A stretch of DNA of 30,898 nucleotides from a virus. Positions 1-30,898 of this stretch are shown piece after piece. Where the stretch lies: positions 1 to 30,898 of IMG/VR virus record IMGVR_UViG_3300042372_000278; one strand, given 5' to 3'. The translations under genes were made by a program, and so were the position numbers. Numbering within the stretch: position 1 is the first letter of the stretch; each line of letters opens with the position of its first letter. The notes beneath the pieces are model-generated. The model made no database searches. It saw nothing but the letters and a program-made list of their open reading frames with translations, and was not told the origin of the DNA.

Positions 1-2
1 GA

Positions 3-833
3 ACTGGGATTTGGCAGTATGAAAACTTTCTTTCTAAAGAAGAGTGCGAAGAACTAATTAAATTCTTTAACGCAAATGAAGAGGAGTGGAGATTTATTTG
101 TTTTTATGGATCTTACGGTATGCATGTTGTTTCTCCATTTACTAAGGAGCATGGTACTTCAATAACTGAAGAATATATGGCTAACCTAAGAGAAAGAATG
201 ATTCAGTACTGTTCTGATGCTGCTGGAAGACCTATGAAGATTAATAGTATGCATGCACAGAAGTGGGAGATTGGTGCTTATGCAAACGATCACTCAGACA
301 ACACAGACCTTGATGGCGAAGATATGGGCTGGGCTGATAACAAACAATACTCTGGGATATATCTAAATAGTCAACCAGACTATGAAGGTGGAGTTTTGAA
401 GTTTAGAGATCACAACCTAGATGTTGTTCCGCCTACGGGATCTTTTGTATCATTCCCTGGAGGCGTAGAAAATATTCATAGCGTTACTGAGATTACTGCT
501 GGAACAAGATACACGATAGTAATATTCTGGGATTATGCAGATGCATGGTACTCTGAAGCACAATTGCAAGAATGGGAAAGATTAATTTTTAAGGAAAGAA
601 TTCATCAATATCAATTGAAGCAGCAATGGAAAGACAAGGTAGCACACCCTTTGCTAGAAAATCCATATGCTGGATTAGACAACCCAGAAGAATTACCAGA
701 AGGACTAATGGAAAGCTTGACTTCTGCAGACATTAAGTGTAATGCTAGAAGAAATCAAGAGGCAGCAATTAAAGCTGGTAAGGTTCCAGCTGGAGTAGTT
801 GTTGACCAGATAATTACAGAGGAAGATGTTTGA
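3..833 (+). CDS. Fe(II)/2-oxoglutarate dioxygenase, prolyl 4-hydroxylase-like (5' end outside window)
   Basis: The frame is open from base 3, so the start lies upstream of the window; the ATG at 120 is internal, because residues before it (WQYENFLSKEECEELI) already form the usual 'fL..eEc..Li' opening of this family. The double-stranded beta-helix carries the iron ligands H-S-D (His codon 291-293) and a distal His (477-479), with the 2OG-binding Arg ten residues later (507-509). Such enzymes hydroxylate protein, nucleic acid or small-molecule substrates using O2 and 2OG; the substrate here is unknown. The C-terminal ~70 residues are charged and outside the core. It overlaps the next gene by 8 bases, so the two are probably translationally coupled. 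Confidence 0.88.
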   Translation, partial: TGIWQYENFLSKEECEELIKFFNANEEEWRFICFYGSYGMHVVSPFTKEHGTSITEEYMANLRERMIQYCSDAAGRPMKINSMHAQKWEIGAYANDHSDNTDLDGEDMGWADNKQYSGIYLNSQPDYEGGVLKFRDHNLDVVPPTGSFVSFPGGVENIHSVTEITAGTRYTIVIFWDYADAWYSEAQLQEWERLIFKERIHQYQLKQQWKDKVAHPLLENPYAGLDNPEELPEGLMESLTSADIKCNARRNQEAAIKAGKVPAGVVVDQIITEEDV

Positions 834-1128
834 TCTAGAATCAGCCGTAAAGCATCACGGCACATTTATTTTTGGATCACCAGAAAGCTCAATTGGAATA
901 AATAAAGACGGTGATTCATACGACTACTCTTTTAATACTGAGACTGGAAGAGTTTCTTACGATAAAGATATTGATAATACTTACTTAGTTTATCTAAATA
1001 ACACCTATACAGAAAAAATTGAAAAAAGAAGATTGACTTTAGAGCAGCTTACAAAGTGGTTCTACGATCTATCAGATGAATATTTTAATGAAAATGTAAA
1101 GAATATAGCTCTGGAGGAAAATATATAA
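826..1128 (+). CDS. hypothetical protein, 100 aa
   Basis: Acidic, Tyr/Asn-rich protein with no family I recognise. It starts inside the end of the upstream 2OG oxygenase gene and its TAA shares a base with the ATG of the next one (TAATG). This tight packing between two oxygenase genes points to one operon and possibly a related role. Confidence 0.75.
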   Translation: MFDLESAVKHHGTFIFGSPESSIGINKDGDSYDYSFNTETGRVSYDKDIDNTYLVYLNNTYTEKIEKRRLTLEQLTKWFYDLSDEYFNENVKNIALEENI

Positions 1129-1898
1129 TGGAATTAAATGAGATAGACGATAGCGATCTGTACTCAGAAAGAGGATCTAATTTTCCAAAATATTTTTTGA
1201 AAAACAAGGAAATTCTAGAAAATAGAAAAGTCATAATAGATAAAGATTTGTGGTACATTCCAGACTTTCTTACAAAAGAGGAGCTTGAATACTTAAAGCC
1301 ATTTTGTGATGATAAAACTGGCTGGTACCTAACATCAAGATCTAGCTCTATTAGAAATAAATTTATTGGTGTTAACTATAGAATACACCCAGAAGGAACA
1401 GTCTGCCCAACACGTGGAATAGATTTAAGTAACAGCGCAATATTTCCAGATGAAACAGATTCAAGATACCATCCAGAGTTGTGGTACAAGCCTGAAGGAG
1501 TATTCGATAGAATGAAAGTGGTTCTTCCAAATAGACTAAATGAGGATATCACTCTACAATCATTCTGGCCTCTGGATGACTCAGATCATAGTGGTGCATA
1601 CCAATGGCACTGGGAAAAAAGTATGGCAGCAGAGCTAGGAGACACAGAGTTCAATGACTTTGGAATGACAGCGGCATGGTCAATATATTTAAATGAAGAT
1701 TTTGAGGACGGTAATTTAGAGTTTTCATATAAGCCATATGTCATTAAGCCTAAAGCTGGAATGTTAATATCAATTCCAATGACAAAAGAATTTACTCATC
1801 GTGTAACTCCAGTAAAAAATGGAGAAAGACATACCCTTTATGGAACATGCTTTCAAGATTTAAACGATAGAGAAATTTCTAATGGAGAAACCTGCTAA
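1128..1898 (+). CDS. Fe(II)/2-oxoglutarate dioxygenase family protein
   Basis: 256 aa. The N-terminal part has the short lead 'YIPDFLTKEELEYL' (residues 43-56) typical of these enzymes. Predicted iron ligands are H161-W-E163 and H224, with R234 in the 2OG-binding position ten residues after the distal His. The HxE form in place of HxD is an accepted but less common facial triad. The middle 'YLNEDFEDGNLEF' is the usual beta-strand before the distal His. The start is set by the TAATG overlap with the upstream gene. Substrate unknown. It is the last gene before a strong promoter at 1902. Confidence 0.86.
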   Translation: MELNEIDDSDLYSERGSNFPKYFLKNKEILENRKVIIDKDLWYIPDFLTKEELEYLKPFCDDKTGWYLTSRSSSIRNKFIGVNYRIHPEGTVCPTRGIDLSNSAIFPDETDSRYHPELWYKPEGVFDRMKVVLPNRLNEDITLQSFWPLDDSDHSGAYQWHWEKSMAAELGDTEFNDFGMTAAWSIYLNEDFEDGNLEFSYKPYVIKPKAGMLISIPMTKEFTHRVTPVKNGERHTLYGTCFQDLNDREISNGETC

Positions 1899-1901
1899 CT
1901 A

Positions 1902-1930
1902 TTGACTAGCTATCTTGGTTATAGTATAAT
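1902..1930 (+). promoter_or_regulatory. sigma-70-type promoter, TTGACT-N17-TATAAT
   Basis: A -35 TTGACT (1902-1907), exactly 17 bases, then TATAAT (1925-1930). The predicted transcription start falls on or one base before the ATG at 1938, implying a leaderless mRNA. Confidence 0.8.
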
Positions 1931-1937
1931 ATAATAT

Positions 1938-2099
1938 ATGAAAACACTTATTATTATTTTTATTTTATCTTTAGCTGTCTGCGGATATCTGGGATATAAA
2001 CTTTATCAAGAAATTTCTGTAATTATGGAAGCAAAAAAAATACAAGATAAATCGGCACAGGATCGGTTTTGGGCAAGTCAACAGTCGTTCGAGGAGTAA
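1938..2099 (+). CDS. small single-pass membrane protein, 53 aa
   Basis: Begins MKTLIIIFILSLAVCGYLGY, one hydrophobic N-terminal segment (residues 3-19), followed by a polar, probably helical tail. No ribosome-binding site lies before the ATG, but TATAAT ends eight bases upstream, so the start fits a leaderless transcript. The Cys at residue 15 is not in a clear lipobox. Its stop is three bases before the GroES start. Function unknown; a signal anchor or spanin-like role cannot be judged. Confidence 0.65.
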   Translation: MKTLIIIFILSLAVCGYLGYKLYQEISVIMEAKKIQDKSAQDRFWASQQSFEE

Positions 2100-2102
2100 A
2101 AA

Positions 2103-2399
2103 ATGATTAAGCCATTTGGCAACTTATTGTTAGTTAAAGAAAATAAGGTAGAAGACAGAACCACATCGTCTGGTATAGTTTTAATGGCTTCGCTTAGCGA
2201 TTCTCCTCTCAGGGTTGGAAAGATACTTGATCTTGGAAATGGTGAACATAACTATAAGGGTGAGCTTATACCAATTAATGGATTGGCCATTGGAGATAGT
2301 GTGTATTACAATCAAAACAGTGGCACAGATATTGAAGATGAAGACGGGGAAAAGTATTTGCTTTTGAATACAAAGAGCGTACTAGCAATTAAGAGGTAA
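2103..2399 (+). CDS. groES: GroES-type co-chaperonin (Cpn10)
   Basis: 98 aa, the usual GroES length (about 95-100). It opens with IKPFGNLLLVKENK and continues with the mobile-loop region 'DRTTSSGIVL' (residues 18-27), then the beta-barrel motifs 'GKILDLGNGE' and 'GDSVYYNQNSGT', ending in a 'yLLLnTKSVLAI' strand. GroES caps GroEL during folding. Phage versions (T4 gp31 is the known precedent) adapt the host chaperonin to capsid protein; no groEL is present here. A good site, GAGGAG, lies seven bases before the ATG. Confidence 0.88.
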   Translation: MIKPFGNLLLVKENKVEDRTTSSGIVLMASLSDSPLRVGKILDLGNGEHNYKGELIPINGLAIGDSVYYNQNSGTDIEDEDGEKYLLLNTKSVLAIKR

Positions 2400-2401
2400 A
2401 T

Positions 2402-2587
2402 TTGAGAAACAAATTTAACTTTAAGGTTTTATCTAACTCAGTTGTTCTTCAGGTTAAAACCAAATCACCAGAGAAGTGGCTTCTTGTAGACAGAGAAACT
2501 GGACAGGTTTATCAGGGTAGCGAAAATGGACATTGGGATAGATTAGATCCAGTTATAAAATATACTGATGATTCTACTATATTGTAA
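2402..2587 (+). CDS. hypothetical protein, 61 aa (TTG start)
   Basis: Starts at TTG, preceded by AAGAGG at the end of the GroES gene. It contains 'WLLVDRETGQVYQGSENGHW', a small beta-rich pattern that I know from short phage proteins without an assigned function. Co-transcribed with GroES, two bases apart. Confidence 0.7.
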   Translation: MRNKFNFKVLSNSVVLQVKTKSPEKWLLVDRETGQVYQGSENGHWDRLDPVIKYTDDSTIL

Positions 2588-2592
2588 CTAAT

Positions 2593-2656
2593 TTAGCGAA
2601 AAAAGTGCGGCGGAAAATAGAAGGCTATTGACAGTACCTGTCGTATATTATATAAT
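2593..2656 (+). promoter_or_regulatory. consensus sigma-70 promoter with operator-like inverted repeat
   Basis: A perfect TTGACA (2628-2633), 17 bases, and a perfect TATAAT (2651-2656). GACAG-tac-CTGTC is an inverted repeat overlapping the -35. An A-rich upstream stretch (GAAAAAAGTGCGGCGGAAAA) resembles the one before the promoter at 5133. The ATG at 2665 lies eight bases after the -10. Confidence 0.82.
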
Positions 2657-2664
2657 AAACTATA

Positions 2665-2796
2665 ATGATAAAAAAACTTGTATGTAAAATTAAAGGCCAT
2701 TTTCTTGTAAATGCAGGAACATGCCCATATACTGGATCAACATATCAATATTGTGAAAGATGTGAGACAATGATTCCAATTCAGGTGGCAGTGTGA
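2665..2796 (+). CDS. DUF1660-like small zinc protein, 43 aa
   Basis: Sequence pattern: Lys-rich start, C7-K-I-K-G-H12, then CPYTGSTYQYCERC with Cys at 20, 30 and 33. This Cys/His pattern matches the short DUF1660 phage family as I remember it and would bind one zinc. There is no Shine-Dalgarno sequence; the ATG lies where the transcript from the 2628 promoter should begin (leaderless). Its GTGTGA end overlaps the GTG of the next small frame. Confidence 0.72.
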   Translation: MIKKLVCKIKGHFLVNAGTCPYTGSTYQYCERCETMIPIQVAV

Positions 2797-2915
2797 AAGA
2801 GCCAAGAATAATGAAGATGGACTGGCGTTCATTAGGATACTGGCCTGTGTACAAAGATGGAAAGCTTACTTGGGAAAGGGATCCAGATGAAGCAGAAGAT
2901 AACCTTTTACTCTAA
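2793..2915 (+). CDS. hypothetical protein, 40 aa (GTG start)
   Basis: Begins at GTG overlapping the stop of the DUF1660-like gene (GTGA). The product is short and charged, with 'WRSLGYWPVYKDGKLTWERDP', which looks like a real small protein rather than noise. It overlaps the next gene by 29 bases. Function unknown. Confidence 0.5.
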   Translation: MKEPRIMKMDWRSLGYWPVYKDGKLTWERDPDEAEDNLLL

Positions 2916-3633
2916 AAGAAAGCAAAACATAGGAAACGAGCATATTCCAGAGCCATCCAAAAGTGCTATTCCAGAATGGTTTTCTTCGGCGGACAAGCAT
3001 AGAAAAATGCCTAACGGTCTTTATGAACTTAACCTTGTTACTAAAGATGGTAAACAAGAATTTGAAAGAGTCTTATCTTGGAAGTCTTGTCCAGCGCTTT
3101 TAGATGCAGTAATATCTGGCTATGTATTAAAAACTCCAGTTGATATAAAAATAAATAAGGTCAACGGTAATCCACATATTTCTAATATTGAAGAGTGTGG
3201 CTATTTTTGCAGCATGCGAGGTTATCAAGAAGGATTGCCTACTCCACATGGATATGAAGACCTACAACTTCAATGGATTACAAACTGGGTTCCAAAAGTC
3301 CCTGCAGGCTACACAACTATGTGGACTCACCCTTTAAATAGATTTGATTTACCTTTTGTTTCTATATCAGGTTTTGTAGATACAGAATCTTATAATCAAA
3401 GGGGAAAGCTTCCGTTTTTTATAAAAAAAGATTTTGAAGGAACAATACCAGCAGGAACTCCATTTATACAGATATTTCCAATTAAAAATGAAAACTGGCA
3501 GATGGATTTAAAGTTATATACGGAAGAAGAAATAGAAGAAAATGATCAAGTAGATTACAAAATAACACATCTACAAGATTCTAGTAAATCTAATTACAAA
3601 AAAAGTTTTTGGGTAAAAAAACAATATGAATAG
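2887..3633 (+). CDS. DUF6065-like phage protein
   Basis: 248 aa from the ATG at 2887. This start is preferred over the ATG at 2857 because AAGGG lies six bases before it and the protein then opens with the conserved 'ITFYSKRKQNIGNEHIPEPSKSAIPEWF' region. Other marks are 'SWKSCPALLDAVISGY', 'HPLNRFDLPF', 'SGFVDTE' and 'AGTPFIQIFPIK'. The set is shared with proteins common in phages that carry many 2OG oxygenases; I match it to DUF6065 from memory. Biochemical role unknown; it may act in the same pathway as the oxygenases. Confidence 0.7.
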   Translation: MKQKITFYSKRKQNIGNEHIPEPSKSAIPEWFSSADKHRKMPNGLYELNLVTKDGKQEFERVLSWKSCPALLDAVISGYVLKTPVDIKINKVNGNPHISNIEECGYFCSMRGYQEGLPTPHGYEDLQLQWITNWVPKVPAGYTTMWTHPLNRFDLPFVSISGFVDTESYNQRGKLPFFIKKDFEGTIPAGTPFIQIFPIKNENWQMDLKLYTEEEIEENDQVDYKITHLQDSSKSNYKKSFWVKKQYE

Positions 3634-3641
3634 GAGCAAAA

Positions 3642-3905
3642 ATGATTGAATGGTTGGCAAGACGTATATTTAGTTGGACAAGCCTTAGAGAATACATCTT
3701 TGATGAAGTTCATCTATATGATCATTTAGATACAATTGTTAATGACCCAGAAGGAATGAAGATAGCATCCTCAAGCTGGATGGAAGGCGATATGTGGTAT
3801 GGTTGGACATATGATAGTAACGCAAAGCGTTACTACTTTGACGATATTGGTAATAAATCCCTTATCGGTTTATGGGAAGATCAATTCCTAAGCAAGGCAG
3901 ACTAA
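3642..3905 (+). CDS. hypothetical protein, 87 aa
   Basis: Trp- and Asp-rich protein with 'WMEGDMWYGWTYDSNAKRYY', no family recognised. A Shine-Dalgarno AGGAG lies before the ATG. The gene ends three bases before a tRNA. Confidence 0.7.
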   Translation: MIEWLARRIFSWTSLREYIFDEVHLYDHLDTIVNDPEGMKIASSSWMEGDMWYGWTYDSNAKRYYFDDIGNKSLIGLWEDQFLSKAD

Positions 3906-3908
3906 CAT

Positions 3909-3979
3909 TTCAGGTTCCTATAATGGTCGTAGAGCGGTTTCCGAAACCGATAATGAAGGTCCGATTCCTTCACCTGGAG
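3909..3979 (+). tRNA. tRNA-Arg, anticodon CCG
   Basis: Folds as a full cloverleaf. Acceptor TTCAGGT pairs with ACCTGGA (seven pairs, one G.U). D stem is CTAT/GTAG with a GG-containing loop. The anticodon stem GCGGT/ACCGA has one G.A mismatch around loop TTCCGAA (anticodon at 3941-3943). The variable loop is four bases and the T stem is GAAGG/CCTTC. The discriminator is G and CCA is not encoded. The T loop reads TCCGATT instead of TTCRANN and A21 is missing, so it is divergent or decaying. It would read CGG, a rare codon in this AT-rich genome. Confidence 0.72.
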
Positions 3980-3983
3980 CTTA

Positions 3984-4175
3984 GTGTCTAAACATTGGGA
4001 AGATAAGTCTCAGTGGATAACAAATTGCCCTATTTGTTATTGTGCAGTAACTCATCAATTAAGAGACTATCATATTCAATATCATGAAGATTTGATCGCA
4101 ATTAGTGAGGTCGGCGAAAATAGAGAGATCCCAGTCAACTACGTTGACACAACTGATGGTATAATAGATACCTAA
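3984..4175 (+). CDS. small zinc-finger protein, 63 aa (GTG start)
   Basis: Contains C-P-I-C (residues 15-18) followed by H-x5-H-x4-H spacing ('HQLRDYHIQYH'), a treble-clef or C2H2-like site. The GTG at 3984 follows GGAG, which belongs to the 3' arm of the tRNA-Arg. Probably DNA- or protein-binding; partner unknown. Confidence 0.68.
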   Translation: MSKHWEDKSQWITNCPICYCAVTHQLRDYHIQYHEDLIAISEVGENREIPVNYVDTTDGIIDT

Positions 4176-4194
4176 CGATAAGGGTATATTAAAT

Positions 4195-4440
4195 ATGGAA
4201 CAGTGGGTAAATAGCTACGCCTCATACGTGCTTGTTTTAAGCGGTGCTGCAGCTATGTTTGTAATTGGCAGGAAGAAAAGATTTGGTTGGCTCTGGTTCA
4301 TATTTAATGAATTTATGTGGACTGCATATGCTTTGATAACAAAGCAGTACGGTTTTATTCTTGGCGCTATCCTTTATGGGATAGTAGGTGTTAAATCTTA
4401 TTTACACTGGTCTAAAAAGGGAATAAACAAGATACATTAA
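4195..4440 (+). CDS. small membrane protein, 2-3 helices
   Basis: 81 aa. Hydrophobic segments lie at about residues 8-24, 30-47 and 51-67, with a basic loop 'GRKKRFG' and a basic C-terminus. The Trp/Tyr-rich 'WLWFIFNEFMWTAYAL' resembles small membrane proteins of actinophages and faintly the transporter PnuC. It might be a holin, but no lysis gene is adjacent. AAGGG precedes the start. A TTGACA and a TATAAT only 10 bases apart (4144-4165) sit in the end of the upstream gene. Confidence 0.68.
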   Translation: MEQWVNSYASYVLVLSGAAAMFVIGRKKRFGWLWFIFNEFMWTAYALITKQYGFILGAILYGIVGVKSYLHWSKKGINKIH

Positions 4441-4452
4441 TAGGGGGAACCA

Positions 4453-4701
4453 ATGGCATACTCTAGATTTACAGACAGCGACATTTATATATACGCTCAT
4501 GTAGGCGGATGGATAGAATGTGCTGCATGTTGGTTAAATGAACGTTCAGATGAATACTCTTTATTATCAATGTCAGAAGAGATCCATGATGATGGACATT
4601 TAATTGCTCATGTACGGGAGCATATTAAAGCAGGGCACGATGTACCAATAGGGCTATTAGCCGAGATCCTAGATGATCCAGAAAGATATGGTAAAATATG
4701 A
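4453..4701 (+). CDS. small Cys/His protein of an actinophage type, 82 aa
   Basis: Opens 'MAYSRFTDSDIYIYAHVGGW', with C-A-A-C at residues 23-26 and H-x3-H in 'HVREHIKAGHDVP'. This layout (CxxC, then a helix with two His) is common in short actinophage proteins and suggests one bound zinc. AGGGGG precedes the ATG. ATGA overlap with the next gene implies coupling. Confidence 0.72.
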   Translation: MAYSRFTDSDIYIYAHVGGWIECAACWLNERSDEYSLLSMSEEIHDDGHLIAHVREHIKAGHDVPIGLLAEILDDPERYGKI

Positions 4702-4925
4702 GTATGGATAATATTGAATTAACAGATGAAGAGATCTCAAAAGGGTATCAATCAGAGAACCCAGATGAAGATAAGTGGGACAACATTGAGAAGGCTTGCT
4801 GGAGCGGATACAAGCAGGTGGGTATGAAGGACAAGGGCGGAAGAAGAGTCCCTAACTGCGTACCTGTAAAGAAGTCCCTATTTGGCACAGAAGGCCCTCA
4901 GAAGCTCATACCAAGGAATAAGTAA
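4698..4925 (+). CDS. phage protein with GYKQVGMK...VPNCVP motif, 75 aa
   Basis: Residues about 34-56 carry 'CWSGYKQVGMKDKGGRRVPN', a short motif I know from many phage proteins, including ends of structural and capsid-maturation proteins; its role is unclear. The rest is acidic and probably disordered. It starts at the ATGA overlap with the previous gene. Confidence 0.7.
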   Translation: MSMDNIELTDEEISKGYQSENPDEDKWDNIEKACWSGYKQVGMKDKGGRRVPNCVPVKKSLFGTEGPQKLIPRNK

Positions 4926-4926
4926 T

Positions 4927-5094
4927 ATGGGTATATTAGATAACCTTGAAGCCTACTTAGAATCGGCGGAAGAGGCAGAAAAGTGCCATTACTGCCAAGC
5001 TATAGCTACATATAATGACCTAGCAGAAGTAGATAGAACCTATCAAATAGTAGGTGTATGTGCATGTCATGCATATAAAGGATTAGTTTCATAA
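4927..5094 (+). CDS. zinc-ribbon-like protein, 55 aa
   Basis: Start at 4927, one base after the previous stop and preceded by AAGGA. The frame could open earlier at 4882, but that lies inside the upstream gene. C-x2-C ('CHYC') and a second pair in 'GVCACH' form a probable zinc site after an acidic helix 'LDNLEAYLESAEEAEK'. Confidence 0.7.
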   Translation: MGILDNLEAYLESAEEAEKCHYCQAIATYNDLAEVDRTYQIVGVCACHAYKGLVS

Positions 5095-5099
5095 TATAG

Positions 5100-5161
5100 A
5101 TCGAAAAAGTGAAGTCGAAAAGTAGAGACCTCTTGTCAGTACCTGACATAAATGTTATAAT
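5100..5161 (+). promoter_or_regulatory. sigma-70 promoter TTGTCA-N17-TATAAT with inverted repeat
   Basis: TTGTCA (5133-5138), 17 bases, TATAAT (5156-5161). GTCAG-tac-CTGAC overlaps the -35, mirroring GACAG-tac-CTGTC at 2629. The upstream A-rich part also matches that site. The ATG follows six bases after the -10. Confidence 0.8.
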
Positions 5162-5167
5162 AAATAC

Positions 5168-5377
5168 ATGCTGCAGAACTTAGAAATACCTGATCCCTTT
5201 GCTACTTTTGTGGCACATAAATATGCCAACTTTAAGGGAGCTAAATATGACTTCTTTAGCGGTGAATGGGATATGGCATGCGGTGCATGCCAAGAGCCAT
5301 TGAGCGCTCCAACTAAAAAGATATTGACTAAGATCAGACTATATCACACTAGAAATGAATGCATGGGTGGATACTAA
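5168..5377 (+). CDS. small zinc-finger protein, 69 aa, probably leaderless
   Basis: Contains C-G-A-C (residues 38-41) and a distal H-x4-C ('YHTRNEC'), a likely zinc site. There is no ribosome-binding site, and the ATG lies at the predicted transcription start of the 5133 promoter. Function unknown. Confidence 0.68.
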   Translation: MLQNLEIPDPFATFVAHKYANFKGAKYDFFSGEWDMACGACQEPLSAPTKKILTKIRLYHTRNECMGGY

Positions 5378-5724
5378 TTAAGAACCTAAACCAGGTATTT
5401 AAGCCATATAAAGCTCAATTTGATAGATGTCCCCTACACATCAAGATCATAGCCGTTTTGTGCGTTATGTACCTATCTGTCCCAATTGACCCATTTGATA
5501 TACTATTTCCCTGGATGGCATTTAGTGATGATCTATTCATAGCAGGCATCCTACTCAAGATATTGCACAAACACGGCGGGCTACCAGAAGAGGATAAGAC
5601 TTCCCCTATAGACCTACTAAGAGATATATTCAAGAGAGTAGATAAGAAACAAGAGCCTACCTCCTTAGCAGCACATTTATTTATAGATAATGTATGCAAG
5701 AATTGTGGATTGAAAGAGGTGTAA
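5359..5724 (+). CDS. DUF1232 (YkvA-like) membrane protein
   Basis: 121 aa. 'AVLCVMYLSVPIDPFDILFPW' followed by 'SDDLFIAGILLKIL' is the DUF1232 pattern: a helix, the Pro-Ile-Asp turn, and a second helix. A C-terminal 'CKNCG' adds a possible metal site. Such proteins are membrane-associated with no firm function. The start at 5359 overlaps the previous gene by 19 bases and lacks a good ribosome-binding site, so coupling or a later start is possible. Confidence 0.72.
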   Translation: MHGWILIKNLNQVFKPYKAQFDRCPLHIKIIAVLCVMYLSVPIDPFDILFPWMAFSDDLFIAGILLKILHKHGGLPEEDKTSPIDLLRDIFKRVDKKQEPTSLAAHLFIDNVCKNCGLKEV

Positions 5725-5727
5725 TAA

Positions 5728-5883
5728 ATGATAGATAAGATTATAGGTAGAAATCCTAATTGTTATACAGGAGGAGATTGCTGGAATTATGACTATTCAG
5801 ATAGATGGTTGTTACTATTCGGTATTGCAATATCAATAGTATTCATAGCCCTAAAAATACGCTCAATAAGAGGTGGCAAATAG
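5728..5883 (+). CDS. small membrane protein, 51 aa
   Basis: The N-terminal part has two Cys ('NCYTGGDCW'), then one transmembrane segment (residues ~27-43, 'WLLLFGIAISIVFIALKI') and a short basic tail 'RSIRGGK'. This is an N-out, C-in layout by the positive-inside rule. It begins three bases after the DUF1232 gene. No family recognised. Confidence 0.62.
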   Translation: MIDKIIGRNPNCYTGGDCWNYDYSDRWLLLFGIAISIVFIALKIRSIRGGK

Positions 5884-5885
5884 AT

Positions 5886-6050
5886 ATGGCAAAAAAACGG
5901 AAGTTCAATTGGGATCAACAGCTTCAATATGCCCAAGAAGCATTAGATAAGAATAAAGCCCTAATAGAGTCTACATCTAGAGGAACTAATGCAAATAAGG
6001 CTTCATCTTGGTCTAGAAGACCATCTAAGAACAAGAGCCCATTGCAATAA
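5886..6050 (+). CDS. basic hypothetical protein, 54 aa
   Basis: Starts MAKKRKFNWDQQLQYAQEAL after AGAGGTGG. The frame is open further upstream, but that part overlaps the preceding small gene. It is highly basic with a helical first half and a Ser/Arg/Lys-rich disordered end. Last gene of the left plus-strand block. Confidence 0.65.
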   Translation: MAKKRKFNWDQQLQYAQEALDKNKALIESTSRGTNANKASSWSRRPSKNKSPLQ

Positions 6051-6098
6051 ATTAGCTCCTACCCATTATATCCCCCTCCCTTTAATCTCCCTTGTATG

Positions 6099-6118
6099 AG
6101 CCTCCTAGAGGCTTATTT
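6099..6118 (+). terminator. hairpin terminator of the left operon
   Basis: AGCCTC-cta-GAGGCT followed by TATTTA, about 50 bases after the last plus-strand gene. The U-tract is short. Confidence 0.5.
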
Positions 6119-6284
6119 AGTGGAGTATTGTGGAGTAAAGTGGAGAATCATACTATCAATTTAGATCCAAATACTATCATTATATATAGTTAAACATATG
6201 TGTGTAATGGAACGTTACCATTTGATGGGTCATAATGTCAATAGGGCCCATATAAAGCATATTGGCCAACATATGTCAATAGAT

Positions 6285-6314
6285 ATTCCAGGAAATTTTT
6301 TTATTTGTTCGTAA
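6285..6314 (-). repeat. bipartite element copy 1
   Basis: Read on the minus strand: TTACGAA, 16 bases, CTGGAAT. One of nine copies in minus-strand intergenic DNA. Confidence 0.6.
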
Positions 6315-6428
6315 AGAGCAATTTTGGCCCATATTTATGGCAAAAAATTATGTCTAATTCTGTATAATTTGTCTCATATAATGAGATATTTTATACAGAT
6401 ATTGACAGATTTTATTCGATTTGCTACA

Positions 6429-6458
6429 AATTCCAGCGTATTTTTATATGCGTCGTAA
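6429..6458 (-). repeat. bipartite element copy 2
   Basis: Minus strand: TTACGAC, 15 bases, CTGGAATT. Followed, like copy 1, by a GGCCCA-type stretch (plus-strand view). Confidence 0.68.
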
Positions 6459-6489
6459 AGAAGAAATTTGGCCCATAATTTGGGCATAC

Positions 6490-6525
6490 AAAAATGGGAC
6501 ATATAGTATATAAACTATATGCCCC
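6490..6525 (-). terminator. rho-independent terminator of the minus-strand block
   Basis: A 12-pair stem with one mismatch (6496-6507 with 6514-6525, loop ATATAA), then ATTTTT in the minus direction. It lies 16 bases after the last minus-strand gene. Confidence 0.8.
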
Positions 6526-6541
6526 ATAGGGGAAAGCTATA

Positions 6542-6886
6542 TTAGAATGAATCTAGATCCATTATGTACTTGCTATCTCTTACTCTTGTTTCTTCAAGGG
6601 ATTTGATAGTTAGGTTTCTATCCACCGCCCCGTATTTTGCCTCAATCATATCGTTGAGAGCATCAGCCAGAAGCAATCCTTCGGATGTATATCCTTTATC
6701 CCATTCTGACTTTAATCTAAGGGAATTATATTGGATAATATATCTAACTAGTTCCATTAGCCTGTCTTGTGTATACAAGGTATGTTCAGTTGTTAATACA
6801 TTAGCCATTACTGCTGGTGAGAAGTTAGCATTATTTAGATAGTCTGTTAGTTTTTCTGCCGCTTTGAATTCGTTCGCCTTAGCCAT
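6542..6886 (-). CDS. hypothetical protein, 114 aa
   Basis: Helical, soluble protein ('LTDYLNNANFSPAVMANVL', 'LMELVRYIIQYNSL'). No family recognised. The ATG follows AACGAAAGGCGG, the leader shared by genes behind the TGTCAG promoters, and has its own promoter at 6907-6928. Last gene of the minus-strand block. Confidence 0.75.
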   Translation of the reverse strand: MAKANEFKAAEKLTDYLNNANFSPAVMANVLTTEHTLYTQDRLMELVRYIIQYNSLRLKSEWDKGYTSEGLLLADALNDMIEAKYGAVDRNLTIKSLEETRVRDSKYIMDLDSF

Positions 6887-6906
6887 GAGTTCCGCCTTTC
6901 GTTTTG

Positions 6907-6928
6907 ATTATACCATTGACCACTGACA
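6907..6928 (-). promoter_or_regulatory. TGTCAG-N10-TATAAT promoter 1
   Basis: TGTCAG (6928-6923), 10 bases, TATAAT (6912-6907). TTACAA lies in the regular -35 position one base further upstream. Serves the gene starting at 6886. Confidence 0.78.
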
Positions 6929-6944
6929 TTTGTAAATGAAGCGA

Positions 6945-6985
6945 GGTTCCTCCCCTTTCCCGTTTTCCCACAGAGAGGAGGAACC
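6945..6985 (-). terminator. hairpin after the Lsr2-like gene
   Basis: GGTTCCTCC pairs with GGAGGAACC (nine pairs, long loop). No U-tract, so it may be a processing or stabilising hairpin rather than a terminator. Confidence 0.45.
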
Positions 6986-6999
6986 CCACACTTAGCTTA

Positions 7000-7149
7000 T
7001 TACTTGACGTTCTTCTTGTCTGTGAAGACTACGCCCTCTTGTGCTGCCTTGCTGATAACGCCTAGAGCTGCAGCTGAAAAGCGACCACGCTTTCCTACAG
7101 TAATTCCCTGGGCCTTTAGGTATTCACGAGTTGTTGTTGGTGTTGACAT
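7000..7149 (-). CDS. mini Lsr2: DNA-binding domain only, 49 aa
   Basis: Starts at the ATG at 7149, preceded by GAAAGG; earlier in-frame starts would lie upstream of the promoter. 'REYLKAQGITVGKRGRFSAA' followed by a short helix matches the C-terminal DNA-binding domain of actinobacterial Lsr2, whose R-G-R motif enters the minor groove of AT-rich DNA. The N-terminal dimerisation domain is absent. It could compete with host Lsr2 and relieve silencing of this AT-rich genome, or regulate phage promoters (inference). Family match from memory. Confidence 0.72.
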   Translation of the reverse strand: MSTPTTTREYLKAQGITVGKRGRFSAAALGVISKAAQEGVVFTDKKNVK

Positions 7150-7182
7150 TAGTTTGATCCTTTCTAGATCTTTGTTATGTAT

Positions 7183-7211
7183 ATTATATCCGAATTTCGG
7201 GGTTTTGTAAA
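7183..7211 (-). promoter_or_regulatory. sigma-70 promoter TTTACA-N17-TATAAT
   Basis: A regular -35/-10 pair for the Lsr2-like gene. It lacks the TGTCAG block of neighbouring promoters and overlaps a degenerate bipartite element. Confidence 0.65.
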
Positions 7212-7222
7212 TAGGGTCGTAA
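7193..7222 (-). repeat. bipartite element copy 3 (degenerate)
   Basis: TTACGAC, 15 bases, CCGAAATT on the minus strand; the second half differs from CTGGAATT at two positions. It overlaps the promoter of the Lsr2-like gene. Confidence 0.55.
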
Positions 7223-7255
7223 AGCAATATTTTTGCCCGTGTCCCTTAGCTTAAT

Positions 7256-7286
7256 GACCGTTATGTCCGATTTGTCCATAACGGCC
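7256..7286 (-). terminator. ten-pair hairpin downstream of the 7308 gene
   Basis: GACCGTTATG pairs with CATAACGGCC (one G.U pair) around an 11-base loop. No U-tract follows. Confidence 0.45.
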
Positions 7287-7307
7287 AAAGCTATCTCTAT
7301 TTAATTG

Positions 7308-7490
7308 TTATTCTACTTCTTCGATGTTGTATGGTTCTATTTTGTTGCCCTCGTTACGAGCAGGAAGTTTCTTCCAGTCTTTTTTAGGTGTTGCCTCTGC
7401 AGTATACCAAGCCTCGTCACGATTCTCGGCGGTTACCACAATGTAATACTCCTGAACCACATCACCGTAGACTTTATACTCTTGACTCAT
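7308..7490 (-). CDS. hypothetical protein, 60 aa
   Basis: Strand-rich 'YKVYGDVVQEYYIVVTAENRDEAW' followed by an acidic end. The pattern (beta hairpin, then a helix carrying 'DEA') is common in small phage proteins of unknown role. The ATG overlaps the stop of the upstream gene (ATGA). Confidence 0.7.
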   Translation of the reverse strand: MSQEYKVYGDVVQEYYIVVTAENRDEAWYTAEATPKKDWKKLPARNEGNKIEPYNIEEVE

Positions 7491-7624
7491 AGTTCCACCT
7501 GTTCTATCTTATCTTTAATTAATTTAGAAATGATATTGTGTGCCTCGATGTTTTCTGTTTCGGAGCCACCCCATAGCAATTCTTGGGCCTTGCCAAGTTG
7601 ATCGTTTAAGTACTTATCACTCAT
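7487..7624 (-). CDS. hypothetical protein, 45 aa
   Basis: Helical, acidic; starts MSDKYLNDQLGKAQELLWGG. It overlaps the gene on each side (8 bases upstream, ATGA downstream), typical of coupled early phage genes. Confidence 0.65.
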   Translation of the reverse strand: MSDKYLNDQLGKAQELLWGGSETENIEAHNIISKLIKDKIEQVEL

Positions 7625-7931
7625 CTTCATCTTCTTCCTCCTCCTCTTCATCTTCAGGGTCAACAATGTATTCCCTGCTTAACATCCAATCCAAAACTTC
7701 TTCGTTATGTTGTTCAGCGCCCCACTCTAGAGAGAACCCCATACCAGCCTCCACGGCCTCACACAGGTGGTTCCACATGTCTTCTTGGGTTGCCTTGGCA
7801 ACATAGGTGTCATCCTCTAGAATGCCATTGATTGTCGACCATGTCCACAACCAAACTAATGATAGACCTAAGTCAGTGCTGTCTAGAATTTCTAAACATT
7901 TGTTTAGTTTATCTTTATCGTCAGGCTTCAT
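7617..7931 (-). CDS. acidic-tailed hypothetical protein, 104 aa
   Basis: The start is the ATG at 7931 with GGAG eight bases upstream; a TTG at 7949 is less likely. The middle is Trp-rich ('LVWLWTWSTINGIL') and helical. The end is a run of Glu/Asp (about 13 of the last 15 residues), which may mimic nucleic acid (inference). No family recognised. Confidence 0.72.
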   Translation of the reverse strand: MKPDDKDKLNKCLEILDSTDLGLSLVWLWTWSTINGILEDDTYVAKATQEDMWNHLCEAVEAGMGFSLEWGAEQHNEEVLDWMLSREYIVDPEDEEEEEEDEDE

Positions 7932-8193
7932 CCCGTGCTCCAATCGCAAATGATAGTTGGTATGTTAGATTATATAGTTCTACTAGCATGTCTAGGCGCC
8001 CTTCACATTCTGTTCGGACCATAGAATCCATTGCCTCTTCAGACAACTCCTCCTGCTCTAATGCGCTTGCTAAGTCTTGCTCAGCAATTAACATTAGATT
8101 CTTTAGTTCTCCGTGCATTATATCTAATCCACTAACACCTGCATTGACCATGCGTTGCAAATGGGGCGGGAGCCCAATGTCTTCTCTATTCAT
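7921..8193 (-). CDS. hypothetical protein, 90 aa
   Basis: Mostly helical: 'PPHLQRMVNAGVSGLDIMHG' then Glu/Leu-rich helices. It starts at the TAATG overlap with the upstream gene, and has AACGAAAGG and its own TGTCAG promoter (8221-8242), which lies inside that upstream gene. Confidence 0.72.
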   Translation of the reverse strand: MNREDIGLPPHLQRMVNAGVSGLDIMHGELKNLMLIAEQDLASALEQEELSEEAMDSMVRTECEGRLDMLVELYNLTYQLSFAIGARDEA

Positions 8194-8387
8194 TATTCAT
8201 ACCTTTCGTTAGAAGAGTTCATTATATCAGTAGCCACTGACAATAAATGCTTGGTAGCATAAATTTGTCCCTCTATATCTACTACATGTAAAGACATAGG
8301 ATTTTCTTCTAGGTCTTGTTCTAAACTAATTAGATGTAGCTTCATGTACTCTAGAAAATGTGATGACCTAGTCAACATCGTGAACAT
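8193..8387 (-). CDS. hypothetical protein, up to 64 aa, start uncertain
   Basis: Helical protein with possible starts at 8387, 8378 and 8345; the last gives 50 aa and avoids overlap with the upstream gene. The final 15 codons contain a promoter for the next gene. No family recognised. Confidence 0.6.
   Translation of the reverse strand: MFTMLTRSSHFLEYMKLHLISLEQDLEENPMSLHVVDIEGQIYATKHLLSVATDIMNSSNERYE
8221..8242 (-). promoter_or_regulatory. TGTCAG-N10-TATAAT promoter 2, inside a coding region
   Basis: TGTCAG (8242-8237), 10 bases, TATAAT (8226-8221), within the 3' end of the 8193-8387 gene. Confidence 0.75.
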
Positions 8388-8556
8388 ACTCCTCTGCCCA
8401 CTCAGGTGCTTCGCCTTCTACCCAATCTAATTTAACATCTACATCATATTCCTGGCCTTCGGGCCAACCAGTCGTAACGACTAACTCTGTCCCGTCCTCA
8501 AAAAATATTTGCTCAACAACTGAGCGGTATGTAATTTCACGAGATTCAATTTGCAT
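8368..8556 (-). CDS. hypothetical acidic protein, 62 aa
   Basis: Beta-rich start 'REITYRSVVEQIFFEDGTEL' then acidic and Trp-containing 'WVEGEAPEWAEEYVHDVD'. It overlaps the upstream gene by 11 bases. Function unknown. Confidence 0.68.
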   Translation of the reverse strand: MQIESREITYRSVVEQIFFEDGTELVVTTGWPEGQEYDVDVKLDWVEGEAPEWAEEYVHDVD

Positions 8557-8731
8557 TATCGAAATACCCTTCTGCCCATAGTCCCTGGAGGAAGTCTTGT
8601 GCTTTTAGTAGCCCGTCTACAACGGGATCTTCATCAACACGAACTATATCTGATTTAAGAATATAGAAAAGCTTGGCGTCATGCATAGCATTTCCCATTT
8701 CATCTATATCTGTTTTAGTGTAGCCTAACAT
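8546..8731 (-). CDS. hypothetical protein, 61 aa
   Basis: The ATG at 8731 is chosen because GGAGGA lies eight bases upstream and the start overlaps the previous stop by one base (TGATG). Short acidic protein 'DEDPVVDGLLKAQDFLQGLW'. No family recognised. Confidence 0.66.
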   Translation of the reverse strand: MLGYTKTDIDEMGNAMHDAKLFYILKSDIVRVDEDPVVDGLLKAQDFLQGLWAEGYFDNAN

Positions 8732-8883
8732 CACACTCTTCCTCCCGCTAATATTTCGTCAATAAAATCTACAGCCATATCTAGATTATCTTTAACTTGC
8801 CCTTCGGGAGTTCTTTTTGAGACGGCTTCAATAGAAGTTCTCATACTCCTCAAATTCTTATTTGTATAGTATCCTAGTATCAT
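8731..8883 (-). CDS. small hypothetical protein, 50 aa (37 aa from the inner start)
   Basis: One start overlaps the upstream stop (ATGA at 8883); an inner ATG at 8844 follows GAGGAG, but with only one base of spacing. The common part is 'RTSIEAVSKRTPEGQVKDNL' and a helix ending in 'AGGRV'. That last Gly-Gly-Arg stretch also supplies the ribosome-binding site of the next gene. Confidence 0.6.
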   Translation of the reverse strand: MILGYYTNKNLRSMRTSIEAVSKRTPEGQVKDNLDMAVDFIDEILAGGRV

Positions 8884-9092
8884 AAGCAGTATTCATCTCC
8901 TTCAATATAACCATAGTATTCATTATATGATTGTTTTAAGTTGTCGGGAGCAAATTGCATGAACATATATTCAGCATATGCTGTTCCCTCATCTAAATTT
9001 TTATTGTTCCATTGTTCAAAGAGATGTTGCTCAATATCTACTTGAATTGCTCCAAGGATATGTTCTCCTACTGTATCTGTAAATGCTTCCAT
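8880..9092 (-). CDS. hypothetical protein, 70 aa
   Basis: Acidic and aromatic, with 'YAEYMFMQFAPDNLKQSYNE'. TAATG overlap with the upstream Api92-like gene. No family recognised. Confidence 0.7.
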   Translation of the reverse strand: MEAFTDTVGEHILGAIQVDIEQHLFEQWNNKNLDEGTAYAEYMFMQFAPDNLKQSYNEYYGYIEGDEYCL

Positions 9093-9826
9093 TATGCTTC
9101 CACCTTTCTATATTCGGGTACTTTAGTGTCTAAGTATATCTTATGGGTCTGACAAATTGCGACAGCCTCTAGGTCAGCATTGCCTAGCCAGTTGCAGTTG
9201 CCACAGATTTCACCGCAGTCATTGTCGCAGTATTCCATTTGGTCGGTTGCATCACAATCACGGCACATGTTATCGTATTCTGATTCTGATATAACTTCTC
9301 CACGGAGGAATTCCATTTCCCCACCCCAACCTGTTTCTTCTTCGTATGATAAAGTAAATAGTAGATTAGGATACTGTGCAGATAGTTTAGAGATAGCGCC
9401 AAGAGGTCGTGACCATGCAGTGTTAAAGTTGTAATGAACTACATAGTTCTCGCCATTTTCTGCTTCTTCAATAGTTGTATCAGGATACTTATTATCCTCG
9501 GCTACAGCAACATCCCACTTGGTTCCCCACTCACGCACATTAAAGTTATACCAATCGTTGGTCTCAAACTTCATTGCCTGAGAAAAGTCGGTGGAACGAG
9601 GAGGCTGTCCATGATATACCTCATCAGTAATACCAGCATCTCTATAGTTATAGATATTATGAAAAGCAAAGATAGGATTAACATACTTAGTCTGCTTGAC
9701 ATCATATGATAAATCACCTAATGCAGTAATAGAATAAACAAATGGCTTATTCATCTGCTTGATTAAAGATTTTACTTGCTCAGGATTACCTTCAATAGTT
9801 AATCCATTAAATACCCAATTTGGCAT
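9092..9826 (-). CDS. Api92/YubB-like ferredoxin-fold protein with Cys-rich end
   Basis: 244 aa. The ATG at 9826 follows AACGAAAGG; the frame extends upstream, but only across the promoter. 'MPNWVFNGLTIEGNPEQV' is the characteristic opening of the DUF1281/Api92-like family, which is plasmid- and phage-borne and has a ferredoxin-like fold. The C-terminal 60 residues hold eight Cys in CxxC-like spacing ('CRDCDATDQMEYCDNDCGE'), probably a zinc domain. Function unknown; a DNA-transaction role is suggested only by its carriers. Confidence 0.78.
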   Translation of the reverse strand: MPNWVFNGLTIEGNPEQVKSLIKQMNKPFVYSITALGDLSYDVKQTKYVNPIFAFHNIYNYRDAGITDEVYHGQPPRSTDFSQAMKFETNDWYNFNVREWGTKWDVAVAEDNKYPDTTIEEAENGENYVVHYNFNTAWSRPLGAISKLSAQYPNLLFTLSYEEETGWGGEMEFLRGEVISESEYDNMCRDCDATDQMEYCDNDCGEICGNCNWLGNADLEAVAICQTHKIYLDTKVPEYRKVEA

Positions 9827-9853
9827 TTTATATCCTTTCGTTGATATGTTCCA

Positions 9854-9875
9854 ATTATACAATGGACCACTGACA
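9854..9875 (-). promoter_or_regulatory. TGTCAG-N10-TATAAT promoter 3
   Basis: TGTCAG (9875-9870), 10 bases, TATAAT (9859-9854), followed by the AACGAAAGG leader of the Api92-like gene. Confidence 0.8.
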
Positions 9876-9920
9876 AATGGAATAGAATTGGCATGTGATA
9901 CATGCCACATGATTCAGCTT

Positions 9921-9936
9921 TGTGGTCAAGATCACA
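9921..9936. promoter_or_regulatory. Crp/GlxR-like palindrome (one mismatch)
   Basis: TGTGG-TCAAGA-TCACA, nine of ten core bases, centred about 81.5 bases upstream of the predicted start of promoter 3. Confidence 0.5.
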
Positions 9937-9939
9937 GCA

Positions 9940-9969
9940 AATTCCAGCGAATATAATTGACAGTCGTAA
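9940..9969 (-). repeat. bipartite element copy 4
   Basis: TTACGAC, 15 bases, CTGGAATT, three bases from the Crp-like site. Confidence 0.68.
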
Positions 9970-10005
9970 AGACAATATGCTACCCTCAAGTCTTTGCGGG
10001 CAAAG

Positions 10006-10030
10006 AAAAACCCCCAGCTTAACTGGGGGT
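10006..10030 (-). terminator. strong rho-independent terminator
   Basis: ACCCCCAG pairs with CTGGGGGT (eight pairs, five-base loop), followed by TTTTT in the minus direction. It ends the transcription unit coming from about 11.7 kb. Confidence 0.88.
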
Positions 10031-10156
10031 CTTGAATAATGGCTGCCTGGATTTCCAACGAAAGAAATAAACCCGCTTTACTTAGCGCCTGGCCCTAAGA
10101 CTGATAGACGCACCATTATATTTCCTATTAAAACCAGGACCTTAGTCCTAGTCTAA
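10031..10156. other. no gene seen; hairpins only
   Basis: With 9827-10030 this makes a 330-base gap. On the minus strand TATAAT at the end of the upstream gene is followed by AGGAC-taag-GTCCT-GGTTTT, a small terminator-like hairpin. A 12-codon frame (MVRLSVLGPGAK) follows AGGAAA; too short to call. Confidence 0.5.
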
Positions 10157-10522
10157 TTATACCATAATCAGTCGACTGTATTTGTCTACGAATGCCGCTA
10201 AGGATAAACTAAATACAACTGTTTCTAGGTCTTCCTCGTATAACGTAAACGTTTGGGTAACCCAGTTAATCACAGGTACCTTGTGTTCATTGTCTCCCAA
10301 TTGGTTGACATAGATACCCCACGATAATGTTTGGTTCCAGTCTTCTCCAATTAGATGTGATATTGCAATACGTGTTGCATATGATGGGTCTTGCCATCTT
10401 GGCTCTGCAGCCTGCACAGCATTTGCTAATTTTGCTAGCATGTCATATCCTGCCCAGTGCCCATATAAAAACACTGTATCACCCTTTTGGTCTTTAAACC
10501 CAAAGTTTGCTCTGTCTCCCAT
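10157..10522 (-). CDS. conserved actinophage protein (MGDRANFGF type), 121 aa
   Basis: 'MGDRANFGFKDQKGDTVFLY' plus 'GHWAGYDMLAKLANAV', 'YATRIAISHLIGEDW' and 'LSWGIYVNQLGDNEHKVPV' are marks of a family often found in actinobacterial phages and never assigned a function as far as I know. Probably a single mixed alpha/beta domain. One base separates it from the upstream stop. Confidence 0.8.
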   Translation of the reverse strand: MGDRANFGFKDQKGDTVFLYGHWAGYDMLAKLANAVQAAEPRWQDPSYATRIAISHLIGEDWNQTLSWGIYVNQLGDNEHKVPVINWVTQTFTLYEEDLETVVFSLSLAAFVDKYSRLIMV

Positions 10523-10523
10523 T

Positions 10524-10724
10524 TTATTCCGCCGTTTCTAAAGTAGGTATTGCTGGTTCTTTCTTGTCTAATTCTATCACTTCATAGGCTACCTTGTCTA
10601 GGCCTGCCTTGTTTTTATTGTAGTGGTGACCGCAAAAAGCTAACTCACCATCTACTAGTTTAACTAGATACATTGCATCTGCTGATCCACATGCATCACA
10701 TGGAATGAACTCTCTGTCTCTCAT
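10524..10724 (-). CDS. DUF7455-like zinc protein, 66 aa
   Basis: C-D-A-C at residues 9-12 and 'FCGHHYNK' at about 30-37 give a CxxC...CxHH zinc ribbon, the layout of the short actinobacterial DUF7455 proteins. It overlaps the upstream gene through ATGA. Confidence 0.75.
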   Translation of the reverse strand: MRDREFIPCDACGSADAMYLVKLVDGELAFCGHHYNKNKAGLDKVAYEVIELDKKEPAIPTLETAE

Positions 10725-10867
10725 AGAGAACCGCCCTCAATCATCTCAGAAAGACGGTCAAGAATCCAAGAATCAATATCGTTGATATCAATTTCTGATA
10801 ACTTCTCCATTATTTCTTCACGGGCAAACTTATACCCGTCATCCCAGCCATCCTTATAGTCTGACAT
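10721..10867 (-). CDS. hypothetical acidic protein, 48 aa
   Basis: Starts MSDYKDGWDDGYKFAREEIM after GGAG, continuing as an amphipathic helix ('SWILDRLSEMIEGG'). 'DGWxDGYxFAREEI' openings are frequent in short phage proteins of unknown function. Confidence 0.66.
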   Translation of the reverse strand: MSDYKDGWDDGYKFAREEIMEKLSEIDINDIDSWILDRLSEMIEGGSL

Positions 10868-10876
10868 AATATCTCC

Positions 10877-11080
10877 TTAGTAACCTGTAGTTTCGTAGTC
10901 TGATATGTAAGACTCAGTTAAGTTGTACTTATCACGAATCCTACTTACCTTCTCAATACTACCAGTTCCAATGTTGAATGTCAACGGAGACATTACCTGT
11001 GGGTCGAGCCCTGTGATTTGTGCATCCCAATAGGCCATCTCCATGGATAGCCTATTAGGAGCAGTTAACTCAAAGTACAT
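10877..11080 (-). CDS. hypothetical protein, 67 aa
   Basis: 'MYFELTAPNRLSMEMAYWDA' then 'IEKVSRIRDKYNLTESYISD', perhaps a small helical binding domain. TAATG overlap with the upstream gene. Confidence 0.68.
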   Translation of the reverse strand: MYFELTAPNRLSMEMAYWDAQITGLDPQVMSPLTFNIGTGSIEKVSRIRDKYNLTESYISDYETTGY

Positions 11081-11697
11081 TAGTTAACCTCAACTGAATC
11101 TACAGATGATGACATATATGTAATAGGTTCATCATATGATACTGTGTCAAAGTCTGTTTCATGAATTGCATTGATAGCAGACTCCTCGTCACGAGCATTA
11201 ACTGTAACTGAGTATTGAACTGTAACTTCTAACTCAAATTCTTGTGTTAGTTCAAAGCCACAGATGCTTGCAATCTCTTCTGCTTGAAACTCAGTCAATG
11301 AGTCATCATCAAGGCCCTCTAATGTAAAGACCTTCATGTTATCACGCAACTGATTTAGAACGCTTGCAGTATTGTAATCTCGTTGGGTTACACGCTGGAT
11401 GTGCTCTTCTAACTGTGTAATGCGGGCCTTGTTGTCAACTAACTGTGACTCAAGGAATTCTCGTGTCATATAGTGATTATCTGTTGTTGTTTCCATTTTA
11501 TCCTCTTTCGTTGTTGTTGGTGTAATTGTAGCATGCTCCACTGACAATAATGTGGTCTTGCGTCCGCATGGGCATGTGAGTTCTGTCACACCTGAAGGAA
11601 AGCCAAATCCATCAGATGATGTTAGTTCTATTAATGAATCGCATTCATCTGGGTCACAGACAAATGTATACTTGCTTGATACTAGTTCGTTGGTCAT
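11080..11697 (-). CDS. zinc-ribbon plus C-terminal domain protein with internal promoter and second start
   Basis: 205 aa from the ATG at 11697. Residues ~1-55 form a zinc-ribbon-like unit ('CDPDEC' and 'CPCGRKTTLLS'). The rest has a coiled coil and a strand-rich acidic end ('FELEVTVQYSVTVNARDEESA'). Promoter 4 (11525-11546) and AACGAAAGAGG lie inside the frame and precede an in-frame ATG at 11496 that would give a 138-aa short form. TATAAT ends seven bases before the ATG at 11697, so the long form probably has a leaderless mRNA. Either two products come from one frame or two genes have fused in frame. Family unknown. Confidence 0.72.
   Translation of the reverse strand: MTNELVSSKYTFVCDPDECDSLIELTSSDGFGFPSGVTELTCPCGRKTTLLSVEHATITPTTTKEDKMETTTDNHYMTREFLESQLVDNKARITQLEEHIQRVTQRDYNTASVLNQLRDNMKVFTLEGLDDDSLTEFQAEEIASICGFELTQEFELEVTVQYSVTVNARDEESAINAIHETDFDTVSYDEPITYMSSSVDSVEVN
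11525..11546 (-). promoter_or_regulatory. TGTCAG-N10-TACAAT promoter 4, inside an open frame
   Basis: TGTCAG (11546-11541), 10 bases, TACAAT (11530-11525). It would drive the 138-aa form starting at 11496. Confidence 0.75.
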
Positions 11698-11704
11698 GAA
11701 GAGA

Positions 11705-11733
11705 ATTATACAGGATCCGACTGACATTATCAA
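11705..11733 (-). promoter_or_regulatory. promoter 5: TTGATA-N17-TATAAT also carrying TGTCAG-N10
   Basis: TTGATA (11733-11728), 17 bases, TATAAT (11710-11705), with TGTCAG (11726-11721) in the spacer. It shows the TGTCAG block coexisting with a normal -35. The ATG follows after seven bases. Confidence 0.82.
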
Positions 11734-11735
11734 GG

Positions 11736-11765
11736 ATTTCCAGGGAATATTTATGTGAGTCGTAA
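11736..11765 (-). repeat. bipartite element copy 5
   Basis: TTACGAC, 15 bases, CTGGAAAT, just upstream of promoter 5, with no Crp-like site between. Confidence 0.62.
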
Positions 11766-11798
11766 CACACTTTTTGCCCCCTTAGCTTTGAGGGCGCT

Positions 11799-11875
11799 TG
11801 GCGATCCATAACGGACTTGAACCGTCGACCTCTACCGTGACAGGGTAGCGCTCTAACCAACTGAGCTAATGGACC
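11799..11875 (-). tRNA. tRNA-Asp, anticodon GTC
   Basis: Acceptor GGTCCAT pairs with ATGGATC (one G.U), the discriminator is G and a 3' CCA is encoded. D stem and loop are normal (AGCTCAGTTGGTTAGAGC). The anticodon arm is CTACC-CTGTCAC-GGTAG (anticodon at 11841-11839), and the T arm has loop TTCAAGT. It is better preserved than the tRNA-Arg and could be of recent host origin. Confidence 0.93.
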
Positions 11876-11880
11876 TAGAA

Positions 11881-11911
11881 AAAATTGTGAGCAGTTTTTA
11901 TTCATGCTCAG
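11881..11911 (-). terminator. terminator-like hairpin between DUF932 gene and tRNA-Asp
   Basis: TGAGCA pairs with TGCTCA, then CAATTTTTT in the minus direction. It ends six bases before the tRNA, so read-through or RNA processing would be needed for tRNA synthesis from the upstream promoter. Confidence 0.6.
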
Positions 11912-11923
11912 GAATTTATTTAT

Positions 11924-12931
11924 TTAGAACGCAGAAATTAATTTCTTAATTTTATTTTTTTCTGCGGTTAGAATTGGGTCAAACCCTGATGCACCCGCCA
12001 TGAGTGTTTCAGAATTTCCACGACCTGAACGATAGTAATCAAGGCGTTCAGTAAGTGCATTGAATGCACCCCACTTTGTTCCCTTGATGTTAGCGTTAGT
12101 TGGTGAGTTGTGATACAACTCGTCAAGCAACACGACTTTGTTTTCCCACTTAGTCAATGCAACTTTAGCAGCATCCTTATCAGGCTTAGGATAAATTGTC
12201 TGAATTAACTTTGAGAATTCAGCATCAGTGATTGATTGAGAATAAAGAGCCTGAGCCTCTTTCTCGAATTCATCAAAGTACCCAAGAGCAAGCCCAAGAG
12301 TTTCACGAGCAACTTGGATGCGACCTTCAACAGATTGCGTGTGGCGAATCTTGAAAGATTGCTTAGCATTCTTCATTGCAAGGTTAAGAGTGTTTTGGCA
12401 TACAACACGAACAGGAGTAACAGCAGCCTGAACAGCAACTGAGCCATCGTGTGAAGTCCAAACAATTAGATACAACTTTGTTGCATCGTTTGCGCCTTGT
12501 GGGTCAAGCACCATTGTGCGAGGAATATCCACTGTACCGAATACAACCTTACCGCTACGAAGTGAGCCAGCAGATTCCCAACGGCAATCTGCATTCGCAT
12601 CGTGAATTGCATCGGCGAATGCGAATAGTTCCTCATTCTGCACAGGCTTGTAACGCTTTCCAACAGTTGCAAGAACATCAGTTCCATTGTTGAATGGGTT
12701 GTCACGAATAACTAATTGAGCATTAGATACATCGTTCCATGTTTCGGAGATATGGTCAGTTAGTGGAGACAAGCGAACATTCCAGTTGGAAAGTTTTGCC
12801 TCATCTAACATCATTTGAGTTGTAACATCTTCATCTTGTGTAAAGATGCGATTTGCAAGGTTGTGCCATGCAGGTGCGCCACGAAGTGCGAATGCAACTT
12901 CGCCATTTTCCATTTCTAGATTATGAGCCAT
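11924..12931 (-). CDS. DUF932-family phage/plasmid protein
   Basis: 335 aa, the usual length. It shows the 'APAWHNLANRIFTQDEDVTT' opening, 'VGKRYKPVQNEELFAFADAI', 'KVVFGTVDIPRTM', 'TPVRVVCQNTLNLAM' and a C-terminal 'TKWGAFNALTERLDYYR'. DUF932 proteins occur in phages and plasmids; a link to replication or DNA binding has been suggested but not settled. The ATG follows AACGAAAGG. It is the largest gene of the minus-strand block and has its own complex upstream region. Confidence 0.85.
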   Translation of the reverse strand: MAHNLEMENGEVAFALRGAPAWHNLANRIFTQDEDVTTQMMLDEAKLSNWNVRLSPLTDHISETWNDVSNAQLVIRDNPFNNGTDVLATVGKRYKPVQNEELFAFADAIHDANADCRWESAGSLRSGKVVFGTVDIPRTMVLDPQGANDATKLYLIVWTSHDGSVAVQAAVTPVRVVCQNTLNLAMKNAKQSFKIRHTQSVEGRIQVARETLGLALGYFDEFEKEAQALYSQSITDAEFSKLIQTIYPKPDKDAAKVALTKWENKVVLLDELYHNSPTNANIKGTKWGAFNALTERLDYYRSGRGNSETLMAGASGFDPILTAEKNKIKKLISAF

Positions 12932-12962
12932 TTTTTACCTTTCGTTTGTTTGATTAGTTGTA

Positions 12963-12984
12963 AGTATAACAGACCCCACTGACA
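12963..12984 (-). promoter_or_regulatory. TGTCAG-N10-TATACT promoter 6
   Basis: TGTCAG (12984-12979), 10 bases, TATACT. TAGACA lies at the regular -35 position. Drives the DUF932 gene. Confidence 0.8.
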
Positions 12985-13022
12985 TTGTCTACGATTAATT
13001 ACAATATGTCCGAATTGATCCA

Positions 13023-13038
13023 TGTGATTAATCTCACA
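13023..13038. promoter_or_regulatory. Crp/GlxR-like operator, perfect core
   Basis: TGTGA-TTAATC-TCACA, about 74.5 bases upstream of the predicted start of promoter 6. Confidence 0.7.
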
Positions 13039-13039
13039 A

Positions 13040-13069
13040 AATTCCAGGGTTATCCACAAGTGGTCGTAA
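13040..13069 (-). repeat. bipartite element copy 6
   Basis: TTACGAC, 15 bases, CTGGAATT; the spacer contains one DnaA-type box. Confidence 0.68.
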
Positions 13070-13081
13070 CCCTGTGGATAA
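13050..13081. promoter_or_regulatory. pair of DnaA-type boxes, block 1
   Basis: TTATCCACA (13050-13058) and its inverse TGTGGATAA (13073-13081), both exact. Confidence 0.68.
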
Positions 13082-13098
13082 CCCCTTAGCTTTGCGGG

Positions 13099-13118
13099 CC
13101 AGCTGCATATGCAGCTGG
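13099..13118. repeat. perfect 20-base palindrome
   Basis: CCAGCTGCATATGCAGCTGG, just downstream of the 13129-13383 gene. Possible transcript-end hairpin or operator. Confidence 0.6.
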
Positions 13119-13128
13119 TGTTGGATCT

Positions 13129-13383
13129 TTACAGACCTAACTCATCCCTGGTTAGTTTTGGATTGCGATTGAAGTTAATAACTTCGGACGGGAGGTAAAG
13201 AGCAGTAGTCTTAGTCTTCTTCAATGTATCATACACATAAGCACGAACATCACCAAAGAAGTTACGGCGATTAGAAAATGCTAACTCAGTTAAGTATTCC
13301 TTATCAACGCCTTGCTCTGAATAAATTGTTACATCATTTGCTTTGTTTGCATCATAGATTTCTACTCTGAAACGATTTTTCAT
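13129..13383 (-). CDS. hypothetical protein, 84 aa
   Basis: 'MKNRFRVEIYDANKANDVTI' beta-rich start and a basic middle ('KKTKTTALYL'). No family recognised. No TGTCAG promoter lies directly upstream, so it probably shares the transcript of the 13877 gene. Confidence 0.7.
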   Translation of the reverse strand: MKNRFRVEIYDANKANDVTIYSEQGVDKEYLTELAFSNRRNFFGDVRAYVYDTLKKTKTTALYLPSEVINFNRNPKLTRDELGL

Positions 13384-13454
13384 TTTGTTGCCTTTGTTAG
13401 TAGTTGTCCCAAAAGGGAGAGCAGTTTGGCGACATACTCAGGTCGTTGGATTAT

Positions 13455-13877
13455 TTAGAGATAACGAGCAATAGCATTGTAAGTGCTTGTGCTTACTGTT
13501 TCCTCATCTGTCATCTTTAGAATACGAATTGCGTTTTCCAATTCCTCTTTCATCTCATTGTATGAGTGGCGGTGGAGAACTTCGTAGTCCTTCTCAGGCT
13601 CTTTAGGAAAGTCTGACTCATTAACTGTTAAATCAAAATCAACATTAAGTGTCTTGTTCCATGAGCGATAGTTTGTGCGTAGGTTTTCTGCCTTAGCAAA
13701 ATTAGCCATAGCAAACTTTGCTACTTCTTTGCGCCACTTTTCTAAAGCCTTTTCGTGCTTTGCTTCGTTGGCTTCTTGTGATGCGTAATCGGCATTTAAC
13801 TTTGTCAAGCGAGTTTCTAGTGCCTTGATTACCTTTGGTGTTGCGATTTTTACGCTAATTGCTTTCTGTCGTGCCAT
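13455..13877 (-). CDS. hypothetical coiled-coil protein, 140 aa
   Basis: Lys/Glu/Ala-rich helices ('ALETRLTKLNADYASQEANE', 'KALEKWRKEVAKFAMANFAK') predict a coiled coil. Start after GAAAGGAAACAA. No family recognised; structural or scaffolding use is possible. Confidence 0.75.
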   Translation of the reverse strand: MARQKAISVKIATPKVIKALETRLTKLNADYASQEANEAKHEKALEKWRKEVAKFAMANFAKAENLRTNYRSWNKTLNVDFDLTVNESDFPKEPEKDYEVLHRHSYNEMKEELENAIRILKMTDEETVSTSTYNAIARYL

Positions 13878-13916
13878 TTGTTTCCTTCTTTCGTTGTGGG
13901 TTGGGTTGATGAAGTA

Positions 13917-13938
13917 ATTATAGCAGGGGGGTCTGACA
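13917..13938 (-). promoter_or_regulatory. TGTCAG-N10-TATAAT promoter 7
   Basis: TGTCAG (13938-13933), 10 bases (ACCCCCCTGC), TATAAT. Drives the 13877 gene. Confidence 0.78.
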
Positions 13939-13963
13939 TTTCTGCGACCCCCCTCCCATTAAA

Positions 13964-14146
13964 TTAAACGCCTAGTAGTGTTTGAGCGGATACGGAAGTC
14001 CAACGAGTTTCCTTGTTGGGCATTTCCAATAGCACACGCACCGAGCCAGATGTTTGTGGGTGGATTTCTTTAATCACACCTGTTTTCTTTGACTTAAGGG
14101 TAGTGAATAAATCGCCTACCTGATACAACTTGTCGTTGATTGTCAT
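13964..14146 (-). CDS. hypothetical SH3-like protein, 60 aa
   Basis: 'YQVGDLFTTLKSKKTGVIKE' and 'VRVLLEMPNKETRWTSVSA' form alternating strands like a small SH3/KOW barrel. Often seen in actinophages without function. Start after AAAGAGG. Confidence 0.68.
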   Translation of the reverse strand: MTINDKLYQVGDLFTTLKSKKTGVIKEIHPQTSGSVRVLLEMPNKETRWTSVSAQTLLGV

Positions 14147-14175
14147 TTATTGCCTCTTTTCTTTGTTAGGGTTGT

Positions 14176-14197
14176 AGTATAGCATTGGGGTCTGACA
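14176..14197 (-). promoter_or_regulatory. TGTCAG-N10-TATACT promoter 8
   Basis: TGTCAG (14197-14192), 10 bases (ACCCCAATGC), TATACT. Drives the 14146 gene. Confidence 0.78.
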
Positions 14198-14235
14198 TTA
14201 GTCTAGCCCTGTCTCAGTATTTGAGAAAGTTATTG

Positions 14236-14251
14236 TGTGACCTTAGTCACT
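14236..14251. promoter_or_regulatory. Crp/GlxR-like palindrome (one mismatch)
   Basis: TGTGA-CCTTAG-TCACT, overlapping the stop codon of the upstream gene, about 74.5 bases before the predicted start of promoter 8. Confidence 0.5.
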
Positions 14252-14506
14252 TTCAGGTAGCCAAGCGTGGAGATGGTGCTGCTCGATGATCGCCCACACT
14301 GGCGCACATGTCTGCCCCTTGTAAGTAATTCCATCAGGCATTTCGATGGTTTCATCCCACATGTCATCATGAGCAAAATCTATTGCTTCGATACACACTG
14401 GAACCATAGAAAGTGGAACGGGTGGGTAATGATTACCCTGTAAGTGATAACCTAGTGCTACCTCTAAATCTAATTCAGTTAAATCTAATGCTGTATTGTA
14501 TCCCAT
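14243..14506 (-). CDS. conserved phage protein, 87 aa
   Basis: 'ALGYHLQGNHYPPVPLSMVP', 'CIEAIDFAHDDMWDETIEMP' and 'GITYKGQTCAPVWAIIEQHH' match a family I know from actinobacterial phages, of unknown function. TAATG overlap with the upstream gene. Confidence 0.76.
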   Translation of the reverse strand: MGYNTALDLTELDLEVALGYHLQGNHYPPVPLSMVPVCIEAIDFAHDDMWDETIEMPDGITYKGQTCAPVWAIIEQHHLHAWLPESD

Positions 14507-14709
14507 TATTCTGCCACCTTTAGTATTGCGTAAGAGCCGTTAGCATTTATTTCATCAAGAATTGGTTGTAGGCGTGGTGCTACTAAATCTTTTAGCATAG
14601 ACTCTAGCATAAAGATACGAGTGGTTTCATCAAGTGCCATAACCTGTTGAGTTACTGGATGATTGTCTGCAAACTCTGTTACAAACTTTAGATTGTGTTC
14701 TACTATCAT
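14506..14709 (-). CDS. hypothetical helical protein, 67 aa
   Basis: 'VTQQVMALDETTRIFMLESM' then 'LVAPRLQPILDEINANG'. The ATG follows CGAAAGGC and promoter 9. No family recognised. Confidence 0.7.
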   Translation of the reverse strand: MIVEHNLKFVTEFADNHPVTQQVMALDETTRIFMLESMLKDLVAPRLQPILDEINANGSYAILKVAE

Positions 14710-14738
14710 TTTTTGCCTTTCGTTGTTGGTATAAGAGT

Positions 14739-14760
14739 ATTATAGCCTATGCCACTGACA
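14739..14760 (-). promoter_or_regulatory. TGTCAG-N10-TATAAT promoter 9
   Basis: TGTCAG (14760-14755), 10 bases, TATAAT; no recognisable -35 in the regular position. Confidence 0.8.
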
Positions 14761-14797
14761 AATTGTGCAACACGCCCAAGCTTTATCTAATTTATTT

Positions 14798-14813
14798 TGT
14801 GATTAATCTCACA
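14798..14813. promoter_or_regulatory. Crp/GlxR-like operator, perfect core
   Basis: TGTGA-TTAATC-TCACA, identical to the site at 13023; about 73.5 bases before the predicted start of promoter 9. Confidence 0.7.
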
Positions 14814-14844
14814 AATTCCAGGGGGTTGTGGATAACCCCCGTAA
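14814..14844 (-). repeat. bipartite element copy 7
   Basis: TTACGGG, 16 bases, CTGGAATT, directly abutting the Crp-like site. Confidence 0.62.
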
Positions 14845-14856
14845 CCCTGTGGATAA
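14821..14856. promoter_or_regulatory. pair of DnaA-type boxes, block 2, one in a hairpin
   Basis: Inverse boxes TGTGGATAA at 14827-14835 and 14848-14856. The first sits in GGGGGTT-gtggat-AACCCCC, a perfect seven-pair stem. A 14-base palindrome TGCATAGCTATGCA follows at 14876. Confidence 0.68.
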
Positions 14857-14889
14857 CCCCGCAGTATTGCGGGCCTGCATAGCTATGCA

Positions 14890-15021
14890 TCACTCTGTAT
14901 ATTTATTTTTATGTTTGATCTTTCGAAAATATTTTTTCTTATTACGAACAGGTTGCGCCGCATTACTGCGGCGCAATTCCTGAATTCGTTTTACTTTATC
15001 TCGAAGTGAATTTTGGGACAT
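14890..15021 (-). CDS. very basic 43-aa protein (candidate)
   Basis: Starts MSQNSLRDKVKRIQELRRSN, overlapping the previous gene by 26 bases, and ends in a Lys/Arg-rich tail ('KKKYFRKIKHKNK'). Strong basicity suggests nucleic-acid binding. A ten-pair hairpin lies in its middle, so the frame could instead be a chance product of a structured intergenic region. Confidence 0.48.
   Translation of the reverse strand: MSQNSLRDKVKRIQELRRSNAAQPVRNKKKYFRKIKHKNKYTE
14953..14976 (-). terminator. GC-rich ten-pair hairpin after the 14996 gene
   Basis: TTGCGCCGCA and TGCGGCGCAA flank a four-base loop; no U-tract follows. It lies 20 bases after the stop of the 14996-15187 gene and inside the basic 43-aa frame. 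Confidence 0.5.
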
Positions 15022-15187
15022 GATACCCACTCGCTTCGTGAAATCTATTTACATCAAATCGTTCATTATCTTTTGCGAACATTTCCGCAAAATCATTTAC
15101 CATTTTAGAAAATAACGCTGGGTGTGCTTTATCGCTTGCGAACTTTAAAATTTCTGCTACTGCGACATAATCTTTTCGTGTCATCAT
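14996..15187 (-). CDS. conserved phage protein (MTRKDY type), 63 aa
   Basis: 'MTRKDYVAVAEILKFASDKA', then 'DFAEMFAKDNERFDVNRFHE' and a terminal 'ASGY'. I know this pattern from many phage small proteins of unknown function. Two adjacent ATGs (15187, 15184) overlap the upstream stop. Confidence 0.77.
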   Translation of the reverse strand: MMTRKDYVAVAEILKFASDKAHPALFSKMVNDFAEMFAKDNERFDVNRFHEASGYHVPKFTSR

Positions 15188-15387
15188 TTAACTGATACCA
15201 TTCCTGTTCTATAAAAAACTTTTGTATAGCATTTGCCTGTTGGCGTGTAAATATTTACAGTTGAGTATTCGTTAGCAAATCCCCAATCGGTGAATAAGAA
15301 AAAGTTTTCCCAAGCACCCAATTCGCTTTCGTATTCTGCTGACCAATGAGGAGCGTGTCCGTCATAAGCACAAGTTAATTTATACAT
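15184..15387 (-). CDS. hypothetical protein, 67 aa
   Basis: Aromatic, beta-rich ('APHWSAEYESELGAWENFFL', 'YTKVFYRTGMVSVK'). TAATG overlap with the upstream gene. No family recognised. Confidence 0.7.
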   Translation of the reverse strand: MYKLTCAYDGHAPHWSAEYESELGAWENFFLFTDWGFANEYSTVNIYTPTGKCYTKVFYRTGMVSVK

Positions 15388-15530
15388 TAGTCATTTTCTC
15401 CGTTCCAAAATAGTGAGCCATCATCTACGCAATCGCAAGGTTCGCAATCAAAATCATTATCATCACCAAAAAAGATTACTCCGTGTCCGTGGCAATCTTG
15501 GCAATCTATTGTTAATACTGAGTTAATCAT
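15387..15530 (-). CDS. small zinc protein with CxxCxGxG motif, 47 aa
   Basis: C-Q-D-C-H-G-H-G (residues 10-17) and C-E-P-C-D-C (29-34) resemble one DnaJ-type zinc unit, here in a very acidic protein. Linked to both neighbours by TAATG overlaps. Confidence 0.68.
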   Translation of the reverse strand: MINSVLTIDCQDCHGHGVIFFGDDNDFDCEPCDCVDDGSLFWNGEND

Positions 15531-15694
15531 TAGTGTTGTTCCTCGCAATCTTTGTCATAGTCAAATCCGCAAAAGTAGCAACCCATAAATTCTAGGTGTT
15601 CGATACAGTAATACTTAAATTGACTTTCATCACAACAAAAATGTTGCTCGTCTGCGATTTCATAGAAATCGGTTTTGTCGATTATGTTTAACAT
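15530..15694 (-). CDS. Cys/His-rich protein, 54 aa
   Basis: Seven Cys and three His in 54 residues ('FCCDESQFKYYCIEHLEF', 'GCYFCGF'), acidic. It probably binds zinc. The ATG follows CGAAAGGAAAAC, behind promoter 10. Confidence 0.68.
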   Translation of the reverse strand: MLNIIDKTDFYEIADEQHFCCDESQFKYYCIEHLEFMGCYFCGFDYDKDCEEQH

Positions 15695-15722
15695 AGTTTT
15701 CCTTTCGTTTGTTTATTTAGTT

Positions 15723-15744
15723 ATTGTATCAGTTAGCACTGACA
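15723..15744 (-). promoter_or_regulatory. TGTCAG-N10-TACAAT promoter 10
   Basis: TGTCAG (15744-15739), 10 bases, TACAAT. Drives the zinc-protein operon starting at 15694. Confidence 0.78.
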
Positions 15745-15815
15745 AATTTTGTGAGGGTTCTTACTTACGACATTGGGCGAGGACTCCCTCTAAACTGCCC
15801 CTGTTTCGATTTTAT

Positions 15816-16028
15816 TTAATCGGAAGTTTTTACGGCTAAATAGCGATAAGTATCTTTTAAATTTAGCGGTGCTGAGTAATGAGGTCTAACCTGAACCTTA
15901 TAAGTTTCGCAATCCGCATACCATACGGAATTATCTTTTTCCGCTGAGATGATTTCACCCTTTAATGATTTTGAGTGATAGGTTTTTCCTACAAGTAGGC
16001 TTTCGATTGTATAGACATTTGCTGACAT
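15816..16028 (-). CDS. hypothetical protein, 70 aa
   Basis: The ATG at 16028 follows AACGAAAGGCGG; the frame continues upstream only through the leader. 'SLLVGKTYHSKSLKGEIISA' followed by short strands suggests a small beta barrel. No family recognised. Confidence 0.7.
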   Translation of the reverse strand: MSANVYTIESLLVGKTYHSKSLKGEIISAEKDNSVWYADCETYKVQVRPHYSAPLNLKDTYRYLAVKTSD

Positions 16029-16060
16029 TTGAGTCCGCCTTTCGTTTGTTGATAGTAGCA

Positions 16061-16082
16061 ATTATAGCCTATGGCACTGACA
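16061..16082 (-). promoter_or_regulatory. TGTCAG-N10-TATAAT promoter 11
   Basis: TGTCAG (16082-16077), 10 bases, TATAAT. An inverted repeat ATTACT-agcc-AGTAAT (16090-16105) lies just upstream. Confidence 0.8.
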
Positions 16083-16130
16083 TTTTCTAATTACTAGCCA
16101 GTAATTCCAAATAATGAGACGCTCAAGCCG

Positions 16131-16146
16131 TGTGATAAAAATCACA
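16131..16146. promoter_or_regulatory. Crp/GlxR-like operator, perfect core
   Basis: TGTGA-TAAAAA-TCACA, about 84.5 bases before the predicted start of promoter 11. Confidence 0.7.
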
Positions 16147-16166
16147 AAATCTCGGGCGTGTCGGAA

Positions 16167-16197
16167 AATTCCAGGGGGTTGTGGATAACCCCCGTAA
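16167..16197 (-). repeat. bipartite element copy 8
   Basis: TTACGGG, 16 bases, CTGGAATT. Confidence 0.62.
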
Positions 16198-16209
16198 CCC
16201 TGTGGATAA
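16175..16209. promoter_or_regulatory. pair of DnaA-type boxes, block 3, one in a hairpin
   Basis: TGTGGATAA at 16180-16188 and 16201-16209. The first lies in the same GGGGGTT...AACCCCC stem as in block 2. Confidence 0.68.
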
Positions 16210-16260
16210 CCCCGCTCTTTTGCGGGCGCATCAACTTTTGTCAAGTCGACACGCCGTTAC

Positions 16261-16359
16261 TTATTCGAAATCTTTAAAAATTTCTTCAAGCTTTAAGATT
16301 TGCTCATCTGTTAAATGATCAATTTGAATTGATTTTTCAAATCCAAAAAAATCTGTCAT
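16261..16359 (-). CDS. small hypothetical protein, 32 aa
   Basis: MTDFFGFEKSIQIDHLTDEQ then a Leu/Glu helix. Its start overlaps the upstream stop through ATGA, which supports translation despite the small size. Confidence 0.52.
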   Translation of the reverse strand: MTDFFGFEKSIQIDHLTDEQILKLEEIFKDFE

Positions 16360-16571
16360 TCGCTCATCAACCTTTCTAAATCGTCTGCGTTATCTTTCAT
16401 GTAATTATCTTGAAAATCTAAAAGTGCCTCATTGTAAGCAATCGGGTCACAATCTTTTAGAATTTGGGAGGGATAAAAAACAGCGTTACCCATTTCATAG
16501 ACGGGATAACAATCATCAAGCATTTCATCAAATAATTGTTTAATCGCAAAAGTAATTTCGAAATCTAGCAT
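16356..16571 (-). CDS. conserved phage protein, 71 aa
   Basis: 'AIKQLFDEMLDDCYPVYEMG', then 'YPSQILKDCDPIAYNEALLD' and an acidic helix. The DPIAY...LD pattern is common in small phage proteins of unknown role. TAATG overlap upstream, ATGA downstream. Confidence 0.75.
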   Translation of the reverse strand: MLDFEITFAIKQLFDEMLDDCYPVYEMGNAVFYPSQILKDCDPIAYNEALLDFQDNYMKDNADDLERLMSE

Positions 16572-16732
16572 TATGCGTTTTCCTTATCTTTTAGTATTCC
16601 TAGAATAATCTCTAATTGTTTAGTAGAAAGAAGTGCTTGAGCACAACCCCACTTAAAGGCTAAATCCATTTCGCCATAGTGTTTTTTAGCAAGGTCGGTT
16701 ATTTCTTGCGTTACCTCAAAATTACTTTTCAT
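16571..16732 (-). CDS. hypothetical protein, 53 aa
   Basis: Helical, starting MKSNFEVTQEITDLAKKHYG. ATGA overlap with the upstream zinc protein and TAATG with the downstream gene. Confidence 0.66.
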   Translation of the reverse strand: MKSNFEVTQEITDLAKKHYGEMDLAFKWGCAQALLSTKQLEIILGILKDKENA

Positions 16733-16902
16733 TTAGTTAAACTCCAATCTGTCCAAAATGGTAAGCGGTCATAGTCATCATAGATGTAAAATCTATCTAT
16801 GTTCATTTCGCAAGTTTCGCAAAATGTGTATTGGAAATCTCCGACATTAGAAATGGACTCCATGTGTGGAGTATGTGTATGTGTATTTGTTAGTGTAGTC
16901 AT
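16729..16902 (-). CDS. small CxxC protein, 57 aa
   Basis: The ATG at 16902 follows GAAAGGTGG. N-terminal Thr/His repeats 'THTHTPH', then 'FCETCEMNIDRFYIYDDYDR' and 'FWTDWS'. The CxTCE...DR.PFW pattern recurs in small phage proteins; probably zinc-binding. Confidence 0.7.
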   Translation of the reverse strand: MTTLTNTHTHTPHMESISNVGDFQYTFCETCEMNIDRFYIYDDYDRLPFWTDWSLTK

Positions 16903-16933
16903 TTTGACCACCTTTCTTTTTCGTTATAGTGGA

Positions 16934-16955
16934 ATTGTAGCATGGGGGTCTGACA
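16934..16955 (-). promoter_or_regulatory. TGTCAG-N10-TACAAT promoter 12
   Basis: TGTCAG (16955-16950), 10 bases (ACCCCCATGC), TACAAT. Confidence 0.78.
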
Positions 16956-17004
16956 TTTCTCTACTTACTAGCCAGTAATTCCAAGATGTGAGACGCTCAG
17001 CCTA

Positions 17005-17020
17005 TGTGATAAATATCACA
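17005..17020. promoter_or_regulatory. Crp/GlxR-like operator, perfect core
   Basis: TGTGA-TAAATA-TCACA, about 85.5 bases before the predicted start of promoter 12. Confidence 0.7.
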
Positions 17021-17022
17021 AA

Positions 17023-17052
17023 AATTCTGGGGTTTTCCACAGATGCCCGTAA
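17023..17052 (-). repeat. bipartite element copy 9
   Basis: TTACGGG, 15 bases, CCAGAATT; the most diverged second half. Confidence 0.55.
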
Positions 17053-17064
17053 CCCTGTGGATAA
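17033..17064. promoter_or_regulatory. pair of DnaA-type boxes, block 4
   Basis: TTTTCCACA (17033-17041, one change from the consensus) and TGTGGATAA (17056-17064). Confidence 0.62.
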
Positions 17065-17117
17065 CTCCCGCAAGATTGCGGGCCAGCTCGACATTGTCAA
17101 GCCGACACGCCGTTAGG

Positions 17118-17240
17118 CTAGTGTGACTCTTGCCACATCTCTCTCATCTCTGCTTTAAAGTCATGCCACACGATCCTCGCCATGTATAGGGCGGGGAGGG
17201 CAAGGGATAACTGCACTAGTGTAGTAAGTAGTCTATTCAT
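17118..17240 (-). CDS. small membrane-associated protein, 40 aa
   Basis: Starts MNRLLTTLVQLSLALPALYM, one hydrophobic helix, then an amphipathic charged tail ('HDFKAEMREMWQESH'). TAATG overlap with the upstream gene. Function unknown. Confidence 0.58.
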   Translation of the reverse strand: MNRLLTTLVQLSLALPALYMARIVWHDFKAEMREMWQESH

Positions 17241-17410
17241 TACGCATTAACCTTATCTCTTAGTGATTGCATAGCGCTATCTATTTGATTATACGCATTA
17301 GCGCATGAGTAGCAATAGGTTTCGGTAATGATACCGCCTAATAGCATGGCATCTATTCCGCTATAAACTAAATCGGTATTGTTGCAGTTAATTACTTTAC
17401 ATTCTTTCAT
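17240..17410 (-). CDS. small Cys-rich protein, 56 aa
   Basis: C4, C9 and C-Y-S-C at 33-36 make a possible zinc site. 'TDLVYSGIDAMLLGGIITET' in the middle. TAATG overlaps on both sides. Confidence 0.66.
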   Translation of the reverse strand: MKECKVINCNNTDLVYSGIDAMLLGGIITETYCYSCANAYNQIDSAMQSLRDKVNA

Positions 17411-17577
17411 TATGCGGTCACCTTTATGTCCATTACATTAGCGGTAAACTTTTTACCCTTGCCTAGTTCGCTATCATTAAGCGCATTTATTAGATTGTCG
17501 ATTGCTTTTACATCTGTTGCGACATTGTCAATAGAGATTAGTTTAGAGCCTTGCCAAATTGAGTAAGTGATAGTCAT
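17410..17577 (-). CDS. hypothetical protein, 55 aa
   Basis: The ATG at 17577 is preferred, with GGGAG nine bases upstream. 'MTITYSIWQGSKLISIDNVA', then a helix and a basic strand. No family recognised. Confidence 0.67.
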   Translation of the reverse strand: MTITYSIWQGSKLISIDNVATDVKAIDNLINALNDSELGKGKKFTANVMDIKVTA

Positions 17578-17579
17578 TA

Positions 17580-17762
17580 TTAGTTCTCCCATGTTAGTTC
17601 GTATAGTTTTGCTAGTGCCTCATCATCTGAGTCATCAAATTCATCTAGTGGAGGTTGTTCCTCATCTACCTCATCAAGGTATGCGTATGCGTCTGCGACA
17701 TCTGATTGGATAGTGTCCCACTTAGACACGCTGTTAGTTTCGTATGAGTATGCGTATGACAT
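17580..17762 (-). CDS. acidic hypothetical protein, 60 aa
   Basis: Tyr-rich start 'MSYAYSYETNSVSKWDTIQS' followed by a long acidic stretch ('DEVDEEQPPLDEFDDSDDEA'). TAATG overlap with the upstream gene. No family recognised. Confidence 0.68.
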   Translation of the reverse strand: MSYAYSYETNSVSKWDTIQSDVADAYAYLDEVDEEQPPLDEFDDSDDEALAKLYELTWEN

Positions 17763-17875
17763 TATTTATTCATCTCCTCTGAGATAGCCTTAGACTTAGT
17801 TAGTGCCTCTAGGGCGATTGCTAGGGAGGCAAGGCGTTGAGCCTCTACCATTTGCTTGTATTCATCTAGTGTCAT
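17762..17875 (-). CDS. small helical protein, 37 aa
   Basis: MTLDEYKQMVEAQRLASLAI... then 'LEALTKSKAISEEMNK', a single Leu/Ala/Glu-rich helix. The leader CGAAAGG and promoter 13 lie directly upstream. Confidence 0.6.
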   Translation of the reverse strand: MTLDEYKQMVEAQRLASLAIALEALTKSKAISEEMNK

Positions 17876-17907
17876 TTATTCTGACCTTTCGTTGTTGTTA
17901 TGTTGTA

Positions 17908-17929
17908 AGTGTAGCATGGGGGTCTGACA
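17908..17929 (-). promoter_or_regulatory. TGTCAG-N10-TACACT promoter 13
   Basis: TGTCAG (17929-17924), 10 bases (ACCCCCATGC), TACACT. Confidence 0.76.
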
Positions 17930-17957
17930 AATTGGGGAGGTTAGCCTATCGTGTCGG

Positions 17958-17973
17958 TGTGATACTAGTCACA
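17958..17973. promoter_or_regulatory. Crp/GlxR-like operator overlapping a stop codon
   Basis: TGTGA-TACTAG-TCACA, perfect core, about 64.5 bases before the predicted start of promoter 13. The centre contains the TAG stop of the upstream gene. Confidence 0.68.
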
Positions 17974-18180
17974 CTCTCCACAAGGGCATTGAGGAAACTC
18001 TCGCTCTTGCTTGATACGATTAGCAAGAGTCATGACCTTGTTATAGGTCTCGGCACTAGCACCACGGAAGGAAACTAGTTCGCCATTGGCAACCATTTCA
18101 GCACCTAAGCGAATTCGTTGCTCTAGGTCAAGATGACCAAAGCGAGAGTGTTTAATTGTATTTTTATCTAGTGTAGTCAT
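17965..18180 (-). CDS. hypothetical protein with C-terminal Cys cluster, 71 aa
   Basis: The ATG at 18180 follows AAAGGTGGTCTC. 'FGHLDLEQRIRLGAEMVANG' is a helical start; the end 'FPQCPCGECD' has three Cys. First gene of the minus-strand block. Confidence 0.7.
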   Translation of the reverse strand: MTTLDKNTIKHSRFGHLDLEQRIRLGAEMVANGELVSFRGASAETYNKVMTLANRIKQEREFPQCPCGECD

Positions 18181-18221
18181 TTGAGACCACCTTTCTTTAA
18201 TTTGTTTTTCTTTATACCTTA

Positions 18222-18243
18222 AGCATAACATGGGGGTCTGACA
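18222..18243 (-). promoter_or_regulatory. TGTCAG-N10-TATGCT promoter 14
   Basis: TGTCAG (18243-18238), 10 bases (ACCCCCATGT), TATGCT. First promoter of the minus block, in the divergent gap. Confidence 0.74.
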
Positions 18244-18277
18244 AATTGCAACTTATAAATGCGTACAATTCGGACAT

Positions 18278-18293
18278 TGTGAGGTAAGTCACA
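18278..18293. promoter_or_regulatory. Crp/GlxR-like operator, divergent gap, site 1
   Basis: TGTGA-GGTAAG-TCACA, fits the NNTANN centre of GlxR sites; about 70.5 bases before the predicted start of promoter 14. Confidence 0.72.
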
Positions 18294-18302
18294 AAAAAAT
18301 CG

Positions 18303-18318
18303 TGTGAGATAGGTCACA
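18303..18318. promoter_or_regulatory. Crp/GlxR-like operator, divergent gap, site 2
   Basis: TGTGA-GATAGG-TCACA, centre to centre 25 bases from site 1. Tandem sites could serve both directions. Confidence 0.72.
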
Positions 18319-18424
18319 AATGACCATTCATTATGGGCGCACTATCCGAAATGTCCGTTTTGCCCAAATCGTGTATCATACATGTAAAAAATATATTAAC
18401 ATTTTCTTAAATCTGAAAAAGCAG

Positions 18425-18452
18425 TTGACTAGAATATATGGCGGTGTATAAT
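18425..18452 (+). promoter_or_regulatory. sigma-70 promoter TTGACT-N16-TATAAT
   Basis: TTGACT (18425-18430), 16 bases, TATAAT (18447-18452). The ATG at 18459 follows after six bases, again a leaderless arrangement. Confidence 0.75.
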
Positions 18453-18458
18453 AAGAGC

Positions 18459-19187
18459 ATGGAACCATATGCATCTATAGTTAAAAATCAGATTGATCAA
18501 ATTCTAGAAAAAGAACCTAATGCGGTTCTAATTGAAGATAACATAGTTGTATTAAAAAACTGGCTATCAGATGATCTTTGCGACAAACTAGTAAGCCATG
18601 TAGAATCATTTGGAGAAGATATCTGGTGGGACAGAAATAAAAGAGAATGGTGGCATGGCAAGTTCTTTTTTATAGAAGATCCAGAACTTGATGAAGAGCT
18701 AAAACATATGCGTATAAGGCTACAGGAGCTCTTTAGACAGGAGCTTTGGGTCGAAAGCATGAACTCTGTTCATAGAATGACCAAGGGGCAGTCTATGTTC
18801 TTACATGCTGATAATTTGTCGGAATCACTAGGTATGGATAATAAATGCGTATTTGGTGTAACACACTATCTAAGCAATTTTGACGGTGGTGAAATATCCT
18901 ATCCAAATGTTAAGTTTATGTATAAACCTGAAAAGGGAGATTTGCTGCTACATCCTGGATTTGAAAAATATGCACACTATACAGAAGAAGTAAAAGGTGA
19001 TAGGGTTAGATATATTGTAGCTGGATTTGCTTCACTTCCAGAAGCGCAAGCATTAAGAGAAAATGACCAGCTATATGAGGGTATTAATGCAATTAAAATG
19101 TCTAGTGCTATAACTGGAGAATATGGCGAAAATGATTTGCCAAAGAATTTCTACACTTTGCCATTTGAACATTCGGAAAAAAAATAA
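18459..19187 (+). CDS. Fe(II)/2-oxoglutarate dioxygenase family protein
   Basis: 242 aa from the ATG at 18459. A start at 18438 would lie upstream of the -10 and is rejected. Predicted iron ligands are H116-A-D118 and H173, with R182 or R184 for 2OG. The core strands 'VTHYLSNFDGGEISYPNVKF' and 'PEKGDLLLHPGF' are typical of prolyl hydroxylase-like enzymes. The N-terminal helix and 'LIEDNIVVLKNWLSDDLCDKL' match the usual lead. Substrate unknown. First gene of the right plus-strand block. Confidence 0.86.
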   Translation: MEPYASIVKNQIDQILEKEPNAVLIEDNIVVLKNWLSDDLCDKLVSHVESFGEDIWWDRNKREWWHGKFFFIEDPELDEELKHMRIRLQELFRQELWVESMNSVHRMTKGQSMFLHADNLSESLGMDNKCVFGVTHYLSNFDGGEISYPNVKFMYKPEKGDLLLHPGFEKYAHYTEEVKGDRVRYIVAGFASLPEAQALRENDQLYEGINAIKMSSAITGEYGENDLPKNFYTLPFEHSEKK

Positions 19188-19196
19188 ATTTAAGTA

Positions 19197-19226
19197 TTGA
19201 CTTCAATAAAAGTTAAATGCTACACT
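19197..19226 (+). promoter_or_regulatory. promoter candidate TTGACT-N18-TACACT
   Basis: Just after the oxygenase gene. It would produce a leader of about 190 bases before the 25-aa peptide and then the tRNA-Ile. Confidence 0.55.
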
Positions 19227-19229
19227 TAG

Positions 19230-19420
19230 TTTGCTTTGTGGGGGCTTACCCTGAAACTCAATATGTACCAGATATAATCTGTGGGTATTTCAGGACTGCT
19301 TCTCTATCTTTCCAAAAAGTTAAAATTTGGGGGGTAGGGGGGCTTTCCTAAAATCTAATATCCCCAGATAAATCATTAAAAAACATAAAGAAAATACATA
19401 AGAAAAGGCGGGATAGAAAG
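19230..19420 (+). other. structured, gene-free leader
   Basis: CCTGAAA (19249-19255) can pair with TTTCAGG near 19290, enclosing CAGAT-ata-ATCTG. Further on are two G6 runs separated by TA near 19329-19343. No coding frame. Could be a leader RNA or transcript end; no known riboswitch recognised. Confidence 0.4.
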
Positions 19421-19498
19421 ATGAAGAATCTTATTGCAGTAGCCATAATAACTGTCATTACTTTTATCCTTGGCATACTCATACAGATAATAGGCTAA
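19421..19498 (+). CDS. 25-aa transmembrane peptide (candidate)
   Basis: MKNLIAVAIITVITFILGIL..., almost entirely one membrane helix. AAGGCGGG lies upstream. Single-helix peptides of this size occur in phages, but coding is unproven. Confidence 0.45.
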   Translation: MKNLIAVAIITVITFILGILIQIIG

Positions 19499-19503
19499 TA
19501 TAA

Positions 19504-19578
19504 GGGCCTATAGCTTAATCTGGTTAAAGCAATTGTCTTATATGCAATCGACTTTGGGTTCAAATCCCAATAGGCCTA
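19504..19578 (+). tRNA. tRNA-Ile, anticodon TAT
   Basis: Acceptor GGGCCTA pairs with TAGGCCT (one G.U), discriminator A, no encoded CCA. D stem GCTT/AAGC with loop AATCTGGTTA. Anticodon stem ATTGT/GCAAT around CTTATAT (anticodon 19539-19541). T arm TTGGG-TTCAAAT-CCCAA. It reads AUA, a codon used heavily by the plus-strand genes here. Confidence 0.92.
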
Positions 19579-19579
19579 C

Positions 19580-19608
19580 TTGGTTTCTCATTTAATAAGG
19601 AGTATAAT
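19580..19608 (+). promoter_or_regulatory. promoter candidate TTGGTT-N17-TATAAT
   Basis: Directly behind the tRNA-Ile. The ATG at 19615 is six bases after the -10, but a Shine-Dalgarno AAGGAG (19597-19602) is also present, so this gene could be translated from a longer transcript too. Confidence 0.5.
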
Positions 19609-19614
19609 ACTTAT

Positions 19615-19767
19615 ATGCTAGCTTATGATGTCCCTCTTTCCGCCCTCCTTTTTGTGATATGGGCTGGGTTACCAGCAGAATACACAGATCAGCCTACTGA
19701 GGAAGAAATCCTGGCATATATCCAGATGTTGAAGAATATCATAGATAATGAAAATAATGGTCTCTAA
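19615..19767 (+). CDS. small hypothetical protein, 50 aa
   Basis: MLAYDVPLSALLFVIWAGLP, a hydrophobic start that may be a short membrane or signal segment, then an acidic helix 'EEEILAYIQMLKNIIDN'. Function unknown. Confidence 0.58.
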   Translation: MLAYDVPLSALLFVIWAGLPAEYTDQPTEEEILAYIQMLKNIIDNENNGL

Positions 19768-19818
19768 TTTTCGGCTCACTTTTCGCCGCACTTTCTGAAA
19801 TCAATAAGGAGATATGTT

Positions 19819-20571
19819 ATGTCTATAGAAGTTGAAATATACAACGATAAAATTTTTTATTTTAAAAATGCAATACCTAATTCTAAAGAAATTCTAAAGT
19901 ATATAGAATCTACGTCAAATGATATTATTACCGATTGGCTACCATGGGGAAATAAATATGCGTTTTCATTAGAGCAAAAAAAAGATTGGGAAGAATTAGG
20001 AATTACTCCAGAAGACTTTGGGTTAGCTAAATGTATATATGACCCAAACTGGTTTGACCCACATAAAAAAGATACTGAAAGTCATTGGGTATTTGAATCT
20101 ATTAATAAAGCTGTTATAGATTGCTCAGATAAGTATGCAAATTATTTAGGGATAGACACTACCTTGAATCCTAGAATCCCATCGCCTGGGTATGTTATTG
20201 GTAAATACAACTCTATGCAATCTAGAGGACTGCACACAGACTGCCCCTATGATGACCTAGAGCACTCCTTTGTCATATATTACAATGATGATTATTCTGA
20301 TGGATATTTATATTTTCCAAACTATAATTTACAAATAAAACCAGAATCTGGAAGCATCATCATGTTTAAATCTTCGGATCTAGATAATGAACATGAAGCT
20401 GTTCCTAATATAGGTTTTAAGTACATAACCCCACATTTTTGGAGAATGGGTCCATCACAAGGGTTTGTACCTTGGGGATTCAAAGATGTTAAATTACCAG
20501 AAGACATAACTAATGATTTTTATAACTTAGAAACAGTAGAAAGAAATAAAAAACGGATATTTGGTGAATGA
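19819..20571 (+). CDS. 2OG-Fe(II) oxygenase-like protein with Lys in place of the 2OG Arg
   Basis: 250 aa. H139-T-D141 and H192 form the iron triad. At the position where the other four oxygenases have Arg, this protein has K201 ('NIGFKYITPHFW'). Lys can bind 2OG in some subfamilies, so it may still be active. 'FVIYYNDDYSDGYLYFPNYN' is the usual core strand pair. AAGGAGAT precedes the ATG. It overlaps the next oxygenase by four bases (ATGA). Confidence 0.82.
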   Translation: MSIEVEIYNDKIFYFKNAIPNSKEILKYIESTSNDIITDWLPWGNKYAFSLEQKKDWEELGITPEDFGLAKCIYDPNWFDPHKKDTESHWVFESINKAVIDCSDKYANYLGIDTTLNPRIPSPGYVIGKYNSMQSRGLHTDCPYDDLEHSFVIYYNDDYSDGYLYFPNYNLQIKPESGSIIMFKSSDLDNEHEAVPNIGFKYITPHFWRMGPSQGFVPWGFKDVKLPEDITNDFYNLETVERNKKRIFGE

Positions 20572-21164
20572 TGGATAAAGTATACTTAGATGAAAACATA
20601 TTTTATATAGAAGATTTTATATCTAAAGAAGATATTGCCAAAATTCAAAAATCTATAAAGTCTAATTCTTACATTGAAGATTATGGACATTTAGCTCACA
20701 CATCTTTAATTTTAACAGAAAAAAGTTTAGTTGAAACTTGGAATTTTTATTTATCTAAATTAGAGGATATTTTTAATAACTCAACCGAATGGTTAGTACG
20801 TCCATATACAGACTTTATCTCATTAATTAAATATAGAAATATTGATTTTTTATCAAAAGACACTCCTATAGAGTTTTTAAACTCGGAATATATAATGCCA
20901 CCGCATGCAGATGACGTTTCATACGATCTATCTGAAAAAGATTTAAATGAAAGAAAGTCTTTTGTATCAAAAGGTTTAGTTATATTTATTAATGATGATT
21001 TTGATGACGGTGAAATTGTTTATGTTAATAAAGGCATATCTGTAAAGCCAAAATCTGGAACTCTAATTTGTCACCCTGGCACAAAAGAATACTCCCATGC
21101 AGTAAATAGATTTTATAATGGAGATAGAGTCATAGCGTCAATGTTTGTTCACAAAAAAATTTAA
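20568..21164 (+). CDS. Fe(II)/2-oxoglutarate dioxygenase family protein
   Basis: 198 aa, the shortest of the five. H113-A-D115, H177 and R187 are the predicted metal and 2OG residues. 'LVIFINDDFDDGEIVYVNKG' and 'PKSGTLICHPGTKEYSH' are conserved core segments. Two adjacent ATGs (20568, 20571). The ATGA overlap suggests the two enzymes are made together, perhaps as partners. Confidence 0.86.
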   Translation: MMDKVYLDENIFYIEDFISKEDIAKIQKSIKSNSYIEDYGHLAHTSLILTEKSLVETWNFYLSKLEDIFNNSTEWLVRPYTDFISLIKYRNIDFLSKDTPIEFLNSEYIMPPHADDVSYDLSEKDLNERKSFVSKGLVIFINDDFDDGEIVYVNKGISVKPKSGTLICHPGTKEYSHAVNRFYNGDRVIASMFVHKKI

Positions 21165-21181
21165 TTATATAGATAAAAATA

Positions 21182-21215
21182 AAACCCCAATCAGAGGCGG
21201 ATCCGATTGGGGTTT
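21182..21215. terminator. bidirectional rho-independent terminator
   Basis: AAACCCCAATC pairs with GATTGGGGTTT (11 pairs, 12-base loop), with A- and T-rich flanks, between convergent genes. A second hairpin CTTACGT-gcat-ACGTAAG and a third TTACGT follow. Confidence 0.85.
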
Positions 21216-21278
21216 AGCACTTACGTGCATACGTAAGGAGTATTATCTCAACTTACGTAATTTTATTTTTTTCTTCTT

Positions 21279-21410
21279 ATGCTAAAAAATCTAATAAAAA
21301 GATTTTCTATTCTACATTCAAAACATTTACAAAGTGACAAAACCTGGTTATCCATTCTAAAGTATGGAGTTTTCATGACTTGGCTAAAATGTTTAGGTGA
21401 CATAAACTAA
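21279..21410 (+). CDS. basic 43-aa frame (weak candidate)
   Basis: MLKNLIKRFSILHSKHLQSD..., basic with an amphipathic character. No ribosome-binding site and it follows a strong terminator, so coding is doubtful. Confidence 0.28.
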   Translation: MLKNLIKRFSILHSKHLQSDKTWLSILKYGVFMTWLKCLGDIN

Positions 21411-21427
21411 TTATATCACTTTTATAA

Positions 21428-21625
21428 TTATTGCTGAGCTAGTATATCATTTTCATCAAGCTTATTGTATATTTCAGACATAAAATAAACCATAGCTGGA
21501 CGTGCTTCATTTGTTTTTGATTCTACTTCTTCTTCAGTCATTCCAGACATCAAAGCCATTTTTGTATTTATAGTCTCATATACTGCAACCATAAGCTCTA
21601 CTACTGATTCTTTATCCTTATTCAT
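21428..21625 (-). CDS. hypothetical helical protein, 65 aa
   Basis: Start taken at the ATG at 21625 (8-base overlap with the upstream gene); 21634 is possible. 'VVELMVAVYETINTKMALMS' and 'ARPAMVYFMSEIYNKLDEND' are Met-rich helices. Last gene of a five-gene minus island. Confidence 0.66.
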   Translation of the reverse strand: MNKDKESVVELMVAVYETINTKMALMSGMTEEEVESKTNEARPAMVYFMSEIYNKLDENDILAQQ

Positions 21626-21821
21626 TCTTTTCATCTTCCGCTCTAAATGCTGGGGAAGGTCCCAGCAAAAATCCATCTTCATGATATTTTACCATTTTTT
21701 CAATCTCATTACTACCCCCATTTAATTTAGCTATTAGGCATAATACATCATATATCCTATGGAGCATTATGTAGTTAACCATAGGGAGATTGTCTTCTAA
21801 ATTATTACTCGGATTTTCCAT
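21618..21821 (-). CDS. hypothetical helical protein, 67 aa
   Basis: 'LPMVNYIMLHRIYDVLCLIA' then 'YHEDGFLLGPSPAF'. The layout (helix, then a short 'GxxLGPxP' loop) recurs in small phage proteins near tail genes, function unknown. It overlaps both neighbours. Confidence 0.66.
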   Translation of the reverse strand: MENPSNNLEDNLPMVNYIMLHRIYDVLCLIAKLNGGSNEIEKMVKYHEDGFLLGPSPAFRAEDEKNE

Positions 21822-22008
21822 CTTTTACTTTCATATCTTCAAGCAATTCATCTATAGTTGTTAAGCCTCTAGATTTAGCTTCTTCAGCATATTCTTTAAC
21901 TACAATAAGTGCTTTTTCTGCAAGAAGCAAACCAGGCATATGCATACATGGTATATTCCTTGCTACCTTAGCTCTTAAAGCCTCATCAAATTCGTTATTT
22001 AGCGGCAT
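21805..22008 (-). CDS. hypothetical helical protein, 67 aa
   Basis: 'CMHMPGLLLAEKALIVVKEY' and 'TTIDELLEDMKVKDGKSE'. No family recognised. Overlaps the gene on each side by 14-17 bases. Confidence 0.66.
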   Translation of the reverse strand: MPLNNEFDEALRAKVARNIPCMHMPGLLLAEKALIVVKEYAEEAKSRGLTTIDELLEDMKVKDGKSE

Positions 22009-22192
22009 TACTTACACTCTCCAGCATTTTTGAATAAACAGCACTTCCAATATAATTTTTATATTGGCAAGAAATACAGTATACAAATATTTTTTCTTTT
22101 TCGTCTTGATTAGAAAAGAGAAGACCTTGGTCTAATGGACAAACCATCTCTGACACAAGGCCTTCCCTTGACAGAGCTAAATACTTAGACAC
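21995..22192 (-). CDS. zinc-ribbon protein, 65 aa (GTG start)
   Basis: C18-P-L-D and C39-I-S-C42 give a zinc ribbon ('VCPLDQGLLFSN', 'FVYCISCQYKNYIG'). The reading frame has no upstream ATG; GTG at 22192 is the likely start though no ribosome-binding site is clear. Similar short ribbons occur in large T4-like phages. Confidence 0.66.
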   Translation of the reverse strand: MSKYLALSREGLVSEMVCPLDQGLLFSNQDEKEKIFVYCISCQYKNYIGSAVYSKMLESVSNAAK

Positions 22193-22216
22193 TACTTGTA
22201 TCTTAATATTAACCCC

Positions 22217-22780
22217 TTACTCTTTTTTAGATGGAAACTTGTCTAACCACTCTTTTGTTCGAGGAGTTAAACCTTTCCATGACGACCAATCTTGACCGCC
22301 ATTGGTCATATAATACGTTATCTCTGCGTTGATTGCTGGATCGAATAACGAGTAGTTACTATCCAGTTTGAATTTTTCTTTACGATCATCACCTAGGTTT
22401 CCCAACATGTTGATCTGAAAAATTCCATAGGAACTGTCTCCAGTTTTCCTGTTGCCGTTATAAGCCATTGGGCGTCCATTAGACTCCTTTTTAGCTACAG
22501 CCCACGCCATTTTAAGGGCGCTACCCTCAAAGCCTACAGCCTTGAGAAGTTCAACCAATTCTTTGTCTGTTAAAGACTCTGATGGTTTCCACACAGTATT
22601 GCTGAATTGCTCCAGCTTTTCCTTGTTAAGTTGTGCTTCGGTTTTTACTTCTGGTTTTACAACCAGTGCAGATGCTGATTGAATTATTTCTGGTTGACCA
22701 GTAAATAAAAACAGTACAGCTACTGCTATTGCAACATAGTGATGTAAAACATCGCTAAGTTTTTGTTTTATATTCTCCAT
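22217..22780 (-). CDS. membrane-anchored lytic transglycosylase-like protein
   Basis: 187 aa from the ATG at 22780, where GGAGG lies eight bases upstream. A hydrophobic segment (residues ~15-31, 'YVAIAVAVLFLFTG') acts as signal peptide or anchor. The C-terminal domain from about residue 75 shows lysozyme-like SLT features: catalytic Glu in 'AVAKKESNGRP', 'SSYGIFQIN' and 'NAEITYYMTNGGQDWSSW'. Such enzymes cleave peptidoglycan glycan strands, for host lysis or during DNA entry. The lysis role is supported only by the holin candidate at 25151. Confidence 0.82.
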   Translation of the reverse strand: MENIKQKLSDVLHHYVAIAVAVLFLFTGQPEIIQSASALVVKPEVKTEAQLNKEKLEQFSNTVWKPSESLTDKELVELLKAVGFEGSALKMAWAVAKKESNGRPMAYNGNRKTGDSSYGIFQINMLGNLGDDRKEKFKLDSNYSLFDPAINAEITYYMTNGGQDWSSWKGLTPRTKEWLDKFPSKKE

Positions 22781-22813
22781 AGGCATTTCCTCCAATAGAG
22801 ATAACGAACTATA

Positions 22814-22843
22814 AGAATACCATTAAACTTTACAATATGTCAA
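22814..22843 (-). promoter_or_regulatory. promoter TTGACA-N18-TATTCT
   Basis: Perfect -35 (22843-22838), 18 bases, TATTCT (22819-22814), for the minus island starting at 22780. Unlike the 6.5-18 kb block it has no TGTCAG motif. Confidence 0.65.
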
Positions 22844-22988
22844 CCTAAAAATATGATTTTATTTATTCTAGTTAACTAATAATAGTGATTGTTTTAAAAT
22901 TATTTTTTACCCTTCCTTTCTATAAAGAACTTTGGTAGAATAGGACTCTTACTAAATTTTATGTGCCATATGGCGGAAAAGAGACAAA

Positions 22989-25079
22989 ATGACAAAAATA
23001 AAAAACTTTAATCAATCCTCAGACTACTTTGAGGAAAAGCCAATGGTAATGCTTCAGCCAAATTCTGATAGTGCATTGATAAATAACCCATATGAAAACT
23101 TTATAGCTATTTCTAGATATGCAAGATGGATACCAGATCTTAATAGAAGAGAAACATGGAAAGAAACTGTAGATAGATACTTTGACTTTATGCTTAATAA
23201 CTTGAAAGAAAATTTTAACTATACTCCAGATGATATATTGCTTTCTAATCTTAAGGATGCTGTATATAAGAGAAATGTAATGCCTTCTATGAGAGCTGTC
23301 ATGACTTCTGGTCCCGCCTTAGAAAGAGATAATGTTGCTGGCTATAACTGTTCTTATTTGCCAGTAGATCACCCAAGAGCATTTGACGAAACCATGTATA
23401 TCTTGATGTGTGGTTCTGGAGTTGGTTTCTCGGTAGAATATAAATATATTAATAAGCTCCCGTCTATTCCACAATCTTTAGAAAAAGTCTCTGATGTTAT
23501 TGTTGTAGAAGATTCTAAAACTGGATGGGCAACAGCATATAAGCTACTATTGAAGAATTTGTGGGATGGAAAGATTCCATCTTTTGATGTTACAAAAGTT
23601 AGACCAGCAGGAGCCAGACTTAAAACTATGGGTGGAAGATCTTCTGGACCTCAACCGCTAGTTAACCTTTTTGATTTTACAATTGCAAAATTTAAGACTG
23701 CAGCTGGAAGACAGCTTAAGCCAATTGAAGCCCATGACATAATGTGTAAGATTGGCGAGGTTGTTGTTGTTGGAGGAGTTCGTAGATCAGCTATGATCTC
23801 CTTGTCTAATATCAATGACATAGAGATGGCGCAAGCAAAGTCTGGAAACTGGTGGGAAAACAATCCTCAACGTGCTCTTTCAAACAACTCAGTAGCGTAT
23901 TCTAGAAAACCAGACATGGAGCAGTTTATATCTGAATGGAAGTCTTTGTATGATTCAAAGTCTGGAGAAAGAGGAATCTATAACGTTGCTGCAGCACAAA
24001 AACAAGCTGCATTAAGTGGAAGAGATCCAGAAATACATTATGGCACTAACCCATGCTCAGAAATCATATTGAGACCTAATCAGTTCTGTAATTTGTCAGA
24101 AGTTGTTATTCGTGAAGATGATAATGAAGAGTCAGTTTCTTTAAAAGTTGAGCTTGCTTCAGTTCTTGGAACATGGCAATCAACATTGACAAACTTTAAG
24201 TACATCAGAGAGGTTTGGAAAAAGAATACAGAAGAAGAAAGACTTCTTGGTGTATCTCTAACTGGACAGTTTGGAAATTCTTATTTTTCTGGTAAGTATC
24301 AGGCACACAAGCCAGAAGGCTACACATGCAGATATAGCTGTGAAGGAAATTGCAAAAATAAAGATCATATTAAAGAAGATGATCACCTACGTCTTGAGCA
24401 TGCTCTACAAAGACTTAAGGTCAGAGCCAAAGAAGCAAATGTTAAGGAAGCGTCAAATATAGGAATTAACCCATCAGCTTCAGTTACATGTGTAAAGCCT
24501 TCTGGAACAGTTTCTCAACTTACTGGAGTTTCTTCTGGCATGCACCCTTGGCATTCTGAGTATTACATTAGAACTGTTCGTGGGTCTAAGGGAGATCCTA
24601 TTTCAATTTTTCTTAAAGAGATTGGAATTCCAGTAGAAGACGATGTAATGAAGCCTAACGAAACTTATGTTTTTTCTTTCCCAGTAAAAGCACCAAATGG
24701 AGCAACATTAAGAAAAGATCTCACTGCCATAGAGCACCTAGAGCTTTGGATGATTTATCAGAAGGCTTGGTGTGACCATAAGCCATCTATTACAGTTTCT
24801 GTTAAAGATGATGAATGGATGGAGGTTGGTGCTTGGGTTTACAAAAACTTTGATGATCTTTCTGGAATCTCTTTCCTTCCATATTCTGATCATTCTTACA
24901 AGCAAGCTCCATATCAAGAAGTTGGTAAGGAAGAGTATGACGAGCTGGTGTCAAGAATGCCTAAAAGCATTAGATGGGAAGATTTATCTTTTTATGAAAC
25001 AGAAGATGGTACCTCTATAAATGCTACACTTGCCTGTAGCTCTGATGGTAATTGTGAATTGGTAGATATTAGCGCATAG
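22989..25079 (+). CDS. nrdJ: class II (adenosylcobalamin-dependent) ribonucleoside-triphosphate reductase
   Basis: 696 aa, close to the monomeric Lactobacillus leichmannii type (about 740). Reduces ribonucleotides to deoxyribonucleotides for phage DNA synthesis without oxygen dependence. Key residues: C121 ('YNCSYLPVD') and C367 as the redox pair, C356 radical Cys and E358 in 'NPCSEIILRP', substrate motifs 'MPSMRAVMTSGP' and 'KPSGTVSQLTGVSSG', and C-terminal shuttle cysteines C683/C689. A Cys cluster (C447, C451, C455) sits in an apparent insertion at ~440-465. It requires host or environmental B12. TAGAAT at 22936 may be its -10. Confidence 0.93.
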   Translation: MTKIKNFNQSSDYFEEKPMVMLQPNSDSALINNPYENFIAISRYARWIPDLNRRETWKETVDRYFDFMLNNLKENFNYTPDDILLSNLKDAVYKRNVMPSMRAVMTSGPALERDNVAGYNCSYLPVDHPRAFDETMYILMCGSGVGFSVEYKYINKLPSIPQSLEKVSDVIVVEDSKTGWATAYKLLLKNLWDGKIPSFDVTKVRPAGARLKTMGGRSSGPQPLVNLFDFTIAKFKTAAGRQLKPIEAHDIMCKIGEVVVVGGVRRSAMISLSNINDIEMAQAKSGNWWENNPQRALSNNSVAYSRKPDMEQFISEWKSLYDSKSGERGIYNVAAAQKQAALSGRDPEIHYGTNPCSEIILRPNQFCNLSEVVIREDDNEESVSLKVELASVLGTWQSTLTNFKYIREVWKKNTEEERLLGVSLTGQFGNSYFSGKYQAHKPEGYTCRYSCEGNCKNKDHIKEDDHLRLEHALQRLKVRAKEANVKEASNIGINPSASVTCVKPSGTVSQLTGVSSGMHPWHSEYYIRTVRGSKGDPISIFLKEIGIPVEDDVMKPNETYVFSFPVKAPNGATLRKDLTAIEHLELWMIYQKAWCDHKPSITVSVKDDEWMEVGAWVYKNFDDLSGISFLPYSDHSYKQAPYQEVGKEEYDELVSRMPKSIRWEDLSFYETEDGTSINATLACSSDGNCELVDISA

Positions 25080-25150
25080 TGGTACAATTATATAATTGGG
25101 CTTAGGCTCAAAATTCCTGGGCACACCGCCTAGAAATAAGGAGGATCAAA

Positions 25151-25384
25151 ATGGCAAAAGCTAAAGAAGATCTTAATGGAGATGGAAAGGTTACAATGCA
25201 AGAGAAGATTCTAGCAGCACTAGCAAGTTATGGACGTCATTTTCTAGGAGCGGCAATCGCCCTATATATGACAGGCAACACCAGCCCAAGAGACCTACTA
25301 CTTGGCGGATTCGCTGCCACAGCACCCGTAATTTTGAAAGCACTAAACCCTAATGAACCATCATTTGGGTTTACCAACAAGTAA
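25151..25384 (+). CDS. holin candidate with EF-hand-like loop, 77 aa
   Basis: Residues 7-14 'DLNGDGKV' form an EF-hand-type Ca-binding loop. A hydrophobic segment follows ('FLGAAIALYMTG', then 'LLLGGFAATAPVILKAL'), with 'LNPNEPSFG' at the end as in many actinophage holins. Two short membrane helices after a charged N-terminus would fit a class II holin. AAGGAGG lies before the ATG. It sits between the reductase and tail genes, away from the transglycosylase-like gene; a structural role is the alternative. Confidence 0.58.
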   Translation: MAKAKEDLNGDGKVTMQEKILAALASYGRHFLGAAIALYMTGNTSPRDLLLGGFAATAPVILKALNPNEPSFGFTNK

Positions 25385-25404
25385 ACAAAAAATAGTCGAT
25401 TAGA

Positions 25405-25438
25405 AATACTCCTGTGCTAAAATTAGTACAGGAGTATT
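25405..25438. repeat. 34-base near-perfect inverted repeat
   Basis: A 16-base arm (25405-25420) pairs with 25423-25438 with one mismatch and a two-base centre. It lies between the holin candidate and the tail cassette. No U-tract; could be an operator, an RNase III site or a transcription pause. Confidence 0.6.
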
Positions 25439-25460
25439 CCTATTTAGGAGACTATGGCAA

Positions 25461-25808
25461 ATGGCAGGACAAAAGAATTTCGAAGTAGATCAAAATGCAA
25501 CATTTAGTTTTATAGTAGAATATAAAGACGAAAATGACGATGCGATTGATCTTACTGGTGCATCTGCAAAGATGCAGGTGCGTGATACAAAAGGCGGCAG
25601 CAAGTTAGCTGTTACATTAACATCACCATCTGGCGGAATTACAATTGATGGACCTAATGGTAAATTAACTGTAAAAATGACACCAACACAAACAAGCAAA
25701 ATCTTTTATCCTAAATCATCTTATGATGTTATGGTTGTAGATTCTAATGGGAATAAGATAAAGCTCCTTGAAGGGTTTATGACCCTAAATAGATCGGTAA
25801 CTATTTAA
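25461..25808 (+). CDS. minor tail/baseplate protein, BppU N-terminal-like, 115 aa
   Basis: 'FEVDQNATFSFIVEYKDEND' and 'IDLTGASAKMQVRDTKGGS', then 'LTVKMTPTQTSKI' and 'SYDVMVVDSNGNKIKLLEGF', the immunoglobulin-like strand pattern seen in BppU N-terminal and related tail proteins, which attach receptor-binding parts to the tail. The ATG at 25461 has AGGAGA nine bases upstream. First gene of the fibre cassette. Confidence 0.7.
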   Translation: MAGQKNFEVDQNATFSFIVEYKDENDDAIDLTGASAKMQVRDTKGGSKLAVTLTSPSGGITIDGPNGKLTVKMTPTQTSKIFYPKSSYDVMVVDSNGNKIKLLEGFMTLNRSVTI

Positions 25809-26248
25809 TGACTGAATCCGTAGTTGTTCGAGAGCAAATAAATAAAGTAGTAATTTCTTCTCCAGGTCCACAAGGACCAAGAGGAAGAACCATTCTAAAT
25901 GGAAATGGAGACCCAGCAGCAAATTTGGGTCTTACTGGAGATTTTTACTTTGATATGCTTTCAGCTGCATTTCACGGACCAAAGCTTTCTGATTTAAATT
26001 GGTCAGGAGCAAGCAAAATATTTTTAACAAATAATACACTAGCGTATCCTTGGGAATTAACCCAAGTTACTGGTCCTTTATCTGGAGTGTATTCTGTTGT
26101 TATTAATCATGGACTAGGATATCAACCAAACGTAACAGTTAAGTCTAGTGCAGGGGATATTTTGGAAACTGGAATAGACTACAATAGTACTAATCAAATA
26201 ACACTGACTATGGCTCAACCATTTTCAGGGACAGCATACCTGTCATAA
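25808..26248 (+). CDS. minor tail protein with short collagen-like stretch
   Basis: 146 aa. Residues ~19-26 read 'PGPQGPRG', two to three collagen-type triplets that often trimerise phage fibres and are classic prolyl hydroxylase targets. The end (~92-146) is a beta domain 'YSVVINHGLGYQPNVTVKSS...' also seen, diverged, at the end of the next gene. TAATG overlap with the previous gene. Confidence 0.75.
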   Translation: MTESVVVREQINKVVISSPGPQGPRGRTILNGNGDPAANLGLTGDFYFDMLSAAFHGPKLSDLNWSGASKIFLTNNTLAYPWELTQVTGPLSGVYSVVINHGLGYQPNVTVKSSAGDILETGIDYNSTNQITLTMAQPFSGTAYLS

Positions 26249-26259
26249 GGAGATAGCAA

Positions 26260-27540
26260 ATGGCAAGAAAATTTTTAGTTAGCGTTGATCTCAACAAGAA
26301 TGAGTTGCTCAATGCTAGAATCCAAAACTTAGGCTCAGCGCCTTCAAATCCAGTATCTGGTCAAATATACTACAATACTGGCACAAATATTCTTTACTTC
26401 TACAATGGAACAGAGTGGACACCCGCATCTGGTTCTACAGAAGTAATTCAAGACATTATTGGTTCGTCCGTATTAGCAGGAACAGCTTTAACCGCAACAT
26501 ACGACGATACCGCAGGCACAACAACATTAAAACTTAATGATACAGCAGTAACTGCTGGATCTTATGGGTCAGCAACAGCAATTCCGACATTTACAGTTGA
26601 CTCCCAAGGTCGTTTGACTGCAGCAGGAACAGTAAACGTAGCAACCAATCTTTCAGTTGCTGGAGACACTGGAACAGACACAGTTGACCTTCTTACAGAC
26701 ACACTCACAGTTGCTGGCGGAGAAGGAATTGATGTAGCCGTAACGAATAACACAATTACAGTATCTGCAGAAGATGCAACATACACAAATAAAGGTGTTG
26801 CTTCATTTAGCTCAACAGACTTTACAGTCACAGCAGGAGCAGTATCTCTTAATAAAGATCCAGTAATTACACTTTCAGGAGATGTAACTGGTTCTGCAAC
26901 AATGACCAATTTGGGTGATGTAACAATATCAACAACAATTGAGCCAAACTCAGTTGTTCTTGGAACAGACACAACTGGAAGTTACATTTCAACAATTGCT
27001 GGAACATCTGGAGAAATTACAGTTTCAGGATCTGGATCAGAATCAGCAGCAGTAACTATTGGATTGCCAGATGATGTAACAGTTACTGGTAACTTAACCA
27101 TTGGTGGAAACCTTGATGTTCAAGGATCTATTAACTCTATAAGCACAACAGAAGTTAATATTGTTGATAATAAAGTTGTTCTTAATACAAATGTTACTGG
27201 AGCCCCATCAGCAGATGCTGGTCTTAAGGTAAACCGTGGAACCTCTGCAGATGTAGAAGTTTTATGGAATGAGGCGGCAGACCAATGGACATTAACAAAT
27301 GACGGTACAAATTATCATGAGATAACAAGAAAGTATAAGACAACTCTCAATACATCAGCAACATCTTATACAGTAACTCACAATTTAGCAACAAAAGATG
27401 TTGTAGTTTCTATATATGAAGTTGCAGCACCATATGCAGAGATTCTTACAGATATTGAGCATACATCAGACTCAGCAGTAACTATTAAGTTTGCAGTTGC
27501 ACCAGCATCTGGAGAATATAGAGTAGTTGTAATAGGCTAA
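26260..27540 (+). CDS. tail fibre protein
   Basis: 426 aa. Opens with a small attachment unit ('GSAPSNPVSGQIYYNTGTNI', 'LYFYNGTEWTPA') typical of fibre N-termini. A long Thr/Val/Gly-rich repetitive beta-shaft follows ('TVTGNLTIGGNLDVQGSINS' near 275-295). The C-terminal ~70 residues form a beta domain ('TSYTVTHNLATKDVVVSIYE'). Phage fibres of this type are trimers. No chaperone gene is seen next to it. Confidence 0.82.
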   Translation: MARKFLVSVDLNKNELLNARIQNLGSAPSNPVSGQIYYNTGTNILYFYNGTEWTPASGSTEVIQDIIGSSVLAGTALTATYDDTAGTTTLKLNDTAVTAGSYGSATAIPTFTVDSQGRLTAAGTVNVATNLSVAGDTGTDTVDLLTDTLTVAGGEGIDVAVTNNTITVSAEDATYTNKGVASFSSTDFTVTAGAVSLNKDPVITLSGDVTGSATMTNLGDVTISTTIEPNSVVLGTDTTGSYISTIAGTSGEITVSGSGSESAAVTIGLPDDVTVTGNLTIGGNLDVQGSINSISTTEVNIVDNKVVLNTNVTGAPSADAGLKVNRGTSADVEVLWNEAADQWTLTNDGTNYHEITRKYKTTLNTSATSYTVTHNLATKDVVVSIYEVAAPYAEILTDIEHTSDSAVTIKFAVAPASGEYRVVVIG

Positions 27541-27547
27541 GTCAAAA

Positions 27548-28012
27548 ATGAAACTTAAGTCTTCGTTAAACCTTCTAACGCTTGCAGAGAATCCATCTGC
27601 AGCTTTAGAAGGTGACGTATACTTTAACATTTTAACAAAAAATATTAGAATATACAATGGAGCAGTTTGGGTAGACATTACTCCTAAAAGCGATGACCCT
27701 ACTCCATTTTATATGCACACTCACGCATATGATGGTTCAGTACATACAGTTAATACACAAAATCCTATTAATTTTAAAAATACTAATACAGCACAAAGCG
27801 TTTTAGAGACTACCCCGCTTGTTTTAGGATTTGACGGTGGTGGACCAGGTGATGAAGTAGATTTTCCTAGGTTTGAAAATCTATCATTACTTTCAGGAGG
27901 AGCACCAGATTCTTTATACTATCCCGAATCTGATAGTATTGTAATTAATGGTGGGGACTCTTCTGATCAATATTCACCAGTAATAAATGGAGGGGATTCA
28001 AGTGGCAACTAG
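27548..28012 (+). CDS. short fibre/adaptor protein, 154 aa
   Basis: Begins with the same attachment unit as the fibre gene ('NPSAALEGDVYFNILTKNIR', 'IYNGAVWVDITP'). A His-containing middle 'MHTHAYDGSVH' and a repeated 'VINGGDSS' near the end follow. Probably a tail adaptor or tip part. Confidence 0.72.
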   Translation: MKLKSSLNLLTLAENPSAALEGDVYFNILTKNIRIYNGAVWVDITPKSDDPTPFYMHTHAYDGSVHTVNTQNPINFKNTNTAQSVLETTPLVLGFDGGGPGDEVDFPRFENLSLLSGGAPDSLYYPESDSIVINGGDSSDQYSPVINGGDSSGN

Positions 28013-29756
28013 AATTCAATTAAGAAGAGATGTAGAAGATGATTGGTTTAGAGATAACCCAATATTAAGATCTGGAGAAATTGGAATATCTTTAGATTTA
28101 AATACATTTAAAATTGGAGACGGACAAACTCCTTGGAGAGATCTTGATTACGCCTTGGCTGGCACAATTGATGAATATATTCCGTTAAATCAAAAATCAG
28201 TTCCTGGTGGAGTTGCAGCACTAGATTCTGCTGGCAAAGTACCAGATTCTCAAATTCCAGCAGGAATTGCAAGAGATTCAGAAGTATCTTTAGCAATTTC
28301 TACAGAGGTTGAAAATAGAAATTCAGCTATTACAAATGCTATATCAAACCTTATAGATACAGCACCTGATGCATTAAATACTTTAAATGAAATTGCCGCT
28401 GCAATTAATGATGATGCTTCATACGCTGCAACTATAACAACAGCACTAGGAACAAAAGCTAATTTATCTGATGTTACAGCAGCAACTGCAGCAGCAGCAG
28501 CAGATGCTACAACAAAGGCTAACGCAGCGCAAGCAGCCGCCGCATCAGATGCTACATCTAAAGCTAGCGCAGCGCAAGCCGCAGCAACTGCTGCAGCCGC
28601 ATCAGATGCTACATCTAAAGCTAGCGCAGCTCAAGCAGCAGCTATCTCAGCAGCAGAAACAGATGCTACAACAAAAGCCAACGCAGCTCAAGCAGCAGCT
28701 ATCTCAGCAGCAGCAACAGATGCTACAACAAAATCCAGCGCAGCTCAAGCAGCAGCAATATCTGCAGCAGCAACAGATGCTACAACAAAGGCTAACGCAG
28801 CACAAGCAGCAGCAATAACTGCAGCAGGAACAGACGCTACAACTAAGGTAGAAGCAGAAGCAGCACTAAGAGTATCAGGAGATGCAGCTTCAGTATCTAC
28901 AGCAGCAGCAGATGCTACAACAAAGGCCAACGCCGCTCAAGCAGCAGCTATCTCAGCAGCAGCAGCAGATGCTACAACAAAGGCTAACGCCGCTCAAGCA
29001 GCAGCAAGCTCTGCGGCAGACACAAAGGTATCATCTGCAATAGCAGCACTTACAAAATCTTCAGTTGGGCTTGCAAATGTTGATAATACAGCAGATGCTT
29101 CAAAGCCAGTGTCTGCAGCACAAGCTACTGCAATCGCAACTGCTAAGTCAGAAGCAATTGCAGATGCAACAGCTCAGGTAAATGCAGTAATCGCATCAGC
29201 GCCAGCAGCACTTAATACTCTAGACGAGCTTGCAGCAGCACTTGGAGACGACGCAAGTTTTGCCGCTACAGTAACAGCTAATCTTTCATCTAAAGCCCCA
29301 ATTGCCTCACCAACATTTACTGGTACAGTATCAGGAATTACAAAGACTATGGTTGGGCTTGGTAATGTTGACAATACTTCTGATACCAACAAACCAATTT
29401 CTTCATTAACTCAAACTGCTTTAAATGCAAAATCTGATAACTTAATATCTACAGCTGGAACAACAAGTACAAGCTATTCAATAACATCTTCTGATCTTTA
29501 TAAAAGAATAGAGTTTAATTCGGCATCACCAATTACGGTTACTATACCAGCAGATATTACTTTAAACCTACCAATTGGCTCTAGTATTGAATTGCTTCAA
29601 GCAAATACTGGAAAGATAACTGTTCAGGGAGAGAGTGTATCTGTTTTAATTTATGGACCAGACAATCAATTTAAATCCAGAGTACAGTGGTCATCAATAT
29701 TTATTGAAAAAAGAGCAGCAAACAGCTGGTTGGTAACTGGCGATACGGAAGCCTAA
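28002..29756 (+). CDS. tail fibre with Mtd-type N-terminus and Ala-rich coiled-coil repeats
   Basis: 584 aa from GTG at 28002, where GGAGG lies eight bases upstream; an ATG at 27987 lies upstream of that site. Residues 1-50 ('ATRIQLRRDVEDDWFRDNPI...GEIGISLDLNTFKIGDGQTPW') match the N-terminal attachment domain of major tropism determinant-like proteins. A shaft 'GGVAALDSAGKVPDSQIP' follows, then an Ala-rich repeat region (~160-345), two 'GLxNVDNTxDxxKPxS' motifs, and a C-terminal beta domain. Likely receptor-binding fibre. Confidence 0.84.
   Translation: MATRIQLRRDVEDDWFRDNPILRSGEIGISLDLNTFKIGDGQTPWRDLDYALAGTIDEYIPLNQKSVPGGVAALDSAGKVPDSQIPAGIARDSEVSLAISTEVENRNSAITNAISNLIDTAPDALNTLNEIAAAINDDASYAATITTALGTKANLSDVTAATAAAAADATTKANAAQAAAASDATSKASAAQAAATAAAASDATSKASAAQAAAISAAETDATTKANAAQAAAISAAATDATTKSSAAQAAAISAAATDATTKANAAQAAAITAAGTDATTKVEAEAALRVSGDAASVSTAAADATTKANAAQAAAISAAAADATTKANAAQAAASSAADTKVSSAIAALTKSSVGLANVDNTADASKPVSAAQATAIATAKSEAIADATAQVNAVIASAPAALNTLDELAAALGDDASFAATVTANLSSKAPIASPTFTGTVSGITKTMVGLGNVDNTSDTNKPISSLTQTALNAKSDNLISTAGTTSTSYSITSSDLYKRIEFNSASPITVTIPADITLNLPIGSSIELLQANTGKITVQGESVSVLIYGPDNQFKSRVQWSSIFIEKRAANSWLVTGDTEA
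28480..29035 (+). repeat. tandem Ala-rich repeats in the fibre gene
   Basis: About ten copies of a 15- or 19-codon unit based on DATTKANAAQAAAISAAAT. Coiled-coil shaft; copies are near-identical in DNA, so the length can change by recombination. Confidence 0.8.
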
Positions 29757-30898
29757 TGAGAAGTGCTAAAAAGAAAAGGGTTGTTAACTCTAAGCTTAAA
29801 GCATATCAGCAGTTTTTAGATAGTTTTGGCGGTGTAACATTAAAAGCTGGATGGAAGTCTTACAGGGGATCCTGGGTTCTAGGTACTGGAGTTGCTATAA
29901 GTAGCTCAGACCCATCTACATATGCAATATCTGGAGTTAAGCTTTCGCTTCCAAATCTTACTGCATCTGCTGGAGTTACTGGTGGAACGGGATTAACATA
30001 TTGGGTATCAGATGCTAATAGCTGGGTTGCTTCTGTTTCTTACAATACTACATCTACAAGCTATCCATGCAATACTGGTTTAGTAACTAATGGAAGTAAT
30101 CCACCATCTGCAAATTGTTGTGGAGGCGTTTCAACAATAGCTGGATCTGCTCCATATCAGTATGCAGCACAATTAAACCCTGCTTATTCTTTTTCATATT
30201 CAGCGGAATTAAATCCTGCTTATTCATTTTCATATTCAGCGCAATTAAATCCCGCTTATTCATTTTCATATTCAGCGCAACTTAGCCCTTCTTATTCTTT
30301 TTCTTACGGTGCTGCATACCAGAATCCTTCTTCATCTAGCTACGCAGCATACAATCAGCCAGCATCAAGTTTTACATATAGCGCAAGCAGTTCTTACACA
30401 GCCGAAACAAGGTGTTGTGGAGTTTTTAATATTTCTAAGGATTTTTATCAAAGAACAAATGGAATACCTTTATGTTCTCAATGCAGCGGGCCATGTGAAG
30501 AAACATATTCTTTTAGCCAATGTTGTCCTTCAGGTACAACAAAATCAGGTGCAACATGTTATTACCCAGCCTCAGTTACACTGTCTTGCCCTTCTGGAGG
30601 AACCTTGTCTGGAAGTACTTGTACTGTAAGTACGCCAGCATCAACCACCTGTCCTTCAGGAGGAACTTTATCTGGAAATAATTGCATAGTTGATGTGCCT
30701 GGATACTACTATTGCCCTTCAGGTGGAAACCTAAGTGGGTCTACTTGCACTGTTTCTGTAGCTGCTAGCTACAGCTGCCCTTCAGGCGGTAGCCTAAGTG
30801 GGTCTACTTGCACTGTTTCTGTACCTGCTAGCTACAGCTGCCCTTCAGGTGGTAGCCTAAGTGGGTCTACTTGCACTGTTTCTGTACCTGCTAGCTAC
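29756..30898 (+). CDS. repeat-rich, Cys-rich adhesin-like tail protein (3' end outside window)
   Basis: Starts at the TAATG overlap with the fibre gene and stays open for 381 codons to the window end. A basic N-terminus 'MRSAKKKRVVNSKLKAY' leads into a Gly/Ser/Thr beta region, then four copies of a 12-residue Tyr/Ser unit (QLNPAYSFSYSA), a Cys-rich linker (CC and CxxC pairs), and at least six 21-residue units with C-P-S-G-G-x-L-S-G-x-x-C. Its position at the end of the cassette and its repeats suggest a surface-exposed, disulfide-stabilised receptor-binding or decoration protein. Family unknown to me. Confidence 0.82.
   Translation, partial: MRSAKKKRVVNSKLKAYQQFLDSFGGVTLKAGWKSYRGSWVLGTGVAISSSDPSTYAISGVKLSLPNLTASAGVTGGTGLTYWVSDANSWVASVSYNTTSTSYPCNTGLVTNGSNPPSANCCGGVSTIAGSAPYQYAAQLNPAYSFSYSAELNPAYSFSYSAQLNPAYSFSYSAQLSPSYSFSYGAAYQNPSSSSYAAYNQPASSFTYSASSSYTAETRCCGVFNISKDFYQRTNGIPLCSQCSGPCEETYSFSQCCPSGTTKSGATCYYPASVTLSCPSGGTLSGSTCTVSTPASTTCPSGGTLSGNNCIVDVPGYYYCPSGGNLSGSTCTVSVAASYSCPSGGSLSGSTCTVSVPASYSCPSGGSLSGSTCTVSVPASY
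30170..30313 (+). repeat. four tandem 36-base units (QLNPAYSFSYSA)
   Basis: Units start at 30170, 30206, 30242 and 30278; the second and third are almost identical in DNA. Confidence 0.85.
30524..30898 (+). repeat. six tandem 63-base Cys units, open at the window end
   Basis: Units start at 30524, 30587, 30650, 30713, 30776 and 30839. The last three are nearly identical in DNA, the first three diverged, which suggests recent growth at the 3' side. Confidence 0.88.

Follow-up and report, generated by a model that had tools for sequence, protein, structure and literature searches.

In-frame nested products are known gene by gene. In bacteriophage T7, gene 4 encodes two products, 4A (63 kDa) and 4B (56 kDa), both from one mRNA, on which translation can also start internally. 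A gene-internal promoter has been described in virF of Shigella (VirF30 and VirF21), where it yields an mRNA for an N-terminally truncated in-frame product and where a leaderless mRNA is involved (PMC5101355). Short forms made in frame, with a role of their own that is often regulatory, are also found in the pairs RepR/RepR' of plasmid pIGRK, A/A* of phiX174 and pII/pX of M13 (PMC6854812).

The locus described here lies in a window of 30,898 nucleotides (the whole stretch of DNA analysed, from IMG/VR virus record IMGVR_UViG_3300042372_000278) and is very probably an in-frame nested gene pair, in which dual-coding DNA specifies a ribbon-bearing long product and a ribbon-free short product; no transcript or protein data are available. 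Whereas T7 gene 4 relies on an internal translation start, the phage ribbon gene holds a complete promoter within its coding sequence. This gene-internal promoter for a truncated in-frame product, together with the involvement of a leaderless mRNA, is shared with virF. However, in virF it is the short form that is leaderless, whereas in the phage pair the long form is predicted to be leaderless and the short form is led by a Shine-Dalgarno (SD) sequence. In addition, virF is one gene, whereas the phage pair consists of two separately existing genes that have been fused, with the module reused on other domains. The likeness to the pairs of pIGRK, phiX174 and M13 lies in the in-frame short form; an internal promoter was shown to be absent from pIGRK (PMC6854812), unlike in the phage pair, for which no replication function is suggested. 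In contrast to these individually described genes, one dual-coding module here recurs across many phages and on several downstream domains, and annotating such phages with a single protein per gene would miss products.

Organization of the nested frame

The features of the locus are as follows.

11754-11769, minus strand: outer CRP/GlxR-like palindrome TGTGTTACGACTCACA, with one mismatch, preceding the outer promoter at offset -43
11705-11726, minus strand: outer promoter, TGTCAG-N10-TATAAT, with the end of its -10 element 7 nt from ATG 11697
11080-11697, minus strand: long open reading frame, 205 aa from ATG 11697 (putative zinc ribbon, linker and coiled-coil/C-terminal domain)
11524-11697, minus strand: N-terminal ribbon module, 58 aa, with C14, C19, C42 and C44 (AlphaFold pLDDT 81)
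11575-11590, minus strand: inner CRP/GlxR-like palindrome TGTGACAGAACTCACA, perfect, in the DNA that codes for the ribbon (offset -44 from the inner promoter)
11525-11546, minus strand: inner promoter TGTCAGTGGAGCATGCTACAAT, coding for LSVEHATI in the long frame
11497-11524, minus strand: leader of 28 nt in the short form, serving as interdomain linker in the long form (residues 59-75, low pLDDT)
11502-11512, minus strand: SD sequence AACGAAAGAGG of the short form, linker codons in the long form
11080-11496, minus strand: short open reading frame, ribbon-free form, 138 aa from the in-frame ATG 11496; in the sister clade (L044-L080) a gene by itself
10157-11080, minus strand: four small genes downstream, with no further TGTCAG promoter before 9875
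N-terminal peptide: METTTDNHYMTR
Linker-spanning peptide of the long form: TTLLSVEHATITPTTTK

The first-pass annotation of this DNA had placed a complete TGTCAG promoter at 11525-11546 inside the 205-aa frame, followed by a ribosome-binding site and an in-frame ATG (11496), and all of these elements are present. The long frame, which would comprise 217 aa if opened at TTG 11733, has an architecture common to at least 90 unique full-length relatives. ATG 11496 lies in frame behind its own SD sequence (11512-11502), which meets the test for an in-frame internal start, and the internal Met68 that it encodes is invariant in a 35-sequence alignment of diverse relatives. A leaderless mRNA is predicted for the long form because the outer -10 element ends 7 nt before ATG 11697, and 73 of 90 unique relatives among the matches listed have this spacing. 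In the group of L015 and L034 the outer promoter is lost and the long frame starts in an ATGA overlap with the upstream gene. The four small downstream genes are probably also served by the inner promoter, their operon membership being inferred.

Modelled alone, the ribbon (pLDDT 81) is predicted to form three strands (residues 7-13, 22-27 and 49-56), the last of which is encoded by the inner promoter DNA. Both cysteine pairs, C14/C19 and C42/C44, are at least 90% conserved in at least 43 modules, so that the zinc-ribbon test of two cysteine pairs and three strands is met; zinc binding itself is inferred from the cysteine pattern and the predicted ribbon fold. In the full model, which is of low confidence (pLDDT 66), residues 59-75 form an unstructured linker that holds the SD sequence and the internal ATG, and a long helix follows (79-123). 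Searches of Pfam, PHROGs and PDB profiles, and tblastn against INPHARED, returned no reliable named family for either domain. For the ribbon, the test of a named zinc-ribbon family was not met, Pfam giving only weak best matches such as Zn_ribbon_8 (E 0.03) and the PDB profile none, whilst the best Foldseek match was an archaeal release factor C-domain (E 0.17). The C-terminal domain has no known family and no confident fold in these searches, and no homology to a primase-helicase was found. Matches to LptE, CALCOCO1 and trehalase fell below curated cut-offs, and a likeness to the core of RbpA, an actinobacterial RNAP-binding protein, was non-significant with the low-confidence full model and disappeared with the ribbon-only model.

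Conservation of the frame and of the promoter DNA

Relatives (at least 80) were fetched from IMG/VR, and all of the sequences are metagenomic. Throughout L001-L043 the ribbon, the promoter and the short protein lie in one uninterrupted frame. The distance from promoter to ATG in at least 84 unique cassettes is only ever 25, 28, 31, 34, 37 or 40 nt; these distances are all the same modulo 3, and the frame is therefore always kept. At least 616 TGTCAG promoters outside such cassettes, in the same phages, are spread over the three phases (225, 178 and 213), and the leaders of unfused short-gene orthologues (starting MDQPV or MDQVT) measure 31, 32, 33 and 34 nt, again in all phases. As the sequences are related, such counts are not independent events; parsimony on a tree gives at least 27 changes of leader length, all multiples of three, a number that recombination may inflate.

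This comparison bears on the possibility that nothing but the short protein and the operon downstream is of consequence, the ribbon being a small protein in its own right and the linker open merely through accidental read-through. Such an arrangement has some appeal, as the sister clade has the short gene alone and the ribbon as a complete small protein. However, none of 65 unique promoter-plus-leader segments contains an in-frame stop, against 20 and 16 in the other two frames, and their lengths shift only by whole codons (among the matches listed), whereas the unfused leaders of the short gene drift in all phases and contain stops. An accidental open linker is consequently judged unlikely.

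Retention of the fused frame in every cassette relative, among the matches listed, would also be expected if only the long protein mattered and the promoter-like stretch were a by-product of the conserved peptide LSVEHATI, and one relative, L238, is fused without TGTCAG. Against this stands the variation at silent positions, which was determined codon by codon in loci chosen by protein similarity only; L115-L234, having been chosen by promoter pattern, were left out of the measurement of promoter conservation. By region, pS is lowest in the promoter (0.13), followed by the palindrome (0.22) and the linker (0.37), and is higher in the ribbon (0.60 and 0.70) and the C-terminal domain (0.64). Silent positions are frozen exactly at the palindrome and at the promoter elements, with synonymous variation close to zero at TTG and TCA (TGTCAG), at GCT and ACA (the -10 region) and at the SD sequence; in the spacer and the flanking codons they are free, with normal values for GAR in the spacer (0.51) and for the codon that follows the -10 (0.52). 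Random synonymous codons would be expected to yield 0.6 promoters among 50 protein-selected cassettes, and TGTCAG is also the promoter motif of unfused genes. A role for the long protein alone is therefore very unlikely. As judged from this variation, the promoter within the coding region is under selection as DNA (the membership test was met), and its coding and promoter roles can be separated by sequence constraint alone.

A sequencing or assembly error that deleted the stop between two genes, although single errors can fuse adjacent genes and the genes are separate in the sister clade, is already refuted by independent contigs, the fusion being present in at least 90 unique full-length sequences from many independent metagenomes, and can safely be discarded. 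The proposal of the first-pass annotation that two nested products are made, one zinc-bearing and one zinc-free, thus has strong comparative support from the frame, the promoter, the SD sequence, the internal methionine and the synonymous constraint. It would have been refuted by homologues that were consistently long proteins without a promoter-like interior, which, in the sampled relatives, is the case only for L238.

TGTCAG promoters and CRP/GlxR-like sites

The pattern TGTCAG-N(9-11)-TANNNT is matched 16 times in the window, each time on the minus strand (mean 1.0 and maximum 5 in shuffles). Fifteen of the 16 have a spacer of 10 and TAYAMT, and after most of the TGTCAG promoters in the window an (A)CGAAAGG-like SD sequence and then a start codon follow. 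Related loci hold at least 933 unique copies. On these counts, TGTCAG-N10-TAYAAT is a phage-wide promoter family, of which the inner copy is a full member, far beyond chance. No match for TGTCAG phage promoters was found among the titles and abstracts listed in a literature search. The left 14 kb of Streptomyces phage Riptide, among the nearest cultured phages by the DUF932 gene, contains no TGTCAG promoter and one chance-like palindrome only; the affinity of this gene to actinophages is the sole basis for inferring an actinobacterial host.

Another TGTCAG promoter, at 9133-9154, is located in the 3' end of the upstream gene 9092-9826 and serves the gene 9092-8880; no palindrome was seen with it. 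A second TGTCAG...TACAAT match, at 16027-16006, has neither palindrome nor SD context and is probably due to chance; it lies directly at the start codon of an open reading frame (MSANVYTI), just downstream of the real promoter at 16082-16061.

The constraint trace revealed a perfect TGTGA-N6-TCACA (TGTGACAGAACTCACA) 44 nt before the TGTCAG of the inner promoter. This sequence is the consensus of CRP and of the actinobacterial GlxR (PMC5449483). The inner palindrome is perfect in 58 of 80 unique cassettes and has at most one mismatch in 73 of 80 (among the matches listed); the number expected under random synonymous codons is 0.0. Among the matches listed, 99 of 234 non-redundant TGTCAG promoters have a TGTGA-N6-TCACA with at most one mismatch upstream, where shuffles give an expectation of 0.6, and the offsets of these sites peak at -34, -44, -54 and -64, one helical turn apart, so that the test for helical phasing is met. 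The window as a whole has eight perfect sites, between 6907 and 18318, all upstream of a TGTCAG promoter: six no more than 110 bp upstream of a canonical promoter and two upstream of a TATGCT variant promoter at 18243. Neither the perfect palindrome at 11590-11575 nor its one-mismatch copy at 11769-11754 had appeared in the first-pass annotation. No cNMP-binding protein (PF00027), and hence no phage-encoded CRP, was found in 20 large phage contigs, which makes a host CRP-family protein the candidate partner. A host CRP/GlxR-type protein is accordingly the likely, inferred partner of the palindromes, for which there are no binding or activation data. The phased sites at many TGTCAG promoters suggest that this phage group reads the host carbon state.

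Separate genes, fusion and natural variants

Comparison with related phages was expected to reveal whether the two genes occur separately, and both do so in the sister clade. Stop codons precede the short protein in L044-L080, where it forms a gene of its own and has its own TGTCAG promoter in 34 of 37 cases among the matches listed; in L048, 54 codons are open by chance and encode no ribbon. In this split clade the ribbon is a separate gene of 64-83 aa, about 2 kb downstream of the short gene. The ribbon of this clade is a complete small protein, as the N-terminal part had been suggested to be, with zinc still inferred. Of 20 large contigs, 19 have a single ribbon, which is fused in 14 and alone in 5; none has both states. 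The first-pass annotation had also raised the deletion of a stop codon between two genes: that two genes were joined agrees with their existence apart, but simple stop-codon loss between neighbours is rejected, as the separate ribbon follows the short gene instead of preceding it. The ribbon would therefore have moved in front and been joined, not merely read through. The direction from separate to fused is inferred from both genes existing apart, without a rooted tree.

Besides the coiled-coil domain, the module of ribbon, promoter, SD sequence and ATG has a 'YNPNLLVTYK' domain and at least one other variant as fusion partners. In L120 it is joined to a gene that starts MDQPV like those of the split clade and has 67% identity to L046. 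On the model proposed, a stand-alone ribbon gene would have moved before the short gene and been joined in frame across the promoter of the latter, and the joined module would then have recombined onto several related downstream domains. The long protein, made up of zinc ribbon, flexible linker and coiled-coil domain, would be translated from a leaderless mRNA that the outer promoter provides, and the short form may also be started internally on this mRNA. About 85 bp of ribbon coding sequence would double as a second promoter (activator palindrome, TGTCAG and -10, then the SD sequence), producing an SD-led mRNA for the short protein and probably for the next four small genes. By analogy to T7 gp4A/4B and to VirF30/VirF21, the long and the short form may mix through the coiled-coil that they share, in which case the ratio of the promoters would set the number of ribbons per complex; as a CRP/GlxR-like site is present at both promoters, the host carbon state could set the level. 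That both products are made, that they form mixed oligomers and what the proteins do are all inferred.

A bolder reading, possible rather than probable, treats the ribbon-coding DNA as a mobile promoter-bearing domain, a host-CRP-responsive phage promoter portable to any gene. If so, joining the module to a gene would at once provide it with an N-terminal domain that can be removed and with a second transcript lacking the ribbon, and the ratio of ribbon to no ribbon would be set by host cAMP or carbon state.

Natural split, ribbon-less and promoter-less variants provide ready-made controls for the nested pair. The ribbon is lost in L255 (around 250-342), whose leader carries an in-frame TAA, and in L257 (around 2850-3001), leaving the short gene alone with a TGTCAG promoter. 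L238 (2764-2925) is a natural promoter-less variant that keeps the fusion and has lost TGTCAG (..YISATI..), so that the inner promoter is not indispensable; L271 has neither ribbon fusion nor TGTCAG. In L116 (6137-6289) and L214 (1325-1477) the zinc cysteines are lost and the promoter-coding peptide is kept as LSVEDATI. Zinc is therefore not essential in every member, and in these two the DNA role seems to outlast zinc binding.

The long form has apparently already been deposited as a single protein: BFVD entry A0A6J7WJK0, an uncharacterized protein of 220 aa from an uncultured Caudovirales phage, matches the ribbon with 42% identity and a TM of 0.70. In the separate ribbon genes (L046, L048, L061, L076 and 15 others), the last codons (..VTPxxVVKINxNPYN*) carry the promoter of the next gene. 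In all 19, this consists of a CRP-like palindrome and TTGTNA-N17-TATAAT, 6-7 nt before the next ATG, and the gene that follows is probably leaderless.
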